Of a DNA stretch of 64,000 nucleotides, positions 1-64,000 are shown one piece after another. Position numbers and translations under genes: made by a program. The notes beneath the pieces were generated by a model. It was not told the origin of the DNA and ran no database searches. It saw only the letters and a list, made by a program, of their open reading frames with translations. The stretch lies in the NCBI RefSeq assembly GCF_002959855.1, contig NZ_PPDB01000001.1, positions 62,001 to 126,000 on the forward strand, in the 5' to 3' direction. Source of the stretch: Veillonella denticariosi JCM 15641 (GTDB taxonomy: Bacteria; Bacillota; Negativicutes; Veillonellales; Veillonellaceae). How positions within the stretch are numbered: the first letter of the stretch is position 1; every line of letters starts with the position of its first letter.

Positions 1-103
1 TACAGGTTAAAATCAACAGGCGTCTAGCCACTACAGGCTGACATCGGTGATTTTATTTGTATCGATGGGGTGTTTACCCGTTTCTACTTACGGGATAAAT
101 GTC
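1..103. other. rbsB downstream spacer
   Basis: Non-coding DNA downstream of rbsB, at the left edge. It holds a weak inverted repeat, taaaatca near position 8 against tgatttta near 48. A second one pairs tttacccgt with acgggataaa near 77-107. Either could end the ribose transcript, but neither has a clear T-run on the minus strand, so no terminator is called with confidence. Confidence 0.3.
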
Positions 104-1006
104 TTATTTTTTAACAACTTTAAGATCTACAGGGATTTTAGCTTCTACAGCTTCGCCTTTGATGACTTTTTGAGCTGTATCGATAGCGATTTTACCCATC
201 TGATCCGGTTGTTGAGCAATTGTTGCAGCCAATGTGCCGTCTTGAACAGCTTTGTCCGCATCCGCAGTACCGTCAAAGCCTACGATAAAGATTGTTTTAC
301 CTGCGGATTTAGCGGCTTGGATAGCACCCAGTGCCATTTCGTCGTTATGAGCGAAGATAGCTTGTACATCCGGATTAGCTTGCAACATGTTTGTCGTTAC
401 ATTCAAGCCTTTTGTACGGTCGAAGTCAGCGCTTTGTTTTGCCACGACTGTTAAGGATTTGTCAGCTACATTATGGAAGCCTTGGCCGCGTTCACGCGTT
501 GCGGAAGCACCGGGGATACCTTCAAGCTCAGCTACTTTAGCACCATTGCCTAATTTATCAGCGATAAGTTGTGCCGCCATTTCGCCGCCTTTTACGTTAT
601 CGGAAGCGATGTGAGCTACTACCTTGCCTTTGTCGGCGGAGCGGTCAACAGTGATTACAGGAATGTTTTTAGCATTTGCCGCTTCTACGGACGTAGAAAT
701 CGCTGCGGAGTCTACAGGGTTGACGATCAATACGGATACGCCGCTTTCAAGCAAATCGGAAATATCATTTGCCTGTTTTGCAGGATCGTTTTGCGCATCA
801 ACGATTTTGACTTTAAGACCGAGCGCCTTAGCTTGGGCTTCAACGCCTTCTTTCATAGACACGAAGAATGGATTATTCAATGTGGAAACAGAGAAGCCGA
901 TCGTGCCGGATTTTTTGTCGCCGCCGTTATCGGAACTTTTACCACAGCCCGCTACAAGACCGATAACCATAATGGCCATCACCAAAAGTAACAATAGTTT
1001 TTTCAT
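104..1006 (-). CDS. rbsB: Ribose ABC transporter substrate-binding lipoprotein RbsB
   Basis: Captures ribose outside the membrane and delivers it to RbsC. The 300-residue protein starts with a lipoprotein signal peptide (hydrophobic residues 4-20, lipobox LVAGC). A periplasmic-binding fold of the LacI/ribose-binding family follows, with the opening IGFSVSTLNNPFF, NPVDSAA near residue 97 and a C-terminal VGFDGTADA segment. A good AGGAGG lies just upstream of this ATG. It is the last gene of the minus-strand operon rbsK-D-A-C-B, 9 bp after rbsC. Its length is normal for the family. The substrate is assigned from the adjacent ribokinase and ribose pyranase genes. Confidence 0.93.
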   Translation of the reverse strand: MKKLLLLLVMAIMVIGLVAGCGKSSDNGGDKKSGTIGFSVSTLNNPFFVSMKEGVEAQAKALGLKVKIVDAQNDPAKQANDISDLLESGVSVLIVNPVDSAAISTSVEAANAKNIPVITVDRSADKGKVVAHIASDNVKGGEMAAQLIADKLGNGAKVAELEGIPGASATRERGQGFHNVADKSLTVVAKQSADFDRTKGLNVTTNMLQANPDVQAIFAHNDEMALGAIQAAKSAGKTIFIVGFDGTADADKAVQDGTLAATIAQQPDQMGKIAIDTAQKVIKGEAVEAKIPVDLKVVKK

Positions 1007-1015
1007 AGGAACCTC

Positions 1016-1951
1016 CTAGGCTTTCTTGCGGTCTGCAAGAACCGCCAATAAAATGACAATACCTTTTACGACTTGTTGATAGAAACTGGAAACGTCGAGA
1101 ATATTTAACCCGTTGTTGAGGGTACCGATAATGAGGGCACCGATGAGAGTGCCGACGATATGACCACGACCGCCTGCAAGGCTTGTACCGCCAAGAACCA
1201 CCGCCGCGATAGCGTCCAGTTCATAGCCTGCACCTGCTGTCGGTTGTGCAGAGTTAAGACGAGAAGTGATGATTGCACCGGCGATGCCGCAGAGCATACC
1301 GGTTAAGGCATACACGAAGATTTTAACGCGGTCAATCTTGATACCGGCAATGTAACTGACCTTTTCGCTGCCCCCTACGGCGTATGTTTTGCGACCTAAG
1401 GAGGTACGGCTCAATACGAACCAGAGGATGATGAAAGCCAGAAACATTGTGATAGCCGGTACCGGAAGGCCTGCGATGTCCCCCTGGCCGAAGGCGTGGA
1501 ATAGAGGGTCCTGCGTAAGTCCGGAAATCGGATTCCCGTCGGTGAATACCAAGGTCGCACCGCGGTAAATTGTCATCGTCGCCAGTGTAGCGATAAATGG
1601 AGCTACGCGGCCGTAGGTGATAACGAGACCGTTGATGCCGCCCAATACGAGGCCGGCGCCCGCCGCTAATACAATGGCTAATACAGGGTCAGTGCCAGTT
1701 ACGATGAGGTTGGCCATCACCGCACTGGAGAGGGCGAGGATGGAGCCGACCGATAAGTCGATGCCGCCCGTCAGGATGACGAAGGTCATACCGAAGGCGA
1801 TAATCGCATTGATGGATACTTGGCGCAACAAGTTACGCAAGTTAGAGAATTCAAGAAAACTGTTGTTCATGACAGAGATGATTACAAATAATAAGATGAG
1901 GCCGATGAGGGGGCCTAATTTTTTTACATATTGCAGAGCTTTGCTGTCCAT
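1016..1951 (-). CDS. rbsC: Ribose ABC transporter permease RbsC
   Basis: Membrane channel of the ribose importer, from the BPD_transp_2 family. The 311-residue protein is almost entirely hydrophobic, with roughly eight to ten membrane segments. It carries family hallmarks such as FVILTGGIDLSVGS near residue 58 and AVVLGGTSLAGGRG near residue 250, the latter being the ATPase-coupling region. Its start overlaps the rbsA stop by one base (TAATG), which implies translational coupling. It works with RbsA and RbsB encoded on either side. Confidence 0.93.
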   Translation of the reverse strand: MDSKALQYVKKLGPLIGLILLFVIISVMNNSFLEFSNLRNLLRQVSINAIIAFGMTFVILTGGIDLSVGSILALSSAVMANLIVTGTDPVLAIVLAAGAGLVLGGINGLVITYGRVAPFIATLATMTIYRGATLVFTDGNPISGLTQDPLFHAFGQGDIAGLPVPAITMFLAFIILWFVLSRTSLGRKTYAVGGSEKVSYIAGIKIDRVKIFVYALTGMLCGIAGAIITSRLNSAQPTAGAGYELDAIAAVVLGGTSLAGGRGHIVGTLIGALIIGTLNNGLNILDVSSFYQQVVKGIVILLAVLADRKKA

Positions 1952-3432
1952 TATTGTCCTCCTGTGGCTAATGTCATAATCGATTCCGGTGTTGCATCGC
2001 TGCGGTCCAAGATACCTGCTACGCGCCCCTCATGAATGACCATGACGCGGTCGCTCATGCCCAGCACTTCAGGCAACTCGGATGACACCATGATAATGGA
2101 CACACCATCGTTCGTTAACTCGTTCATTAAATCGTAAATATCACGCTTGGCGCCGATGTCGATGCCGCGCGTCGGTTCGTCCATGATGATGATGGACGGC
2201 TTTTTGCCGACCCATTTGGCGATGACAACCTTTTGTTGATTGCCGCCTGAAAGGGACGATGCGGGCTCGTGAATCGACTGAGTTTTAACGCCCAGCTTTT
2301 TAGATAATTCGTCAGCAAAGGACTCCAGTTTATTTTTATGTAATACATGGGTTGGGCAAATTTCGCCGAGGTTCGGCAATGTAATATTGGAACCGATGGA
2401 AAAATCGAGGATCAACCCTTCGCTCTTTCTGTTTTCCGTGATGAAAGCAATGCCCGCCTTGATGGCATCTTCCGGCTTTTGGCAGTTGAGGACGGACCCG
2501 TTTACCGTGATGGTTCCGCCGTTGTGTTTGTCCACACCGAAGATGGCGCGCATGATTTCAGTTCGGCCCGCCCCCATAAGGCCTGCCACACCGAGGATTT
2601 CACCCTTTCGTAAATTGAAGGAAATATCATTGTCGAAACCGTGCGGATGCAAGTTATCTACGCTCATGACGACGTCGCCAGGTGTTGTGGTGCGGTCCGG
2701 ATAGAATTCATCGATGGAGCGCCCTACCATATGGCGTACTACCTCGTCTACGGAAATATCCGCGGTGGGCTTGGTGATGATCGTGTGACCGTCACGCATG
2801 ACCGTAATGGTGTCACACTCGCTGAATACTTCTTCCATGCGGTGCGAAATGTACACGATGGCAACGCCGTGTTCTTTCATTTTGCGCATCATCTTGAATA
2901 AGGTCGCCGTTTCACGTTCCGTAAGGGCTGCTGTCGGTTCGTCCATGATGACAACCTTCGCATCTAACATCAGAATACGAAGAATTTCCGTCATCTGCTG
3001 ATGACCGACGGAGCAGAGACCCGCTTCGGTCGTGAGCGGCAGTTCGATGCCCAGTTCGCGGCATGTATCCTGCGCTTCTTTGAGCATGGCCCTTTTATCG
3101 AGCATACCGAATCGTGTGCGCTTCGGTCTCATTAGATACAGGTTTTCCAACAATGTTAAGTTCGGCCAGATATTTAGTTCCTGATGAATGAAGGCGACGC
3201 CGTTCAGCTCCGCCTCCCGCGGATTTTGAAAGGTGCGCTCTACGCCGTCGATGGTAATCGTACCGGCATCCGCCTTATGAATACCGGTGAGGATATTCAT
3301 GAGGGTAGACTTGCCGGCGCCGTTTTCGCCCATCAAGGCGTGAACCTCGCCCTCCTTGAGGGTAATACTCACATCGCGCAGTACCTGGTTCGTACCAAAT
3401 GCCTTCGCAATGCCTGACATAACAATTTCCAT
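1951..3432 (-). CDS. rbsA: Ribose ABC transporter ATP-binding protein RbsA
   Basis: Double ATPase that powers ribose import. The 493-residue protein has two ABC domains in tandem. The first has Walker A GENGAGKST near residue 35, a divergent signature SVGHQQM and Walker B VVIMDEPT. The second has the degenerate Walker A GLMGAGRTE near residue 290, signature LSGGNQQKV and Walker B IIIMDEPT. A degenerate second P-loop is normal for sugar importers of the RbsA/MglA/XylG type. The start has an AGGAG 7 bp upstream. An AT-rich 150 bp gap precedes it, so an internal promoter is possible. Confidence 0.94.
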   Translation of the reverse strand: MEIVMSGIAKAFGTNQVLRDVSITLKEGEVHALMGENGAGKSTLMNILTGIHKADAGTITIDGVERTFQNPREAELNGVAFIHQELNIWPNLTLLENLYLMRPKRTRFGMLDKRAMLKEAQDTCRELGIELPLTTEAGLCSVGHQQMTEILRILMLDAKVVIMDEPTAALTERETATLFKMMRKMKEHGVAIVYISHRMEEVFSECDTITVMRDGHTIITKPTADISVDEVVRHMVGRSIDEFYPDRTTTPGDVVMSVDNLHPHGFDNDISFNLRKGEILGVAGLMGAGRTEIMRAIFGVDKHNGGTITVNGSVLNCQKPEDAIKAGIAFITENRKSEGLILDFSIGSNITLPNLGEICPTHVLHKNKLESFADELSKKLGVKTQSIHEPASSLSGGNQQKVVIAKWVGKKPSIIIMDEPTRGIDIGAKRDIYDLMNELTNDGVSIIMVSSELPEVLGMSDRVMVIHEGRVAGILDRSDATPESIMTLATGGQ

Positions 3433-3582
3433 AACTACTCCTATATTACTGGTGAAAGTATCGATATCGTATATATCATATGTATATATGACCTATATAT
3501 GCATATATGATTTAAATAGTATATATATGATTTAAAACTATGCATTTACATCATATATTCAGGACTTTATCGATTATATCAT
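3433..3582. promoter_or_regulatory. AT-rich spacer between rbsD and rbsA
   Basis: Very AT-rich stretch with repeated atatatga/tcatatat words (about 3470-3530) and a TATCGATATCG palindrome near 3458. It could be an internal promoter or operator for rbsACB, or simply a flexible spacer. No clear -35/-10 pair could be fixed. Confidence 0.25.
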
Positions 3583-3996
3583 TTACGGACGGTCGCTGAA
3601 AATACAGTCGGCACGTAAGATTATATTCGCATACGGCGATACTTCACCGGTCCTGATAATGCATTTACACTGTTTTGTCGCTTCTTTAAAAGCATCATGA
3701 CTCGTTTCAATCCACTCGAATTGATCCGGTGGAAAGGTAGAAGCTAAAAACTGGTGAGCACCAGCGTTTTGCTGTTTCATTTCTTGGGCGATGTGAATCG
3801 CCTCTGTTTTCATATGTTTAGCGATGATGGATACCACCTGCTCAAAGCCGGGTACACCGAATTCTAAGGCCAAGTCGATTTTTTGAACCCCTTCAGGTAC
3901 CGGTAAGCCGCAATCGGCGATACAAATAGTATCTGTGTGGCCGAGATCCGCAAGAACCTTGGCGATATGGCTATTTAAAATGCCGTGTCGTTGCAT
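3583..3996 (-). CDS. rbsD: D-ribose pyranase RbsD
   Basis: Interconverts the pyranose and furanose forms of ribose so that ribokinase can use it. The 137-residue length matches the RbsD/FucU family. The N-terminal HGILNSHIAKVLADLGHTD carries the expected catalytic histidine region, followed by ICIADCGLPVP. The C-terminal EVSPYANIIL is the usual family ending. AAGGAG lies 6 bp before the ATG. It is the second gene of the ribose operon, after rbsK. Confidence 0.93.
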   Translation of the reverse strand: MQRHGILNSHIAKVLADLGHTDTICIADCGLPVPEGVQKIDLALEFGVPGFEQVVSIIAKHMKTEAIHIAQEMKQQNAGAHQFLASTFPPDQFEWIETSHDAFKEATKQCKCIIRTGEVSPYANIILRADCIFSDRP

Positions 3997-4285
3997 AGAT
4001 AACTCCTTTTTCTATTCCCATGAGTGAGGCGTTAGAGTCTCATTCATTAACTCTCTCTGCTATAAGAGGATAGTTGCATCTATTACTTGAAGAACGTATA
4101 GCTTGGATTGAACAGGCCTTTCAAAGCGACTTTACCTTCACTGTGGATTTCGATTCTTGAAATCTTACGTTCAGGACTAAGTGATGTGTGGCTCCCATGC
4201 GTCGCGTTGCTCCTCTGTTAGCTCACACCCTACTTATGGCCTGCGAAGGCGCCCGTTCAGTGGAGCTTTTAAAGGCCTGTTCAAT
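3997..4285. repeat. Large nested hairpin element between rbsK and rbsD
   Basis: A 16-bp perfect inverted repeat, gattgaacaggccttt at 4106-4121 and aaaggcctgttcaatc at 4271-4286, encloses about 150 bp. The stem continues outward with cgtata (4095-4100) against tatacg (4287-4292), leaving a 5-nt bulge, so the rbsK stop codon lies within the stem. The interior has a further gtgtggct/agctcacac pairing. No open frame was recognised here. It lies inside the operon and may modulate rbsK against rbsDACB expression, or it may be a repeat element. Confidence 0.6.
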
Positions 4286-5176
4286 CTATACGTGTTCCGC
4301 TAAGAATGCAGCGACTTCGTCCTTTGTCGGCATGCCGCCTTGAGCACCCAGGCGCTGGATGGAGAGGGCAGCCGCCGCATTCCCGTAATGTAAGGCATCA
4401 GCGAGGCTTTTACCATTGACGATAGCCGTCGCAAAGGCACCGTTGAAGGTATCACCGGCACCTGTTGTATCCACCGGCTCAACCTTGAAGCCTGATACCG
4501 TTAGGATTTCGCCCTTGTCGGCATAGCCGACGCCCCTGCTGCCGAGGGTAACGATGATTTTATTTTCGTTAGCCAACAAAGTTTCTTCCGTAGATTGGTC
4601 AGGGTAGAGGGCTGATAGCTCATGTTCGTTTGGAGTGATGTATGTTGCCAATTCTAACCATTCAGGACTGAGATCAGCTGTCGGAGCCGGATTTAAGAGG
4701 ACTTTCACATCGGCCTCGTGACAACGACGCACGATATATTCGATAGTCGGAACAGGAATTTCGTTTTGAACCATTACGAGATCGGCCTGCTCGATAGCGG
4801 ACCACGCGTTGTCTACTATGGATTTATCGACCTTCGCGTTAGCACCGGCAATAACGATGATGCTGTTGTCACCTTCGGCTAACGTGATGTGAGCTGTACC
4901 TGTTGTAGTGTCCGGCACAGTGACAATGTAGTCTGTATTAATGAAATTTTCTTTCAGATTATCTAAAATCATCTGACCGTATGCATCTTGACCGATGCAG
5001 CCGACCATAGTGACCTTTGCACCTAGACGGGCAGCGGCCACCGCCTGGTTGGCCCCTTTGCCGCCGTGAGCGATGTGCAATTCGTTGCCCATAATGGTTT
5101 CGCCTGCCGCAGGACGTTTATCCGCGAGGACTACAATATCCATGTTGCAACTGCCAATAACAACAATGTGATTCAT
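4286..5176 (-). CDS. rbsK: Ribokinase RbsK
   Basis: Phosphorylates ribose to ribose-5-phosphate in the cytoplasm. This 296-residue PfkB-family kinase has GSCNMDIV at the N-terminus, the first PfkB signature GGKGANQAVAAARLG near residue 38, and the second signature DTTGAGDTFNGAF near residue 235 with the catalytic aspartate in GAGD. TAAGGAG lies 5 bp before the ATG. It is the first gene of the operon. The promoter must lie in the AT-rich gap upstream. Confidence 0.95.
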   Translation of the reverse strand: MNHIVVIGSCNMDIVVLADKRPAAGETIMGNELHIAHGGKGANQAVAAARLGAKVTMVGCIGQDAYGQMILDNLKENFINTDYIVTVPDTTTGTAHITLAEGDNSIIVIAGANAKVDKSIVDNAWSAIEQADLVMVQNEIPVPTIEYIVRRCHEADVKVLLNPAPTADLSPEWLELATYITPNEHELSALYPDQSTEETLLANENKIIVTLGSRGVGYADKGEILTVSGFKVEPVDTTGAGDTFNGAFATAIVNGKSLADALHYGNAAAALSIQRLGAQGGMPTKDEVAAFLAEHV

Positions 5177-5521
5177 AATAACTCCTTAATAAGTCTTAGC
5201 GCTTAGTGGGACTAAAAATGTTTATCATTTATTTTTATACACAAACTTTGAGATGTTTTATACAGTAAAATGTATATATTATATTAATGTAATCGATAAT
5301 CGCATAGGCGTTTGCTTTCACGTATCTATTAGTATAACTTAATCATTTATTAGTATAGCCTAAATACGCGAGTTTATCTATATAAATATCTATAAAATAT
5401 GGGAATAAAAAAGGTATACTCTGAAATTGCTTTACATGAGTAAAAATGTACTGATTGGATTTAGGATATACCACTTTGAAGGGTATTTAATTTTTAAAGA
5501 AGCACTGGTTTAGTTCAAATG
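5177..5521. promoter_or_regulatory. rbs operon promoter region with cre/LacI-like site
   Basis: 345-bp non-coding gap. TGTAATCGATAATC at 5288-5301 fits 12 of 14 positions of the catabolite-responsive (cre) or LacI-family operator pattern TGWNANCGNTNWCA. This would suit sugar control of rbsK. attagtata is directly repeated near 5330 and 5349. No RbsR gene is visible in the window. The operator is an inference from pattern only. Confidence 0.3.
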
Positions 5522-5848
5522 TTATAATCCGTTTAGTATATTTACATAATCCTGTCGTTGATCAAGTATAGAGATTAAATAAATAGTTCTAGTTTCCTCT
5601 ACAACTGTGTAGACAATAATAAGCTTTTCTAAAATCAACATTCGAAAGTCACTGTCATTAAGTGCTCTAATTTTAGGTGTAGTCCCCATATATGGATGAT
5701 TCATAAGATTTGAAATTGAATTTTGAATATTTTCTTTGACTTGTATAGCTGTTTCTTTTGAAAACTGCATAGCTACATAAAGTATTTGCTGATGTAGCTC
5801 TTTATTGAACTTTTCAGTAGGAATGATTGTGTAGGTTTGGGATTTCAT
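5522..5848 (-). CDS. RelE/ParE-family toxin of a type II toxin-antitoxin pair
   Basis: Probable mRNA interferase or gyrase-type toxin. The 108-residue protein has the typical fold order for the family: an N-terminal strand YTIIPTEKFNKEL, helices, then NHPYMGTTPKIRAL, then C-terminal strands FRMLILEKLIIVYTVVEE and RTIYLISILDQRQD. The overall RelE/ParE pattern is clear, but the subfamily and target cannot be told from sequence. It starts 4 bp after the antitoxin stop, so the two genes are co-transcribed. AT-rich codon use differs from the neighbouring ribose genes and suggests acquisition. Confidence 0.75.
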   Translation of the reverse strand: MKSQTYTIIPTEKFNKELHQQILYVAMQFSKETAIQVKENIQNSISNLMNHPYMGTTPKIRALNDSDFRMLILEKLIIVYTVVEETRTIYLISILDQRQDYVNILNGL

Positions 5849-5852
5849 AGAT

Positions 5853-6134
5853 TTACCCCATTTGCTCTAGCATTTTATCAATACTGTTGAAAGTTTCATC
5901 AAGTGTAGTGGTACGACCTTGAATGATATCGTTTTGCCCTTCTACAAGAGAGGATAGTAATTCTATTTTTGACTTTAACATATTGTAAGTATTATAGCCG
6001 AGACTTACGGTGTCTCCACGACCATTTACAGTAATAATAGCAGCCTCATTTTTAAGTTGTAGGGATTTAGAAATTTCAGGATACTTATTTCGTAAATCAG
6101 AGGATGGACGTATTGTTTCACGTAATATTCCCAT
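5853..6134 (-). CDS. Phd/YefM-family antitoxin
   Basis: Partner of the downstream toxin. The 93-residue protein begins with a DNA-binding half (TIRPSSDLRNKYPEISK, then AAIITVNGRGDTVSLGYNTYNML), which is the Phd/YefM pattern. The acidic, helical C-terminal tail would wrap the toxin. AAGGAG precedes the start. A long palindrome at 6178-6217 just upstream is the probable autoregulatory operator. Confidence 0.75.
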   Translation of the reverse strand: MGILRETIRPSSDLRNKYPEISKSLQLKNEAAIITVNGRGDTVSLGYNTYNMLKSKIELLSSLVEGQNDIIQGRTTTLDETFNSIDKMLEQMG

Positions 6135-6177
6135 AGTTATCTCCTTATAGTTTTAAAAGTGTTAGTTTATTATTTGT

Positions 6178-6217
6178 ATACTATAATTATATCATTTAAA
6201 CGATATAATTATAGTAT
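6178..6217. promoter_or_regulatory. Palindromic operator of the toxin-antitoxin operon
   Basis: A 16-bp perfect inverted repeat, atactataattatatc and gatataattatagtat, is separated by 8 bp (atttaaac). It sits 44 bp upstream of the antitoxin start, where conditional-cooperativity operators of Phd/YefM systems lie. It also overlaps TATAAT-like words, so it probably covers the promoter. Confidence 0.6.
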
Positions 6218-6287
6218 GTAAATATATATGAGGCATTTATTTAAAGGGTTTTAACTAGATATTTTAATCATATAATGATATATAAAA

Positions 6288-6318
6288 AGACTATCTCCAT
6301 ATGTATTGGAGATAGTCT
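6288..6318 (-). terminator. Terminator of the NAD(P)-binding protein gene
   Basis: A 12-bp perfect stem, agactatctcca and tggagatagtct, with a 7-nt loop. On the minus strand it is followed by TTTTTATATA. It ends transcription coming from the gene at 6369-7025. Confidence 0.8.
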
Positions 6319-6368
6319 GATATTGGTATATAGTATTTTCTTTTTTCTACTAAATTTAATGTTATATA

Positions 6369-7025
6369 TTAGTGAAAGCTTGGTTTATCAAAGTGTGTAC
6401 CCGGTTCGCCGACACCGATGCTGGCACGGGTAAACGGAGTTTCATCATCTGCGTGTAAGATGTCGAAAATCGCTTTCACAACGGCCTCTCGAGATACCTG
6501 GGCGTCGTTGAACTGAGAGCCTTCAGGAATGAGTTCGTAATCGGTCTTTTCCGGATCATTGTAAAGCCATGTGAGGCGTAGGATAGTGTAGTTTAAATTA
6601 GATTCGCGCAACACATTTCGGGCCTGGCGTTCGCCTTGTACGTAACTGATAGGTAAGCTGTCAAAGGTCCATTTTTCGAGGGCTGCCGGGAATTCACCGG
6701 ACAAACCGGCGATGGAAACACCGATGATGCGGCGTACGTTGTTACGACTTAGGGCTTTTACGATGGCGGCCATATCGCTGCCGGATTCCATAGCGTTCAC
6801 ATATACAACCTCGGCATTAGTCACGGCCTCTTCCAATTTTGCGGGATTCTGAAAGGAACCCTCTATAACGGTGATACGTTCGTGTGCATAAATCTCGGGA
6901 TCCAGGCGCCGTTTTAATTGACGACCGTACAATGTGATATGCATATCTGTGTATGTTAATAAGGTAGCAGTCAATTTTTGAGCAATTTGGCCCGCAGCTC
7001 CTAAAATCGTAATATACTTATACAT
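6369..7025 (-). CDS. NAD(P)-binding Rossmann protein (atypical SDR/NmrA-like)
   Basis: 218-residue cytoplasmic protein. The N-terminal ITILGAAGQIAQKLTATLL is a Rossmann dinucleotide motif (GxxGxxA/G type). It is followed by YGRQLKRR, where the arginines suit NADPH, and IEGSFQNPAKLEEAV, VVYVNAMESGSD and RRIIGVSIAGL. YVQGERQARNVLRESNLNYTILR is the usual late segment of NmrA/YwnB-like proteins. The reaction cannot be named; redox sensing or nucleotide-sugar modification are both possible. GGAGG precedes the start. It appears to be transcribed alone. Confidence 0.75.
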   Translation of the reverse strand: MYKYITILGAAGQIAQKLTATLLTYTDMHITLYGRQLKRRLDPEIYAHERITVIEGSFQNPAKLEEAVTNAEVVYVNAMESGSDMAAIVKALSRNNVRRIIGVSIAGLSGEFPAALEKWTFDSLPISYVQGERQARNVLRESNLNYTILRLTWLYNDPEKTDYELIPEGSQFNDAQVSREAVVKAIFDILHADDETPFTRASIGVGEPGTHFDKPSFH

Positions 7026-7147
7026 AAAAAGACCTCCTATGTTCGGGCATAAATATTTGGTGAAATTTTAACATACATATATGACAAATACGTGAGAAAA
7101 AATGGTGAGAAATAATTTTTTGAGAATTGCTTTGAGATTCTGAAAGT

Positions 7148-7669
7148 TTAATTATTGCCTAGGATTTCTTTTGTTGTTTTTAGCTGTGCGAATCGATTTT
7201 GCCAAATTTTTTCTTTGTAGAATGATAGGATTTTATCGGCGGATAGATGATCATTGTCAAAGGTAGAGACGGCATCTTCGACGATGGTGAGATTATAACC
7301 ATATTCAAAGCCTACTTTTAGGGAGGTGTCGATACAGAATTCCACCTGCATTCCTACGAACGTTAAATCGGTAATATTTTTGTTGTTTAAATATTCCTTT
7401 AATTCAGTATCTTTGAAGATACTGTTATAATATTTATTGAAGATCTTTTCGTTTTCCTGCGGTTTTAATTCGTAGTAGATTTGCCAATTATCGCTACCCG
7501 TTACCAATAAACCTTCAGCTTCAGAGTGTCGGATAAAAATTACTTCTATATTTTGATTTCTGAAATATTGAATGATTGCTTTTGTATTTTCGATAAGATT
7601 TTTCGCATCATAAGGGTTTGCCTTAACTAAGCCTTCTTGTATGTCGATTACGATTAATGCCTGCGCCAT
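7148..7669 (-). CDS. Isochorismatase-like cysteine hydrolase
   Basis: 173-residue hydrolase of the nicotinamidase/isochorismatase superfamily. Aspartate of LIVIDIQEGL near residue 9 and the nucleophile in FVGMQVEFCIDTSL near residue 110 are the expected catalytic positions. A cis-peptide-type segment and the late TIVEDAVSTFD loop fit the family. The substrate is unknown, since nicotinamidase-specific zinc residues are not evident. AAGGAGG lies 6 bp before the ATG. Codons are AT-rich. There is no operon partner. Confidence 0.8.
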   Translation of the reverse strand: MAQALIVIDIQEGLVKANPYDAKNLIENTKAIIQYFRNQNIEVIFIRHSEAEGLLVTGSDNWQIYYELKPQENEKIFNKYYNSIFKDTELKEYLNNKNITDLTFVGMQVEFCIDTSLKVGFEYGYNLTIVEDAVSTFDNDHLSADKILSFYKEKIWQNRFAQLKTTKEILGNN

Positions 7670-7790
7670 GAGGAACCTCCTTGTTAGGATATATAATACA
7701 TATATTATATACTAATATTTTTAAGATTATTATCCTCACGGTCAAAATTGTTGTTAGTAAACGAAAAAGGTTAATGTTAATTGCAGGCTA

Positions 7791-7901
7791 TTAGGCTACT
7801 CCTGATGTACCATAAGAACAACTACTGTTGACTATCTCTGTATAGAATGCTATCCTATATATGACAAAGGAAACGAAGATATGGAGATATAGAGTCTTCA
7901 T
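7791..7901 (-). pseudogene. Degenerate second copy of the small membrane-peptide gene
   Basis: The first 12 or so codons (MKTLYLHIFVSF) match the start of the small ORF at 7953-8054 (KTLFDIFVSLA), and the DNA aaggaaacgaa-atat-agagtcttca is shared. The similarity then fades into unrelated residues and no ribosome-binding site is present. It is read as a decayed duplicate, not a working gene. Confidence 0.4.
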
Positions 7902-7907
7902 ACAAAT

Positions 7908-7939
7908 AAAAATAGCAGGGTTGCCGCCCTGCTATTTTT
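7908..7939 (-). terminator. Hairpin terminator after the small membrane-peptide gene
   Basis: A 13-bp perfect stem, aaaaatagcaggg and ccctgctattttt, with a 6-nt loop. A/T tails on both sides allow it to act in either direction. It lies 13 bp past the stop of the small ORF at 7953-8054. Confidence 0.75.
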
Positions 7940-7952
7940 GTTGTGCTGGTTA

Positions 7953-8054
7953 CTAACGAGAGTGCCGGTCCAGCCACTTGCAGATATAGTGACAAGTTAT
8001 ACCTGCTATGACAGACACTGCTAAGGAAACGAAAATATCAAACAGAGTCTTCAC
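7953..8054 (-). CDS. Small membrane peptide, type I toxin-like
   Basis: Short reading frame missed by length filters. It encodes about 30-33 residues: FDIFVSLAVSVIAGITCHY forms one membrane segment, followed by a charged tail, ICKWLDRHSR. The tail CHYICKWLD resembles a common class of tiny Firmicutes membrane proteins, as recalled and not searched. AAAGGAGG overlaps the GTG at 8052-8054, so translation more likely starts at CTG 8043-8045, 8 nt later; the start is uncertain. A strong terminator follows. Single-segment peptides of this build are often toxins of type I systems, but no antisense RNA could be confirmed. Confidence 0.5.
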   Translation of the reverse strand: MKTLFDIFVSLAVSVIAGITCHYICKWLDRHSR

Positions 8055-8159
8055 CTCCTTTCTGTTACCAGAATGGAGTAGTAACATTTCAATTATACAA
8101 TGAATATATATGCCTTTCCAGACACAATGATTACATATTTATTTGGTGGACGGCACATC

Positions 8160-8196
8160 AAACTGATAGAACACTGCGTGCAAAACTGATAGAACA
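8160..8196. promoter_or_regulatory. 14-bp direct repeats upstream of the ECF transporter operon
   Basis: aaactgatagaaca occurs twice, at 8160-8173 and 8183-8196, 23 bp apart. That is about two helical turns and typical of tandem binding sites on one DNA face. They lie 46-82 bp before the first transporter gene, just ahead of a GATAAAAT -10-like word. The cognate regulator is unknown. Confidence 0.4.
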
Positions 8197-8241
8197 ATGA
8201 TAAAATAAATCCATATATATTTTTATAGAAATGAGGCAATT

Positions 8242-9789
8242 ATGGAACGGATTCAGGATCTTGTGTATACCCATGTGCAGGGTGGTCAGTTCAGGTGGGT
8301 CACGGTCAGCACGTTGATGCTGGCGTTGGGGGCTATTTTACATTTGGTGAGCCCCAGTGTATTGGGTGTAACGCCGAACTGGATGATTGCTACGTACTGC
8401 GTGGCTATTTTATTGACGCGGCCCAGTTTGAGTCAAACTTTAGGGATTGGACTTGTGGCGGCGCTCATCAATGTGTTGACGTCTAAATCGGCATTCCCGT
8501 ACGGTAACTTGTTGTCCGAACCGGGTGGTGCGTTGACGGCGGTCCTCGTAGCGCGTGCTATGATGTCCGTCAAGTTCCATAAAATTGGCGGCTTTGATAT
8601 TACGCCGGTTATTACGGGCTTTATGGCGACCGTTGTGTCCGGCGGTATTTTCGTAACGATTTTGTGGCAGATTCTCGGATTGCCGAATAATGTATATATG
8701 TACGGTATGTGGCCTATGGTACTTATCGTCGGTGCGTTGAACGGCGCCATTACGCCGATTCTATACATTCCGGCTCAGCGGTTGTTTTCAAAGCGCGGTA
8801 TGTTGCCGGATGCGGATCAGTTAACATCGGATCATAGCGGCCTCACCATTTTGCCGGAACGGCAGGCGAAAATTTCCATCGAGCATATGAATTATTATCA
8901 TCCGAAGGCGACCGCTCCGACGTTGGAGAACATCAATCTCGATGTGCATGACGGTGATTTTCTCGTCGTGACGGGTCCTGCCGGTTGTGGTAAAAGTACC
9001 CTCTGTATGGCGATGGTAGGGGCGGTGCCTAAATTTTACGGCGGTCGTCTCGAAGGCATGGTCTTCGTAGAAGGGAAAGCGACGACACAGCTTGAAATTC
9101 CTGAATTGGCGAATCACATCGGGGTTGTTCTCGCCGATTATGATACGCAGCTCGTAACGATGACCGTTCGCGAAGAGGTGGCATTCGCCATGGAAAATCG
9201 CGGATATCATCGGGATGTGATTGAAGCGCGTTCCCAAGAGGTGTTTGAACAGGTCGGTCTCGTAGGTTTAGAGGACCGCAAGATTACGAGCCTTTCCGGC
9301 GGGCAGCGTCAACGGCTGGCCATTGCCTCCGTTTTGGCTACAAATCCGTCTATATTGGTGCTCGATGAACCGACCAGCTCTCTTGATCCCGACGGTACCG
9401 CGGAATTGTATCGAATTGTGGGCGGCTTGAACCGGAATCACAATATTACCGTTGTGGTTATCGATCATGACCTTCATGCCGTGTTGCCGTACGCAAATCG
9501 GATGGCTCTCATGGTGGACGGTTCCATCGTGTGCGATGAGGACGTTCCTACAACGCTTCGCTATATGTACGAGCACAATATTCACGTCGATGCATTGCCG
9601 TCCGTATTTACAACCTATATGGAACTGGAACAGGCGGGTTTTCATAGTGATGAACCTTGGCTCAGTATCGAATCCGCTATCAAGGGCCTGCATCAGCTGG
9701 AAATGGCGCATGCCATTCAGGTTGAGGTCCATGGTGAAAGTTCCGTTGATGAAATCGTAAAGGGAAAGGACGGTGGCACGCATGCTTAA
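8242..9789 (+). CDS. ECF transporter: TrpP-like S component fused to EcfA ATPase
   Basis: 515-residue fusion. Residues 1-190 are a membrane domain with five or six segments that resembles the tryptophan S component TrpP of Bacillus (LHLVSPSVLG, MIATYCVAILLTRP, TSKSAFPYGNLLSEP). From about residue 210 comes an ABC ATPase with Walker A GPAGCGKST, signature LSGGQRQRLA and Walker B ILVLDEPTSSLD. S components and ATPases are usually separate proteins. The next genes supply the second ATPase and the EcfT scaffold, so this is a dedicated, self-contained importer. Tryptophan as substrate is inferred from the TrpP resemblance only. Confidence 0.8.
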   Translation: MERIQDLVYTHVQGGQFRWVTVSTLMLALGAILHLVSPSVLGVTPNWMIATYCVAILLTRPSLSQTLGIGLVAALINVLTSKSAFPYGNLLSEPGGALTAVLVARAMMSVKFHKIGGFDITPVITGFMATVVSGGIFVTILWQILGLPNNVYMYGMWPMVLIVGALNGAITPILYIPAQRLFSKRGMLPDADQLTSDHSGLTILPERQAKISIEHMNYYHPKATAPTLENINLDVHDGDFLVVTGPAGCGKSTLCMAMVGAVPKFYGGRLEGMVFVEGKATTQLEIPELANHIGVVLADYDTQLVTMTVREEVAFAMENRGYHRDVIEARSQEVFEQVGLVGLEDRKITSLSGGQRQRLAIASVLATNPSILVLDEPTSSLDPDGTAELYRIVGGLNRNHNITVVVIDHDLHAVLPYANRMALMVDGSIVCDEDVPTTLRYMYEHNIHVDALPSVFTTYMELEQAGFHSDEPWLSIESAIKGLHQLEMAHAIQVEVHGESSVDEIVKGKDGGTHA

Positions 9790-10594
9790 GATTGAAAATG
9801 TAAGTTTCGGCTATGTGTCGACCGTAGATATTTTCCGAAATGTATCTTTCACAATCGACGGCGGCGAATATATCGCCATCGGCGGTCGCAACGGTTGCGG
9901 TAAGACGACGATTACGCGTCTGTTAGTGGGCCTTGAAAGTCCTACGAGCGGTCATATGTATTATAACGGCACGGATATTACCGCGATGCCCGCATCAAAG
10001 CGTGGGCAGTTTATCGGTTACGTGTTTCAGCAACCGGATCGCCAGATGTTCAGACCGACCGTTGCTACGGAGGTTGCTTTCGGACCGGAATCGCTCGGAC
10101 GCGGTAAGGACGAAGTCAACCGCATCGTTGAGGATGTTCTCGCTAAAACGAGGATCTCTCACCTGAAGGATGCCTATCCTCCGACGTTGCGACGCGGCGA
10201 AAAGCAACGCGTTGCCATTGCATCGGCTCTTGCGATGCAATCTAAAATCCTCATCCTTGATGAACCGACCAGCGGTCAGGATGGCAAGGAAACGAAGGAA
10301 TTGCTGCAGTTATTGCGTCAACTGAACGATGAAGGCATTACGATTTTACTTATCACACATGATATGGAAATCATGGCCGGCGAATGCAGTCGTGCCCTTA
10401 TCATGGGACATCAGACGCTCGCCTTTGACGGTACGCCGCAGGATCTGTTTATGAAATCCACCGACGAATTACTTGACTTGGGACTTACGAAGCCGCCAAG
10501 TGTGGAGCTTTCACTGGCGGTACCGAAATTAGGTTATTGCAAGTCCATGGATGAATTGAAATCGAAATTAGTGGCTCAGTTGAGCGGGAAATAG
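9782..10594 (+). CDS. ECF transporter second ATPase (EcfA-like)
   Basis: 270-residue ABC ATPase that would pair with the ATPase half of the upstream fusion protein. Walker A is GRNGCGKTT near residue 36, with Q-loop YVFQQPDRQMF and Walker B ILILDEPTSGQD. The signature is altered: TLRRGEKQRVAIA in place of LSGGxxQRVA, so one of the two composite ATP sites may be weakened. ATG 9782 is chosen because GGAAAGGA ends 11 bp before it, whereas GTG 9773 is too close. It overlaps the upstream gene by 8 bp and is translationally coupled. Confidence 0.85.
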   Translation: MLKIENVSFGYVSTVDIFRNVSFTIDGGEYIAIGGRNGCGKTTITRLLVGLESPTSGHMYYNGTDITAMPASKRGQFIGYVFQQPDRQMFRPTVATEVAFGPESLGRGKDEVNRIVEDVLAKTRISHLKDAYPPTLRRGEKQRVAIASALAMQSKILILDEPTSGQDGKETKELLQLLRQLNDEGITILLITHDMEIMAGECSRALIMGHQTLAFDGTPQDLFMKSTDELLDLGLTKPPSVELSLAVPKLGYCKSMDELKSKLVAQLSGK

Positions 10595-10603
10595 GAGGGA
10601 CAT

Positions 10604-11275
10604 ATGGAACGTTTAGTACCGTTAACAAAAATTTTGATGACCCTCGCCGTATCCGTGTGGGCCATATTGCTTCGAGACTGGCCGTCCTTGTTAGCGCTGG
10701 TGATCTTCGAATTGGCGGTTCTGCTCGTATTCGGTCTGTTAGTAAAACAATACAAAACTGTTTTTGCATTGATTTCATTTGCCGTGTTTTTAGGACTGAT
10801 CCAATTCCTCGGCAGCGGCGATGTGGAGTCGGCTATCGTGTCCGGCTTGCGGATGCTTGCTATGACATTAGTGTTCATCGCTCTTTTGGCGACGACAAAA
10901 CTGCAGGATTTGACGGCGGCCCTCGTAACGCAATGCAAAATTCCTTATGAATACGCATTTATGTTTACCGCGGCGCTTCGCTTCGTGCCTGATTTTATTG
11001 CTGAAAGCCACGCCGTACAGGAGGCTCAGGCCTGTCGTGGTTTATCCTTGGAGGGAAACTTTATCAAGCGCATCAAATCTTATGCATCTGTGATTCAACC
11101 GTTGCTCCTGAAATCCTTGGGACGTTCCGAAACCATGGCGCTGTCCCTGGAACTGCGGGGCTTTGGCGGACCGACGCATAGCTTTGCGGCATCGGTGGGA
11201 CTTCGTTCACTTGATTATGGCGTTATAGCGGGATTAGTAGTTGTTACCATATTAGTTTTCGTACTATATAATTGA
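10604..11275 (+). CDS. ECF transporter transmembrane scaffold EcfT
   Basis: 223-residue membrane protein that couples the ATPases to the S component. N-terminal membrane segments are followed by the cytoplasmic coupling helices with the two family motifs, ALRFVPDFI..AQACRGLS near residue 125 and SLGRSETMALSLELRGFG near residue 170; the RG dipeptides contact the ATPases. A final membrane segment ends the protein. It starts 9 bp after the second ATPase with AGGAGG in the gap. It is the last gene of the operon and is followed by a hairpin terminator. Confidence 0.88.
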   Translation: MERLVPLTKILMTLAVSVWAILLRDWPSLLALVIFELAVLLVFGLLVKQYKTVFALISFAVFLGLIQFLGSGDVESAIVSGLRMLAMTLVFIALLATTKLQDLTAALVTQCKIPYEYAFMFTAALRFVPDFIAESHAVQEAQACRGLSLEGNFIKRIKSYASVIQPLLLKSLGRSETMALSLELRGFGGPTHSFAASVGLRSLDYGVIAGLVVVTILVFVLYN

Positions 11276-11280
11276 TTCTT

Positions 11281-11315
11281 AAGCTGTTGTAGCGATATGC
11301 TATGACAGCTTTTTT
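11281..11315 (+). terminator. Terminator of the ECF transporter operon
   Basis: aagctgttgtagc pairs with gctatgacagctt around a 5-nt loop, with one mismatch, followed by a T-run. It begins 5 bp past the EcfT stop. Confidence 0.85.
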
Positions 11316-11372
11316 GATGTATGGTACACTAAAATAGACTTATTATAAAGATAATAGATTTGGGAGTACCAT

Positions 11373-11873
11373 ATGCAGTTAGATATCCGGTTAGCCTGTC
11401 CTGAAGACATTCGGGCTTGTTTAGATATTTATAATTACGAAGTCCTGAACGGCGTGGCTACACTTGACCTGGAACCGCGCACGTTAGCGGAGTGGCACGA
11501 ATGGTTTGCAGAACACAATCGTGATGAGCATCATCCGATTATTGTAGGAACCGTTGATGATGTTGTGGCCGGCTATGCGTCGCTTTCACCATATCGAGCT
11601 AAAGAGGCCTATAAAAGTACCGTGGAACTGTCCATTTATATTCATCAGGATTATCGCGGAAAAGGTATAGCAACGAAATTGATGAGTCATATTTTGGATA
11701 TGGCCAAGGATGATGAAAGCTTACACAATGTGGTGTCCGTGATTACGGCCGGCAATGAAGGCAGTACTAAACTGCACGAGCGTTTCGGATTTACCTATTG
11801 CGGACTGACGCCGCAGGTGGGATTTAAAAATGGTGTGTATCAGGATACCGAAACATACTCATTATTGGTATAA
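11373..11873 (+). CDS. GNAT acetyltransferase, phosphinothricin-acetyltransferase-like
   Basis: 166-residue acetyl-CoA-dependent N-acetyltransferase. IRLACPEDIRACLDIYNYEVLNG at the N-terminus and the acetyl-CoA loop DYRGKGIATKLM near residue 93 place it in the GNAT fold. HERFGFTYCGLTPQVGFKNGVYQD is the ending typical of the Pat/YwnH branch, which acts on small amino-acid-like toxins such as methionine sulfoximine. The natural substrate is unknown. GGGAG precedes the start. It has its own promoter region. Confidence 0.85.
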   Translation: MQLDIRLACPEDIRACLDIYNYEVLNGVATLDLEPRTLAEWHEWFAEHNRDEHHPIIVGTVDDVVAGYASLSPYRAKEAYKSTVELSIYIHQDYRGKGIATKLMSHILDMAKDDESLHNVVSVITAGNEGSTKLHERFGFTYCGLTPQVGFKNGVYQDTETYSLLV

Positions 11874-11995
11874 TAAAAGCTGGAAGAGAATTAAGCTGTT
11901 GAGTGAACTGTAATTTTATAATATATGCAAAGATATGCAAAGGGATAGATTATCTATAAGGGTTCGCCGTGGGGTAAGGCGAATAGGGTGATAGA

Positions 11996-12859
11996 ATGAA
12001 TATGAAATATGAACGGCAGTTCGTGGGATACAGCACATATCGCAGCCGTCTCGTCGATGGTCATGTACATACGGAACTATGTCCGCACGGCAGCGGGGAT
12101 CGGACAGCGATGATGCTTGAAAAGGCCATCGAATTGCGCATTGAAAAGGTATGTCTTACGGAACATGCTCCGTTGCCTGTGGGGTTTGCGTCGGAATACG
12201 GCGGTGATATGATGGCCCTCGAAACGGCTTCCTTAAAATTGAATCAAGTAGATGCCTACCTTGAATTGGGGCGTCAGTTACAACGGGCGTACGGTACGCA
12301 TATTGATATTTCACTGGGCTTTGAAGTGGATTACATTCCGGGATATGAAGCGGATATTCAGGAGTTCTTAGATCGCTATGGTCCGTTGACGGAGGAGAAT
12401 ATTCTATCCGTGCATTTTATGGAAGGCGTGGACAACGCTTTTTATTGCATTGACTACAGCCCTGAAGAATTTGAACGAGGTTTCGGTCCGTGGATACAAA
12501 AGCAGTTTGATTTGTATTATAAATATTTCGCCACCGTACACCAGGCTGTGCGTGCCGATCTCGGCGAATACACGCCGAAGCGAATCGGCCATTTTGATTT
12601 AATCAAGAAATACCAACATCATTTTGGTTTTGAGCATCATTTTGATCGCCGTAACGCTCAAATGGTGAGCGATATCCTACATATCATGCGCGTTCAGGGC
12701 CGTGAACTGGACTATAACATGAGCGGTTTCTTCAAGCCGGACTGTCAGGAAATGTATCCGAGTCGATTTATACAGGGCATGGCTGCCGTTATCGGCGTAC
12801 CGTTCGTGTTGGGATCCGATGCACATAGTGTTAAAGATATAGAGCGCGTATGGGGGTAA
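11996..12859 (+). CDS. Histidinol-phosphatase, PHP family (HisK/HisJ-like)
   Basis: 287-residue metal-dependent phosphatase. DGHVHTELCPHG near residue 20 provides the first metal ligands, LTEHAPLP and LGFEVDYIPG further ones, and LGSDAHSVKDI near the C-terminus the last. This is the PHP set typical of histidinol-phosphatases. It lies 0.9 kb before the histidine operon, whose HisB contains only the dehydratase, so it supplies the otherwise missing step. It does not share the operon transcript directly, because an unknown gene and a terminator-like hairpin intervene. A small hairpin, ttcgcc/ggcgaa, lies in its leader. Confidence 0.85.
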   Translation: MNMKYERQFVGYSTYRSRLVDGHVHTELCPHGSGDRTAMMLEKAIELRIEKVCLTEHAPLPVGFASEYGGDMMALETASLKLNQVDAYLELGRQLQRAYGTHIDISLGFEVDYIPGYEADIQEFLDRYGPLTEENILSVHFMEGVDNAFYCIDYSPEEFERGFGPWIQKQFDLYYKYFATVHQAVRADLGEYTPKRIGHFDLIKKYQHHFGFEHHFDRRNAQMVSDILHIMRVQGRELDYNMSGFFKPDCQEMYPSRFIQGMAAVIGVPFVLGSDAHSVKDIERVWG

Positions 12860-12907
12860 CAGCGTTATTGCTTTTAGATGGCTTAATTATGTTACTGTTA
12901 CATTGTT

Positions 12908-12975
12908 AAAAGAGTCACCTATACTTTTTCACTCCATGACGAGTCAAGTCGTTCATCAGGATAGGCGACTCTTTT
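12908..12975 (+). terminator. Long-loop hairpin terminator after the PHP phosphatase
   Basis: aaaagagtcacctat (12908-12922) pairs with ataggcgactctttt (12961-12975) with one mismatch around a 38-nt loop. T-run and A-run tails allow bidirectional use. The stem core resembles that of the hairpin at 37751-37814. Confidence 0.7.
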
Positions 12976-13050
12976 TAAAATTCTGGCAGTAAAAAAGTCC
13001 ATCAAAAAGTAATAATCTGTTAAGAGCGTAAGAAAAAAGGAGCTTATCTG

Positions 13051-13557
13051 GTGAAAGATATATTTACTGTTATAGATACATTACCTGATCTTGAGGATGC
13101 TGAGTTATATGATTACTTGCTTGGTAATTCGTATTATATATCCGGCGAATATGAAAAAATAAATGATTGGTTTAAAACTTTAATATGTCGTAGGCAATGG
13201 GATGCATTTATTGCACTTCGATACTATAAATATCTGTTGTTCGGCGGGTGGGAGTATGAATGTATAATTCTTAGAAATCTATTGTTACAAGGAAATCTTA
13301 CGTTAGCATCAGAATTTTGTTTAGATACTCGTTTAAAGGTTGATGGAATGGATAACTTTAGAGATAACGCCGTTTGGAGAGGTATTGATTATGATGACTC
13401 GTCTGTTCCTGAAAGTCAGACGGATTGGGATTTACGATATGATCGAGATAATCACTTATTCGAACCGGAATCTGAAGTCTCAATAGATTTTGTAAATACA
13501 GAGTTTAAAATGGGAAAGCAGCATTGGGCTGTAATTAAAGTTAATAAATTTCAGTAA
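13051..13557 (+). CDS. Unknown acidic cytoplasmic protein
   Basis: 168 residues, not recognised. It starts at GTG with AAGGAG 9 bp upstream. It is rich in Asp, Tyr and Trp, with no signal peptide or membrane segment. The first half is helical (LPDLEDAELYDYLLGNSYYISGEY has a TPR-like feel). The second half has ESQTDWDLRYDRDNHLF and a C-terminal strand-rich end. Codons are AT-rich compared with the his genes on its right, which suggests an acquired cargo gene. An immunity-type role is possible but unsupported. Confidence 0.6.
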   Translation: MKDIFTVIDTLPDLEDAELYDYLLGNSYYISGEYEKINDWFKTLICRRQWDAFIALRYYKYLLFGGWEYECIILRNLLLQGNLTLASEFCLDTRLKVDGMDNFRDNAVWRGIDYDDSSVPESQTDWDLRYDRDNHLFEPESEVSIDFVNTEFKMGKQHWAVIKVNKFQ

Positions 13558-13593
13558 TCAGTAAAGAGTATATATAAAATATATGAAGTTTTC

Positions 13594-13623
13594 ACGGTTC
13601 TATTGACATATTAGTAGAACCGT
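13594..13623 (+). terminator. Probable terminator after the unknown gene
   Basis: acggttcta pairs perfectly with tagaaccgt around a 12-nt loop, followed by a weak TATATTAT tail. It lies 37 bp past the stop of the unknown gene and separates it from the his operon. Confidence 0.5.
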
Positions 13624-13791
13624 TATATTATGATTTCATACTTTAATAAGATAAAGCAATAAAATAGAAAAATATCTATATAGGTAATTTATTTCTCCTA
13701 GTGAAATTCAATTTTAAACAAATAGCGGATTGGATAGTGCTTTCATAGAGAAAAGAATTATATAGATTGAGCTATGGAAAGGATGGTAACG

Positions 13792-15393
13792 ATGGTACAG
13801 CAGCAATTGCCTACGGGGTTTCGCGATGATGTAGGGGTATTGGCGGAACGCAAGGATGATATGGGCCGCTATGTGCTGGATCTGTGTCGGAATCGTGGAT
13901 ACACGAAAATTTCGACGCCTCTCATGGAGTACAAGGACGTGTTTCAAGGGTATGCCATGGGGCGTCAACATATGTACGAGTTCCTCGACGGTACGGCTAA
14001 GTCCATTGTGGTTCGTCCTGATCTGACCATGCCTATCGGCCGTTTTCTGGCGACGACAAATATCGAGCTGCCGCGTAAATTCTATTATCTCGGTGATGTG
14101 CTGGGGCGTACCGAGAAGCATCGCGGTGGCATTAATCAGGTGACGCAGGGCGGAATCGAACTCGTCGGTTATGAGTCGATGGCGGCTGAACAGGAATGTA
14201 TCGATCTCATCAAGGAGGTCAATCAGATACAGCTGAAAGGCGCATTGCAACTTGAGCTGGGGGATGCGCGTTTTGCGTTTGCTATTACTGACGCCTTGGG
14301 GCTCAGCGATGATGAACGAACACCTTTACTGGATGCGTTATTCGCGAAAAATCTTCCTCTTTATGAAAGTATCATCGAGGTTTACGAAAATAGTGCACTG
14401 TATCCGTTCCTTGCGGTGTGGCCGCGTTTGTTCGGGACCATTGATGAAGTGTTATCCGAATTGGCCGGTGTAATTTTACCGGCCCCTGCACAGCGATTGT
14501 GGGACGCATTGATGGATTTCGGTCAATCCGTTGAGGCTGACGGACAAGCGGTACGTATCGACTTATCAAATCAGCCGCCTCAATCCTACTATACGGGACT
14601 TACCTTCAGAGGCTTTGTGGACGGTGTGTCTCAATATATCGTCAGCGGCGGTCGTTATGATAATCTGCTAAATAACTTTGATGGTAATCCCGTGCATGCG
14701 GTGGGGATGGCTTTCAATATCGATGTTCTTACCGACGTGAGCGCCTCGGTTACATCTGCCGTGACGAGTGGAGCCGGAAAGCTTCGCATCGCTCTCACGA
14801 AGGGCCGCGTAGAGGAACAGGCTGTTCCGTTGCTGGAAGCATGCGGTATCGATTGTGAACCGCTCCGGAATAAAGCCCGTAAGCTCATCATTCCGCTCGG
14901 AGATGAGCTGGAGATTATTTTAGTGAAAGGCGGAGATGTGACGACATATCTGAATAATGGGGTCGTAGATATCGGTATCGTCGGCAGTGATGTGCTGGAT
15001 GAGCAGGAACAGACGAGTTATCAATTATTAGATCTTAAGACGGGGCAATGTCAATTTATCCTGGCATCGCTTGGCGGATACAATCCGAAAGAGGGTCGTC
15101 GTCAGCGTATCGGCACGAAGTATCCCGTAGTGACGAAACAGTATTTCGGAGCCCAAGATGTGGAAATCATCAAGATTGAAGGCTCCGTAGAGCTGGCGCC
15201 TCTTGTAGGATTGGCGGATGCCATCGTGGATATTACGGAAACCGGTACGACTTTGCGTGAGAATAATTTGAAAATCTTTGACCGGTTGCAGCACATTTCA
15301 ACACGGCTTGTGGCGAATCCGCTGGCATTGAAGCAAAAACGGAACATCATTTTTAAGTTGATAGATCAACTGTCTGAGGAGATTAATCAATAG
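13792..15393 (+). CDS. hisZG: ATP phosphoribosyltransferase: HisZ-HisG fusion
   Basis: First enzyme of histidine synthesis, joining ATP and PRPP. Residues 1 to about 315 are HisZ, a catalytically dead class II aminoacyl-tRNA-synthetase fold (LPTGFRDD, VVRPDLTMPIGRF, YYLGDVLGRTEKHRGG, YIVSGGRYDNLL). Residues from about 325 on are short-form HisG (LRIALTKGRVEEQ, DIGIVGSDVL, with the PRPP loop IVDITETGTTLREN). HisZ and short HisG are normally two subunits of one octamer; here they are one chain. ATG 13792 is chosen because GGAAAGGA lies 8 bp before it. It is first in the operon. No His T-box was found upstream. Confidence 0.92.
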   Translation: MVQQQLPTGFRDDVGVLAERKDDMGRYVLDLCRNRGYTKISTPLMEYKDVFQGYAMGRQHMYEFLDGTAKSIVVRPDLTMPIGRFLATTNIELPRKFYYLGDVLGRTEKHRGGINQVTQGGIELVGYESMAAEQECIDLIKEVNQIQLKGALQLELGDARFAFAITDALGLSDDERTPLLDALFAKNLPLYESIIEVYENSALYPFLAVWPRLFGTIDEVLSELAGVILPAPAQRLWDALMDFGQSVEADGQAVRIDLSNQPPQSYYTGLTFRGFVDGVSQYIVSGGRYDNLLNNFDGNPVHAVGMAFNIDVLTDVSASVTSAVTSGAGKLRIALTKGRVEEQAVPLLEACGIDCEPLRNKARKLIIPLGDELEIILVKGGDVTTYLNNGVVDIGIVGSDVLDEQEQTSYQLLDLKTGQCQFILASLGGYNPKEGRRQRIGTKYPVVTKQYFGAQDVEIIKIEGSVELAPLVGLADAIVDITETGTTLRENNLKIFDRLQHISTRLVANPLALKQKRNIIFKLIDQLSEEINQ

Positions 15394-15465
15394 TAGTGAT
15401 AATGAGCAATAGTATTTGTGTCGGTATATCGTGAAAAACTTGAATCGATATGATATGCCATTTGA

Positions 15466-15548
15466 GTCGGTGTTATGTGAAATAATATTTAAATAGGTGT
15501 TACGTGAAATAATACTTAAGTAGGTATAGTTTAAAACAACACTCAAAC
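15466..15548. repeat. Degenerate 28-bp tandem repeat between hisZG and hisD
   Basis: Three adjoining copies at 15466-15493, 15494-15520 and 15521-15548 share (t)aggtgttaygtgaaataa. A weaker partial copy lies upstream from about 15419. It fills most of the 170-bp gap inside the operon. No open frame or strong hairpin was seen. Confidence 0.55.
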
Positions 15549-15564
15549 GGAAAGAAGGATGGAA

Positions 15565-16839
15565 ATGAAAATTTACAAGGAATCGCTGGACTCGATGCTT
15601 TCTATCGTGCGCAATTATACGCAGCAGACGACAGATATGGAAATCGAGCGGCGCGTGTATGATATTATCAGCGATGTGCGCATGAACGGAGATGCGGCGT
15701 TGCGTTCCTACTCGGAAAAATTTGACGGCGTCAGTATTGATACTTTCAGAGTCCCTCAGGCGGATATCGATGCGGCGTATGAATCATTGCCGAATGATCT
15801 CAAGGAGGCCTTTTTCAAGGCAAAGGAAAACATCACGGAATTTCACAGTCGTGAGATTGAACAAGGGTTCGTGGACCTGGATACGCCGGGCATTATTCGC
15901 GGTCAAAATGTGATTCCTTTGGCGCGCGTCGGTCTGTACGTGCCTGGCGGTACGGCGGCATATCCGTCGACGATTATGATGACGGCATTGCCGGCGAAGA
16001 TTGCGGGCGTTAAGGAAATCATTATGGTGACGCCGCCTCAAAAGGATGGCATCAATCCGGCCGTGCTGGGTACTGCCAAAATAGCCGGCGTCGATGCGGT
16101 GTATCAGGTGGGCGGCGCCCAAGGTGTGGCGGCCCTCGCATACGGTACGGAATCAATTCCGAAGGTTGATAAAATCGTAGGCCCCGGCAATATTTACGTG
16201 GCTACCGCAAAGCGTCAGGTTTTCGGTCAGGTCGATATCGATATGATCGCCGGCCCCAGTGAAATCGGTATTATTGCGGATGACAGTGCTAATCCGGTGC
16301 ATCTTGCGGCGGACCTTTTGTCGCAGGCGGAGCACGATGCGCGGGCTCGGGCTATCATGGTGACCACCAGTGAAAGCTTGGCGAATGCCGTGTCGGATGA
16401 GGTGGAACGTCAACTTAAGACGTTACCTCGTGAAAGCATCGCGCGTCCCGCGATTGAAAACAACAGCTATATTGCGGTGCTGAATTCTGTGGAGGATATG
16501 TTTACGGTCATGAATGAAGTGGCGCCGGAGCATTTGGAAATTCAGCTGCCGGATCCGATGAGTTATATGAGTCTGGTTCAGAACGCAGGCTCCGTATTTC
16601 TCGGTGCATATGCATCCGAGCCGTTAGGGGACTATGTGGGCGGTACGAACCATGTGCTCCCTACCAGCGGTACGGCGCGGTTCTCGTCTCCGTTAGGGGT
16701 ATATGATTTTGTGAAACGCACATCTTTCACTCAATTTACGAAGGAACGATTACAGGAAGTGTCGAAACACATTATCACCTTGGCGCGTACCGAAGGCCTT
16801 GAGGCTCATGCGCGCGCTATCGAAGTGAGATTTGAGTAA
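15565..16839 (+). CDS. hisD: Histidinol dehydrogenase HisD
   Basis: Last pathway step: two NAD-dependent oxidations of histidinol to histidine. The 424-residue protein has zinc-site and active-site landmarks: YVPGGTAAYPST near residue 130, KIVGPGNIYVATAKRQVFG near 205, DMIAGPSEIGIIAD near 230, LLSQAEHD near 255, and the C-terminal GTNHVLPTSGTARFSSPLGV. ATG 15565 is preferred over 15559 because AAGAAGGA lies at the right distance. The length is normal. Confidence 0.95.
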   Translation: MKIYKESLDSMLSIVRNYTQQTTDMEIERRVYDIISDVRMNGDAALRSYSEKFDGVSIDTFRVPQADIDAAYESLPNDLKEAFFKAKENITEFHSREIEQGFVDLDTPGIIRGQNVIPLARVGLYVPGGTAAYPSTIMMTALPAKIAGVKEIIMVTPPQKDGINPAVLGTAKIAGVDAVYQVGGAQGVAALAYGTESIPKVDKIVGPGNIYVATAKRQVFGQVDIDMIAGPSEIGIIADDSANPVHLAADLLSQAEHDARARAIMVTTSESLANAVSDEVERQLKTLPRESIARPAIENNSYIAVLNSVEDMFTVMNEVAPEHLEIQLPDPMSYMSLVQNAGSVFLGAYASEPLGDYVGGTNHVLPTSGTARFSSPLGVYDFVKRTSFTQFTKERLQEVSKHIITLARTEGLEAHARAIEVRFE

Positions 16840-16976
16840 TTGCGGAAAAATCGCATTAAGGCAAATTGGCATAGTTCATAGCGCTTGTCATTAAGGCGGT
16901 TTCGAGCAATTCAAGAAATATGTTTAAACGGAATTTGCCGATTGTTATGTGAAAGATTAATTATTGAGAGGATATC

Positions 16977-17567
16977 ATGATACGAACAGGAACGGTGCAG
17001 CGCAGGACTGCAGAAACGGATATTATTGTGGAGCTTGCCCTCGACGGCAATCAGGCGAGCAGTATTTCGACGGGCATCGGCTTTTTTGATCATATGCTGA
17101 CACTCTTTGCGAAACATGGTCGCTTCGGGCTCGTTGTGAAAGCGAACGGCGACACATATGTTGATGCGCATCACACTGTTGAGGATGTGGGGCTTGCCTT
17201 GGGGCAGGCCTTGGTGAAAGTCTTGGGTGACAAGGTCGGCATCGAGCGTTACGGTGATGCGTGGGTACCTATGGATGAGGCTTTGACACAGGTTGTCGTT
17301 GATTTAAGCGGCCGGCCTTACCTCGTATTTCAAGGTGAATGGAGTACGCCCGTGCTGGGCGGGAACTTTGAAACGGAGTTGGTGGAGGACTTCTTTCAAG
17401 CTTTCGCCATGAGCGGCGCCATGAATTTACATGTGCGAAATCTTTACGGTCGCAATACTCATCACATTATTGAGAGTATGTTTAAAGCGACAGGACGTGC
17501 TTTGCGTAAGGCGGTAACTATCAATCTTGATATTGTCGGTGTTAATTCAACAAAAGGTACCATATAA
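16977..17567 (+). CDS. hisB: Imidazoleglycerol-phosphate dehydratase HisB
   Basis: Dehydrates imidazoleglycerol phosphate. The 196-residue, dehydratase-only form has [13 protein letters not shown] near residue 36, [17 protein letters not shown] near residue 62 with the metal-binding HHxxED motif, and the second metal motif [15 protein letters not shown] near 163. It lacks the N-terminal phosphatase of the enterobacterial HisB, which explains the need for the PHP phosphatase at 11996. GAGAGGATATC precedes the start. A 137-bp gap separates it from hisD. Confidence 0.95.
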
Positions 17568-17606
17568 AAACGTATTAATTTATTTTATATAAGAATAGAG
17601 GTCATT

Positions 17607-18344
17607 ATGATTTTTCCGGCAATCGATTTGCAAAATGGCCGCAGTGTGCGCCTTTATAAGGGGGACTTTGCCCAAGAGACGGTTATTAATCCCGATCCGG
17701 TGGTGCAGGCTAAAGCGTATGAAGCCTCAGGTGTAGGGGCCCTGCATCTGGTGGATTTGGACGGCGCCAAGGCGGGTAAGCCCGTTAACGTGGATGTGGT
17801 GAAAGCAGTGCGTTCAGCTTTCACCGGCATTTTGGAGATAGGTGGCGGCATTCGCGATGAAGCGGCGGTGGATGCATATCTCTCGATAGGGGTAAATCGC
17901 ATTATTTTAGGCTCCGTGGCGCTGAAAAATCCGGAATTTACGAAGCGAATGTTGAAAAAATACGGCGCTGAGCGCATCGTTATTGGCGTGGACGGCAAAA
18001 ACGGAAAGGTTGCCGCCGAGGGTTGGCTCGATCAGTCGGACGTGGGAATGTCTGATCTTATCGAAATCATGGCTGAAGCCGGCGCGAAGTATTTTATCGT
18101 TACCGACGTGGATAGAGACGGTACGATGGAAGGAGCCAACGAAGACCTGTTGGGAGACTTACAGGCGAAGTTTCCGTCGGTGCGCATCATCGCATCCGGC
18201 GGTATTCGGAATATGACGGATATTGAGGCTTTGGAGGCGCGAGGTATCATGGATAGTGTCGTAGGTAAAGCGATTTACGAAGGGACAATTACGCTGGAGG
18301 CTATTGCGGAACGAAATCGATGCAGTGAATTGAATAGAAAATAA
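17607..18344 (+). CDS. hisA: ProFAR isomerase HisA
   Basis: Opens the ribose of ProFAR to give PRFAR in histidine synthesis. It is a 245-residue TIM barrel with catalytic Asp in FPAIDLQNGRSVRLYKGDF at the N-terminus, the phosphate-binding half-barrel repeats IGGGIRD near residue 80 and IASGGIRNM near 195, and the second catalytic aspartate in VTDVDRDGTMEG near 168. It is homologous to HisF, encoded next. AGAGG lies upstream of the ATG. Length and motifs are normal. Confidence 0.95.
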   Translation: MIFPAIDLQNGRSVRLYKGDFAQETVINPDPVVQAKAYEASGVGALHLVDLDGAKAGKPVNVDVVKAVRSAFTGILEIGGGIRDEAAVDAYLSIGVNRIILGSVALKNPEFTKRMLKKYGAERIVIGVDGKNGKVAAEGWLDQSDVGMSDLIEIMAEAGAKYFIVTDVDRDGTMEGANEDLLGDLQAKFPSVRIIASGGIRNMTDIEALEARGIMDSVVGKAIYEGTITLEAIAERNRCSELNRK

Positions 18345-18519
18345 ACGTCGTAATCAAAGATAGTAAATCGATGTGCCGAATAGCCGTAATGAATAGATGT
18401 AGCGAATAGCCGTAGTGATATAGATATAGTAAATCTATTGAATAGATGTTATAAATATAGCGAATAAGCGTAGAGAATAGACATAATAACTCGATGTATG
18501 CTCGATAGAAAGGAAAGGT
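18345..18519. repeat. Degenerate repeat spacer between hisA and hisF
   Basis: The 175-bp gap is made of loosely repeated words (gaatag, tagat, gccgtart) with a period near 26 bp. The best copies are at 18373-18398 and from 18399 (gtgccgaatagccgta then gtagcgaatagccgta). No frame, terminator or promoter was recognised. Confidence 0.5.
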
Positions 18520-19278
18520 ATGTTAGCAAAACGGATTATACCCTGTCTCGATGTGGATGACGGGCGCGTGAAAAAGGGTGTTAACTTTGTGAACCTTGTA
18601 GATGTGGGCAGTCCGGTGGGTATTGCGGCCTCTTATGAACAACAGCAGGCTGATGAACTTGTGTTTTTGGACATTACGGCTACCGTTGATGCCCGGACGA
18701 CCATGCGCGACGTTGTGCAGGATATTTCCGCAAAGGTTTTCATGCCCCTTACCGTGGGCGGAGGCATCAAGAGCGTTGAGGATATGACTGCTTTGCTGAA
18801 AGCCGGTGCCGATAAGGTATCCTTAAATTCGGCGGCGTTGGCTAATCCGCAGCTTATCAGCGAGGGTGCTCAAAAATTCGGTAATCAATGCATGGTAGTG
18901 GCTATTGACGTGAAAACCGATGAAGACACGGGCGAATGGTATGTATATACTCACGGGGGTCGTAATCGAACAGAGAAGAAGGCTCTTGAATGGGCAAAGG
19001 AAGCGGTATCGCGCGGTGCCGGTGAATTGTTGGTGACCAGCATGGATAAGGACGGCACAAAGTCGGGTTTTGATATTGCGTTATATAAGGCCATCGAATC
19101 GGTTGTGGATGTGCCGATTATCGCATCCGGCGGTGCCGGAACGGTACAGGACTTCGTGGATCTCTTTGAACAGACCGGTGTGACGGGGGCTCTGGCGGCA
19201 TCCATATTTCATTTCGGGGAGATCAAAATACCGGAACTCAAGGCGGAACTGAGAAAATGTGGTATTTCCGTACGGTAA
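18520..19278 (+). CDS. hisF: Imidazole glycerol phosphate synthase cyclase subunit HisF
   Basis: Uses ammonia from HisH to make imidazoleglycerol phosphate and AICAR. It is a 252-residue TIM barrel with catalytic Asp in [18 protein letters not shown] at the N-terminus, [11 protein letters not shown] near residue 82, [23 protein letters not shown] near 130, [12 protein letters not shown] with the second Asp near 175, and [12 protein letters not shown] near 203. AAAGGAAAGG precedes the ATG. Its partner HisH is four genes downstream. Confidence 0.96.
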
Positions 19279-19339
19279 ATTTTAAAGTGCATACTAACAA
19301 ATGCTGTTTTCATAGCAGACATTTCAAGAGGAGGGTTTT

Positions 19340-19654
19340 ATGAAACCTGATTTTGATAAAGGTAACGGCCTTTTGCCGACGGTTGTGCAGGATATTCGTA
19401 CGAAGGAAGTTCTCATGGTGGCGTGGATGAATGAAGAAAGCTTTCACAAGACCCTGGAAACGAAGGAAACGTGGTTCTGGTCTAGGTCGCGGCAGGAGCT
19501 GTGGCACAAGGGCGGTACGAGCGGTCATGTGCAGCGCGTCGTGAAGATGGACCTCGATTGTGACGGGGATACGCTGCTCGTGCAGGTGGAACCGCAAGGG
19601 CCGGCCTGTCATACGGGGCGAATCAGTTGTTTCTTTAATGATATTGAGTTGTAG
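19340..19654 (+). CDS. hisI: Phosphoribosyl-AMP cyclohydrolase HisI
   Basis: Opens the purine ring of PR-AMP. The 104-residue monofunctional enzyme has [20 protein letters not shown] at the start, [20 protein letters not shown] near residue 45, and the metal-binding [11 protein letters not shown] and GPACHTG segments with the conserved cysteines. AGAGGAGGG lies just upstream. It is kept separate from HisE, the next gene, whereas many bacteria fuse them. Confidence 0.95.
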
Positions 19655-19672
19655 AAAGCGTGGATGATATAG

Positions 19673-19999
19673 ATGGCACGGCAGACATTGAGCGAATTAT
19701 ACGAGATTATCAGGCGGCGTAAAGCGGAGCCGAAGGAAGGGTCCTATACGAATTATCTCTTTGATAAGGGGCTCGACAAGATTTTGAAAAAGGTAGGCGA
19801 AGAGGCGACAGAGGTTGTCATCGCCGCGAAGAACGAAAATCCGCAGGAGCTCATCTATGAAACGGCTGACGTATTGTATCACTTGTTGGTGCTGTTGGTG
19901 GAAAAAGAGATTCCTTACGAGGCGATTGAAGCCGAATTGGCGAGCCGCGAAGGGGTTGTGAGCAAGACCACGGATCGGCCGGAGATTACGAATTTATAA
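19673..19999 (+). CDS. hisE: Phosphoribosyl-ATP pyrophosphatase HisE
   Basis: Removes pyrophosphate from PR-ATP, the second step of the pathway. The 108-residue all-helical MazG-like enzyme has the metal-binding GEEATEVVIAAKNE near residue 42 and YETADVLYHLLVLL near 62. SYTNYLFDKGLDKILKKVGEEATE is typical of the family. It starts 18 bp after hisI. A weak ribosome site, AAAGCGTGG, precedes it. Confidence 0.94.
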   Translation: MARQTLSELYEIIRRRKAEPKEGSYTNYLFDKGLDKILKKVGEEATEVVIAAKNENPQELIYETADVLYHLLVLLVEKEIPYEAIEAELASREGVVSKTTDRPEITNL

Positions 20000-20032
20000 A
20001 ATCGGCAGAAGCGGTGTCGGAAAGGACAGATT

Positions 20033-21109
20033 ATGAAAGAGATTATTCGTACATTACAACCATATGTGCCGGAAGAGCCGGCGCAAGCGGTTAAAAGTCG
20101 CCTCGGGGTGGATCGTCTGGTGCGACTGTCGGCGAATGAAAATCCTTACGGTACATCTCCGGAGGTGCGCGAAGCGATTTTGTCCTATGTGACGCATAAT
20201 GATGCGAACTACTATCCGGACGGCAATGCGACGCCCTTGCGGACGAAGCTGGCGGAGTATTGGCAGGTTAAGCCGGAGCAGCTGGTCATCGGTGTCGGCC
20301 TCGATGAGGTCATCGCCATGGTCAACAAGACATTGATTAATGCGGGGGACTCCGTCGTGGTCAGCACGCCGGCTTTTTCGGAATACGCCTTGAACGGTCT
20401 TGTGGAAGGCGCCGAAATCCGTGAGGTGCCCGCTGATTTTGAAACGGGGCATTATGATTTCTCGTCCCTCGTGAAAGCGGTGGATCATACGACACGTCTC
20501 GTCTGGATCTGTAATCCTAATAATCCGACGGGAACGTATGAAGCGGTGGAAGATATTCGGCGATTTGTGGAAAATATACCGACAGATACGCTGGTTATCA
20601 TCGACGAAGCGTATATCGACTTTGTCACGTCCGTAGCGGTGCCGACGGCACGGGCTCTGCTTGATGAGTTTCCCAATGTAGCGATTATGCGCACTTTTTC
20701 AAAGGCCTACGGACTTGCAAACTATCGCGTAGGCTATATGATGGCGCCCGTGGAACTGGCTAATTACATCCAGACCATTCGCCTGCCGTATAACCTCAAC
20801 ACATTATCTCAGGTGGCGGCGGAGGCGGCTTTGGCAGATCAGGAATTTTTAGCGCGTACGGTATCTCAAAATGCGGCGGAACGGGATATATGGGAATCGC
20901 TCTTTGATGAACTGCGGATTCACTATTATAAAAGCGAAGCGAATTTTATCTTCTTTACCGTACCTGATGCGGACGGCTTAGCCGATGTATGGCTTTCGGC
21001 GGGGTATCAGGTGCGCCGGGGTCAGCGCCCGAATTGGTTGCGTCTCACCATCCCGGCCGCGCAGGACGGAGATAGAATGCGGGCTATTTTGCGCGAGTAT
21101 GTAGCATAA
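20033..21109 (+). CDS. hisC: Histidinol-phosphate aminotransferase HisC
   Basis: PLP-dependent transamination of imidazoleacetol phosphate with glutamate. It is a 358-residue class I/II aminotransferase with RLSANENPYGTSP near residue 31, ICNPNNPTGTY near 160, VIIDEAYIDF near 192, and the PLP lysine in TFSKAYGLANYRVGY near 223. GGAAAGGA precedes the ATG. It lies 33 bp after hisE in the operon. Confidence 0.95.
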   Translation: MKEIIRTLQPYVPEEPAQAVKSRLGVDRLVRLSANENPYGTSPEVREAILSYVTHNDANYYPDGNATPLRTKLAEYWQVKPEQLVIGVGLDEVIAMVNKTLINAGDSVVVSTPAFSEYALNGLVEGAEIREVPADFETGHYDFSSLVKAVDHTTRLVWICNPNNPTGTYEAVEDIRRFVENIPTDTLVIIDEAYIDFVTSVAVPTARALLDEFPNVAIMRTFSKAYGLANYRVGYMMAPVELANYIQTIRLPYNLNTLSQVAAEAALADQEFLARTVSQNAAERDIWESLFDELRIHYYKSEANFIFFTVPDADGLADVWLSAGYQVRRGQRPNWLRLTIPAAQDGDRMRAILREYVA

Positions 21110-21164
21110 ATAGAAATGTAGTATAAATGAGTATATAACGGTGGGCATCGGAAAGGAACACACC

Positions 21165-21779
21165 ATGATTGCCATAATTGATTATGATGCGGGAAATACA
21201 TTCAACGTTCAAAAGGCGTTGGCCTATATCGGGCTTGATGCGGTATTGACGGCCGATGCCGATACAATCGTACAGGCGGACGGCGTCATTCTGCCCGGCG
21301 TGGGCGCTTATGCGGCGGCCATGACCGTGTTGAAGGAACGAGGCCTTGTTGAGCCGCTTTTAGAGGTGGTAAAACAAAATATTCCTCTTCTCGGTATCTG
21401 TCTCGGCATGCAGCTATTGTTTGACGAATCCGAGGAATACGGACCTGCGCCGGGGCTTGGAATCATTCCGGGCGTTGTGAAAGCGATCCCTAGAGATATG
21501 GGGCTTCGCGTTCCTCATATGGGATGGAATCAGAATACTGTGCATCATCGGGAAAGTGTTTTCAGCGGCATCGATGGAGAATATACGTATTTTGTCCATT
21601 CATACTATGTGGATACCGATTCGAAATATATTACGTCTACCGCTGATTACGGCATGGCCGTGCCGGGGATTGTCGAGTGCGGTTCGGTATACGGTATGCA
21701 ATTTCATCCGGAGAAGAGCGGAGCCGTAGGACTTGATTTACTCCGCACATTTGGTAACATTACGAAGTTGATACAATAG
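21165..21779 (+). CDS. hisH: Imidazole glycerol phosphate synthase amidotransferase HisH
   Basis: Glutaminase subunit that feeds ammonia to HisF. The 204-residue class I amidotransferase has IIDYDAGNTFNVQKAL at the N-terminus, nucleophile Cys in LLGICLGMQLLFD near residue 79, and the His-Glu pair in GMQFHPEKSG near 182. ATG 21165 is preferred to an upstream in-frame GTG at 21141 because GGAAAGGA sits 7 bp before it. Last gene of the his operon, placed away from hisF, with a strong terminator after it. Confidence 0.95.
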   Translation: MIAIIDYDAGNTFNVQKALAYIGLDAVLTADADTIVQADGVILPGVGAYAAAMTVLKERGLVEPLLEVVKQNIPLLGICLGMQLLFDESEEYGPAPGLGIIPGVVKAIPRDMGLRVPHMGWNQNTVHHRESVFSGIDGEYTYFVHSYYVDTDSKYITSTADYGMAVPGIVECGSVYGMQFHPEKSGAVGLDLLRTFGNITKLIQ

Positions 21780-21816
21780 AATGTATAGTGACAGATATAA
21801 CCAGTTAAGCGTTAAG

Positions 21817-21853
21817 AAAAAGGCATTTTCCCGAAACGGGAGAATGCCTTTTA
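21817..21853 (+). terminator. Terminator of the histidine operon
   Basis: aaaaggcattttccc pairs with cgggagaatgcctttt around a GAAA tetraloop, ending in a T-run. It lies 38 bp after hisH. Confidence 0.9.
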
Positions 21854-22034
21854 TAATGCGTTTTTATCATAGCAAACTTTCAAAATGAGAAATCAATTAT
21901 TGACACATTTCTGATTAGTTATACAATTAACTTGTAAGTACAAAAGTATAGAGAGCCATAGTGGCATGGTAAAAATAGTTTTATTTGTTATATTCATATG
22001 TGCACCATGTCACGGGACAATTGGAGGTGTTTAT

Positions 22035-23867
22035 ATGGTTATGAATGGTATTTACTTAGTTATAGCCTCCGCGTGTATTCTAATTTTAGCGTACCGCTTT
22101 TATGGGGCTTTCATAGCGGCGAAGGTGCTCACCTTGGACCAGTATCGTCCGACGCCGGCTATGGTTCACAACGATGGTCACGATTATGTACCGACCAATA
22201 AATGGGTTACATTCGGTCATCACTTTGCGGCTATCGCCGGTGCAGGTCCTCTCGTAGGTCCTGTTATCGCAGCTCAGTTCGGGTATTTACCGGGCGCCTT
22301 ATGGATCCTGATCGGTTCCGTTGTGGCCGGTGCCGTACACGACATGGTTATTCTCTTCGCATCCGTTCGTTACGACGGCAAGTCTATTGCGGATATTGCG
22401 CGCGAAGAAATCAGCAAATGGGCCGGATTCGGTGCCATGCTTGCCACATTGTTCCTGTTGATTATCACCCTTGCGGGGATGGCCGTAGTGGTGGCTAATG
22501 CGTTGCATAACTCCCCTTGGGGCTTCTTCTCCGTATTCGCTACGATTCCGATTGCTATTTTTATCGGCATTTATTTGAAATGGTTGCGTCCCGGTAAAAT
22601 TCAGGAAGCCACCGTTATCGGTGTGGCTTTGATCTTTGCGGCTATTATTTATGGTCCGAACGTGGCTGCCAGCGAATATGCGCATTGGTTTACCTATGAT
22701 TTACAGACCATTGAAATCATGCTTGCTATTTACGGTTTTTTTGCAGCCGCACTTCCTGTATGGCTCTTGTTAGCACCTCGTGATTATTTATCTACATATC
22801 TTAAAATCGGTACTATCGGTGCATTGGCACTCGGTATTATCATCGTAATGCCTGAAATTCAGATGCCGGCCATCACTCCTTATATCTATGGCGGCGGTCC
22901 TGTGTTGAAAGGTTCCGTATTCCCTTATATTTTCATTACTATCGCCTGCGGTGCGTTATCCGGGTTCCATACTGTTATCGCTACCGGTACAACACCTAAG
23001 ATGCTTACTAATGAACGGGAAATTTTGCCTATCGGTTACGGTGCCATGTTGACGGAAGCATTCATCGCCATGATGGCTTTGATTGCGGCGACTGCATTGC
23101 ATCCTGATGATTATTTCGCAATTAACTCCACTGTGGAATCCTTTAAGGCGTTAGGCCTTCAGGTTCATGAATTGCCTAAATTGTCTGCAATGGTCGGCGA
23201 AGACTTGATGCATCGTCCTGGCGGTGCCGTATCCCTTGCTGTAGGGATGGCTCACATCTTCTCCAAATTACCTAACATGGATCATTTGATGGGCTATTGG
23301 TATCACTTCTGTATCATGTTTGAAGCTTTGTTCATCATGACATTGATCGATGCCGGTACACGTGTAGGTCGTTATTTACTTCAAGAACTGCTCGGTCATT
23401 TCTACCATAAATTCAACGATCAGCATTGGGCTCCCGGCGTGTACGGATGTGCTGCTTTGATTTGCGTATTGTGGGGTTACCTCGTATTGCAGGGGAACAT
23501 TGGTATCATTTGGCCTCTATTCGGTGTATCCAACCAATTGCTGGGCACCATGACATTGGCCGTAGGGACTACCGTTATTATGCGTCTCGGTCACAAGCGG
23601 TATGCATGGGTAACAGGTATTCCTTGTGTATTGATGGCTATCGTCGCTATTACGGCCGACTTTGAAAACGTATTCAACAGTTATATTCCCGCGGGCAAAT
23701 GGATTCTAGTGGCATTCAGTGCAGCTATGTTCCTTATGATCCTCATCGTATTGGTTGAGGCTGTTCGCAGCTGGATTCGCTTATCCGGTATTCCTCAAGA
23801 CTATCGCACTCAGGCTGAAATTGAGGCTGAAAGTCTTGTAAAATACGGCAAAGAAGCAAAAGCATAA
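22035..23867 (+). CDS. CstA-family peptide/pyruvate transporter
   Basis: 610-residue inner-membrane protein of the carbon-starvation CstA family, with about 16 hydrophobic segments. YVPTNKWVTFGHHFAAIAGAGPLVGPV near residue 40 is the family hallmark, as is CGALSGFHTVIATGTTPKML in the middle. Family members import peptides or pyruvate. ATG 22035 is chosen for GGAGG 7 bp upstream; the longer frame from 21966 would add a spurious hydrophobic leader. It is a single-gene unit with its own terminator. Confidence 0.92.
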   Translation: MVMNGIYLVIASACILILAYRFYGAFIAAKVLTLDQYRPTPAMVHNDGHDYVPTNKWVTFGHHFAAIAGAGPLVGPVIAAQFGYLPGALWILIGSVVAGAVHDMVILFASVRYDGKSIADIAREEISKWAGFGAMLATLFLLIITLAGMAVVVANALHNSPWGFFSVFATIPIAIFIGIYLKWLRPGKIQEATVIGVALIFAAIIYGPNVAASEYAHWFTYDLQTIEIMLAIYGFFAAALPVWLLLAPRDYLSTYLKIGTIGALALGIIIVMPEIQMPAITPYIYGGGPVLKGSVFPYIFITIACGALSGFHTVIATGTTPKMLTNEREILPIGYGAMLTEAFIAMMALIAATALHPDDYFAINSTVESFKALGLQVHELPKLSAMVGEDLMHRPGGAVSLAVGMAHIFSKLPNMDHLMGYWYHFCIMFEALFIMTLIDAGTRVGRYLLQELLGHFYHKFNDQHWAPGVYGCAALICVLWGYLVLQGNIGIIWPLFGVSNQLLGTMTLAVGTTVIMRLGHKRYAWVTGIPCVLMAIVAITADFENVFNSYIPAGKWILVAFSAAMFLMILIVLVEAVRSWIRLSGIPQDYRTQAEIEAESLVKYGKEAKA

Positions 23868-23885
23868 TAATTGAAAATTTAAATA

Positions 23886-23912
23886 AAAAGACGAGGTCTG
23901 ACCTCGTCTTTT
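23886..23912 (+). terminator. Terminator of the cstA-like gene
   Basis: A 12-bp perfect stem, aaaagacgaggt and acctcgtctttt, with a CTG loop and flanking A and T tracts, 19 bp after the stop. Confidence 0.9.
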
Positions 23913-24000
23913 CTTTTCCCTCAGTAATGTTTCATAGTCTCATTATTAACAGGTGCCGGGATAACAGTTTATTTTGATTGGACACCTTTAGCTGATGTTA

Positions 24001-24074
24001 TGAACAGGAGTGCCTATACCGGATAAGCGACTCAGCTTGCTTTGGAGCGCAGAAGGTATAGGCACTCCTGTTCA
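24001..24074. repeat. 20-bp perfect inverted repeat with 34-nt loop
   Basis: The arms 24001-24020 (tgaacaggagtgcctatacc) and 24055-24074 are exact reverse complements. No T-run follows, so it is not an obvious terminator. It lies 70 bp before the AsmA-like gene. The stem core GTGCCTATA recalls the long-loop hairpins at 12908 and 37751. Confidence 0.7.
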
Positions 24075-24144
24075 ATATAAATGTAGTAATATAGCGAGAC
24101 GAATCAAAATAAAACTTATACTTTCAACGTGCTATAATAGGGCT

Positions 24145-25764
24145 ATGAAACATTACATGCGTTCCTATTGGATAAAATATAAACAATTGTATAAGAAAGG
24201 AATCAAGGGGATTATCTTATTCCTTGCCATCGGCGGGATTGTATTTTTTATCCTCGCGACGATTGCCAGTCGTGGTATGGGCGTTATTTTCAACGAGGTT
24301 ATGGCTCGACAGACCATCATGCGCGGTACGGTTACGGTTGAAAGCTTATCCGCCACGCCGTGGGGAACGTTGTCCTTTACAGAGCTTGTCTGGAAGGATC
24401 CGGAAGGCCATGAACTGCTCAATGCACCGAGCGGTAAGATTCGCGTTAATATGTGGGATATCGTAACTCGAAATTTTAAGGCCTCCGCGGTGCGTGAAAT
24501 CCTGTTGGAGGATGCGGTGGTCGTTATTGATCTGGATGACAATAACCGTGTGGATTTTGTGCCTATGTCGCCGGATGTTACAAAACCTCTCAATGAGGTG
24601 GAACCGCGACCGAAAGCGCCGAAGAAAACGACGCAGGAACGGCAGGAGGAATTGGGTAAACGCGTCCGCAATTTTAATTGGCAGGGACAACATCTGGATG
24701 TGAAAATTGAGCTGCGCCATAATCAGCTGGAAATCTTTCAAAAAAACAGGCATTATGTGATGAAGGATGTAAATGCGAAAATTGACCTCGATAGCCATCG
24801 TGCTATGCGCATCGATTTGGAGACCGGCAAATTCGGCGGAACTGCTATCGGCGACGGACTCGTCATGAAAGGTCGTATCGATTTGAAGGATGTGTTGAAA
24901 CATCGCATGCCGCAACTGAATCTGCAGCTCGATATCAAGGGTGTGGATCCCGCATCCCTCGGGTTCGGTGATAATATTCATGATGCGATGACCTTGCTCA
25001 CAAAGGTGACGGGAGATTTAAATCGTCCTTATGCAAAGGGGCGCGTCACGATGCCGGTGTTGCATATTCCTGCACTTACCTTTGAAACTGTTGTAGGGGA
25101 TGTGACCTATCAAGACGGAAATTTAAATTTTGAAAATGTCAGCGCCAATGTGTATGGCGGCAAATTACAGGCGAAGGGCATATATAATCTCGATACCCGC
25201 GCCTATACCATTACGGGAACCGCGACGGATCTCGATAGCAGTATAGCCTTAAAAACGCCGGAGTTCGACGTTCCCGTATCGGCGAATTTGAACTTTAAAA
25301 GTGAAGGTAAGCCGCGAGATATGGAGGTGTGGGGGAATTTCTGGTCCGGCGAGGGCCATTATGTATTGATACCGATTAAGAGCATTACGGGAAACTTTCA
25401 CAATAAGGGGCGTCATTTATCCTTTAGTGATGTGAAAGTTAACACGAATGTCACCACAATTTCGACGGATGCCTTGCGTATCGATAATGGGGAGCTCACA
25501 CTGGGACCATTGAATATCACCTCTCATGGGGGCAGTAATTTCTTTATTTATGATGAAGATGAAATCGATAAGATGGATGCCAATATGGACCGGATTAAGA
25601 GCGGCATGGGGCAAGCCGGCGAAAATATGAAGCGCGCCTCCGAATCTGCAAAGGGTCTTGATAAGTCGGGCCTCACACCGCCGCCGGACATGAAGGAATC
25701 CGTGAAGGATTTAAAACGGGGGATAGATGATTTTAAAGAATCTGTTAATAGAAATCGTCATTAA
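24145..25764 (+). CDS. AsmA-like envelope protein
   Basis: 539-residue protein anchored by one N-terminal membrane segment (IKGIILFLAIGGIVFFILATIASRG begins near residue 23). A long beta-rich periplasmic region follows, of the AsmA/TamB-like repeat type (ESLSATPWGTLSFTELVW, NAPSGKIRVNMWDI, FENVSANVYGGKLQAKGIYNL). The C-terminal tail is Lys/Asp-rich and helical. Such proteins span the envelope of diderms and are linked to lipid transport, so the call fits a Negativicutes host. A TATAAT lies at 24133-24138, only 6 bp before the ATG, so the message could be nearly leaderless; ATG 24157 is an alternative start. Confidence 0.7.
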   Translation: MKHYMRSYWIKYKQLYKKGIKGIILFLAIGGIVFFILATIASRGMGVIFNEVMARQTIMRGTVTVESLSATPWGTLSFTELVWKDPEGHELLNAPSGKIRVNMWDIVTRNFKASAVREILLEDAVVVIDLDDNNRVDFVPMSPDVTKPLNEVEPRPKAPKKTTQERQEELGKRVRNFNWQGQHLDVKIELRHNQLEIFQKNRHYVMKDVNAKIDLDSHRAMRIDLETGKFGGTAIGDGLVMKGRIDLKDVLKHRMPQLNLQLDIKGVDPASLGFGDNIHDAMTLLTKVTGDLNRPYAKGRVTMPVLHIPALTFETVVGDVTYQDGNLNFENVSANVYGGKLQAKGIYNLDTRAYTITGTATDLDSSIALKTPEFDVPVSANLNFKSEGKPRDMEVWGNFWSGEGHYVLIPIKSITGNFHNKGRHLSFSDVKVNTNVTTISTDALRIDNGELTLGPLNITSHGGSNFFIYDEDEIDKMDANMDRIKSGMGQAGENMKRASESAKGLDKSGLTPPPDMKESVKDLKRGIDDFKESVNRNRH

Positions 25765-25903
25765 AATAAGTGTATGAATATAGGGATGACGTTGTATTAG
25801 ATGTTTTTAGCTTGGTAGAGTTGTGATAATATATAGTATATGACTATTATTTCTGTATATTTATATTTATTAATTAGCTGCAATGGACAAAAGGAGTGGT
25901 GTT

Positions 25904-26974
25904 ATGAAATCGATATGCTTATTTAATCACAAAGGTGGGGTAAGTAAAACCACTACCACATTTAATTTAGGTTGGATGTTAGCTAATAAAGGCTATAAGG
26001 TTGTGATGGTTGATTTAGATTCACAATGTAATTTGACTGGGCAGGTATTTGGTTATAAATTGTTAGAAGAAGATTATTTTGAAACATTTTACAATGAACG
26101 AACATATATCAGTATGAGTCCGATAGTAAAAGGTTTAGTAGATGGTGAATCAGTAGAATCTATTATTAAGTTGGCTGGTGAGCGTTTATATGAGACGCAG
26201 AACCCGAACTTAATGTTGCTAGCAGGACATTTAAATGTATCTGATTTAGATTCACAAATTACTGTATCATTAAAAATTGCATCGGGTATTCCTGCAACTA
26301 AGAATATAGTTGGAAATTTGCCTGCAGTGCTTAAGAGAATAGCAGAAAATTTTGATGCTGATTATTTATTATTTGATTTAAGTCCAAATGTAGGTGGTTT
26401 AAATGAAATTATATTAATGTCTAGTGACTATTTTATTGTGCCTACATCTCCAGATTATTTTTGTGTACAAGCAATAGATTCATTAACTAAAAATATAAAA
26501 AAGTGGAAACGTGAAATAAATCGTTTTAAAGAAGATAATGAAATAGTACAAAAGAACTATGCTGTTCATAATGAACCAAAATTTATAGGAATTATTCAAC
26601 AGCGATATAGACCTCGTAGTGAGCGGCCTGCAAGTTCATTTCAAAATTGGATAGATAAAATAAATATTGCAGTTAATAATAAGTTAGTTCCCACACTAGA
26701 AGATTTGAATTGTATATTGCCTCATGATCATATAAAGACTGTATTAGAAAAATCAGATTTAAAGCCATATACACTAGCATATATTCCTGACTTTAATTCA
26801 TTAATAGCAATTAGTCATCTAGAGAAACGTCCAATATTTGAGTTAACGTCTGAAGATATAAGAAAACATTCTAATGTATTTGGTCGAGCTTTAGATACTA
26901 TGGCTGAAAGTGCAGAGAAGTTTCATAATGTATTTGATGGGTTAACGGATAGAATTATTGAAATAACAAGATAA
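25904..26974 (+). CDS. Orphan ParA-family ATPase
   Basis: 356-residue cytoplasmic ATPase with the deviant Walker A KGGVSKTTTTFN at residue 9 and VMVDLDSQCNLTG near residue 36. LLFDLSPNVGGLNEI is Walker B, and SDYFIVPTSPDYFCVQAID follows. ParA proteins position plasmids, chromosomes or protein clusters. No ParB or recognisable partner is adjacent. The C-terminal 100 residues (SEDIRKHSNVFGRALDTM onward) are not typical of chromosomal Soj/ParA. The gene is far more AT-rich than its neighbours, has its own terminator and looks acquired. ATG 25904 follows AAAGGAG. Confidence 0.75.
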   Translation: MKSICLFNHKGGVSKTTTTFNLGWMLANKGYKVVMVDLDSQCNLTGQVFGYKLLEEDYFETFYNERTYISMSPIVKGLVDGESVESIIKLAGERLYETQNPNLMLLAGHLNVSDLDSQITVSLKIASGIPATKNIVGNLPAVLKRIAENFDADYLLFDLSPNVGGLNEIILMSSDYFIVPTSPDYFCVQAIDSLTKNIKKWKREINRFKEDNEIVQKNYAVHNEPKFIGIIQQRYRPRSERPASSFQNWIDKINIAVNNKLVPTLEDLNCILPHDHIKTVLEKSDLKPYTLAYIPDFNSLIAISHLEKRPIFELTSEDIRKHSNVFGRALDTMAESAEKFHNVFDGLTDRIIEITR

Positions 26975-27048
26975 TACAATAGAATTATGATTAACTTTTT
27001 TATAAGCACGTATATTGATTGCCATAAGTTATAAAAGAGAGTTATAAG

Positions 27049-27093
27049 AAAAAGCGATTTTAATGAAAAAATATTATCATGAAATCGCTTTTT
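27049..27093 (+). terminator. Terminator of the parA-like gene
   Basis: aaaaagcgattt (27049-27060) and aaatcgcttttt (27082-27093) form a 12-bp perfect stem with a 21-nt AT-rich loop, with T-run in the 3' arm. Confidence 0.8.
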
Positions 27094-27343
27094 ATTCTAT
27101 TTTCAGTTACTTCCCATGATTTTGTAATTGTGTATTTATAGAAAATATAGTTGTTAGATATATTTTTTTTAACTGTAATGCATGTGTTAGATATGTAAAC
27201 CATGGTAAAATAATTAATAGCAAATTATAAGCTTTTATTGAGCACCTTATTATAACCGCTATTATTAATGATTGTTGTTTTATTGAGACTGAATTTAGAA
27301 ATGTTTTTCAATTTAATAATTGAGAGTAATAATAGAAAATAAA

Positions 27344-27384
27344 AAAAGATGGCGGTTCATCGATGTGATGAGTCGCCATCTTTT
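27344..27384 (-). terminator. Terminator of the stalk-domain protein gene
   Basis: aaaagatggcg (27344-27354) and cgccatctttt (27374-27384) pair perfectly. On the minus strand the stem is followed by TTTTATTTTC. It lies 42 bp past the stop. Confidence 0.8.
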
Positions 27385-27425
27385 GTTGATAGGGGCGATT
27401 TAATTAGCTTACGGCAGAGATTTAT

Positions 27426-28532
27426 TTATCTGCTTAAGCCGTTGGATCGTTGGTCCCCGGAAGTCTTTGTGTTTGTTGTATTTTTCGTGTTTACTGTATT
27501 TTTCGTATCGTCCGTGTCTGATTTAGCTGTATCTGTTTTAGAGGTATCCGTTTTCGTATCAGTCCGTTTTACCGTTACAAGAGGTTTCTTTTCTTTAGTA
27601 GCGGATGTATCTTCTTCGTACGGTATCACCTTGTCCTCTTCAGGCGGCAAGAACGTATCTACACCGTTCTGTTGGCCGTTTTGCGCCGGATTATCGATGG
27701 ATTGAGAGCGTTGAGGTGCGATATAGATTTCGTCTTTTGTTATATTCACATCATTCAGCAATAATTTGAACGCTTGCGGGCTCACGTAAAGTGTTCCGTC
27801 TACTATACGCGCAGCAGGCAGCAAGGATTCAGATGTGTCGAGGTTGATGTTTTGTAATTTACCTTTTCGTAGTATTTGCTTAGAATCCGGCTGTACCGCC
27901 AAGGTTGCGACGGTCGTATCGATTAATGCCGTTTTAGTAGGCGCGTCCCAGGATACTTTGTATCCTAAAGCTTCAGACACTTGACGCAACGCCACGAGAG
28001 GTTGACCCTCAACATAAATGACATTTGGCTTATTAGCTGTCGGTTCCAATACCTTGTCATCCACATTGATACGATGTTGTGTCGTCACCGCCGCGGATTT
28101 TTCTGTATTCTGCATCGATGTCGGTGTTGATGCCGGCGTAGCTGCAGGCATTCCCGTATTTTGTCTTGTTGCAGGCGCAGGTGTTTGTGTAGCTGCAGGT
28201 GTTCCTACATTTTGCCTTGTTGTAGGTGCAGGTGTTTGTGCAGCTGCAGATGTTCCTACATTTTGTTTCGTTGCAAGTGCAGGTGTTTGCGTAGCTGCAG
28301 GTGTTCTTACATTTTGCCTTGTTACAGGCGCAGGTGTTTGTGCAGCTGCAGATGTTCTTACATTTTGTTTCGTTGCAGGTGTCGGTGTTTGCGCAGTTGC
28401 AGATGATTCAATATTTTGCGTTGTAGCAGATTTTTCCGCACCGACCGCCGCTTGTGCAGGCTGTATGATACCGCTCGTGAAAGCAAGAGTCCCTAAGGCT
28501 ATACTTGATAAAATAAGTTGTTTTAATTTCAT
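27426..28532 (-). CDS. Secreted copper-amine-oxidase-N stalk domain protein with tandem repeats
   Basis: 368-residue exported protein. It has a signal peptide (MKLKQLILSSIALGTLAF, with AQAA cleavage region near residue 28). A block of six or seven 17-residue Gln/Thr/Pro/Ala repeats follows (QNVRTSAAAQTPAPVTR type). From about residue 175 there is a copper-amine-oxidase N-terminal (stalk) domain: VIYVEGQPLVALRQVSEALG, KVSWDAPTKTALI, VSPQAFKLLL. The tail is a Thr/Lys/Asp-rich low-complexity region. It is probably attached to or lies near the cell wall. ATG 28532 is chosen because GGAGG lies 5 bp upstream. Confidence 0.75.
   Translation of the reverse strand: MKLKQLILSSIALGTLAFTSGIIQPAQAAVGAEKSATTQNIESSATAQTPTPATKQNVRTSAAAQTPAPVTRQNVRTPAATQTPALATKQNVGTSAAAQTPAPTTRQNVGTPAATQTPAPATRQNTGMPAATPASTPTSMQNTEKSAAVTTQHRINVDDKVLEPTANKPNVIYVEGQPLVALRQVSEALGYKVSWDAPTKTALIDTTVATLAVQPDSKQILRKGKLQNINLDTSESLLPAARIVDGTLYVSPQAFKLLLNDVNITKDEIYIAPQRSQSIDNPAQNGQQNGVDTFLPPEEDKVIPYEEDTSATKEKKPLVTVKRTDTKTDTSKTDTAKSDTDDTKNTVNTKNTTNTKTSGDQRSNGLSR
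28113..28418 (-). repeat. 51-bp in-frame tandem repeats in the stalk protein
   Basis: Six tandem units of 51 bp encode 17-residue repeats beginning QN(V/I/T) and containing (S/P)AA(A/T)QTPA. A partial seventh follows. Units alternate between two subtypes (RTSAAAQ/RTPAATQ, GTSAAAQ/GTPAATQ), which implies duplication of a two-unit, 102-bp block. Copy number should vary between strains. Confidence 0.85.
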
Positions 28533-28907
28533 GAGATCCTCCATTATGTATAAAAATATTACGATAAATTATACATTTGTACTGTACTATAAAGAGATGA
28601 ATATTTAATTATAAACTTAAATTTTATACAATTTATGTGGGAGACACTTATGATTAGTTGATGATGTTGAATGTGTTTATGCCTAGTGGATGATATTGAG
28701 AGAGTTTACGACTGGTTAATAATGTTGAAAGCGTTTATGGTTGGTGAATATGAATTTGATGAAAAAGGGGAAAAAGATGAAAGGACTAAATGTGAATAAA
28801 CGTAGTACGAGGCTATGAACATTTTTATAGTTTTCCATGTGATATAATTTAAGTATTAAGTGAATTGTTTCCTGGTTTTTATTGTGTTATATAGAAAGAG
28901 GTTCCTT
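28533..28907. repeat. Intergenic region with 29-bp tandem repeats upstream of queF
   Basis: 375-bp gap between divergently transcribed genes. At 28647-28760 there are three full 29-bp units and a partial fourth (28647-28675, 28676-28704, 28705-28733, from 28734), with consensus (t)ttatg-nntrgtkgatgatrttga. Promoters for both flanking genes must lie here. No preQ1 riboswitch was found before queF. Confidence 0.55.
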
Positions 28908-29405
28908 ATGGCATCCGGCAGATCTGAACAAGAGTTACAAGGCGTAACGATGCTAGGTCATCAAACCGATTATCCTACTGATTATGCACCGCAGGTGTTA
29001 GAGGCATTTGAAAATAAACATCCTGATAATGATTACTTCGTTAAGTTTAATTGTCCGGAGTTCACCAGTTTGTGTCCTATGACGGGACAGCCTGACTTTG
29101 CGACCATATATATATCCTACGTACCCGACAAGCGCATGGTCGAGTCCAAGTCTCTCAAGTTATACCTGTTCAGCTTTCGTAATCATGGGGACTTTCACGA
29201 GGATTGTATCAATATTATCATGAAAGATCTCGTGAAGTTGATGGATCCGAAGTATATCGAGGTCTGGGGTAAGTTTACGCCACGCGGCGGTTTATCCATC
29301 GATCCGTATGCGAATTATGGAAAGTCCGGGACGGAGTGGGAAAAGACGGCAAAGGAGCGCCTCCATTTTCACGATATGCAGCCTGAGCGCGTAGCGTACC
29401 GATAA
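28908..29405 (+). CDS. queF: NADPH-dependent 7-cyano-7-deazaguanine reductase QueF
   Basis: Reduces preQ0 to preQ1 in queuosine synthesis. The 165-residue unimodular (YkvM-type) enzyme has [24 protein letters not shown] with the catalytic Cys in [10 protein letters not shown], the substrate-binding [20 protein letters not shown] with the QueF motif, and [16 protein letters not shown] near the end. ATG 28908 follows AGAGG; upstream codons in frame are not convincing. Other queuosine genes are not in the window. Confidence 0.93.
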
Positions 29406-29426
29406 AGCGCGTAACGTACAGATACT

Positions 29427-30152
29427 ATGTTAGAACATTATATAACCGCAATCATATCATTTATGCTCTTTTTTTTGATAGGACTGGGGTTATCATTAAA
29501 GCCCGCAGTGGTGATGGCCGGTATTCGTAGTAATCAATATATGAAAGACAATGGGAAACCATGGATTTCTTATGGCCTATTTATTGCCATACTATTTGTT
29601 ATTAATATGCTGGGGGCCTGTCTGATACATTTTTACTCTACGTATATGCCCTTAGCAATTGATATTTCATGGGTTTTCGGTAAGTGGTGGCAAGTCATCA
29701 GTATTATTTTATTTGTCATTCTGATTCTACAGGAGTTGAGGATTATCGACTTTAGCCATGGTGAGCGCAATCTGGCATTTCGTTATGAACAGCTTGATAA
29801 GGGCGTGCAAGGCTCTTCGTGGGAAGAGAAGTACATGTTGAACGGGCGCTGTAATCTTGCAAAAGGTTTAGCGGACTGTATTTATTTGTTGCGTATGCCT
29901 ATTCGTAGCACCTGGCCGTATCTTGTGTGGATATTATTCGGTGCTCCTCAGTTTGTATCGTATCTCCTCATGGGTTATGTATGGGGACACATTATGTTTC
30001 ACGACCGGCAGACCCTTGAGAGACTGTCTGATTCCGGTCTTTACAGATGGCTTGCGGGGATTCCCGTTTTTTGTATGGTCATGACATCTATACTATTGAT
30101 AGGTATGGCATTGTGGTTGCTGATAGTCCCGGTGTCATGGCCTACGATGTAA
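29427..30152 (+). CDS. Unknown integral membrane protein
   Basis: 241 residues with about six membrane segments: residues 5-27, a pair around 50-75 and 88-105, then two or three after 165. Between them is a soluble loop with SHGERNLAFRYEQLDKGVQG and the basic, Cys-containing NGRCNLAKGLADCIYLLRM. The family is not recognised. It starts 22 bp after queF and probably shares its transcript, but there is no evident link to queuosine. Confidence 0.6.
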   Translation: MLEHYITAIISFMLFFLIGLGLSLKPAVVMAGIRSNQYMKDNGKPWISYGLFIAILFVINMLGACLIHFYSTYMPLAIDISWVFGKWWQVISIILFVILILQELRIIDFSHGERNLAFRYEQLDKGVQGSSWEEKYMLNGRCNLAKGLADCIYLLRMPIRSTWPYLVWILFGAPQFVSYLLMGYVWGHIMFHDRQTLERLSDSGLYRWLAGIPVFCMVMTSILLIGMALWLLIVPVSWPTM

Positions 30153-30226
30153 CGACAATTACAAGTTAATCGATGAACCTAGTTATTTCCTGCTTTTTTA
30201 GGGTTTTAAAAGTACTTCTCATTCTC

Positions 30227-30256
30227 TTGACAATGGCTGCTTTCAGGTGTTAGAGT
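30227..30256 (+). promoter_or_regulatory. Promoter of the cysE leader
   Basis: TTGACA at 30227-30232 and TAGAGT at 30251-30256 with an 18-bp spacer. The predicted start near 30263 gives a leader of about 140 nt that includes the T-box-like segment and terminator. Confidence 0.45.
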
Positions 30257-30299
30257 ATGGGTAATCAGAGTGCACAAAGGCATATGCACTGTGCATAGT

Positions 30300-30355
30300 G
30301 GATAACAAGGTGGAACCACAATATCGTCCTTGGGATTTTCCTGAGGACGTTTTTT
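30300..30355 (+). promoter_or_regulatory. Degenerate/minimal T-box-like element before cysE
   Basis: AACAAGGTGGAACCACA at about 30303-30319 closely matches the T-box sequence AAGGTGGnACCGCG. It is followed by a terminator with an 11-bp stem (cgtccttggga with tcctgaggacg) and a T-run at 30350-30355. A short hairpin (atgca/tgcat) precedes it. From the predicted start there are only about 40 nt before the T-box sequence, too short for Stem I and a specifier codon. It may be a relic, or an element with an unusual Stem I. A Cys or Ser tRNA would be expected for cysE. Confidence 0.5.
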
Positions 30356-30402
30356 ATCATCTATCCATAAAGTAAAAATTTGTAGGAAGAAACGGAGTAC
30401 CT

Positions 30403-31017
30403 GTGATGCAAGGTCTACGCGAGTTATGGGGAAAAATCAAATATAATATTCAGCGTGTTATGGACTCGGACCCTGCGGCAACCAGTGTGTGGATGGTTAT
30501 CTGGACATATCCTCACATAACGGCGCTGTTCTGGCATTTCTTTGCACATCGCCTCTATAAGGCGGGATGGCCTATTTTAGCGCGTCGTATAGCTTTGCAT
30601 TCACGTCATGTGACGGGCATAGAAATCCATCCGGGCGCTACCATCGGACGCGGCTTATTTATCGATCACGGTATGGGTGTTGTTATCGGTGAAACCGCTA
30701 TTGTCGGGGATAATGTGACATTATTTCACCAGGTCACACTCGGTGGTATGTCATCTAAAAAAGTGAAACGACATCCGACGGTTGAGGATGATGTTCTCAT
30801 CGGTACGGGGACGAAAATTTTGGGCGACATCACCATCGGTGCCCGCACTAAAATCGGCTGTAACCTCGTCATTAAGCACGATATACCTCAGGATATGGTC
30901 ATCTTCGAAACAGATCCTGAAAATATGTATGTTCGAAAGTCCAGACTTAATACAAATAATAAAGCGACCTCGGAGGAAAAGAAGGTGCCGGATGATTATA
31001 TAGAATATTATATTTAA
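30403..31017 (+). CDS. cysE: Serine O-acetyltransferase CysE
   Basis: Acetylates serine for cysteine synthesis. It is a 204-residue left-handed beta-helix acyltransferase with HSRHVTGIEIHPGATIGRGLFIDHG near residue 67, VIGETAIVGDNVTLFHQVTLGG near 92 with the catalytic His, and hexapeptide repeats to about 160. The short N-terminal helical region is usual for Gram-positive-type CysE. GTG 30403 or ATG 30406 are both well placed after CGGAG. A terminator hairpin follows. Confidence 0.92.
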   Translation: MMQGLRELWGKIKYNIQRVMDSDPAATSVWMVIWTYPHITALFWHFFAHRLYKAGWPILARRIALHSRHVTGIEIHPGATIGRGLFIDHGMGVVIGETAIVGDNVTLFHQVTLGGMSSKKVKRHPTVEDDVLIGTGTKILGDITIGARTKIGCNLVIKHDIPQDMVIFETDPENMYVRKSRLNTNNKATSEEKKVPDDYIEYYI

Positions 31018-31040
31018 ATTGCGCAGATGGTTATATACTG

Positions 31041-31090
31041 ACCTATTGCTATAGGATTAAATGGTCTTATAGTAATAGGTTATTTTTTTT
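31041..31090 (+). terminator. Terminator of cysE
   Basis: A 13-bp stem, acctattgctata and tatagtaataggt, with one G-U pair and a 14-nt loop. It is followed by TATTTTTTTT. Confidence 0.85.
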
Positions 31091-31111
31091 GATGATAAAG
31101 ATTTTTATATA

Positions 31112-31165
31112 TTGACACGGATAATTATTATTGTTATACTTACAATGTAATCAATATTGATTACA
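31112..31165 (+). promoter_or_regulatory. dps promoter with a 20-bp perfect palindromic operator
   Basis: TTGACA (31112-31117), 17-bp spacer and TATACT (31135-31140) form a near-consensus promoter. Directly behind it, covering the predicted start site, is TGTAATCAATATTGATTACA (31146-31165), an exact palindrome. A dimeric repressor bound there would block initiation. PerR, Fur or an FNR/CRP-like factor are candidates, since Dps genes are usually stress- or iron-controlled. The 20-bp even symmetry does not match the classical 7-1-7 Fur box. Confidence 0.7.
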
Positions 31166-31265
31166 AATTAAATAAAAAGAGTTAATGGCATAGACGTCAA
31201 CTGAATGTATAAGTCTTTTATTATACATGGTAATTGAGAATTGATTAAGAATGGAGGAATTTATT

Positions 31266-31700
31266 ATGAAAAACGTAGCACAAGTAAATCAATATTTAGC
31301 AGATCTTTCCGTATGGAACGTAAAATTGCATAATTTACATTTCAATGTAACAGGTCCACAGTTTAAATCTATACATGAATATTTGGAATCCATTTATGAT
31401 GAAGCGTTTGACTATTTTGATGCGGTAGCTGAGCATGTGAAAATGCAGGGTGAATTCCCGTTGGTTAACTCCGTTGAATATGCGAAATTGGCAAAAATCG
31501 GCGAATTGGGTCAGGAAGATGTTCCTCAACATAAGGTAATCGAGATTCTGTTGAAGGATTTCAAATATATGAAAGATCAGGCTGCAGCTATTCGTGAAGC
31601 GGCAGGTGAAGAAGATAACTTCTTGCTTTCCAACATGATGGAAGACCATATTGAGTACTATGTAAAACAAATCTGGTTCATCGAATCCATGTTGAAATAA
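31266..31700 (+). CDS. dps: Dps/ferritin-like DNA-protection protein
   Basis: Stores iron as ferric oxide and protects against peroxide as a dodecamer. The 144-residue four-helix protein has LSVWNVKLHNLHFNVTGPQF with the ferroxidase His, ESIYDEAFDYFDAVAEHVKMQG with the partner Asp/Glu, and a C-terminal MEDHIEYYVKQIWFIESML. It lacks a long basic N-terminal tail, so DNA binding is uncertain. ATG 31266 follows GGAGG by 7 bp. It is transcribed alone from the operator-bearing promoter upstream. Confidence 0.9.
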   Translation: MKNVAQVNQYLADLSVWNVKLHNLHFNVTGPQFKSIHEYLESIYDEAFDYFDAVAEHVKMQGEFPLVNSVEYAKLAKIGELGQEDVPQHKVIEILLKDFKYMKDQAAAIREAAGEEDNFLLSNMMEDHIEYYVKQIWFIESMLK

Positions 31701-31747
31701 TCTTGACGATGTTTTGCTGAGTATGATATGATTACTCAGTAAAGCAT

Positions 31748-31838
31748 GGAGGATTACTCAAGAGGCTGAAGAGGACGGTTTGCTAAATCGTTAGGGCGGG
31801 TTACCGTCGCTAGGGTTCGAATCCCTAATCCTCCGCCA
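31748..31838 (+). tRNA. tRNA-Ser (anticodon GCU)
   Basis: 91-nt class II tRNA with encoded CCA. The acceptor pairs GGAGGAT with ATCCTCC, with G73 and CCA. The anticodon stem ACGGT/ATCGT encloses loop TTGCTAA with anticodon GCT at 31782-31784. A long variable arm (gggcgggttaccgtc) and the T-arm with GGTTCGAATCC are present. It reads AGC and AGU serine codons. Confidence 0.97.
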
Positions 31839-31843
31839 TGCTG

Positions 31844-31876
31844 AGACCTCACATCGCTTGATGTGGGGTCTTTTTG
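31844..31876 (+). terminator. Terminator of the tRNA-Ser gene
   Basis: agacctcacatc pairs with gatgtggggtct around GCTT, with one G-T pair, followed by TTTTTG. It starts 5 nt after the tRNA CCA end. Confidence 0.88.
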
Positions 31877-31991
31877 TATATTTGTGTAGTAATGGGGTAA
31901 TCGGTTGTGGTGTCGCTTTAATTTATCTTAGGATTTTACGGCGATAGCAAGGCTTGTTACCTCATGACAGAAGTGTATAAGGGTTATAGAG

Positions 31992-32021
31992 TTGACGTAT
32001 ACATAAGGGAGTTATTATAAT
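31992..32021 (+). promoter_or_regulatory. Promoter of the SLH-protein/mntH operon
   Basis: TTGACG (31992-31997), 18-bp spacer and TATAAT (32016-32021), 34 bp before the start of the SLH-type protein. An AAGGAGG ribosome site lies at 32042-32048. No manganese riboswitch was seen. Confidence 0.6.
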
Positions 32022-32054
32022 AGATTGTATCAAATTTAATTTAAGGAGGCTCTT

Positions 32055-32801
32055 ATGAATACAACATATACACGTCGATTGAAAATGATTTGCCGCACAT
32101 TAGGTGTCGGGGCTTTTTGTGTAACCGCTTCTCTGGGGGCCGTTCATGCTGAAAGTATCGCCATTCCTAGTGCTCGCCCTATGGTGGACGGTGTCAGCGC
32201 TGACACGGAGGTGGTACGCGCTTCCGACTCCAGACATAGTGTAAGCTCCGATGTGGTAACTCCGAACGATTGGACGTATACGGCATTGAAAACGTTGATT
32301 AAACATGGTTCTATCACGGATACTCATGGGTTGGCCTTTGATGGCACGAGCTATACAAAGGATGAATTGATGCCGCTTATCGATGAGGTCGTGGAAAAAC
32401 GGGAACAGATGAATGACAATGATCGCCAGTTTGCATTGCGCCTTTATCAAGAAAACATGCGTGATGTAATGGATTATCGTATCGCACGGGATAAGAAAGT
32501 TACGGACGAACGTCGGCAAAAAGCGGACCAGAAACGCGCCGCTAAGGCTAAAGCGTCGGGCAAGGAGTATCGCGTAAGCGAATCGCAACAGGAGGCTCTC
32601 GATAAGGCTAATGATGAAATGGCAAAGCCTGAAGAGCGCGCGTTGACGGATGAACAGATCAAGGAAAAAATGAAACATTTTAAAATTGATGATTCCCGCG
32701 TTAAAGTAGGCGGCGATGTTCGCATCCGTTACAGCGATTCCAAAAACGGTAAGGCTAAAACCGATGCGCGTGCAAGAACGGAGATGAAGTTCACTCTATA
32801 A
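32055..32801 (+). CDS. Short SLH/OmpM-like envelope protein without a barrel
   Basis: 248 residues: a signal peptide (about 1-32, ending AVHAES), then a single SLH-like domain (DVVTPNDWTYTALKTLIKHG to about residue 115), which in Negativicutes outer-membrane OmpM proteins binds peptidoglycan. A charged helical, probably coiled-coil, linker follows to about residue 205. The end, SRVKVGGDVRIRYSDSK and ARTEMKFTL, looks like the first beta-hairpin of an OmpM porin. It then stops, about 200 or more residues short of a barrel. Either it is a natural short tether or a truncated porin. It is co-transcribed with the metal transporter 20 bp downstream. Confidence 0.7.
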   Translation: MNTTYTRRLKMICRTLGVGAFCVTASLGAVHAESIAIPSARPMVDGVSADTEVVRASDSRHSVSSDVVTPNDWTYTALKTLIKHGSITDTHGLAFDGTSYTKDELMPLIDEVVEKREQMNDNDRQFALRLYQENMRDVMDYRIARDKKVTDERRQKADQKRAAKAKASGKEYRVSESQQEALDKANDEMAKPEERALTDEQIKEKMKHFKIDDSRVKVGGDVRIRYSDSKNGKAKTDARARTEMKFTL

Positions 32802-32821
32802 TCCTTACTTAGGGAGTTAGG

Positions 32822-34081
32822 ATGATTGATTTTTTAAAGCGACAATTGTTTACCGTTCATCAAAACGGTAAACAGCATGTGAGTGAAGTTTTTAAATATA
32901 TCGGTCCGGGTATTATCGTGACCGTCGGCTTCATTGATCCGGGCAACTGGGCCGCCAATCTGGCGGCCGGCGCCAGTTTCGGGTATCAACTTTTGTGGGT
33001 GGTGACACTGTCCACAATTATGCTCATTTTACTGCAACATAATGTAGCGCATTTAGGCATAGTCCGCGGCCAATGTCTATCGGAATGCGCCTATGAATTT
33101 TTGCCGCGTTGGGTTTCCCGCATTGTGCTCAGTACGGCCGGCATCGCTGCTGCGGCGACGGCTTTGGCTGAATTTATCGGTGCGGCGATAGCCTTGAAGA
33201 TGCTTTTCGGCATACCGTTGCTGATCGGCAGCATCTTGACCGCTTTGATCTGTACGGTTATGCTGATCACCAATTCGTATCGTAAGCTGGAGCGTATCAT
33301 CGCCGGCTTTGTGTCTCTCATTGCATTGGCCTATGTGGTAGAGGTCAATATGGTTCATGTGGATTGGGCGGCGGCCGGTATCGGATGGGTGAATCCTCAG
33401 ATTCCAAATGAATCGATGCTCGTTATTTTGAGTATTCTGGGCGCTGTTATTATGCCGCATAATTTATTTTTGCACTCCGAGATCATTCAAAGTCGCCAGT
33501 TCAATACGCAGGATCCGACGGTGATAAAGAAACAATTGCGTTATGAATTTCTCGATACATTGCTTTCGATGGGCATCGGCTGGATGATTAATTCCGCTAT
33601 GATTTTATTGGCGGCAGCTGTCTTTTTTTCTCACGGCATAGAGGTGACGGAACTGGAACAGGCCGAGGAATTATTGCGCCCTTTAATCGGACCCGCAGCG
33701 GGTACCATCTTTGCATTGGCGCTTCTCTTTGCCGGATTTGCATCATCCGCGACGGCGGGCATGGCCGGTGCGAGTATTTTTGCGGGCATGTTTGGCGAAT
33801 CCTATGATATGAATGACTTTCACAGTCGTCTGGGATTGTCTTTGACGTATATTCCGGCGCTGCTGCTCATCATATTTGTAACGGATTCATTCCAAGCCTT
33901 ACTGGTGTCTCAAATGTTTTTGAGCCTGCAGCTGCCTGTTACGATATTTCTGCAACTGTACATGACCAGCAGCCGTCATATTATGGGGCAATATGTAAAT
34001 CGAACATTTACAAATATTGTACTGTGGGGCATCGGGATTATCGTCACTGTTATGAATATCTATTTACTCATAATGGGCTGA
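32822..34081 (+). CDS. Nramp-family divalent metal transporter (MntH-like)
   Basis: Proton-coupled import of Mn2+/Fe2+ across the inner membrane. The 419-residue protein has 11 or so membrane segments. Metal-binding FIDPGNWAANLAAGASFGYQ in segment 1 has the canonical DPGN, and VIMPHNLFLHS in segment 6 the canonical MPHN. The 20-bp gap to the upstream SLH-type gene implies an operon. Its own ribosome site is GGGAGTTAGG. A later paralogue or regulator is not in the window. Confidence 0.9.
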   Translation: MIDFLKRQLFTVHQNGKQHVSEVFKYIGPGIIVTVGFIDPGNWAANLAAGASFGYQLLWVVTLSTIMLILLQHNVAHLGIVRGQCLSECAYEFLPRWVSRIVLSTAGIAAAATALAEFIGAAIALKMLFGIPLLIGSILTALICTVMLITNSYRKLERIIAGFVSLIALAYVVEVNMVHVDWAAAGIGWVNPQIPNESMLVILSILGAVIMPHNLFLHSEIIQSRQFNTQDPTVIKKQLRYEFLDTLLSMGIGWMINSAMILLAAAVFFSHGIEVTELEQAEELLRPLIGPAAGTIFALALLFAGFASSATAGMAGASIFAGMFGESYDMNDFHSRLGLSLTYIPALLLIIFVTDSFQALLVSQMFLSLQLPVTIFLQLYMTSSRHIMGQYVNRTFTNIVLWGIGIIVTVMNIYLLIMG

Positions 34082-34455
34082 TTAATTGTATATTGATGGA
34101 TAATGTTCAGAACGGTGAAAGCATGTAATAAGTACATGTAATTTTATCTATATGTACTTTCAAATAGATGTAATTTTAAGTATATAATGCTATGTGCATA
34201 TCATTTCAGGTATATGTTTAAGTGCAAGTAATTTATGGACCGCTTCGGCGGTCCATTTTTACACTCCGTATGTGTTCTTCGGCAGGAATGCTTTCAAAAG
34301 ATATATTCATGACATGTAGTCAACGTATAGTTCATGTGAAAAGTGTATCCTCGGTATCCCAACGATGACGCGAAATATGTTACAATTAAGATTAAAGAAA
34401 AGTTTGTGACGGCGCCGACCGGCGCAGTATTATATATCCTATTCAGGAGGAATTA
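34082..34455. other. Spacer with loose repeats, terminator and leader
   Basis: 374-bp gap. 34082-34230 shows loosely repeated tgtaattttat/atgtac words with a period near 30 bp. 34235-34261 is a terminator. The remainder holds the leader of the next operon, with a small GC hairpin (gcgcc/ggcgc near 34413-34426) before AGGAGG. No gene was seen. Confidence 0.5.
34235..34261 (+). terminator. Terminator of the SLH-protein/mntH operon
   Basis: atggaccgc and gcggtccat form a 9-bp perfect stem with a TTCG tetraloop, followed by TTTT. Confidence 0.85.
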
Positions 34456-35058
34456 ATGGCAGATCAAAAGAATGTACAAGAACCTATTCAATCCGACTTC
34501 AGCATCGTTGTAAATGATATTGCGGAGGAATTATTGACACGTCTCAATATGGATGATGACGGTACGATTATCGACATGTTCCAGACGGGTTCTTTCGACC
34601 CATGGCAACTGTTTGTATTTTATGCGGCACTTGAGCAGGCTCTCGTTGATTTCAGAACGGATAAACGTAAGAAGACAATCATCGTCCATGCTCAACCGGA
34701 GGCGCTCATCGGCATCGGTCGCGTTGTGACTCCGCTATCGACCTTGCTTGAACATGTATTGATGACCCGACTCGGGGACATGAGCGAAGGTCGTTTGGAA
34801 ACAGGGATGCTCACCGTGTCCGCTGAAAGCATCGATTATGAAGGTGTAAATCTCAAGGGACGTCATGTGGTTATCGTTTGCGATCTTCTTGATGACGAGT
34901 CTCTATACCTCAAAGAGTGTATTAAATTGTGTAAGGAAATGAAAGCGACTCACGTGGTAGCGGTACCGCTCATGTTGTGGAATCCGGAGCTTATCGATAA
35001 CCTTACAGAGGAATCTATCAAGGCGGAAATAGCGAATGAAAATCGTCCTCTCTCCTAG
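34456..35058 (+). CDS. Unknown protein, possible phosphoribosyltransferase-like fold
   Basis: 200 residues. KGRHVVIVCDLLDDESLYLKECIKLCKEM near residue 135 resembles the PRPP-binding loop region of type I phosphoribosyltransferases (hydrophobic strand, acidic pair, then a helix). The diagnostic glycines and threonine are missing, however, so the assignment is weak. An acidic N-terminal half precedes it (DMFQTGSFDPWQLFVFYAALEQAL). AGGAGG precedes the ATG. It overlaps the following yaaA by 23 bp and appears to head a yaaA-hydE operon. Confidence 0.45.
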   Translation: MADQKNVQEPIQSDFSIVVNDIAEELLTRLNMDDDGTIIDMFQTGSFDPWQLFVFYAALEQALVDFRTDKRKKTIIVHAQPEALIGIGRVVTPLSTLLEHVLMTRLGDMSEGRLETGMLTVSAESIDYEGVNLKGRHVVIVCDLLDDESLYLKECIKLCKEMKATHVVAVPLMLWNPELIDNLTEESIKAEIANENRPLS

Positions 35059-35758
35059 TAAAACCAAGACTATTAGCGCACATGTGGAGGATATATGCGC
35101 TCAGTTCCATCCGCAGATTACCGCATCCGTGTTAGATCACGTGAAAACCCTTGATGTAGAAACGTTGGGGAAGGCGCTCAAGTTGAAAGGCGATAAGGCC
35201 GCGGCGGTACATGACTTTTATCAGCGACATGAGGAGTATCCCGTGGGGCATGCCGGTGAGAGCTATGACGGCATCGCGTTTAAATATTTGAACTGGCTCG
35301 GCTTGTCCGATCGGGCGAAGCGGTTTGGTGAACGTCATCTCGTCATATTGTCCGCGTTGTATGGCATCGTAGAACCTCACATGGGGATTCGCGATTATCG
35401 CCTCGACATGGTGGATAAAATCGGTATCAACCTTTACGATACATGGTGTGATGCGGTGAAGGACTACTTTCACAAAGAAGACTGGATATTGAATTTAGCA
35501 TCAAAAGAATACGCTAAAATGCTGGATCATCCGAAGATTGTAATCGCGGAATTCTGGGAGCTTCGTGGCGATGCCTATAAGCAGATGAGCACGTCGTCCA
35601 AGATGAGTCGCGGCATGATGGCGCATGATTGTTTGATGCGTGAGGTGAAGCATGTGTGTGATTTGCCTCGTGAAATAAATGGATTTACATGTGTGACGGA
35701 TATTGAATCCATTACGATACCAAGCGAATCGATGACGGTTCGTTATGAAAGGAAGTGA
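35036..35758 (+). CDS. yaaA: YaaA-family peroxide stress protein
   Basis: 240-residue cytoplasmic DUF328 protein. MKIVLSPSKTKTI at the N-terminus and GIAFKYLNWLGLSDRAKRFG, ILSALYGIVEPHMGIRDYRLDM and LNLASKEYAKML give the family pattern. E. coli YaaA lowers free iron during peroxide stress, which makes sense in an anaerobe and beside an iron-sulfur maturase gene. It begins inside the end of the upstream gene (23-bp overlap) and ends 4 bp before hydE. Confidence 0.88.
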   Translation: MKIVLSPSKTKTISAHVEDICAQFHPQITASVLDHVKTLDVETLGKALKLKGDKAAAVHDFYQRHEEYPVGHAGESYDGIAFKYLNWLGLSDRAKRFGERHLVILSALYGIVEPHMGIRDYRLDMVDKIGINLYDTWCDAVKDYFHKEDWILNLASKEYAKMLDHPKIVIAEFWELRGDAYKQMSTSSKMSRGMMAHDCLMREVKHVCDLPREINGFTCVTDIESITIPSESMTVRYERK

Positions 35759-35762
35759 TTGA

Positions 35763-36881
35763 TTGCAGGTTCAGGATATTTTAGCAAAAGATCTCGTCGG
35801 CGATGCCGCACTGACCGAAGATGAGTTGCGGTTTCTCATGTCCGTAACCGATGAAGAACAGTTGCAATTGATCTATAAGAAAGCTTACGAAGTGAAGTCG
35901 AAATATGTGCAACCTGTGGCATATTATCGCGGTCTTATCGAGTTTTCGAATCGATGTATAAAGAACTGCAACTATTGCGGCATCCGCCGGGAAAATGATA
36001 AGGCCGAACGATTTGATATGAATCGGGAGGACATCATCAAAATGGCGCAATGGGCGTACGATCATGAATACGGATCGATTACCTTGCAATCCGGCGAGCG
36101 CTGTGATGATGCATTTGTCGACTATGTGGTGGAACTTATTCGCGATATTAAAGCGATCGGTGACGGCTCTTTGGGGATTACCATGTGTGTCGGAGAACAG
36201 TCGGAAGAGGCGTACCGTCGTATGCACGAAGCCGGCGCAAGCCGCTACTTATTGCGCATTGAAACGACGAATAAAGAATTATACTATAAAATTCATCCCC
36301 ACGATGAATTGCACTCTTTTGAGACGCGCGTGGAATGCTTACGCCGTCTGCGTCGCGTCGGATTCCAGGTGGGCACGGGTGTCATGATCGGACTGCCGGG
36401 ACAAACGGAAGAGGATTTAGTCAATGATATTCTGTTTTATCGCGATATGGATATCGACATGATCGGTATGGGACCTTATGTGGTGCATCATGATACGCCG
36501 CTCGGCCGGGAGGCCCTTGCGCTGGGTATCGATGATGAAGCGGGTAAATTGCGCCGCGTTCAGCTGGGACTTAAGATGATCGCATTGACCCGTCTATTTT
36601 TGAAAGATGTAAATATTGCGGCCACTACGGCTCTACAGGCCCTCGATAAACTGGGGCGCGAAAAAGGCCTTGCCGCAGGGGCGAATATCTTGATGCCCAT
36701 CATAACGATTCCCGAACACCGCGCAAAATACTTGCTGTACGATAATAAACCATGTGTGGACGATAATGCGGAACAATGTAAGGACTGCCTAACGCGCCGC
36801 GTTATGTCCATCGGCGATACGGTGGGATGGAAACAGAACGGGGACTCCAAACATTACGGGAAAAGAACCGGAACATTTTAG
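35763..36881 (+). CDS. hydE: FeFe-hydrogenase H-cluster radical SAM maturase HydE
   Basis: Radical SAM enzyme needed to build the diiron subcluster of FeFe-hydrogenase. The 372-residue protein has the cluster motif EFSNRCIKNCNYCGIRREN near residue 65 (CxxxCxxC), ITLQSGERCDDAFVDYV, GEQSEEAYRRMHEAGASRYLLRIET near residue 150, and GTGVMIGLPGQTEEDLV near 205. FKDVNIAATTALQALD and a C-terminal CVDDNAEQCKDCLTRR cysteine group end it. The start is TTG at 35763 after AAAGGAAG. Hydrogenase structural genes are not in the window. Confidence 0.9.
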   Translation: MQVQDILAKDLVGDAALTEDELRFLMSVTDEEQLQLIYKKAYEVKSKYVQPVAYYRGLIEFSNRCIKNCNYCGIRRENDKAERFDMNREDIIKMAQWAYDHEYGSITLQSGERCDDAFVDYVVELIRDIKAIGDGSLGITMCVGEQSEEAYRRMHEAGASRYLLRIETTNKELYYKIHPHDELHSFETRVECLRRLRRVGFQVGTGVMIGLPGQTEEDLVNDILFYRDMDIDMIGMGPYVVHHDTPLGREALALGIDDEAGKLRRVQLGLKMIALTRLFLKDVNIAATTALQALDKLGREKGLAAGANILMPIITIPEHRAKYLLYDNKPCVDDNAEQCKDCLTRRVMSIGDTVGWKQNGDSKHYGKRTGTF

Positions 36882-36952
36882 TTCACTGTTCATATGAGTC
36901 GTATACGGCATGATGATGTTATGTGTTGTATAGCATAAAAGGAGAGAATATT

Positions 36953-37618
36953 ATGGAAACAAAATGGTACTCGGATTTTTTTCAGCTGTTGGTGCATCCT
37001 TTTTCGAAGGGGATTGATCAAATTGTTGAATTCGGCACTTTGAAAAAGGGCTTTTGGTGCACGGTTTTCTTCTGGGCCATTCCTTATTTGTTATTAGCTT
37101 TATTCGGCACGATGCTCATTCCCCTGTTGCCACGTAACGAGATCACGAATACTTTTCTTATGGTCCTTACCTTTGCCGGTGTAGCTTTCGTTTTGATTTG
37201 GTTTTTAGGAATTTTGCTGTCGTTTATCGGTGTAGCTATTTATTCTTATATTTTTAACTGGGTTGTTAAGAAAATGGGCGGTACCGATAATGTCAATGCG
37301 GTTATGAAAGTTAACTGGTACTTGGAAGGCTATGGCGTACTGTTTGGGACGGCATTTTATGTACTGCTTGCCATTTCCGCAGGTATATTAGTAGGCTTCT
37401 TCGATGCGCCCACATTATTTGTGGTTGTATTTTCTATCAGCTTTATAGGTATGCTTGTCATCATGATCTGGGTATCCTTGGCGCTGATGGGAAAACAGGT
37501 CATGTTGTCAAAATTGAAAGTATTCCTGGCCTGTGTGATTACTTCGCTTATCATTCTTATTATTTATGCATTATTTATAGCTTTATTAAACGGTTGCGCC
37601 TCATTAGTCGGCAGATAA
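36953..37618 (+). CDS. Yip1-domain membrane protein
   Basis: 221-residue inner-membrane protein with five membrane segments. LLVHPFSKGIDQIVEFGTLKKGFW near the start and the glycine-rich hydrophobic core match the Yip1 family of bacteria (ESFFQLLVHPF-type start). YIFNWVVKKMGGTDNVNAVMKVNWY is the typical central loop. The role is unknown. ATG 36953 follows AAAGGAGAG; the frame upstream is not convincing. Confidence 0.75.
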   Translation: METKWYSDFFQLLVHPFSKGIDQIVEFGTLKKGFWCTVFFWAIPYLLLALFGTMLIPLLPRNEITNTFLMVLTFAGVAFVLIWFLGILLSFIGVAIYSYIFNWVVKKMGGTDNVNAVMKVNWYLEGYGVLFGTAFYVLLAISAGILVGFFDAPTLFVVVFSISFIGMLVIMIWVSLALMGKQVMLSKLKVFLACVITSLIILIIYALFIALLNGCASLVGR

Positions 37619-37651
37619 TTATAAAAAATTTTATTTGATGTATTATTGTTG

Positions 37652-37717
37652 AAAAGACGGTCCGTGCATGTTTGCTCCGCGTCCCTGAGGTGGCGGCATA
37701 TGTACGGATCGTCTTTT
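37652..37717 (+). terminator. Long-loop hairpin terminator after the Yip1 gene
   Basis: An 18-bp stem with two mismatches, aaaagacggtccgtgcat and atgtacggatcgtctttt, encloses a 30-nt GC-rich loop. A/T tails on both sides. Confidence 0.75.
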
Positions 37718-37750
37718 GTCGTGTTTGTAAGCGGTTAGTTTATTCTATAA

Positions 37751-37814
37751 AAAGGTCACCTATATTTGTGCAACCATATCATGAATGAGGAGTAAGAGCG
37801 TATAGGTGACCTTT
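37751..37814. terminator. Second long-loop hairpin, perfect 14-bp stem
   Basis: aaaggtcacctata (37751-37764) pairs exactly with tataggtgaccttt (37801-37814) across a 36-nt loop. It lies 34 bp after the previous hairpin. The core GTCACCTATA is shared with the hairpin at 12908. Confidence 0.65.
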
Positions 37815-37960
37815 CTACTGTTTTGGGATTACATAAACTATTACCGATGAGAATTAATTTTTACAATAAAAAATAATTTTGATCGGAAAAGAGGACTTTT
37901 ACAAAGGAACGTCGAAATAGTATAGCAAAAGCGTAATTTGCCAATAAGGAGGCGATTCCG

Positions 37961-40027
37961 ATGAAAGAGTATAGTAGTGACCGAATTCGAAATGTAGCTG
38001 TCGTATCCCATGATGGAGCGGGGAAGACTGCTCTTGTGGAATCTTTGTTATTAACCTCCGGTGCCGTCGATTTTGTCGGCCGCGGTCAAGATAATAAGCA
38101 TATTATGGACTTTGAACCGGAAGAGATTAAGCGTAACGTGACCATTCAGTTGGGCATGGCCCCTTGTGAATGGCATGACCACAAGGTTAATTTCGTGGAT
38201 ACGCCGGGTTATAATGAATTCCATGGCGAAGTTCGTGCCGCATTGCGCGCCTGTGACGGTATGTTGATGGTATTGAGCTCTACGTCCGGTGTTGAAACGG
38301 ATACGGTGCGCGCGTGGGATTATGCTGTAGAATTACAAATGCCTCGTATGGCATTTATCAATAAAATGGATGTAGATGGTGCCGATTTCTTCGGTACTAT
38401 TGAAAGAATGTGGGAATTATTCGGCAAGGGCATCATGCCGTTGCAGATTCCTATTGGTGAAGGCGCCGATTTCGAAGGCGTCGTAGACGTAGCGAAAATG
38501 ACTGCGTTTACTTACAAGGACGGCCAACCGACAGAGATTGCTGTACCGGCTCATCTTATTGAAAAGGCTCAAGAAATACGGGAGTTAACCGTAGAAGCCG
38601 CGGCCGAAGGTAGCGATGAACTGTTGGAGAAATATTTAGAAGGTGAAGAATTAACGTTAGAGGAAATTCGCCAGGGGCTACGCGAAGGGATGATTAGTGG
38701 CCGTGTATGCCCAATCATGTGTGGCAGCGCCACATCTCGGATTGGTTTAGATCAGGTGTTGGATCGGATGATCCGCTATATGCCGGATGCAACGAAAAAA
38801 GTGATGACCGCGACGGATGCGGAAACCGGCGAACAGCGGGCAGTACATGTAGATAAACCGTTAACTGCTTTCGTATTCAAGACGCTGTTAGATCCGTTCG
38901 CAGGAAAACAAAGCTTTGTACGAATCTTCTCAGGGGAACTCAAGGAAGGTGATAGACTATTCGATGTGAACCAAGGAGTAGAGGAAAAATGGGGCAAGAT
39001 GGTTACCCTTATAGGGAAGCAACAGATTCCTGTTTCCGCTGCCAAAGCCGGGGATATCGTAGTGATACCGAAATTGCCGAATGCTAAGACAGGGGATACA
39101 TTGACCGCTCCCGAGTTCAAAGTGACGTACGATGCAATTCGCTTCCCTCAACCGCTTTACACTGTGGCTATGGAACCGGTGAAAAAGGGTGAGGAGGAGA
39201 AATTAGCAAGTGCGGTGATGAAAGTAGCAGAGGAAGATCCTACTTGTGTAGTTGTGAAAAATGCGGAAGCCCGCCAATTACAGATCGACTGTATGGGTGA
39301 GGTGCATTTGGAACATATTCTTAATAAGATGGACCGTAAATACGGTGTACAGGCGAAACTTGTACCTCCATACATTCCATACCGTGAAACGATAAAAGGT
39401 TCTGCAGAAACAGAATCTAAATACAAAAAACAAAGTGGCGGTCATGGGCAATATGGGCATGTTAAGATTCAAGTGGATCCATTATATGATGGAAGCGACT
39501 TTGCTTTTGTAGACAAGATTTTTGGCGGTGCTGTACCACGGCAATATATTCCGGCGGTGGAAAAGGGCGCCAAAGAAACCCTGGATAAAGGTCTAATTGC
39601 AGGCTATCCTATGATTGGTGTACAGGTGACACTCCTGGACGGATCGTACCACAGTGTAGACTCCTCGGAGTTGGCATTTAAAGTAGCTACGTCACAAGCC
39701 ATCAAGGATGTAATTCCGAAGGCGAAACCGGTCCTATTGGAGCCGATTTACGAGGTCAACGTGTTTGCACCGGATGCTTTCATGGGTGACATCATGGGCG
39801 ATTTAAATAGTCGACGAGGTCGTGTATTAGGCATGGAACAAAGTGAAAGAACCGGTATATCCGTGGTCAAAGCACAAGTGCCGTTGGCGGAAATGTCGGA
39901 TTATGTTACTGTATTGCGTTCGATGACGCAAGGGCAGGGCGTATTCAATCGACAGTTCTACAGCTATGAAGAGGTTCCGCATAAGCAAGCCGAAGAAATT
40001 ATCGCTGCTTTCAAAAATCGAGAATAA
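37961..40027 (+). CDS. Elongation factor G paralogue (EF-G-like GTPase)
   Basis: 688-residue translational GTPase with the five-domain EF-G layout. The G1 loop is SHDGAGKTAL instead of the usual AHIDAGKTT, G3 is VDTPGYNEF and G4 INKMD. Domain IV has QSGGHGQYGHVKI, and the C-terminal domain FMGDIMGDLNSRRGRVLGM. These deviations mark the EF-G2/FusA2-like group, which differs from housekeeping FusA; no ribosomal-protein genes surround it. AAGGAGG precedes the ATG. Ribosome recycling or tetracycline-type protection are possible roles. Confidence 0.85.
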   Translation: MKEYSSDRIRNVAVVSHDGAGKTALVESLLLTSGAVDFVGRGQDNKHIMDFEPEEIKRNVTIQLGMAPCEWHDHKVNFVDTPGYNEFHGEVRAALRACDGMLMVLSSTSGVETDTVRAWDYAVELQMPRMAFINKMDVDGADFFGTIERMWELFGKGIMPLQIPIGEGADFEGVVDVAKMTAFTYKDGQPTEIAVPAHLIEKAQEIRELTVEAAAEGSDELLEKYLEGEELTLEEIRQGLREGMISGRVCPIMCGSATSRIGLDQVLDRMIRYMPDATKKVMTATDAETGEQRAVHVDKPLTAFVFKTLLDPFAGKQSFVRIFSGELKEGDRLFDVNQGVEEKWGKMVTLIGKQQIPVSAAKAGDIVVIPKLPNAKTGDTLTAPEFKVTYDAIRFPQPLYTVAMEPVKKGEEEKLASAVMKVAEEDPTCVVVKNAEARQLQIDCMGEVHLEHILNKMDRKYGVQAKLVPPYIPYRETIKGSAETESKYKKQSGGHGQYGHVKIQVDPLYDGSDFAFVDKIFGGAVPRQYIPAVEKGAKETLDKGLIAGYPMIGVQVTLLDGSYHSVDSSELAFKVATSQAIKDVIPKAKPVLLEPIYEVNVFAPDAFMGDIMGDLNSRRGRVLGMEQSERTGISVVKAQVPLAEMSDYVTVLRSMTQGQGVFNRQFYSYEEVPHKQAEEIIAAFKNRE

Positions 40028-40139
40028 GATTTGATTATGTTCATGATTTAGTTTTAGTTTTTAAACTGACAATTGAATACACAATTTCATAAGCATAATA
40101 ATTGACAGTAAGTCATAAATTTGAATAGTATTTTACGAG

Positions 40140-40171
40140 GCCCTCCATATATGTAGCGTATGGAGGGCTTT
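40140..40171 (+). terminator. Terminator of the EF-G-like gene
   Basis: gccctccata and tatggagggc form a 10-bp perfect stem with a 9-nt loop, followed by TTTAT. Confidence 0.75.
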
Positions 40172-40268
40172 ATGTTAATATTTGCTAGTCCCTTGCCGGT
40201 ATATATGCTACTATAAATATATTATGATTGAACGTAATACCGGGTTGCCTTTTGAAAGGATGTTATAT

Positions 40269-40739
40269 ATGTTTTTTTCTTCCATTGAAGCGGATTATAC
40301 GAAAATGGGATATCCCGCGGCTATTGTGCGGGCCCTTGATTTTCTGAAGACTACGGACCTCAAATCATTATCCGGGGGCCGTCATGCTATCGAAGGCGAT
40401 CTGATGTACGCCAATGTGGATGATGTGAAAACGAAGTTATTTGAAGAAACCAAGCCGGAATCGCATAAAAACTATGTGGATATACAGTTTATGGTGTGCG
40501 GTGAGGAACATATGGGGTTCTTTGTGGACCGAGGTAAAGTTAAACCCGTTGAATCCTATCCGGATCGGGACTGTTATTTTTATCCTAATGAAGCCGTCGA
40601 TGAGGGCATGATTCATTGTCCGGAAGGGTATTACACCGTCTTTTTTCCGTCGGATATACATCGACCTCTGTTGGCTGTGAATGATAAACCGATCGATATT
40701 CGTAAAGTAGTAGTTAAGGTTCACGTATCTTTGTTATAA
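40269..40739 (+). CDS. YhcH/YjgK/YiaL-family protein
   Basis: 156-residue DUF386 beta-barrel protein. GRHAIEGDLMYANVDDVKTK, SHKNYVDIQFMVCGEEHMGF, CYFYPNEAVDEGMIHCPEGYYTVFFPSDIHRPLLAV and KVVVKVHV match the family. The conserved His and Glu probably bind a metal. Members are linked to sugar-acid or sialic-acid metabolism and proposed as anomerases. No sugar genes are adjacent. ATG 40269 follows AAAGGA; an upstream GTG-type extension has no support. Confidence 0.85.
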   Translation: MFFSSIEADYTKMGYPAAIVRALDFLKTTDLKSLSGGRHAIEGDLMYANVDDVKTKLFEETKPESHKNYVDIQFMVCGEEHMGFFVDRGKVKPVESYPDRDCYFYPNEAVDEGMIHCPEGYYTVFFPSDIHRPLLAVNDKPIDIRKVVVKVHVSLL

Positions 40740-40845
40740 GATTGAGTTTTCCAACGGTTTGCCTGTAATATTCAGTGTGTAATGTGTGTCGCCTATATGA
40801 ACTCGTGTGTATCAGTTGTTACGTTAGGCCGGTAGGAGGAGTATT

Positions 40846-41739
40846 ATGAACCGATATCAGGTTGTTGGTATCGCATTGACATTACTGGGGGCCACCCTGT
40901 GGGGCGTGTCGGGAACAGCCGTCCAGTTTCTCGGGAACAGCCGAGGCATGAACTTGGAGTGGCTCGTCACGACGAGGCTTATCTTGGCCGGAGGTATTAC
41001 GGTATGTTACACGTGGTTTCGCGACGGTAACCGAATATTCGACGTATTCAGGAGTCGCCGGGATACGATGCAGCTGCTGATTTTCGGTATCTTAGGCATG
41101 GGCATGTGTCAGTATACCTACTTTAACGCGATTCTGTTGGCCGGTGCGGGCATTGCAACGGTCCTTCAATATCTGGCGCCGTCCATGATCATTCTGTACG
41201 CCGTGTTTCGCTACGGTAAACATCCTACACGGGGCGAGGTCATATCCGTTATTTTAGCGTTGGTGGGGATCATCTGCCTTATCGGTAATGACGGGTTTTC
41301 CGCTAAAAGCATCCGTCTCGATGTACTCGTATGGGGGCTCTTATCTGCCGTAGGCGTAGCCGTTTACAGCGTATCGCCGGTGCATTTGCTGGCCCGGTAC
41401 GGCACCTTGCCGATTGTAGGATTCGGGATGTTCCTCAGCGGCATTGCGGCAGGGATTTTATTTCATCAGCCTGAATCCTCTGCAACGTGGGATGCCTGGA
41501 CCGGCTTAGGATATTTTTCCGTCATATTTCTCGGAACGATCGTATCCTTTAATTCCTATCTTGAAGGGGTCAAGCGCATCGGTGCCGTACAGGGATCCAT
41601 CTTATCTTCCGTTGAACCGATTTCGGCAGCCTTTTTTGCGTGGATCCTCTTGGGAAATCAGTTCAGCATTTTAGGCATCGTCGGGATGGCTCTTATCATT
41701 ACGACCGTCATCATCATCGCGTTAGAAAAGAAATCTTAA
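40846..41739 (+). CDS. EamA-family (DMT) exporter 1
   Basis: 297-residue membrane protein with ten predicted membrane segments in two EamA repeats. LLGATLWGVSGTAVQFLG starts the first, and LVWGLLSAVGVAVYSVSPVHLLARYG the second. SILSSVEPISAAFFAWILLGNQ near the C-terminus is a DMT hallmark. It probably exports amino acids or other metabolites; the substrate is unknown. It is closely similar to the next gene, so the pair arose by duplication. AGGAGG precedes the ATG. Confidence 0.88.
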   Translation: MNRYQVVGIALTLLGATLWGVSGTAVQFLGNSRGMNLEWLVTTRLILAGGITVCYTWFRDGNRIFDVFRSRRDTMQLLIFGILGMGMCQYTYFNAILLAGAGIATVLQYLAPSMIILYAVFRYGKHPTRGEVISVILALVGIICLIGNDGFSAKSIRLDVLVWGLLSAVGVAVYSVSPVHLLARYGTLPIVGFGMFLSGIAAGILFHQPESSATWDAWTGLGYFSVIFLGTIVSFNSYLEGVKRIGAVQGSILSSVEPISAAFFAWILLGNQFSILGIVGMALIITTVIIIALEKKS

Positions 41740-41764
41740 TCAGTTAGAAATAAATATTGAGAAT

Positions 41765-41800
41765 CAGCCTGGAAATCTGTATAGACTCGGGCTGTTTTTT
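41765..41800 (+). terminator. Probable terminator of EamA exporter 1
   Basis: cagcct and gggctg pair (last pair T-G) around an 18-nt loop, followed by TTTTTTGTTTT. Confidence 0.6.
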
Positions 41801-41939
41801 GTTTTACAATAGGTTCTTGTAGAACGTTTGTGAAAGTTTAATGATTGCCTCATGAGCATGTTAATTGTCATGAAATTGTGGTCGACTTTCACCATAAGTC
41901 ATAATTATAAGATGAATCTCGCTAGATATTGGGGGAGAG

Positions 41940-42881
41940 ATGGAACAGAAACAATGGGTCGGCATGGGGCTCACCATATTAGGGGCCTTGCTGTGGGGGT
42001 TGTCGGGAACGGCCGTACAATTTATTGAAGACGTGAAACATGTCAACGTGGAATGGTTGCTGGAGGTGCGCCTGATCGGGGCCGGCCTCATCACGGTTAT
42101 ATTGGCGTTTATGAAAGAGGGAACAGCCGTATTTAACGTTTTTAACAGTCCGAGGGATATCATGAAACTGCTCATCTTCGGCATCTTCGGGATGGCGATG
42201 TGCCAGTATACATATTTTAGATCTATCGCTCTTGCCGGCGTAGGGATTTCAACGGTGCTTCAATATGTGGCGCCGACGATGATTATCGTATATTTATTTT
42301 TGCGCTATCACAATAAGCCGAGCTCCGGAGAGGTCGTATCGGTGTTCTTCGCCATATTGGGGACGATGTTGATCATGTTCCAAGGTGGTCTGGATATACA
42401 GAATGTAAATGGAGGGGTCCTCTTCTGGGGGCTGTTATCCGCATTAGGAATCACCGTCTACAGCTTGCAGCCGGTTGAGTTGTTGCGTACGTATGGCACG
42501 GGTCCGATTGTGGGATTCGCCATGCTCATATCCGGCATCTTATCCATTTCCATATTCGGCGCCTACGAATCGAAAGCCGTTTGGGACCATATGACGTGGT
42601 TAGGTTTATTTACCATCATCATTCTTGGTACAGTGGTGTCGTTTAACGCCTACATGGAAGGTGTCCGTTGCATCGGAGCCGTTCAGGGATCGATCCTGTC
42701 ATCGCTGGAACCGATTTCGGCGGCTATGTTCGGCTGGGCGTTGTTAGGCAATGAATTTACCCTTACCGGAATTCTCGGTATGGTGTTTATCATCAGCACT
42801 GTATTTATTATCGGCTGGGAACGGCACCGCCGAATCAAGCGTGAGGTACTGGCGAAGCTCAATAAGACGGAGCTTGCATAA
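41940..42881 (+). CDS. EamA-family (DMT) exporter 2
   Basis: 313-residue paralogue of the preceding exporter, aligned over its whole length: WGLSGTAVQFIEDVKH, GIFGMAMCQYTYFRSIALAGVGISTVLQY, FNAYMEGVRCIGAVQGSILSSLEPISAAMFGW. It differs in a longer, basic C-terminal tail (WERHRRIKREVLAKLNK). GGGGAGAG precedes the ATG. It is a separate transcription unit, with a terminator on each side. Substrate unknown. Confidence 0.88.
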   Translation: MEQKQWVGMGLTILGALLWGLSGTAVQFIEDVKHVNVEWLLEVRLIGAGLITVILAFMKEGTAVFNVFNSPRDIMKLLIFGIFGMAMCQYTYFRSIALAGVGISTVLQYVAPTMIIVYLFLRYHNKPSSGEVVSVFFAILGTMLIMFQGGLDIQNVNGGVLFWGLLSALGITVYSLQPVELLRTYGTGPIVGFAMLISGILSISIFGAYESKAVWDHMTWLGLFTIIILGTVVSFNAYMEGVRCIGAVQGSILSSLEPISAAMFGWALLGNEFTLTGILGMVFIISTVFIIGWERHRRIKREVLAKLNKTELA

Positions 42882-42967
42882 TCGCTTAATCTTGCAATTA
42901 TCTATTTATAAATATAAATCAAGCAGACAATTATATATATTGTATACATGACCGTACTCGGTTGACT

Positions 42968-43009
42968 ATCCGCATATCTGTTCATATAGTAAAGATATGC
43001 GGATTCTTT
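42968..43009 (+). terminator. Terminator of EamA exporter 2
   Basis: atccgcatatct and agatatgcggat form a 12-bp perfect stem with a 13-nt loop, followed by TCTTTG. Confidence 0.75.
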
Positions 43010-43028
43010 GTTTATAGAGGAGGTTTCT

Positions 43029-44327
43029 ATGTCTGTTCAGAGTTTTGTAGAGGAACGGCGCGATGCTTTTATCGCGATGCGACGGGATTTCCATATGTAT
43101 CCCGAGCCGGGGTGGCTTGAGTATCGTTCCGCGGCAAAGGTGGCGGCGCGTCTTATTGAATTGGGGTATGATGTGGCCATTGGGGCGGATGTCCTTGATT
43201 TGGATTCACGTATGGGACTTCCCGGTGATGAGATTATGAAAGCCGCCATGAATCGTGCCGTTGAGGAAGGGGCAGATCCCGAACTGGTGGAAAAAATGGG
43301 TTACGGTAAAACGGCCATCGTAGCCACAATGAAATTCGACGATGACGGCCCTACTGTGGCATTTCGGGCGGATATGGACTCAAATGATGTTATCGAATCC
43401 AATGAGGCCGGTCATATACCGGCAGATAAGGGATTCCGCTCCCGTCATGACAAGGCGATGCATGCATGCGGCCATGATACACATATGACGATGGGCCTCG
43501 GTCTGGCGGAATATGTGGCTACTCATAAGAAGACATTCAAAGGTACGATTAAACTCATATTCCAACCGGCGGAGGAAGGTGTGCGCGGTGCAAAAGCCAT
43601 GGCGGAAGCCGGTGTGGTGGATGATGTTGATTTGATGTTTGGCATGCATATCGGATTTAACGAAAAACTGTCCAACTGCTTTGCTTGCAGCGATCACGGC
43701 TTTCTGGCCACTACCAAGCTTGATGCGGTATTTCACGGCTATTCCGCGCATGCCGGCGGATCCCCTGAAAAGGCGCAAAATGCGATGCTTGCAGGCTGTA
43801 CGGCAGTTCTTAACTTACAGGCCATCGCTCGCCATAGCCAGGGGGCTTCCCGCATGAATGTGGGCGTCTTTGAAAGCGGTACCGGCCGCAATGTAACACC
43901 GGACGTGGCGGTTCTTAAACTTGAAACGCGCGGTGCCACAACGGAAATTAACGATTACATGATCAATCGCGCAAAAACTATTATTAAAGCCGCTGCGGAA
44001 ATGCACGACTGTACCTATGAAATTACAAAACAGGGTGAGACACCGGCAGGTCGCATCAGTGATGAGTTAGCCCTAGAAGTACAAAAGATCATTGAGCCTT
44101 TAGGTATCTTCAAAGAGGTTCCTTTTGACTATAGTGGCGGCGGCAGTGAAGACTGCGCATATTTTCTCAATCGCGTCATCGATAACGGCGGTAAGGCGAC
44201 GTATATGGTGTTGGGCTCTGCCATTAAGGCGCCGCATCATAATCCTCTTTTTGATATCGATGAAGAAGACATGCTGAACGGAATTATCGCATTGGGTGCT
44301 ATAGCGGAATACTATTTGAAATGCTAA
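43029..44327 (+). CDS. M20D amidohydrolase, AbgA-like
   Basis: 432-residue zinc amidohydrolase resembling AbgA, a subunit of p-aminobenzoyl-glutamate hydrolase. RRDFHMYPEPGWLEYRSA at the start, the AbgA-type insertion DVLDLDSRMGLPGDE, AFRADMDSND and MHACGHDTHMTMGLGLA carry metal ligands. IFQPAEEGVRGAKAMAEAGVVDDVD has the catalytic Glu pair, and DYSGGGSEDCAYF a late ligand region. ATG 43029 follows GAGGAGG. The next genes are a second M20-type hydrolase and a DcuC-like transporter, a layout like abgAB-abgT but with different partners. Confidence 0.85.
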   Translation: MSVQSFVEERRDAFIAMRRDFHMYPEPGWLEYRSAAKVAARLIELGYDVAIGADVLDLDSRMGLPGDEIMKAAMNRAVEEGADPELVEKMGYGKTAIVATMKFDDDGPTVAFRADMDSNDVIESNEAGHIPADKGFRSRHDKAMHACGHDTHMTMGLGLAEYVATHKKTFKGTIKLIFQPAEEGVRGAKAMAEAGVVDDVDLMFGMHIGFNEKLSNCFACSDHGFLATTKLDAVFHGYSAHAGGSPEKAQNAMLAGCTAVLNLQAIARHSQGASRMNVGVFESGTGRNVTPDVAVLKLETRGATTEINDYMINRAKTIIKAAAEMHDCTYEITKQGETPAGRISDELALEVQKIIEPLGIFKEVPFDYSGGGSEDCAYFLNRVIDNGGKATYMVLGSAIKAPHHNPLFDIDEEDMLNGIIALGAIAEYYLKC

Positions 44328-44444
44328 TTCTGACCGAATCATCATACTAAAACGATAAATCTGACCGGATGAGCATACTCTTTGTATAGATTAAAACGGA
44401 TAAGAAGAGTTTGTGAAAGGCTGTATATGGGGAAAGGAGCGCGT

Positions 44445-45696
44445 ATGATACAACGAGAACGACTGGCTAAGGACTTCAGCAATATGAAGTCCTTTACGGC
44501 AGCGGGTGAAGGCATTAATCGACTTGCTTTTACAGAGGCGGACTGGGACGGGCGTCAATATATCATGGATTGCATGGTTGAGGCGGGCTTGACGGTAGAG
44601 ACCGACGGTTTTGGCAATGTTATCGGCTATAAGGCGGGAAAACAGCCTGACTTGCCGGTCGTGATGGTCGGTTCCCATACAGACAGTGTGCCTGACGGCG
44701 GAAATTACGACGGTGTTGTCGGAGTATTGTCCGCTATTGAAGCGGTTCGTAGTATGGTGGATGACGGATTTGAACATGATCATACCATTGCTGTGGTGTC
44801 CTTTATGTGTGAAGAATCCAGTCGATTCGGTGCTGCCACATTAGGCAGCAAGGCGATGCGAAGCGAATTGACCGCAAAGGATTTACACCGTTTAGTTGAT
44901 AAAGAGGGTATCTCACTGTATGAGGCGTTACAGAATCGCAACCTCGATCCGGATGCTATTGAACAGATGGAATATAAGAAACCTGTGAAAGCTTTCATAG
45001 AAATGCATATTGAGCAGGGCAAAGTTTTAGAACACGAAAAGAAAAAAAATCGGCATCGTTACAGGTATTGCAGCGCCGGAACGTTTCTATGTGACCGTTC
45101 GGGGATATGCGGACCACAGCGGCGCCACGCCGATGAATTTACGTCACGATGCGTTGTGCGGTGCGGCGAAAATCATCCTCGGCATTGAGGAAATCACCTC
45201 GATGCAGGAGAAACCGCCTGTTGTGGGGACCGTCGGTGTTGTAGATGTTAGTCCCGGTGCGATGAATGTAATTCCGGGCGCTGTGAAACTGGGCGTCGAT
45301 ATTCGCAGTATGTCTAAGGTGGCTCGCGATTCCGTGGTGACCCTTGTGAAAGAATACATTGATGTAATCGCCGGAAAACGCGGACTGACCTATACCATTG
45401 AGCCGATTGCTCAGGATCGGCCGGTGGCGATGCATCCGGCTATGATCGCACAGATTAAGGAGGCTGTGCAGTCTTCAGGGGTAGAGTATATGCTTATGCC
45501 GAGCGGAGCCGGTCATGATGCCATGCATTGGGCGGAGTCGGTTCCAACCGGGATGATATTTATTCCGTGTCGTGACGGTATCAGCCATAATCCGGCGGAA
45601 TTCGCCGAAATGGACGATATCGTGATCGGTGCTGAGGTTCTTGATAAGGTATTGCGTAGCCTCAGCTTGGCTGAAACAAAACTCGTTTCACTATAG
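44445..45696 (+). pseudogene. M20 carbamoylase/allantoate-amidohydrolase family gene, frameshifted at A8
   Basis: Would encode about 416 residues of the HyuC/AllC-type M20 family. The first part to EQGKVLEHEK has GSHTDSVPDGGNYDGVVGVLSAIEA, SFMCEESSRFG and FIEMHIEQG with the expected metal and catalytic residues. A run of eight A (45042-45049) then shifts the frame. Family sequence resumes one base later as IGIVTGIAAPERFYVTVRGYADHSGATPM and runs to 45696 (PSGAGHDAM, RDGISHNPAEF). Removing one A restores a full-length gene. It could be a real mutation, phase variation, transcriptional slippage or a sequencing error. The start follows GGAAAGGA. Confidence 0.85.
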
Positions 45697-45877
45697 ATAT
45701 TAGCAGAATCTCAATTAGGTACATCACGAGTCTTAGTTTTAGGTTTATGACAGGCTTATTTAAGGAAAGTGTGTTTAATTATAGTTGTAATTGGATATGA
45801 GTGCTATATTGATTCATAAAACGCTGTGATGAAGTCATGTTTTATTGTCAGTATTCATATGTGGACAGGAGAGAACT

Positions 45878-47128
45878 ATGGTTATTACAGGTATTATTAT
45901 CGTGGTGGCGACGTTTATCGCCATCATTAAACAGTTTGAAACGAGACTTGTTCTGTTTTTATCGGGACTGTTGATGTGCTTTATCGGCGGTAACATCGCG
46001 GCGGGTACAACGGCCTTTGTGAAAGAACTTACTAATGCCGGACTCGTGCCGACGATCTGTACGGTTCTCGGTTTCAGTTATGTTATGGAGTACACGAAGT
46101 GTACGGAGCACATGGTATACTTCATTTCTGCCGGCTTAAAGCGCATGACAAAAATCATCATTCCCGGTGCTGTCATTATTACCTTTCTGATTAATATCGC
46201 GTTGCCGACAGCGGCGGGCTGTGCAGCCGCCGTAGGGGCCTTATTGATTCCGGCCCTTATTCGCTCCGGTGTTCATCCGGCGATGGCGGGATCCGCCGTA
46301 TTCTTAGGCACATGGGGTAGCTCCTTGAGTCCCGGCCTCATGTTTAACCCTCAGGTGGCGCAACTGGCAGGTACAGATGTTATGACCGTTATTGCCAGCT
46401 TTACGATGCAAGCTGTTGTTGGTCTTGTGGTGGCTGCCATATTACTTAATATCGTGGCAATCGTCAAAAAGGAACATACCGGATATGTGTTGGAGTCCCA
46501 TTCCGAAGACAGTAAAGAATTTAAGGTGAATTATCTCTATGCGATTATCCCAATCATTCCGTTAGTATTACTTGTATTAGGGAGTAAGCAAGTAGCGGTG
46601 ATTCCGGAAATCTCCGTGCCTGTTTCGATGCTCATCGGTACGGCTATCGGTATCGTTGCGGTCCGTCCTAATGTGACTGATGCGGTAAAGAAATTCTTCC
46701 GCGGTACCGGTGACGGCATGTGTGATGTAGTAGGATTGATGGCTGCTGCTGCATGTTTTACGGCGGGGATGCAGCATATCGGACTTACAAGCGCATTGAT
46801 CGATGGTATGAAAAACTCTCAGCAAATTGCGCAAATCGGGGCTGCTTTCGGACCGTTTCTGTTGGCTGTTATTTCCGGTTCCGGTAATGCGGCGGCCCTT
46901 GCTTTTAATGGAGCCGTAACACCTCACGCGGCGGATTTTGGTTACGGTATTATGGAGCTTGGCTCCATGGCTCAGCTCGGGGCCGGTATCGGTCGCAGTA
47001 TGAGCCCGGTAGCCGGAGCCGGCATCATCATCGCCGGACTGGCAGGTATAAATCCGATGGAATTGGCAAAGCGCAATGCCGTTCCATGTGTAGCGGCAAC
47101 TGTAGTTATTATGTTGCTGTTATTGTAG
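45878..47128 (+). CDS. DcuC-like C4-dicarboxylate/anion transporter
   Basis: 416-residue inner-membrane transporter with about 11-12 membrane segments. LPTAAGCAAAVGALLIPALIRSGVHPAMAG near residue 108, FLGTWGSSLSPGLMFNPQVAQLAG and SGSGNAAALAFNGAVTPHAADFG match the DcuC group of anaerobic dicarboxylate carriers. It follows two peptidase-type hydrolases and may import their substrate or export a product. ATG 45878 follows AGGAGAG. A 180-bp gap separates it from the frameshifted gene. Confidence 0.78.
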   Translation: MVITGIIIVVATFIAIIKQFETRLVLFLSGLLMCFIGGNIAAGTTAFVKELTNAGLVPTICTVLGFSYVMEYTKCTEHMVYFISAGLKRMTKIIIPGAVIITFLINIALPTAAGCAAAVGALLIPALIRSGVHPAMAGSAVFLGTWGSSLSPGLMFNPQVAQLAGTDVMTVIASFTMQAVVGLVVAAILLNIVAIVKKEHTGYVLESHSEDSKEFKVNYLYAIIPIIPLVLLVLGSKQVAVIPEISVPVSMLIGTAIGIVAVRPNVTDAVKKFFRGTGDGMCDVVGLMAAAACFTAGMQHIGLTSALIDGMKNSQQIAQIGAAFGPFLLAVISGSGNAAALAFNGAVTPHAADFGYGIMELGSMAQLGAGIGRSMSPVAGAGIIIAGLAGINPMELAKRNAVPCVAATVVIMLLLL

Positions 47129-47180
47129 TGTCATAGTTTGATACAGCGTGATATAAAAATATATATGGTTATGCTGTATT

Positions 47181-48359
47181 CTATTTTAATTTTAATCCGA
47201 TCCAGAGGGCTGAAAGTATAAATAATCCGCCGCTAACCCAGAATAATGTGGTAAATCCTAATACCGCCATGAGCCCCGAGCCGCCGATGGCGCCTAAAAA
47301 ATATCCGAGAAACAGGCTCGACTGATTATAGGAAAATATTTGTCCCGTAAACTCGCGAGGTGTTTTTGAGGATAAATATGTATTTAAGGCCGGCAACATT
47401 CCGCCCAAACCGAAGCCTTGTAAGAAGCGGATGATAGCGAGCTGGTAAATATTGTCTACATAGGCTTGAGGAATATTGAGCAAGCCTACGTAGATAAGGG
47501 ATACGACGAGAACCTTGCGCGGCCCGATTCGGTCGACTAATTTGCCAAGGGGCGAACTGCTGATTAATTGTGCAATCCCCATGGCGGAAAACACCGCGCC
47601 TGCGATGAACGCAAGATTTTCCGTGTCGCTAGGGGCGATACTTTTAATATAGACAGAAATAATAGGCTGTAAGGACATGATGCAGATTGCGTAGATAAAA
47701 GATGCCACGCATAGTGCAATGATGCTGTTGAACTCGGGAATTTCTTCTTTCAGTTTTGAAAGTGTCAATTTCTTGGCATTGGATTTTGGCGTATAATCCT
47801 CATGAATAAATAGTGTCGCCATAATAAAGGCGATGAACATGAGCACGCTGACGACGATGAAGTCGTTACGAATGCCGATCACATCGGCCATATAGCCGCC
47901 GATAAGAGGTCCGATTAATGAACCGGCTAAATTGGCGGAGGCCAACATGCCAAGGGCCCAACCGGTCCGGTCGATTGGCGTCTCAGAGGCGATTAATGTT
48001 ATCGTTGCCGTATAAAATCCGCTGACCAGTCCTTGAATCAAGCGTACGATAACGACACCCTCCGGTGTCGTCTGAAAGGCGATTAGGATGTTACACAGGG
48101 CCATGCCGAAACTGGACCTGATCAATGTAATCTTACGCCCTTTCCTGTCGGCGATACGCCCCCAGAACGGAGCGGCCAAACAAACGATGAGATAGGTGGT
48201 GCCCGTCGCCAAACCGGACCATAGGGACATGCCTTCCGGTGTGGTAATGCCTAAATCGTGAAAGTAGAGGGGCAAAATCGGTGCCAACTGACTGACACCG
48301 AAGGAGGTGCAGAATACACATAGTAAACTGATATAGACAGTTCGTTTCCACGTTTCCAT
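47181..48359 (-). CDS. MFS drug/solute exporter
   Basis: 392-residue major facilitator with 12 membrane segments. AAPFWGRIADRKGRKITLI near residue 62 is the MFS motif A, VRLIQGLVSGFYTATITLIASETP near 105 motif B, and GWALGMLASANLAGSLIGPLIGG near 135 motif C of drug/proton antiporters. A second motif-A copy is SPLGKLVDRIGPRKVLV. It is probably an efflux pump of the DHA1 group. It is transcribed leftward, convergent with the DcuC-like gene. AGGAGG precedes the ATG. Confidence 0.85.
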   Translation of the reverse strand: METWKRTVYISLLCVFCTSFGVSQLAPILPLYFHDLGITTPEGMSLWSGLATGTTYLIVCLAAPFWGRIADRKGRKITLIRSSFGMALCNILIAFQTTPEGVVIVRLIQGLVSGFYTATITLIASETPIDRTGWALGMLASANLAGSLIGPLIGGYMADVIGIRNDFIVVSVLMFIAFIMATLFIHEDYTPKSNAKKLTLSKLKEEIPEFNSIIALCVASFIYAICIMSLQPIISVYIKSIAPSDTENLAFIAGAVFSAMGIAQLISSSPLGKLVDRIGPRKVLVVSLIYVGLLNIPQAYVDNIYQLAIIRFLQGFGLGGMLPALNTYLSSKTPREFTGQIFSYNQSSLFLGYFLGAIGGSGLMAVLGFTTLFWVSGGLFILSALWIGLKLK

Positions 48360-48564
48360 GCGGGACCTCCTTTAGTGTTGAATGGTAAATATGTGTGGAT
48401 ATATTGTGATATCTTCATGATACATTTATTGTCAGTATACTACTATCATTTAAGAGAAAACAATATCCGCCGATGAGATTTATGTAAATACAACTTTATA
48501 AATGGTGAAAGTAATACAAAATGATATTTTTATACCGGAATAACCGGCAAGTGATTAAAACTTC

Positions 48565-48594
48565 TTGACTTTCATTCTATAGAAACCGTATAAT
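48565..48594 (+). promoter_or_regulatory. trp operon promoter
   Basis: TTGACT (48565-48570), 18-bp spacer and TATAAT (48589-48594) immediately before the T-box leader. Confidence 0.65.
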
Positions 48595-48600
48595 CTAATT

Positions 48601-48960
48601 ATAATTTTATACTCGCCTGTTAGAAACCGATGAGGTGGAGATAAAAATAGGAAATGCACTTACAGAGAGCGGGACTAGCTGAGAACCCGTAGTACGCAGC
48701 TTATTAAATGGACCACCGAGGGTGGAGTGAACAGATTGGGATGTCCGGTTGTCATGGCCGAGCGAGATGAGATACCCGATCTCAGTATTCTTCAACGTCA
48801 CACGAGCGTTAATCGTGAGGGATATGTTAGTATCCTGCGAAAGGGGAATGCAATGCATTCAAACAAGGTGGTACCGCGATTTATAGAGCACTACAATTAG
48901 ATTGTAACGATAGAACTATAGACTCGTCCTTGACGTCAATTGTCATGGGCGAGTTTTTTT
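48601..48960 (+). promoter_or_regulatory. T-box leader of the tryptophan operon
   Basis: About 360-nt tRNA-sensing leader. It contains the T-box sequence AAGGTGGTACCGCG at 48865-48878. A competing terminator at 48921-48960 pairs actcgtcc-ttgac with gtcat-gggcgagt, followed by T7. The Stem I region holds gcggg/cccgt near 48669-48689. The likely specifier is TGG (Trp) at 48709-48711, followed by the accaccgagggtgg hairpin. Uncharged tRNA-Trp would stabilise the antiterminator and switch on trpE-A. The specifier position is inferred from the layout; an alternative TGG lies at 48737-48739. Confidence 0.9.
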
Positions 48961-48987
48961 GTTGGCAAATGCCGAATGGAGGTTCTT

Positions 48988-50457
48988 ATGATGTTTCCTA
49001 CTCTTGACCGTGTGAAAGCCGTCGCACCGGGGTACGATGTCGTGCCGGTGTACATGGAGCTTTTATCTGATGTACGTACACCGATTAGCGTGTTGAAAGC
49101 GTTAAAACAGGTGAGCAGTCATACATATCTGCTTGAAAGTGCGGATAACAGCAATCATTGGGGCCGTTATTCCTTCTTGGGGTATGATCCGAAGATTGAG
49201 CTGTTTTGTAAAAACCATCAAATGACGATTAAAGACGGGACGACTCGTAGTTTTGCCTGTTCGGATCCTGCCGCTGAAATTCGTCGCATCCTGCATCAAT
49301 ACAAGAGTCCGCGACTCGAAGAATTGCCGACTTTCACAGGTGGATTTGTAGGATATTTTGCATGTGAATATATTCGTTATATTGAGCCGACCCTTGATGT
49401 GCCGGTTCCGGACGATGACTCGGCGATGGTCAATGATGTGGATCTGATGCTGTTTGATAAGGTTATCGCCTTCGATCATTACAAAAATAAAATCTATTTA
49501 ATCGCCAATATCGGCACCGAGGATCTGGAACGGAACTATAACAAGGCCGAAATTGAGCTGAAAGCATTGGCAGACCTCGTGCTTCATGGTAAAGAGGCGG
49601 ATGTGCCGAAAGGCCTGCTGCAGTCCGATTTTACATCAGAGTTCACAAAGGAAGAATTTGAAGCGGTCGTTACAAAGACGCAGCATTACATCAAGGAAGG
49701 GGATATCTTTCAGGCCGTTGTGTCGAATCGTCGCGAAGCGAAGTTTGAAGGCAGTCTCCTAAATGCGTATCGCGTGTTGCGTACGCTGAATCCTTCGCCG
49801 TATATGTTTTACCTGTCCGGCGGCGATGTGGAAATGACCGGTGCGTCGCCCGAAACATTGGTGAAACTGACGGACGGTACGCTTAACACATTTCCGATTG
49901 CGGGGACGATGCCTCGTGGTAAAAGCGAAGCGGAGGACCTTGCTATCGAGGAAAAACTCATCAATGACGAGAAAGAGCTGGCGGAACATAATATGCTCGT
50001 CGACTTAGGACGTAATGATTTGGGTAAAATCTCCAAATTCGGTTCCGTGAGAGTAGAGGCTCTACATATGCTGCAGCGTTTCTCTCACGTTATCCATATC
50101 ACATCCACCGTAAGCGGTGAAATTCAGGACGGTAAGGATGCATTGGATGCCATCGGCGCTACACTGCCGGCAGGGACCTTATCCGGAGCGCCGAAGATTC
50201 GTGCTATCGAAATTCTGCATGAGCTCGAAAAGAGTCCGCGCGGTGTATACGGTGGTGCCGTAGGCTATATCGACTTTTCCGGTAATATGGACGTATGTAT
50301 CGGCATTCGTATGGCGATGAACAAGGCCGGCAAGGTATATGTTCGGGCCGGAGCTGGTATTGTGCGTGACTCCGTTCCTGAAAGTGAATATAATGAAACG
50401 ATTTATAAGGCGCAGTCCATGGTGAGCGCTATTACAACAGCACAGGAGGTGGAATAA
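48988..50457 (+). CDS. trpE: Anthranilate synthase component I TrpE
   Basis: Makes anthranilate from chorismate with ammonia from TrpG. The 489-residue chorismate-utilising enzyme has LLESADNSNHWGRYSFLGYDP near residue 42, which contains the tryptophan-feedback region (LLES). Catalytic segments are EGDIFQAVVSNRREAKF, MTGASPETLVKL, FPIAGTMPRGKSEAED and LPAGTLSGAPKIRAIEI. ATG 48988 is chosen because GGAGG is 6 bp upstream; the longer frame from 48940 reads out of the T-box terminator. Its stop overlaps trpG (TAATG). Confidence 0.95.
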   Translation: MMFPTLDRVKAVAPGYDVVPVYMELLSDVRTPISVLKALKQVSSHTYLLESADNSNHWGRYSFLGYDPKIELFCKNHQMTIKDGTTRSFACSDPAAEIRRILHQYKSPRLEELPTFTGGFVGYFACEYIRYIEPTLDVPVPDDDSAMVNDVDLMLFDKVIAFDHYKNKIYLIANIGTEDLERNYNKAEIELKALADLVLHGKEADVPKGLLQSDFTSEFTKEEFEAVVTKTQHYIKEGDIFQAVVSNRREAKFEGSLLNAYRVLRTLNPSPYMFYLSGGDVEMTGASPETLVKLTDGTLNTFPIAGTMPRGKSEAEDLAIEEKLINDEKELAEHNMLVDLGRNDLGKISKFGSVRVEALHMLQRFSHVIHITSTVSGEIQDGKDALDAIGATLPAGTLSGAPKIRAIEILHELEKSPRGVYGGAVGYIDFSGNMDVCIGIRMAMNKAGKVYVRAGAGIVRDSVPESEYNETIYKAQSMVSAITTAQEVE

Positions 50458-51023
50458 TGGTACTCCTCATCGATAATTACGACAGCTTTTCCTTTAATTT
50501 GTATCAACTGGTAGGATCCATTGATCCGGATATCAAGGTGATTCGCAGTGATGAACTGACGGTTGATGAAATAAGAGCGTTGAAACCGGACCATGTGATA
50601 CTTTCACCGGGGCCGGGAAGACCTGCCGACGCAGGCGTATATGAAGACCTCTTGCGCGAATGCAAAGGGGAATTTTCGATTCTCGGCGTGTGCCTCGGAC
50701 ACCAGGCCATCGGTGAAGTATTCGGCGGCACCGTGTCCTATGCAAAGCAGGTGATGCACGGTAAACAAAGCGTAGCGAAACAGGTGCGCCCGTCAAAAAT
50801 CCTCAAAGATGTGCCCGAAGAATTTGAAGTGGCAAGATACCATTCCCTGGCGATTATTGATGAAACGATTCCGAGCAATCTCATCATTACGTCCGTTACA
50901 GCGGACGGCGAAGTGATGAGCGTGGAACATAAGGACTATCCGATTTACGGTGTGCAGTTTCATCCGGAGTCTATCATGACGCCGAACGGGGAACAGATGA
51001 TTCGCAATTTCTTAGAAAAATAA
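50457..51023 (+). CDS. trpG: Anthranilate synthase glutamine amidotransferase TrpG
   Basis: Glutaminase partner of TrpE. The 188-residue class I amidotransferase has LLIDNYDSFSFNLYQLVG at the N-terminus, ILSPGPGRPADAG near residue 50, the nucleophile in ILGVCLGHQAIGEVFGG near 78, and the His-Glu pair in YGVQFHPESIMTPNG near 170. It overlaps trpE by one base, so they are translated together. It is followed by 578 bp without a gene before trpD. Confidence 0.95.
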   Translation: MVLLIDNYDSFSFNLYQLVGSIDPDIKVIRSDELTVDEIRALKPDHVILSPGPGRPADAGVYEDLLRECKGEFSILGVCLGHQAIGEVFGGTVSYAKQVMHGKQSVAKQVRPSKILKDVPEEFEVARYHSLAIIDETIPSNLIITSVTADGEVMSVEHKDYPIYGVQFHPESIMTPNGEQMIRNFLEK

Positions 51024-51601
51024 ACTACAGTCTACTTTATGTATCGAGGGGCTATTCTTAGGCTCTAGAACGATGAGGGCAGAAATAAGGTCTCCCGGAA
51101 CTCCGATGGCCACCTACCCCACTACGTGGGGCCGCCAAGTCGTTCTTCAAGACCTTATTGCTTGCATAGAATAAGAATTTTGATTTTCAAAGTCACCCGC
51201 TTCGCGTGCTAAGGCGTTTGTGAGCGCTCCTTTATGCCGTTCTAAGACGGTTACTACAAGCCTAAGGCATTGCGAATCAGATCCCCTTATCTCGGGAGGG
51301 GACGCGTAGTGCCTTTCCCGGTGAAGCGCATGTTTGCAAGGTCGTTTTGGGGCATGAATCTGTGCGTTACGGCATACAATGCGCAGGTTCAGTGGTTAAA
51401 TGTTAATATGAGGGATACTTCTAGGAAATTGATATGATTGTTTATATGCATATAGGGACGATCGGTGTATGGCCGAAGCCGACTTGGCGGCCCCGAATAG
51501 GGGTGGGTGGTCTCTGGAGGCTGAGGCCATATGCCAATCGTCACCGGATCGTGTTCGTATAGGTATCAATTTGCTAGAAATATCCTCAAAAGGAGTTATA
51601 A
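51024..51601. repeat. Structured non-coding insertion between trpG and trpD
   Basis: 578 bp without a gene, rich in GC hairpins. Element A (51084-51159) has outer stem aataaggtct/agaccttatt and inner stem ccccac-TAC-gtgggg. Element B (about 51458-51541) has outer stem acgatcggtgtatggcc/ggccatatgccaatcgt (14 of 17) and inner ccccGAATAgggg. The cores of A and B are inverted copies: A contains ggggccgccaagtcg, B its complement cgacttggcggcccc, plus ccac(c/t)tacccc-type flanks. A third, similar hairpin with cccct/agggg lies at 51265-51315, and tatgccgt/acggcata pairs 51233 with 51376. No known RNA family was recognised. Confidence 0.65.
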
Positions 51602-52612
51602 ATGATTAAAGATGCATTATATGCAGTAACGCATGGTCAGGACTTATCCTACGACCTTGCAAAGGATACGATGAACAAAATTATGAGCGGCGATGTATCG
51701 GAGATTCCGATGGCCGGTTTCTTATGTGCTCTTGCGGCCAAAGGCCCTACGGTAGACGAGGTGACCGCTTTTGCAGAGGTTATGCGCGAGAAGGCGGGCT
51801 CCGTACCTCATAACGGCACGGTTGTGGAAATCGTAGGCACCGGCGGTGATGAAGCGAATACGTTCAATATTTCCACTACTTCCGGTTTTATCATTGCCGC
51901 TGCCGGCATACCTGTCGCAAAGCATGGCAACCGTAGTGTATCCAGTAAATGCGGTGCTGCGGATCTCATCGAAGCGTTGGGAGCTAAATTGGAACTCGAT
52001 GGCGCGCAAAATGAGCGGGTGTTAGATAAGGCGAATATGTGCTTCATGTTTGCCCCCGTATATCATCAGGCTATGAAATACGCCGGCCCCGTGCGTAAAG
52101 CCTTGGGTGTTCGTACCGTGTTCAACATTCTCGGACCTCTTGCGAATCCGGCAGGGGCTACGGTTGAACTGATGGGCGTTTACGATAAAGCGCTGGTTGA
52201 GCCGTTGGCGCGTGTATTGTCCAATCTCGGCGTAAAACGCGGTGCCGTAGTGCACGGTTTCGATGGTCTCGATGAGATTACGGCTACGAATAAGACGCAT
52301 GTATGCGAAATTAATAACGGCGCTTTCACCGGTTACGAACTGGACCCTAAGGATTACGGATTCGACTATGCCGACAAAACTGAGCTTGAAGGCGGCGATG
52401 CGACGGTGAATGCGGAGATTACACGTCGCGTCCTCGGCGGTGAGCAAGGCGGTAAACGCACCGCGGTTCTCCTCAATGCGGGCATGGCGATTTATCTGGC
52501 TAAGGACGGCTTCACGTTGGCTGATGGAATCAACGAGGCGAAATCGATGATCGATTCCGGCAAGGCGCTGGCGACGATGGAACGATTTGTGAAAGTAACG
52601 CAAGAGGTATAA
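51602..52612 (+). CDS. trpD: Anthranilate phosphoribosyltransferase TrpD
   Basis: Transfers phosphoribose to anthranilate. The 336-residue protein has VEIVGTGGDEANTFNISTTSGFIIAAAG near residue 77 with the PRPP-binding GTGGD, AKHGNRSVSSKCGAADLIEALG near 105, MFAPVYHQAMKYAGPVRKALGVRTVFNILGPLANPA near 150, and VHGFDGLDEIT near 217. It is monofunctional, not fused to TrpG. AGGAG precedes the ATG. It ends 3 bp before trpCF. Confidence 0.96.
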   Translation: MIKDALYAVTHGQDLSYDLAKDTMNKIMSGDVSEIPMAGFLCALAAKGPTVDEVTAFAEVMREKAGSVPHNGTVVEIVGTGGDEANTFNISTTSGFIIAAAGIPVAKHGNRSVSSKCGAADLIEALGAKLELDGAQNERVLDKANMCFMFAPVYHQAMKYAGPVRKALGVRTVFNILGPLANPAGATVELMGVYDKALVEPLARVLSNLGVKRGAVVHGFDGLDEITATNKTHVCEINNGAFTGYELDPKDYGFDYADKTELEGGDATVNAEITRRVLGGEQGGKRTAVLLNAGMAIYLAKDGFTLADGINEAKSMIDSGKALATMERFVKVTQEV

Positions 52613-52615
52613 CCG

Positions 52616-54199
52616 TTGATTTTAGATAGAATTGTAGAGGCCACCGAGATTCGGGTGACTCGAGAAAAACAGAAGGAATCTCCGGAGTCCGTGAAAGCGG
52701 CCGCATCAGCGTTACCTGCTGATACGGGATTTCCGTTTGAGGCGGCCTTGCGCCAGCAGGATTTTAACTTTATCTGTGAGGTCAAAAAGGCGTCGCCATC
52801 AAAGGGAATTATCGCTGAACACTTTCCGTACCTGGATATCGCCAAGGAATATGAACAGGCGGGTGCGGCGGCTATTTCCGTACTGACGGAGCCGGATTTT
52901 TTTAAGGGCGATAAACGGTACTTGCAGGAAATTGCGAATACAGTTAAGATCCCGGTGCTTCGGAAGGACTTCATTATTGATGAATATCAGATTTACCAGG
53001 CTAAGGTCTGGGGCGCATCGGCAATCCTTCTGATTTGTGCCTGCCTCGATGTGCCTACATTGATGAAGTTCCGCGAACTGGCGGATTCATTAGGGCTGTC
53101 CTCTCTGGTGGAGGCTCATGATGAGAGTGAGGTACAGATGGCCATCGATTGCGGCGCACGTATTATCGGCGTCAACAATCGCAATCTGAAGGACTTCACG
53201 GTGGACGTTCAGAACAGTGTTCGCTTACGTAATCTGGTGCAGGACGATGTGATTTTCGTATCTGAAAGCGGCCTTGAAACGCCGCAGGACATTCAGGTGT
53301 TGCGGGACAATAACATCGGAGTCGCGTTGATGGGGGAAACATTCATGCGTTCTCCTGACAAGGTTGAAAAGCTGGCGTATCTTTACGGACCGACATACTA
53401 TACGCCGAAAGTCAAGATGTGCGGTATTTACGATGTGAAAACGATTCCCGCCATAGTAGAGGCAAAGCCGGATTACATGGGTCTCGTGTTCGCACCGAGC
53501 AGGCGCCGGGTAACCGTTGATCAGGCGAAGCAACTTGTCCGTGAACTTCGCACACAATATATAAAACGTAGCGGTGGAGCGGTAACTATACAGTATAGGG
53601 ATGCGGCGGATGATGCCGAGAATACTTATAATATCGATAAGGGCTATAATACCGATAATATTATTGTGTCAGATGATACTGAAGCCTCCGCTATTGCACA
53701 GGCCGGTACTGCGAGTGCTGCAAATAAGGATAGTGGTATTAAAACGGTAGGCGTATTTGTTAATGAATCCATTGAGAACCTGGTGAGTATCTCCGGCGAG
53801 GTCGGCCTTGATGTTATTCAATTACATGGTGATGAGGATGAATCTTTCATCAAAGCATTGAAGAAACAAACTGACCTGGAGGTGTGGAAAGCCGTTCAGA
53901 TTCGCAGTGCCGAGGATGCACAGGCATGGCCTGACAGCAGTGCGGATATGCTCCTGTTTGATGCATATCACGGGATTGAGCGGGGCGGTACGGGTGAAGT
54001 GTTCGACTGGTCCTGTTTAGATGGATTTGAACGACCGTTCATGCTGGCCGGCGGTATCGACAGCACCAATGTGGCCCGCGCCATTCGCACGGTGCGGCCT
54101 TATGGTATCGACATCAGCAGCGGCATCGAAACAGAGGGCGTAAAAGATGATGAAAAAATCAAAACTTTCACAAAGATGGTAAAGCGTATCGCCTATTAA
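52616..54199 (+). CDS. trpCF: TrpC-TrpF fusion: indoleglycerol-phosphate synthase and PRA isomerase
   Basis: Bifunctional 527-residue enzyme. Residues 1 to about 262 are TrpC (CEVKKASPSKG with the catalytic Lys, VLTEPDFFKGD, LRKDFIIDEYQ, GVNNRNLKDF, FVSESGL). From about 266 it is TrpF (VKMCGIYD, GLVFAPSRRRVT, VGVFVNES, IQLHGDED, LLFDAYHGIERGGTGEVFDW, LAGGIDSTNVA, GIDISSGIE). TrpF carries an extra low-complexity insert of about 60 residues, near 315-375, between VRELRTQ and KTVGVFV, that a barrel would have to loop out. The start is TTG 52616 after AAGAGG, 3 bp past trpD. Confidence 0.93.
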   Translation: MILDRIVEATEIRVTREKQKESPESVKAAASALPADTGFPFEAALRQQDFNFICEVKKASPSKGIIAEHFPYLDIAKEYEQAGAAAISVLTEPDFFKGDKRYLQEIANTVKIPVLRKDFIIDEYQIYQAKVWGASAILLICACLDVPTLMKFRELADSLGLSSLVEAHDESEVQMAIDCGARIIGVNNRNLKDFTVDVQNSVRLRNLVQDDVIFVSESGLETPQDIQVLRDNNIGVALMGETFMRSPDKVEKLAYLYGPTYYTPKVKMCGIYDVKTIPAIVEAKPDYMGLVFAPSRRRVTVDQAKQLVRELRTQYIKRSGGAVTIQYRDAADDAENTYNIDKGYNTDNIIVSDDTEASAIAQAGTASAANKDSGIKTVGVFVNESIENLVSISGEVGLDVIQLHGDEDESFIKALKKQTDLEVWKAVQIRSAEDAQAWPDSSADMLLFDAYHGIERGGTGEVFDWSCLDGFERPFMLAGGIDSTNVARAIRTVRPYGIDISSGIETEGVKDDEKIKTFTKMVKRIAY

Positions 54200-54374
54200 T
54201 TATGGAGTTCACATAGATGTGTCATATAGTATAGGTGGATTACGATGCGATTCATCCTAGAGTAGAATAAATGATTGTATCAGATAATTCTATTATGGGA
54301 GGAACCTGTTATGGGGAAATCTTATGTTGGAATTTGAATCACTATATAAATGAGTCTCAAGAAAGGTAAGTTAT

Positions 54375-55571
54375 ATGAGCAAGCAAGCAAGACATGGCTA
54401 TTTTGGCAGCTTCGGCGGTCAATTTATGCCGGAAACATTGATGAATGCAGTCATCGAATTGGAAGAGGCGTACAACAAATATAAAGACGATCCCGAGTTT
54501 GTACGTGAGTTGGAGGACTTACATCGCAACTATACCGGCCGTCCGTCCCTTTTGTATTATGCGAAGCGCATGACAAAGGATTTGGGTGGTGCCAAGATCT
54601 ACCTTAAACGAGAAGACTTGAATCACACCGGTTCTCATAAATTGAATAACGTACTCGGTCAGATGCTGCTCGCGAAACGGATGGGTAAGACCCGCGTTAT
54701 CGCCGAAACGGGTGCCGGCCAACATGGCGTGGCGACGGCTACCGTAGCGGCTTTGATGGGCATGGACTGTGAAGTATTCATGGGTGCAGAGGACTGTGAA
54801 CGCCAGGCGCTCAATGTGTACCGTATGGAACTGTTGGGGGCCAAGGTTCATTCCGTAACGAGCGGTACGGGTACATTGAAAGATGCCGTGTCGGAGGCGA
54901 TGCGCGAGTGGACGAACCGCATGGCGGACACGCATTATGTGTTGGGTTCCGTTATGGGTGCGCATCCATTTCCGCTGATCGTGCGTGATTTTCAATCCAT
55001 CATCAGTCGTGAAGCGCGTGAGCAGATTCTGGCGGCGGAGGGTAAACTGCCGACCGCTGTCATGGCCTGTGTTGGGGGCGGCTCCAATGCGATGGGCATG
55101 TTCTATAATTTTATTCCTGATGAAAGCGTGCGCCTCATCGGCTGTGAGGCTGCCGGACACGGTATCGATACGGAAGAACATGCAGCGACAATGTCGAAGG
55201 GCAGCATAGGCATCTTTCACGGTATGAAATCCTATTTCTGCCAGAATGAAGATGGACAAATCGCGCCGGTATATTCTATCTCGGCCGGTCTTGATTATCC
55301 GGGCATCGGACCGGAACACGCGTTCCTGCACGATAGCGGTCGTGCCGAATACGTGCCGGTAACGGACGATGAAGCGGTGGATGCTTTTGAATACTTATCC
55401 CGGTTAGAAGGTATTATTCCTGCTATCGAGAGTGCGCATGCGGTGGCGCATGCACGAAAAATCGCCCCTACCATGAGTAAGGACGATATCATTATTATTT
55501 GTTTATCCGGTCGCGGTGATAAAGATGTGGCGGCTATGGCGAAATACAGAGGGGTGGATATTCATGAGTAA
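54375..55571 (+). CDS. trpB: Tryptophan synthase beta chain TrpB
   Basis: Condenses indole with serine, using PLP. The 398-residue protein has [19 protein letters not shown] at the start, [19 protein letters not shown] near residue 77 with the PLP lysine in [25 protein letters not shown] with the catalytic Glu, [14 protein letters not shown] with the phosphate loop, and [11 protein letters not shown] near the end. This is the standard TrpB1 type. A 175-bp gap precedes it. It overlaps trpA by 8 bp. Confidence 0.96.
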
Positions 55572-56349
55572 GATTAAAGACGCTTTCAAAAAGGGCAAGG
55601 CATTCATCCCGTTCATCAGCGCCGGGGATCACGGCATTGAGACGACTGAGCGCTATATTCGCATTATGGTTGCGGCCGGTGCGGATATGGTGGAAATCGG
55701 CATTCCCTTCTCGGACCCTACGGCGGAAGGGCCCGTTATTCAGGAGGCGAGCACCCGTGCATTATCGACAGGCGTAAAAATCAACGATATCTTCGATATG
55801 GTGCGTCGTTTGCGCTCCGGAGCTGATGCGGTGACGGCACCCCTCGTGTTCATGACCTATTTGAACCCGATTTATGTATTCGGTCGTGAAGCATTTTTTA
55901 AACTCTGCGAAGAAACGGGTATTGCAGGCATCATCGTGCCGGATATGCCGTACGAAGAAAAAGGTGAGCTGGCAGGTATTGCACATAAATATGGTGTTGA
56001 AGTGGTATCGCTCATCGCGCCGACATCCGAAAATCGCATTGAAATGATCGCGAAAGATGCGGAAGGTTTCGTTTACTGTGTATCGTCTCTCGGCGTTACC
56101 GGTATGCGCAGCGAAATCAAGACGGATATTAAATCCATCGTCGAGTCGATTCGCAAGTATACGGATATTCCGATTGCCGTCGGATTCGGTATTTCCACGC
56201 CGGAGCAGGCGGCGGCTATGGCGTCCGTTTCGGACGGTGCTATCGTGGGCTCCGCCATCGTTAAGATTATTAAGGACTACGGAGAATCGGCCGATGAGGC
56301 TTTGTTTGAGTATGTCAAAAAAATGAAAGTCGCTGTAAGTGAGCAATAA
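55564..56349 (+). CDS. trpA: Tryptophan synthase alpha chain TrpA
   Basis: Cleaves indoleglycerol phosphate to indole, which is channelled to TrpB. It is a 261-residue TIM barrel with [19 protein letters not shown] at the start, [22 protein letters not shown] with the catalytic Glu near residue 46, the catalytic Asp region around [28 protein letters not shown], and [15 protein letters not shown] 55564 lies inside the end of trpB. An upstream in-frame start at 55516 would give a longer, unsupported overlap. Last gene of the operon. Confidence 0.95.
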
Positions 56350-56355
56350 AAAAAG

Positions 56356-56378
56356 CCCTCGGTATCGAGGGATTTTTT
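56356..56378 (+). terminator. Terminator of the tryptophan operon
   Basis: ccctcg and cgaggg with a GTAT loop, followed by ATTTTTTAT. It lies 7 bp past trpA. Confidence 0.85.
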
Positions 56379-56387
56379 ATGTGAAAC

Positions 56388-56593
56388 CTATCTTGGAATT
56401 TCAGGATTTTGAGGATGTTCCGGAGCATTTTGATGATGGTGGGAAGGCGCCTTTTTTACTTTTTTGTGTTTCTTTTCTTTAGGCGGTTTTGGAGCCGGTG
56501 GTTGATCCTTTAATTCTTTATGATGTTGTTGAACCTCTTGTGGAGGCGGCGGATTATCGAACGGTTGTCTATCAGCCGTTTGTAGATTCAGCT
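56388..56593 (-). pseudogene. Out-of-frame Pro/His/Lys-rich C-terminal extension of the secreted protein
   Basis: On the minus strand this frame is open without a start codon from just after a TGA near 56594 to TAG at 56388-56390. It encodes about 67 residues (QTADRQPFDNPPPPQEVQQ, KELKDQPPAPKPPKEKKHK, APSHHHQNAPEHPQNPEIPR). Its composition matches the His/Lys-rich upstream protein. It is in the +1 frame relative to that protein, with the crossover at about 56572-56600. It looks like the lost tail of that gene after a one-base indel. Confidence 0.6.
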
Positions 56594-56889
56594 CTCATAT
56601 GAGCGTGGCTACGTTCCGCTTCGCTCTTATTATCGAATTGACCCCAGTAGGAATGTCTCCGCTTTTTATTCTTTTTAGCCTTGCGTTCTTTCTTCTGATG
56701 ATGCTTGTTCCATTCGCCGTGCTGGTGGTGATTTTCATCGTAGGAGCCGTCTTTATATTTATGGGCTCCATATGGTTCGCCGATTTTATAGCGATATTCT
56801 TTTGCCTGTGCTACATTCGATCCGATACCGACAACTAAAAATGCGGCCAATCCGGACATGGCGATTGCTTTGATCAATTTAGCTTTCAT
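56572..56889 (-). CDS. Small secreted His/Lys-rich protein, probably truncated
   Basis: 105 residues: signal peptide (MKAKLIKAIAMSGLAAFLVVGIG, cleavage after AQA near residue 28). A basic, His-rich mature part follows (HKYKDGSYDENHHQHGEWNKHHQKK, then KKNKKRRHSYWGQFDNKSEAERSHAH). Metal binding or cell-wall association is plausible but unproven. The reading frame stops at 56572, while a compositionally similar Pro/His-rich frame continues one base out of register to 56388, so the gene has probably lost its tail. ATG 56889 follows AGGAGA. Confidence 0.6.
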   Translation of the reverse strand: MKAKLIKAIAMSGLAAFLVVGIGSNVAQAKEYRYKIGEPYGAHKYKDGSYDENHHQHGEWNKHHQKKERKAKKNKKRRHSYWGQFDNKSEAERSHAHMRAESTNG

Positions 56890-57089
56890 AATGTTTCTCC
56901 TATACAAATACAAAATTAATTGTGCAATCTTTAGTTTTGAAAAACTTTTTAATAGTATATGCAGATTTGATGAAGAAATGATGAGTATTTGTCACTTCCT
57001 TAGAACATAGTATAATAGTTATAAATTAATTTATAAATGAGTTTGTTGATATACGGATATATCGTATCGCGATTGATATAAGGAGCATT

Positions 57090-58139
57090 ATGAAAGAGAA
57101 CATATATAGTATCCTCTACAATGAGTTGGTACTGAATTATGCGAACGGCAAAGGACGTACAAATCGGCGGGATTTTTGGCTAACTAAGGCCTCTATAGTC
57201 TTTTTATATGGATGTATTACCCTACTTATGGGACTGGTGGCCGTCTTTACGCCAAATCATTTTATATATGTCGTCGGATTTGGAAAAGGTTTATTGGTTT
57301 GTTTAACATTACTCTTGTGCCTACCTATGATCATGCTGATGGCACGGCGATTACGGGATTCCAACAACTCCCGTGAATTGCTTGTTTTGATACTGGTGCC
57401 CATACTGGGTTGGCTACTGTTAATTTTTTTCTTTTGTAAGAAAAGTCAGCCGTATGCCCTCAATACTGAAACGGATTCGAATGTTGCCACCGTTTCTAAT
57501 GCGGAATCTGCTTCCAATACTGAATTTGCCCCTAATTCAGATTCCGGCTATATTTCTGGAGGTGATTCCGTTTCCGAGGTCGCCTTTGACCATCATTCCA
57601 TTTCGGCAAGCGTTTCCGGCAATGAACGTGTGGCTGCTCATAATGTGCCAATCATTATAACGATTGCGCTATTGGTGGTCGGTTCTATTTGTAATTATTT
57701 AGGTATGTCTCTCGTTGATCGAGCCTATGATAGAGAGTTATCCGCCTATGCCGCATTGCAACCGAGTTCTTTTACAAGAAAAGCGGCTATAGAATTGAGA
57801 AATCCGCAAGCTACAGCGGAAGGACGCAAGGTGGTCGAACTATATTTTGATGCTCTTGCGAAAGGGGATTACAGGACGGCATATCGTCAATTAGCACCTC
57901 GTGAGATGGAGCGATACGGTGATTTTGAGACATGGAAACACAAGGTGGATAAGCAGCATTATGCGGTGGAAAATATTTCACTGGACTTTGTCTATCGCAG
58001 TGAGGACGATGAACCGATTAAGGAATATATGGGCTATGTTGTCACTTTCAAAGGCAATAGACGGAGTATGGCTGTTAATATGTATTATACGGGAACGGCG
58101 TGGGTGATTTATTCTGTAAAGCCCGCTGAAAAGGAGTAG
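57090..58139 (+). CDS. DUF805 membrane protein with C-terminal NTF2-like domain
   Basis: 349 residues. The N-terminal 120 residues form a DUF805-type membrane domain: NYANGKGRTNRRDFWLTKAS, then several membrane segments and MARRLRDSNNSRELLVLILVPILGWLLL. A Ser/Asn/Thr-rich linker follows (about 125-185). Then come a further membrane segment (IIITIALLVVGSICNYLGM) and an external domain with RKVVELYFDALAKGDYRTAYRQLAP, which resembles NTF2-like/DUF4878 domains. Function unknown. First of three adjacent DUF805 genes. AAGGAG precedes the ATG. Confidence 0.7.
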   Translation: MKENIYSILYNELVLNYANGKGRTNRRDFWLTKASIVFLYGCITLLMGLVAVFTPNHFIYVVGFGKGLLVCLTLLLCLPMIMLMARRLRDSNNSRELLVLILVPILGWLLLIFFFCKKSQPYALNTETDSNVATVSNAESASNTEFAPNSDSGYISGGDSVSEVAFDHHSISASVSGNERVAAHNVPIIITIALLVVGSICNYLGMSLVDRAYDRELSAYAALQPSSFTRKAAIELRNPQATAEGRKVVELYFDALAKGDYRTAYRQLAPREMERYGDFETWKHKVDKQHYAVENISLDFVYRSEDDEPIKEYMGYVVTFKGNRRSMAVNMYYTGTAWVIYSVKPAEKE

Positions 58140-58146
58140 GTGAATT

Positions 58147-58716
58147 ATGCGATCAGTAAATATATATGATTTAAATTACACCGATGCGTTCCTCTTGGGG
58201 GTCAGGAATTTTGTAAATTTTAAAGGCCGTGCAAGTCGTAGTGAATATTGGCGTTTCATAGCGTGTATCATGATTATGCAAGGTATCGTGGAGGTATTTC
58301 TTTTTCTCTGTCATGAAATAGGTTTTTATCAGGCTTTTAATAGCTTTCAGTATGTCAGCATGGGTGTGAGCCTGCTCTGTATATTGCCTAATCTGGCCAT
58401 CACGACGCGGCGCATGCATGATATCGGGCGAAGCGGATGGACACAGCTATTGGGATTTATTCCGATTATCGGTGTATTTATGCTGCTCACCTATGAATTG
58501 CGCCCCGGTGATAAAGGCGTCAATGTCTATGGTGAACGAACCGGTTATATTACGGTGACGCCTGAATTGAGTCAAACAATCGGTGTGGAAGTAACGCCTA
58601 CACGACGCCAGGACTGGCTCATGGGAACAGTAGTATTCCTGTTTCAGGTAATTTCTATGACTTCGTTCGTTATCAATCTGATCTGGGTATTTGTTAATTT
58701 TAACGGTTACTTTTAG
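58147..58716 (+). CDS. DUF805 membrane protein
   Basis: 189 residues with four membrane segments and the family hallmarks FVNFKGRASRSEYWRFIACIM near residue 22 and TTRRMHDIGRSGWTQLLGFIPIIG near 90. GVNVYGERTGY resembles the usual proline/glycine-rich end, and one extra membrane segment closes the protein. DUF805 proteins are common but without a known function. It starts 7 bp after the previous DUF805 gene and is co-transcribed. Confidence 0.82.
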   Translation: MRSVNIYDLNYTDAFLLGVRNFVNFKGRASRSEYWRFIACIMIMQGIVEVFLFLCHEIGFYQAFNSFQYVSMGVSLLCILPNLAITTRRMHDIGRSGWTQLLGFIPIIGVFMLLTYELRPGDKGVNVYGERTGYITVTPELSQTIGVEVTPTRRQDWLMGTVVFLFQVISMTSFVINLIWVFVNFNGYF

Positions 58717-58995
58717 AGGCCTTGAATGACTGCTTTTAATACATATTTGTTCTTGGTGTTTAGAAATCAGATAATAGCGGCTCAATATAATCGGTGAGTT
58801 TATATTAATTTATGAAAGTTTAACAACTCCTTTATAGACAATATAAGACTTTGTAGTAATATGAATATAAGATGAAATTAAAATCGTCTTGTATGGAAAT
58901 CAAATATGATTCCCTTACTATCATGTGCGTATATATCTATAGGTATAGTCTATTCATATACCAAATATATGAATTGTCGAAGAAAGGAGTTATCC

Positions 58996-59622
58996 ATGAG
59001 GATGTGTCCATATTGTGGACACGAGGGGTTGAATAGCGGCTCATACTGTTCATACTGCGGTCGTATTCATAATGTATCAACCTCGTTAGATAAATATAAT
59101 TTAGGATTGATCGAGAATTGTAAGAGATGTCTCATCTATAAGTATGCCGATTTTGAAGGCCGTGCAAGTCGTGGTGAATACTGGTATTTTTTATTGATGT
59201 ATCAGCTGCTCTTTGTGGCGACTCTCTTTATCTGTGCTTTTTTGAGTTATATTAGTCCATTGTCCAGCATCGTCGGTGTAGGGGTAGGATTGGTGCTGTT
59301 AGTGCTTATATCCGTAGCCGTAGCAATTCCCGGCGTTGCCGTTGCTGTCCGTCGTCTTCATGATCAAGGACGTTCGGGCATTTTTGTGTTTATTAATATT
59401 ATACCGTTAATAGGAACGGTGATTTTCTTTATCCTGATGGCCATGCCCGGTGAAAGTACAGAGAATCGATTCGGTATGCCGACCGGTTATATGCGGATGA
59501 CGAAGCGGATGGCGCATGAGATGGGGCTTATAGACGCATCGCCGACAATGAACCTTATCGTAGGCATCATCTGTACGATTGTTGTGCTGTGGTTCTTTGT
59601 GGATCGGTTAATTATGGCTTAG
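58996..59622 (+). CDS. DUF805 membrane protein with N-terminal zinc ribbon
   Basis: 208 residues. MRMCPYCGHEGLNSGSYC and SYCGR at the N-terminus form a four-cysteine zinc-ribbon (two CxxC). A DUF805 domain follows, with YKYADFEGRASRGEYWYFLL, membrane segments, VAVRRLHDQGRSGIFVFINIIPLIG and STENRFGMPTGYMRMTK. One more membrane segment ends it. Third DUF805 paralogue in a row, behind a 280-bp gap with its own promoter region. ATG 58996 follows AAAGGAG; the upstream frame from 58906 is not supported. Confidence 0.8.
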   Translation: MRMCPYCGHEGLNSGSYCSYCGRIHNVSTSLDKYNLGLIENCKRCLIYKYADFEGRASRGEYWYFLLMYQLLFVATLFICAFLSYISPLSSIVGVGVGLVLLVLISVAVAIPGVAVAVRRLHDQGRSGIFVFINIIPLIGTVIFFILMAMPGESTENRFGMPTGYMRMTKRMAHEMGLIDASPTMNLIVGIICTIVVLWFFVDRLIMA

Positions 59623-59737
59623 ATTTTAATCAATCGTTTGAAACATTATATTTGCTTTAAAATTAAAAATTGTTGAATTGCTTAAAATACAATATGCAAT
59701 TGGACAGTATTTAGATCCACTATTTTAGTTAAATTGT

Positions 59738-59781
59738 AAATTGCACCTTCAAAAGTAAGTTAAATTTTGAAGGTGCAATTT
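59738..59781 (+). terminator. Terminator after the zinc-ribbon DUF805 gene
   Basis: A 17-bp perfect stem, aaattgcaccttcaaaa and ttttgaaggtgcaattt, with a 10-nt loop, flanked by A and T. It acts in either direction. Confidence 0.85.
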
Positions 59782-60051
59782 TATGTTGAAATAGGATGGT
59801 GAAAAATGTAAATTTGTTGTACAATTTAATAATTGAAGCATGTATCTATAGATGTTTTCTTTTATTTGACTAAAAAAATAATAAATTTTAAATTAATGCT
59901 TGCATTATAAAAACAAAAGCAGTATAATCAACTTAACAAAAGGTAAAGTAAATTTTACATAAAGTAAATTAAAGTTTACTAAAGGTAAATTTAATTTAAC
60001 TGAGAGTGCAATAGACTTTTCCGGATGCAAATTTTTATTTTATTGTAGTAA

Positions 60052-60150
60052 ATGTAAGACGTGTTGTATCGAATGTAAGACGTGTTGTACCGATAGTAAG
60101 CCGTGTTGTGTTGTATGTAAGGCGTGTTGTATTGAATGCAAGAGTGTTGA
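60052..60150. repeat. 21-bp tandem repeats
   Basis: Four full copies of atgtaagacgtgttgtatcga-type units at 60052-60072, 60073-60093, 60094-60114 and 60115-60135, plus a partial fifth. They differ at a few positions. They lie in the leader of the XRE-regulator transcript. On the minus strand they read as a seven-residue repeat (NTTRLT-like), judged incidental. Confidence 0.8.
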
Positions 60151-60219
60151 AGTCTGTTTTGAAATAGTAGATGGAATTATTTCGAAACGACGGACGAGTA
60201 AAAGGGAGCAGTGGGAGAA

Positions 60220-60414
60220 ATGGCAAACAAAATTAAGCTTTATAGAACTATGTTGGGCTTATCTCAGCATGAATTAGCGGAAAAAGTAGGTGTTACTAGA
60301 GCGACAATTAATAGCATTGAAAATGGAAAAACGATTCCTAGTTTAAAATTAGCTAATGATATAGCCGTAGTTCTCGGTAGAAGCATAAACGATGTATTTC
60401 ATACATTGAACTGA
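60220..60414 (+). CDS. Small XRE-family transcriptional regulator
   Basis: 64-residue single-domain HTH protein of the XRE/Cro type: KIKLYRTMLGLSQHELAEKVGVTRATINSIENGKTIPSLKLANDIAVVLGRSINDVF, given here as the family landmarks LSQHELAEKVGVTRATINSIE and GKTIPSLKLA. It closely resembles YozG-like small regulators. ATG 60220 follows GTGGGAGA. It heads the peptide cluster and is the obvious candidate regulator of it. It has no sensor domain, so it may act as an autorepressor or bind a peptide partner. Confidence 0.85.
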   Translation: MANKIKLYRTMLGLSQHELAEKVGVTRATINSIENGKTIPSLKLANDIAVVLGRSINDVFHTLN

Positions 60415-60509
60415 AAACGGAGATTAAATTTAATAACTGGTAGATAATAAACCTGCATTACTCATGACCACCGGGCAAAGGGCTGTTTCATAATATTTTA
60501 GTCCATATT

Positions 60510-60590
60510 TCTTTGTGTGTTATACATACGCGCAAAGAATATGCATAAGGCCTTAAATGGTGGAATACTGTGTGAATGGAGGTTTTTATT
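60510..60590 (+). promoter_or_regulatory. Conserved leader RNA before peptide 1
   Basis: ctttgtgtgt and atacgcgcaaag form a hairpin with G-U pairs at the positions that differ from the other two leaders. It is followed by the shared block gaatatgcata...aatggtgg and aatactgtgtgaatggagg. The same architecture precedes peptides 2 and 3. The final GGAGG is the ribosome site. Confidence 0.6.
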
Positions 60591-60689
60591 ATGTTATTCA
60601 CGAAACTTTTTAAATCCGGTAATTGTCTTGCTCTTTCTGGAGGAATTATTTTGCTTAGTTATGGACCAAATTGGTTGTGGGGTCTTTAA
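60591..60689 (+). CDS. Short precursor-like peptide 1
   Basis: 32 residues, too short for standard gene finders. N-terminal MLFTKLFKSGNCLALSGG, a hydrophobic middle, C-terminal SYGPNWLWGL. It is the most divergent of three paralogues that share MLFxKLxKSGNC and SYGPxWxWG. GGAGG lies 8 bp upstream. The basic start, single Cys at residue 12 and aromatic C-terminus suit a secreted, processed signal or antimicrobial peptide. A double-glycine leader is not obvious (SGG at 16-18). No known family was recognised. Confidence 0.75.
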   Translation: MLFTKLFKSGNCLALSGGIILLSYGPNWLWGL

Positions 60690-60719
60690 TTGTTAATCTA
60701 TTTATTTTATATTATTTTG

Positions 60720-60806
60720 ATCATACTCTTTGTGAACTTTAAGTTCATAAAGAATATGCATATAAAGTCTCGGATGCTGGGAAACTGTGTGAATGGAGGG
60801 TTTACT
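60720..60806 (+). promoter_or_regulatory. Conserved leader RNA before peptide 2
   Basis: Hairpin ctttgtgaac/gttcataaag (10 bp, one G-U), then gaatatgcatataaa, the segment gtctcggatgc (60767-60777) that pairs perfectly with gcatccgagac (60985-60995) beyond the peptide gene, then actgtgtgaatggaggg. Confidence 0.7.
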
Positions 60807-60905
60807 ATGTTATTCTCAAAACTTACTAAATCTGGTAACTGTGTTTCTGTTGGTATAGGTATTTTTGCTGTTAGTTATGGTCCAAGTTGGGCATGGGGTT
60901 TCTAA
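60807..60905 (+). CDS. Short precursor-like peptide 2
   Basis: 32 residues: MLFSKLTKSGNCVSVGIG, then IFAV, then SYGPSWAWGF. It is nearly identical to peptide 3 in the first 16 and last 10 residues and varies in the middle, a pattern of conserved leader and conserved core. GGAGGG lies 7 bp before the ATG. An earlier in-frame start at 60690 would give 71 residues but ignores this ribosome site and the paralogue boundaries. Confidence 0.8.
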   Translation: MLFSKLTKSGNCVSVGIGIFAVSYGPSWAWGF

Positions 60906-61110
60906 CTGTCAACCCATTTAATCTATTTGATAAACTAAGACTTATAGTGATTTATTTTAAGATTTACTGATTAAATGAGCGCTGGCATCCGAGACACTTT
61001 ATTTTAAGTTTGACAGCATATCAGTTAAATTTTAGTAATTGATGAATTTATTATAAGTTGTTCAAATGCGTATGTGTGGTATTTTATTAAGATTATTTAT
61101 TTCATATTTT
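60906..61110. other. Spacer between peptide genes 2 and 3
   Basis: AT-rich and non-coding. The notable part is gctggcatccgagacactttatttt at about 60981-61005, the 3' partner of the peptide-2 leader. It matches in position and partly in sequence gctaccattcaagacccttcatttt beyond peptide 3. No terminator was seen, so the peptides may be co-transcribed. Confidence 0.5.
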
Positions 61111-61199
61111 TGAACATACTCTTTGTGGAATTTATGTTCACAAAGAATGTGTATAAAGTCTTGAATGGTAGTAATACTGTGTGAATGGAGGAATTTACT
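61111..61199 (+). promoter_or_regulatory. Conserved leader RNA before peptide 3
   Basis: Hairpin ctttgtgGaa/ttcacaaag, then gaatgtgtataaa, the segment gtcttgaatggtag (61158-61171) that pairs perfectly with ctaccattcaagac (61379-61392) beyond the peptide gene, then aatactgtgtgaatggagg. Confidence 0.7.
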
Positions 61200-61298
61200 A
61201 TGTTATTCTCAAAACTTACTAAATCTGGTAACTGTGTTTCTGTAGGCGTTGTGCTTGTTAGTGTTAGCTATGGTCCAAGTTGGGCGTGGGGCTTCTAA
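61200..61298 (+). CDS. Short precursor-like peptide 3
   Basis: 32 residues: MLFSKLTKSGNCVSVGVV, then LVSV, then SYGPSWAWGF. DNA of the first 45 bases is almost identical to that of peptide 2, so they arose by recent tandem duplication. GGAGG lies 8 bp upstream. The protease and exporter genes begin 190 bp downstream. Confidence 0.8.
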   Translation: MLFSKLTKSGNCVSVGVVLVSVSYGPSWAWGF

Positions 61299-61491
61299 TT
61301 ATTTATTAGATTTATATTAATAAGGTACTTAAAATATAATTCATTATTTTGATCTAGATGTAACTGGTCAGATAAAAGCTACCATTCAAGACCCTTCATT
61401 TTAATAGTTTTATTCAATGATTATGTTTAGTTTTGTTGATACGTTGATGTTAATAATAAAATAAATAGTTTGTTATAAAGGATTGAGATCA
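61299..61491. other. Spacer with the 3' pairing partner of peptide 3
   Basis: Non-coding. It contains ctaccattcaagac at 61379-61392, exactly complementary to the peptide-3 leader. No terminator or promoter was identified with confidence, and AAAGGA at 61477-61482 serves the next gene. Confidence 0.5.
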
Positions 61492-62109
61492 ATGAATCAA
61501 ATTAAGGAAGATAAGGAGAAGTTATATATAAATTTTGTTGTTCTATCTGTATTTCCAGTTATTTTAACACTTGTTGCAGGTTTAATAATAGATCTTCTTA
61601 TCGGTGATTTACGATATGGTCACTTTTCCGCTTTGATTACCGTTTGGATAAGTATGATTATTGGAATGGTAATTTTCCCGGTGATTTATTTACGCAAAAA
61701 TGATAAAGAGGTATGTAATTTATCTGATTTAGGGCTAGTTATTGATTTACCGATGGATGGTATAATTATAGGTCTTTTGATTGTATCTCTTATAATAGTA
61801 AAAACAATATTTTTAGGAGGCGATATTGTCTTTGCCCTTATGCAGAACATACCGATTGCTTTTTGTGAGGAGTTCTGGAGTAAGGGCGTTCTTTTTACCC
61901 AATTAAGACAAATATTTAGGAATGATTATATTGTCGTTGTAATAGCGGCAATGGTATTTGCTTTTATAACACATTTGGGGAATAGTTTTGTAGACAATCT
62001 TGTGCTTAGATTTCCTTTCGGATTAATTGCCGGGTTCATTTACTATAAAACAGGAAAGCTAGCGTACCCTATTTTATTACATTTAATATATAATGCAATG
62101 CTTGTTTGA
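61492..62109 (+). CDS. CPBP/CAAX-family intramembrane metalloprotease
   Basis: 205-residue membrane protein with seven or so membrane segments and the family motifs in order: CEEFWSKGVLF near residue 126 (EExxxR/K motif), FAFITHLGNSF near 157 (FxxxH), and LLHLIYNAM at the end (HxxxN/D). Bacterial CPBP proteases occur in bacteriocin and peptide-signal clusters, where they process precursors or give immunity. Its place between the short peptides and an exporter fits that role. ATG 61492 follows AAAGGA by 9 bp. Confidence 0.78.
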   Translation: MNQIKEDKEKLYINFVVLSVFPVILTLVAGLIIDLLIGDLRYGHFSALITVWISMIIGMVIFPVIYLRKNDKEVCNLSDLGLVIDLPMDGIIIGLLIVSLIIVKTIFLGGDIVFALMQNIPIAFCEEFWSKGVLFTQLRQIFRNDYIVVVIAAMVFAFITHLGNSFVDNLVLRFPFGLIAGFIYYKTGKLAYPILLHLIYNAMLV

Positions 62110-62148
62110 TGTAAAATGGTAATTATTAATGATTCAAGGAGGCCGATT

Positions 62149-62565
62149 ATGAAAAAATATGTTTTTATATTGTCTCTTGTATATCTTCTCAGTATATTTG
62201 CCCTTACGGTATATACTGATCAATTTAATGGATTATCTGTTTTGGGTATCCTTGCAGCTCAAATTCTTATTTCGATTATTCTTTTGTTTCTTTTCAGAAA
62301 TCAAGCAAAACAACATTTGAAGACATTGGCAGGACTTAATATTGCTTTTTTTGCAGTATATAGCTTTTTACAGAATTTCTTTATCTTAACAGGCAGCAGA
62401 CTTGAAACAATTCTGGCAAATAGTAATTTTATAAACAGTAATAATGTAACCGTACAAGCTAACAATCCAATAGAAGATACTATTACCGGCATCGTTATTT
62501 TCGCGATTTTACATTGGTTTGTTACCTATCGATTAAGTAGAGCAAAGAAAGATGAAACGGTTTAG
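62149..62565 (+). CDS. Small four-helix membrane protein of the peptide cluster
   Basis: 138 residues, family not recognised. Membrane segments are at about 4-20, 29-50, 62-80 and 112-130, with an exposed loop (GSRLETILANSNFINSNN) between the third and fourth and a basic tail (RLSRAKKDE). It may be an immunity protein or an exporter accessory. AAGGAGG precedes the ATG. It overlaps the ABC transporter gene by 14 bp, so it is translationally coupled to it. Confidence 0.6.
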   Translation: MKKYVFILSLVYLLSIFALTVYTDQFNGLSVLGILAAQILISIILLFLFRNQAKQHLKTLAGLNIAFFAVYSFLQNFFILTGSRLETILANSNFINSNNVTVQANNPIEDTITGIVIFAILHWFVTYRLSRAKKDETV

Positions 62566-64000
62566 CTTACTCTTTCAAAAACCGTTAATGGCGATAAGTT
62601 CATTAACGCTAGCCATCCTTTATGCAATCGCGTTGCCGGCATTAGCGCTGTTAATACAATGGATTACTAATACTTTGGTTGAAAAACAGGAAATCAGTTC
62701 CGCTCAGGTAATGATATCTTTAGGATTTGCAGTGGCTGTTCTTGGCATATCGGCTTTATATGTATATGTAAAGGATCGATTGATAAATTCTATAATACGA
62801 ATGGAAAAGAACCGTATTTTTACAGAAGTATTTAGTAAGAATATAAGTGATTTCCGTAAGAATAATACATCCGTTTATACATCTGTTCTCAATCAAGATA
62901 TTTATATTATTGAAGATGATTATTTTGAGACCCTGTATAGTATTGTCGGTGGCATAGCTACAGTTATTGCTGCATTTGTTATTATGTGGTTTATATACTA
63001 TAAAATTATCTTTATTATGCTAGGGTTAGTTATAGCAGGCTTGATCATCCCCAACTTACTAGGCACTAAGATGGGGAAGTATAAGAACGAATATCTCGTC
63101 AGTTTTGGACAGTTTAATGGTGTTATAAAAGATTATTTTAATGCTTTTGAAGTCATCAAGGCTTATCGTGTATTGGTAAATGTTATAAATTCGTTTGGCC
63201 GATATAATAATGCACTTGAAAGTAAAAGACTGAAAAGTAAGTTGTTCGAAGATATTGTTTTGGTTGTTTCTAATTTTGCCGCATTTATGTTGAGCTTGGC
63301 AATGTTTCTCATATGTGCCTATTACGTGAGTATAAATGAAATACGTGTGGGCGATATGGTTGCCGTTGTGCAGCTTTCCAACAGTATTATGAGCCCTATT
63401 ATGATGATATTGTTGTCATTGGGGCGTGTCATTTCGGCAAAAAAAGTATGGAATAATATCGATGAGATCAAGTTGCGAAAATCTGGTGTTCATGATATTG
63501 ATATCGATAAACTACATGATACCGATCAGATTCAATTCAGTAAAAGCATAGAATTTAAAGATGTCAGTTTTGCTTATCCGGGAAAAGAACAGAATACACT
63601 TCAAGATATCAATATAGTATTCGAGAAAGGTAAAAAGTACGCAATTGTAGGCATGTCCGGAAGTGGGAAAACAACTTTATTAAAGATGATTTTGCGTTAT
63701 TTTGACAACTACTCAGGCTCTATATTTATTGATGGATACGAATACAGTAAAATTGATGATGAATCCGTGTATGATAATATCACATATATGCAGCAGCATA
63801 GTGTGATGTTCAATGATACGTTGGAATACAATTTGACGTTGGGTAACACGGTTTCCGATAACTTATTGGATCAGGCTATTGATAAGGCAAATCTAAGAAA
63901 GACCGTTGATAAATTAGCTAAAGGACTTAAAACGATTGTTCAGGAGAACGGAATTAATTTCTCCGGTGGAGAGAAAAAGCGTATTGAAATATGCAGAGCG
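62552..64000 (+). CDS. ABC exporter (membrane plus ATPase domains), incomplete at right edge
   Basis: 483 codons to the end of the window without a stop. Residues 1 to about 320 are an exporter-type membrane domain with segments near 15-40, 55-75, 130-175 and 240-300. From about 335 the ATPase domain has EFKDVSFAYPG, Walker A GMSGSGKTTLLKM, Q-loop ITYMQQHSVMFND and signature NFSGGEKKRIEICRA. It lacks an N-terminal C39 peptidase, so any precursor cleavage must be done elsewhere, perhaps by the CPBP protein. ATG 62552 lies within the preceding gene. It is the likely exporter of the short peptides. Confidence 0.88.
   Translation, partial: MKRFSLLFQKPLMAISSLTLAILYAIALPALALLIQWITNTLVEKQEISSAQVMISLGFAVAVLGISALYVYVKDRLINSIIRMEKNRIFTEVFSKNISDFRKNNTSVYTSVLNQDIYIIEDDYFETLYSIVGGIATVIAAFVIMWFIYYKIIFIMLGLVIAGLIIPNLLGTKMGKYKNEYLVSFGQFNGVIKDYFNAFEVIKAYRVLVNVINSFGRYNNALESKRLKSKLFEDIVLVVSNFAAFMLSLAMFLICAYYVSINEIRVGDMVAVVQLSNSIMSPIMMILLSLGRVISAKKVWNNIDEIKLRKSGVHDIDIDKLHDTDQIQFSKSIEFKDVSFAYPGKEQNTLQDINIVFEKGKKYAIVGMSGSGKTTLLKMILRYFDNYSGSIFIDGYEYSKIDDESVYDNITYMQQHSVMFNDTLEYNLTLGNTVSDNLLDQAIDKANLRKTVDKLAKGLKTIVQENGINFSGGEKKRIEICRA

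Follow-up and report, generated by a model that had tools for sequence, protein, structure and literature searches.

The window analysed here is a stretch of 64,000 nucleotides from Veillonella denticariosi JCM 15641 (NZ_PPDB01000001.1, positions 62,001 to 126,000), and the locus described below lies on its plus strand, close to its right-hand end. A gene for a small Xre/Cro-type HTH regulator (60211–60414; Pfam HTH_3, E = 6.3e-18) stands ahead of three short, tandem ORFs of 32 amino acids each, which encode putative precursor peptide 1 (MLFTKLFKSGNCLALSGGIILLSYGPNWLWGL; 60591–60689), peptide 2 (MLFSKLTKSGNCVSVGIGIFAVSYGPSWAWGF; 60807–60905) and peptide 3 (MLFSKLTKSGNCVSVGVVLVSVSYGPSWAWGF; 61200–61298). 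All contain Cys and have the common start MLFxKLxxSGNC, followed by a variable end. Downstream are the genes of a CPBP/Rce1-like intramembrane protease (61483–62109; Pfam PF02517, E = 2.2e-15), of a 149-amino-acid protein of unassigned family that is probably membrane-bound as judged by eye and has no Pfam family at E ≤ 0.1 (62116–62565), and of an ABC transporter with membrane and ATPase domains, which runs beyond the window end (62552–64000). A radical SAM/SPASM protein of 411 amino acids (Radical_SAM, E = 2.2e-24; SPASM, E = 2.6e-9) is encoded past the window end (G000:C1:126266–127501). Since short Cys-containing ORFs adjoin a radical SAM/SPASM protein, peptides 1–3 look like the RiPP precursors of a radical-SAM cluster. 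The same combination is found in the StsB (sactipeptide) and WgkB clusters, and it is accompanied here by an ABC transporter and a CPBP protease. The maturase, however, scores far below the curated cut-offs of those families (121.6 of 625 bits for the StsB type and 113.2 of 650 for the WgkB type), and no NCBIfam equivalog cut-off was reached among the best 25 of 85 families.

Several other features surround this cluster. Two runs of 21-nt direct repeats are found 5′ of the Xre gene (59921–60004 and 60022–60147), one AT-rich and the other ATGTAAGACGTGTTGTA-like; such repeats, two helical turns apart, are suggestive of binding sites for a regulator. Further upstream, three successive ORFs that appear alike by eye, the last with a DUF805 domain, occupy 57090–59622; a look-alike trio also precedes the RiPP locus in the related genomes G009 and G012. 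Within 59600–61600, no Rfam 15 family matched at or above its gathering score, and the four sub-gathering matches (up to E = 1) all fall at 59718–59809, outside the peptide cassettes. A scan of the same interval for terminator-like hairpins with T tracts found none, which is consistent with a single transcript. A promoter-consensus scan gave nine matches, not above shuffles (mean 11.5). The motif TATAAAG located 5′ of P2 was considered as a −10 box and rejected, as by eye it is not kept in the G012 cassette or in cassette 1 of the window.

Each peptide ORF forms part of a cassette with an upstream hairpin, P1, found at 60504–60543 in cassette 1 (ends placed by eye), and at 60722–60758 and 61115–61151 in cassettes 2 and 3 (from fold energies and RNAalifold). 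It is followed by the 5′ arm of a long-range helix, P2. The sequence-only reading had proposed that peptides 2 and 3 are each enclosed by complementary segments, and both pairs are exact: in cassette 3, GTCTTGAATGGTAG (61158–61171) is the complement of CTACCATTCAAGAC (61379–61392) over 14 nt, and in cassette 2 the match of 60767–60777 with 60985–60995 covers 11 nt. Allowing two G·U pairs, the P2 helix of cassette 2 extends to 14 pairs between GTCTCGGATGCTGG (60767–60780) and CTGGCATCCGAGAC (60982–60995). The matched changes noticed between the two helices (T-A to C-G, A-T to G-C) are real. The Shine-Dalgarno (SD) motifs GGAGG of peptide 2 (60795–60799) and peptide 3 (61187–61191) both lie outside P2. 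Cassette 1 has a 5′ arm (GCCTTAAATGGTGG; 60550–60563) without a partner in the window, as had also been noticed; the best helix there does not stand out from chance, with 54 of 100 shuffles reaching it.

How readily such helices arise by chance was assessed with 2000 dinucleotide shuffles of 60501–61480, at loop lengths of 100–300 nt. An exact helix of at least 14 pairs appeared in 2 of the 2000 shuffles and one of at least 11 in 185, while two or more such helices, one of them of at least 14 pairs, never occurred together (0/2000). Over the whole window there are four exact helices of 14 or more pairs (at 61158, at 4106 and two in 23777–24156), so helix length alone is no proof; shuffled windows held any such helix in 4 of 100 cases. 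The repeat at 4106–4286 is an exact 16-nt inverted repeat with a 149-nt loop in the gap between two minus-strand ORFs, and is perhaps another enclosed structured RNA. At 23924–24156, a nested palindrome of 233 nt with outer arms GTAATGTTTCATAG/CTATGAAACATTAC, inner arms and a strong central hairpin surrounds an intergenic stretch, and a 15-nt match (23777/24016) overlaps it.

When 61100–61420 was used as a query against 60 genomes, the two matches were the genome itself and G009, and among the 28 genomes of the family the maturase was found in three at E ≤ 1e-60 (G000, G009 and G012). Two other species of the genus thus carry the locus, the comparison of the three species resting on one genome per species. 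Searches with the radical SAM protein returned three matches in the 380 genomes of the class at 1e-50 and four in 398 genomes of the phylum at 1e-40, and its profile returned three in the same 398 at 1e-60, the own genome included each time. The protein pattern gave 12 stretches in genome contigs, none of them a relative, and a DNA pattern gave three (L019–L021), near records possibly being left out of both searches; in viral contigs neither pattern had a match. At 21–38% identity, 22 viral loci match the radical SAM protein, and among plasmids and phages it was found on one Streptococcus salivarius plasmid and in one unannotated phage record.

Seven cassettes are known from the genus, three in the window, three in G009 and one in G012, and a model of the cassette 5′ part found these seven copies only in 380 genomes at E ≤ 0.01. 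Six of the seven have both P2 arms, which are separated by 199–217 nt and form 14–16 contiguous pairs. The 5′ arm starts approximately 40–45 nt before the start codon, AATGGAGG begins 11–13 nt after this arm in all six, and the 3′ arm lies 76–88 nt after the stop codon. The exception is cassette 1 of the window. In its G009 counterpart the 5′ arm is matched by a 3′ arm (GCCTTGGATGTTGG with CCAACATCCAAGGC), and 209 nt separate the peptide 1 stop codon from the following P1, against 32 nt in the window. Peptide 1 thus lacks a partner because, relative to G009, a stretch of about 177 nt that includes the 3′ arm is absent. As both G009 and G012 have this stretch, we infer that it was lost in the lineage of the window. 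In keeping with a recent loss, the orphan 5′ arm can still be paired with the 3′ arm of G012, all 14 positions being Watson-Crick complements.

Comparison of the six complete cassettes strongly supports the idea, first raised for the window alone, of an RNA fold that encloses each peptide ORF. Standard pairs occupy all 84 cells (six cassettes by 14 pairs), and arms that diverge without compensation were looked for and seen in none of the six. Half of the P2 pairs (7/14) are invariant, one has a one-sided change and six have changed on both sides, one of the latter showing three Watson-Crick types (GC, CG and UA). Controls in which the partner was slid by 1–3 columns were 25–44% paired. None of 500 column shuffles reached the observed paired share, the number of doubly changed cells or the covariation score; as many doubly changed pairs as observed were reached in 22 shuffles, and as many pair types in 84. 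When the 3′ arms were permuted among the cassettes, all 84 pairs were kept in 4 of 720 arrangements, the real order included; according to the pairing matrix, the other three merely swap orthologous copies. These statistics are shuffles and permutations on few, related sequences and not an R-scape analysis. Without constraint, RNAalifold recovers both P1 and P2, with the G012 arm one column off register, and adds a few short helices with little covariation. The core of P2 is predicted with a probability of at least 0.9 in each of the six cassettes. Between orthologues, the arms are weakly indicated to differ slightly less than their surroundings, with identities of 26/28 versus 0.90 and 27/28 versus 0.85 for the rest. 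Judged from these comparisons, P2 almost certainly exists as a structure kept for pairing.

Distant relatives of the maturase, 33–38% identical to it where measured, were also found in two other families (G692, G554 and G768, of one genus; G777 and G780), and a further one lies on the S. salivarius plasmid. Six distant precursors could be aligned with the seven of the genus, sharing the common start, one C and one G. Eleven distant precursors were tested for a duplex between −62..−22 and +25..+115, search intervals that had been narrowed after the first distant match, and four have a helix at the equivalent place, of two independent types. The first precursor of G692 has a helix of the 15–16 bp type (GACTGTACACCAGGA with TCTTGGTGTACAGTC) and its G768 orthologue one of the same type, neither reached in 300 shuffles. 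Between these two, one A-U pair has become G·U and the outermost G-C pair is lost; their arms are identical at 27/30 positions versus 0.78 for the rest. The precursors of G777 and G780 have a helix of 10+3+7 bp (0/300 and 1/300 shuffles), which is unremarkable in wider intervals, where 13/60 and 10/60 shuffles reach the best helix. These distant arms share only place and pairing with those of the window, with no evident likeness in sequence.

No P2-like helix was detected at that place in the other seven of the 11: two later precursors of G692, three others of G768, and those of G554 and S. salivarius. The G554 precursor has an AU/GU-rich helix of 17 nt at −90/+50 (2/100 and 0/60 shuffles), which falls outside the place defined from the window, and was counted as lacking P2 (269/300). 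The S. salivarius precursor was likewise counted as without P2, its best helix being reached by 45/100 shuffles in the wider interval and by 21/300 otherwise. G579, a match at 1e-40 that is GC-rich by eye and in which no precursor was recognised, was left out of the helix test. The duplexes of the ten P2 cases range from −24.1 to −32.5 kcal/mol, and among control ORFs (at least 80 amino acids, eight loci) 3 of 126 had one of −24 kcal/mol or stronger. A fixed cut-off of −24 kcal/mol was rejected as a null, given that 23% of 1500 random placements in coding DNA of the window reach it; composition-matched shuffles were used because such a cut-off is not useful there.

Some further features were observed in the distant loci. 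In G768 (L039, 3170–3200 and 4155–4180) and G554 (L033), a short hairpin (CG)CTCA..TGAGCG is found 5′ of some precursors that have no long helix, at about the same upstream distance as the long helix elsewhere. Another hairpin, AAGACAAGCCCC..GGGGCTTGTCTT, lies between the last precursor and the radical SAM gene (L034, ~8730–8760; L039, ~4498–4532) and is a possible attenuator. The G768 maturase gene is split by two copies of a 317-amino-acid ORF that appears transposase-like by eye (L039, 4552–8098). The S. salivarius plasmid (NZ_CP018188.1; L029, 2583–6825) carries a related cluster with the precursor MLKFSTKKTKKAGCVSVGALVSVSIGHYIKEVKSTV, and its maturase gene is divided into two parts, which flank an IS1595-like element and lnu(C).

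That the arms act as RNA and not as DNA is indicated by their imperfect pairs. Read on the sense strand, all six non-Watson-Crick cells of P2 are G·U, and A·C does not occur; the six represent five independent positions if the one in cassette 2 of the window (win2) and g9_2 is shared by descent. Both kinds would be expected of repeats under selection as DNA or in drift, and G·U alone thus points to RNA elements of the sense transcript, that is, to a selected mRNA structure. The P1 hairpin of cassette 1 (60505–60548) is likewise more stable on the sense strand (−14.5 versus −7.2 kcal/mol), as are five of the seven P1 copies, the other two being 0.4 kcal/mol weaker; by eye, a C·A mismatch is retained in four copies. 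P1 appears RNA-like in these predictions, and a DNA operator would be the less likely interpretation. Quasi-palindrome correction, in which template switching keeps inverted repeats matching, would also give coordinated changes of both arms, and matched arms of this origin would have no RNA function. Other long inverted repeats do exist in the window, and the P2 duplex of cassette 3 with its flank is stronger antisense (−24.7 versus −22.0 kcal/mol sense). The remaining five of the six duplexes are stronger on the sense strand, one of them by just 0.3 kcal/mol, and the arms stand ~200 nt apart and keep the same placement around precursors despite unrelated sequence, so that with the G·U bias and the strand preference of P1 counting against it as well, we consider template switching very improbable. 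The earlier suggestion that the arms are terminal repeats of a cassette is disfavoured by the same G·U cells and by the difference of the arms between copies. One to three tandem copies per genome, each bounded by its arms, could be expected of a mobile or shuffling peptide cassette, yet such a cassette should bear the same repeats on every copy, and here the arms differ within one genome. The seven copies among 380 genomes likewise speak against mobility, and no recombinase was recognised by eye among the neighbouring ORFs; this origin is the hardest of all to credit.

If P2 is an mRNA structure, control of translation is a candidate role, and pairing of this kind has precedents. The nearest case found is the icaR mRNA of Staphylococcus aureus, where the 3′UTR pairs with the SD region and RNase III cuts (PMC3868564); in the aapA and hok type I toxin mRNAs, 5′–3′ pairing around a short ORF blocks translation (PMC6733600), and covariation in hok is claimed in the title of a reference cited there. 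As in these messages, the untranslated regions on the two sides of a short peptide ORF are here complementary at sequence level, both arms presumably lying on one transcript. By analogy, P2 might form once the 3′ arm is transcribed and turn precursor translation off, or it might hold the SD open. However, icaR blocks initiation via the SD, and aapA and hok hide theirs and act with an antisense antitoxin, whereas the SD stands 11–13 nt outside the helix in 6/6 cassettes and the gene context is that of a RiPP, with the precursor beside a maturase and an exporter. Unlike the icaR pairing, P2 also surrounds the gene of a short RiPP precursor and recurs in each cassette with arm sequences particular to that cassette. 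Because the SD masking that defines these mRNAs was tested and not observed, we do not class P2 with them; it is a variant on known 5′–3′ mRNA pairing without SD masking.

Fold predictions give no consistent direction either. Cutting off the 3′ arm and everything downstream weakens the predicted fold by 16–27 kcal/mol, and SD openness rises in two of the six cassettes, stays within 0.03 in three and falls in one. With a shuffled 3′ arm, predicted openness is lower in four of six (from 0.56 to 0.01 in win3, 0.35 to 0.09 in g9_3, 0.62 to 0.43 in win2 and 0.25 to 0.17 in the G012 cassette), equal in one and higher in one, and P2 might keep the SD open. A switch by direct pairing of the 3′ arm with the SD, judged against 500 shuffled arms per cassette, was rejected: none of ten cassettes fell under 5% (lowest 6%, in win3), and in three the pairing was weaker than in 96% of shuffles. 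The proposal that P2 controls access to the GGAGG is thus left unsupported; masking of the ribosome-binding site appears the less likely role, as SD openness shows no consistent direction in these models and in none of ten cassettes does the 3′ arm show a preference for the SD. Taken over both its forms, we regard translational control as rather unlikely. Alternatively, a transcription attenuator or intercistronic switch could gate the next cassette or the enzymes, with P2 as one of its states. A GC-rich hairpin immediately upstream of the following ORF is overlapped by the 3′ arm in G780, as would suit such a switch, but neither a terminator-like hairpin with a T tract in 59600–61600 nor, by eye, a T tract downstream of the 3′ arm of G780, G768 or G692 was found, which renders it quite improbable.

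The explanation that we favour, and in which belief and doubt are for us evenly balanced, is that P2 makes a closed RNA loop for each precursor gene and serves post-transcriptional handling of the precursor segment. Each precursor gene would be transcribed within such a loop, the P1 hairpin first and then the P2 helix. The spacing of P2 is wide enough for one ribosome at initiation and another at termination. With the SD, the ORF and the stop codon inside a loop of ~200 nt and clear of the helix, ribosomes could load and translate while P2 stays shut. P2 would then shield both ends of the precursor segment from exonucleases, or alternatively offer a double-stranded site for its excision from the operon RNA by RNase III, which the genome encodes; the outcome in either case would be precursor RNA that outlasts the RNA of the downstream enzymes. 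RNase III processing helices are familiar from rRNAs, which they flank, complementary stretches on either side closing off one segment of a polycistronic RNA. P2 resembles these stalks in that it too closes off one segment, and differs in that its helix is much shorter and surrounds a coding segment. A stem of 12 bp can suffice for cutting of one strand (PMC8708148), and the 14–16 pairs of P2 lie above this length. Protection or excision of the precursor message would suit a helix that closes off this segment only and has sufficient length for RNase III. The helix is not indispensable, being absent from 7 of the 11 distant precursors and from cassette 1 of the window.

No helix around RiPP precursors was described in the titles and abstract openings searched, a scope that lay mostly outside subscription journals, and a study on ncRNA discovery (PMC11109978) mentions neither Veillonella nor RiPP in its main text. 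We put forward, tentatively and as a possibility short of an expectation, that the precursor ORFs of one RiPP family are held in base-paired closed loops with the ribosome site free, a new mRNA architecture in which the helix may set the dosage of precursor to enzyme, through protection or excision of the precursor segment, and may have been kept, or reinvented from unrelated sequences, in at least three bacterial families. If true, the message would be circularised by pairing during translation, which would extend the few described bacterial 5′–3′ mRNA pairings beyond SD blocking. RiPP operons should require precursor in large excess over enzyme, a balance whose control is in many cases not understood. 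A helix that is visible in sequence, surrounds each precursor and lends itself to a test by compensatory mutation would provide a simple handle on the precursor:enzyme ratio, as well as a structural signal for short precursor genes missed by gene callers.
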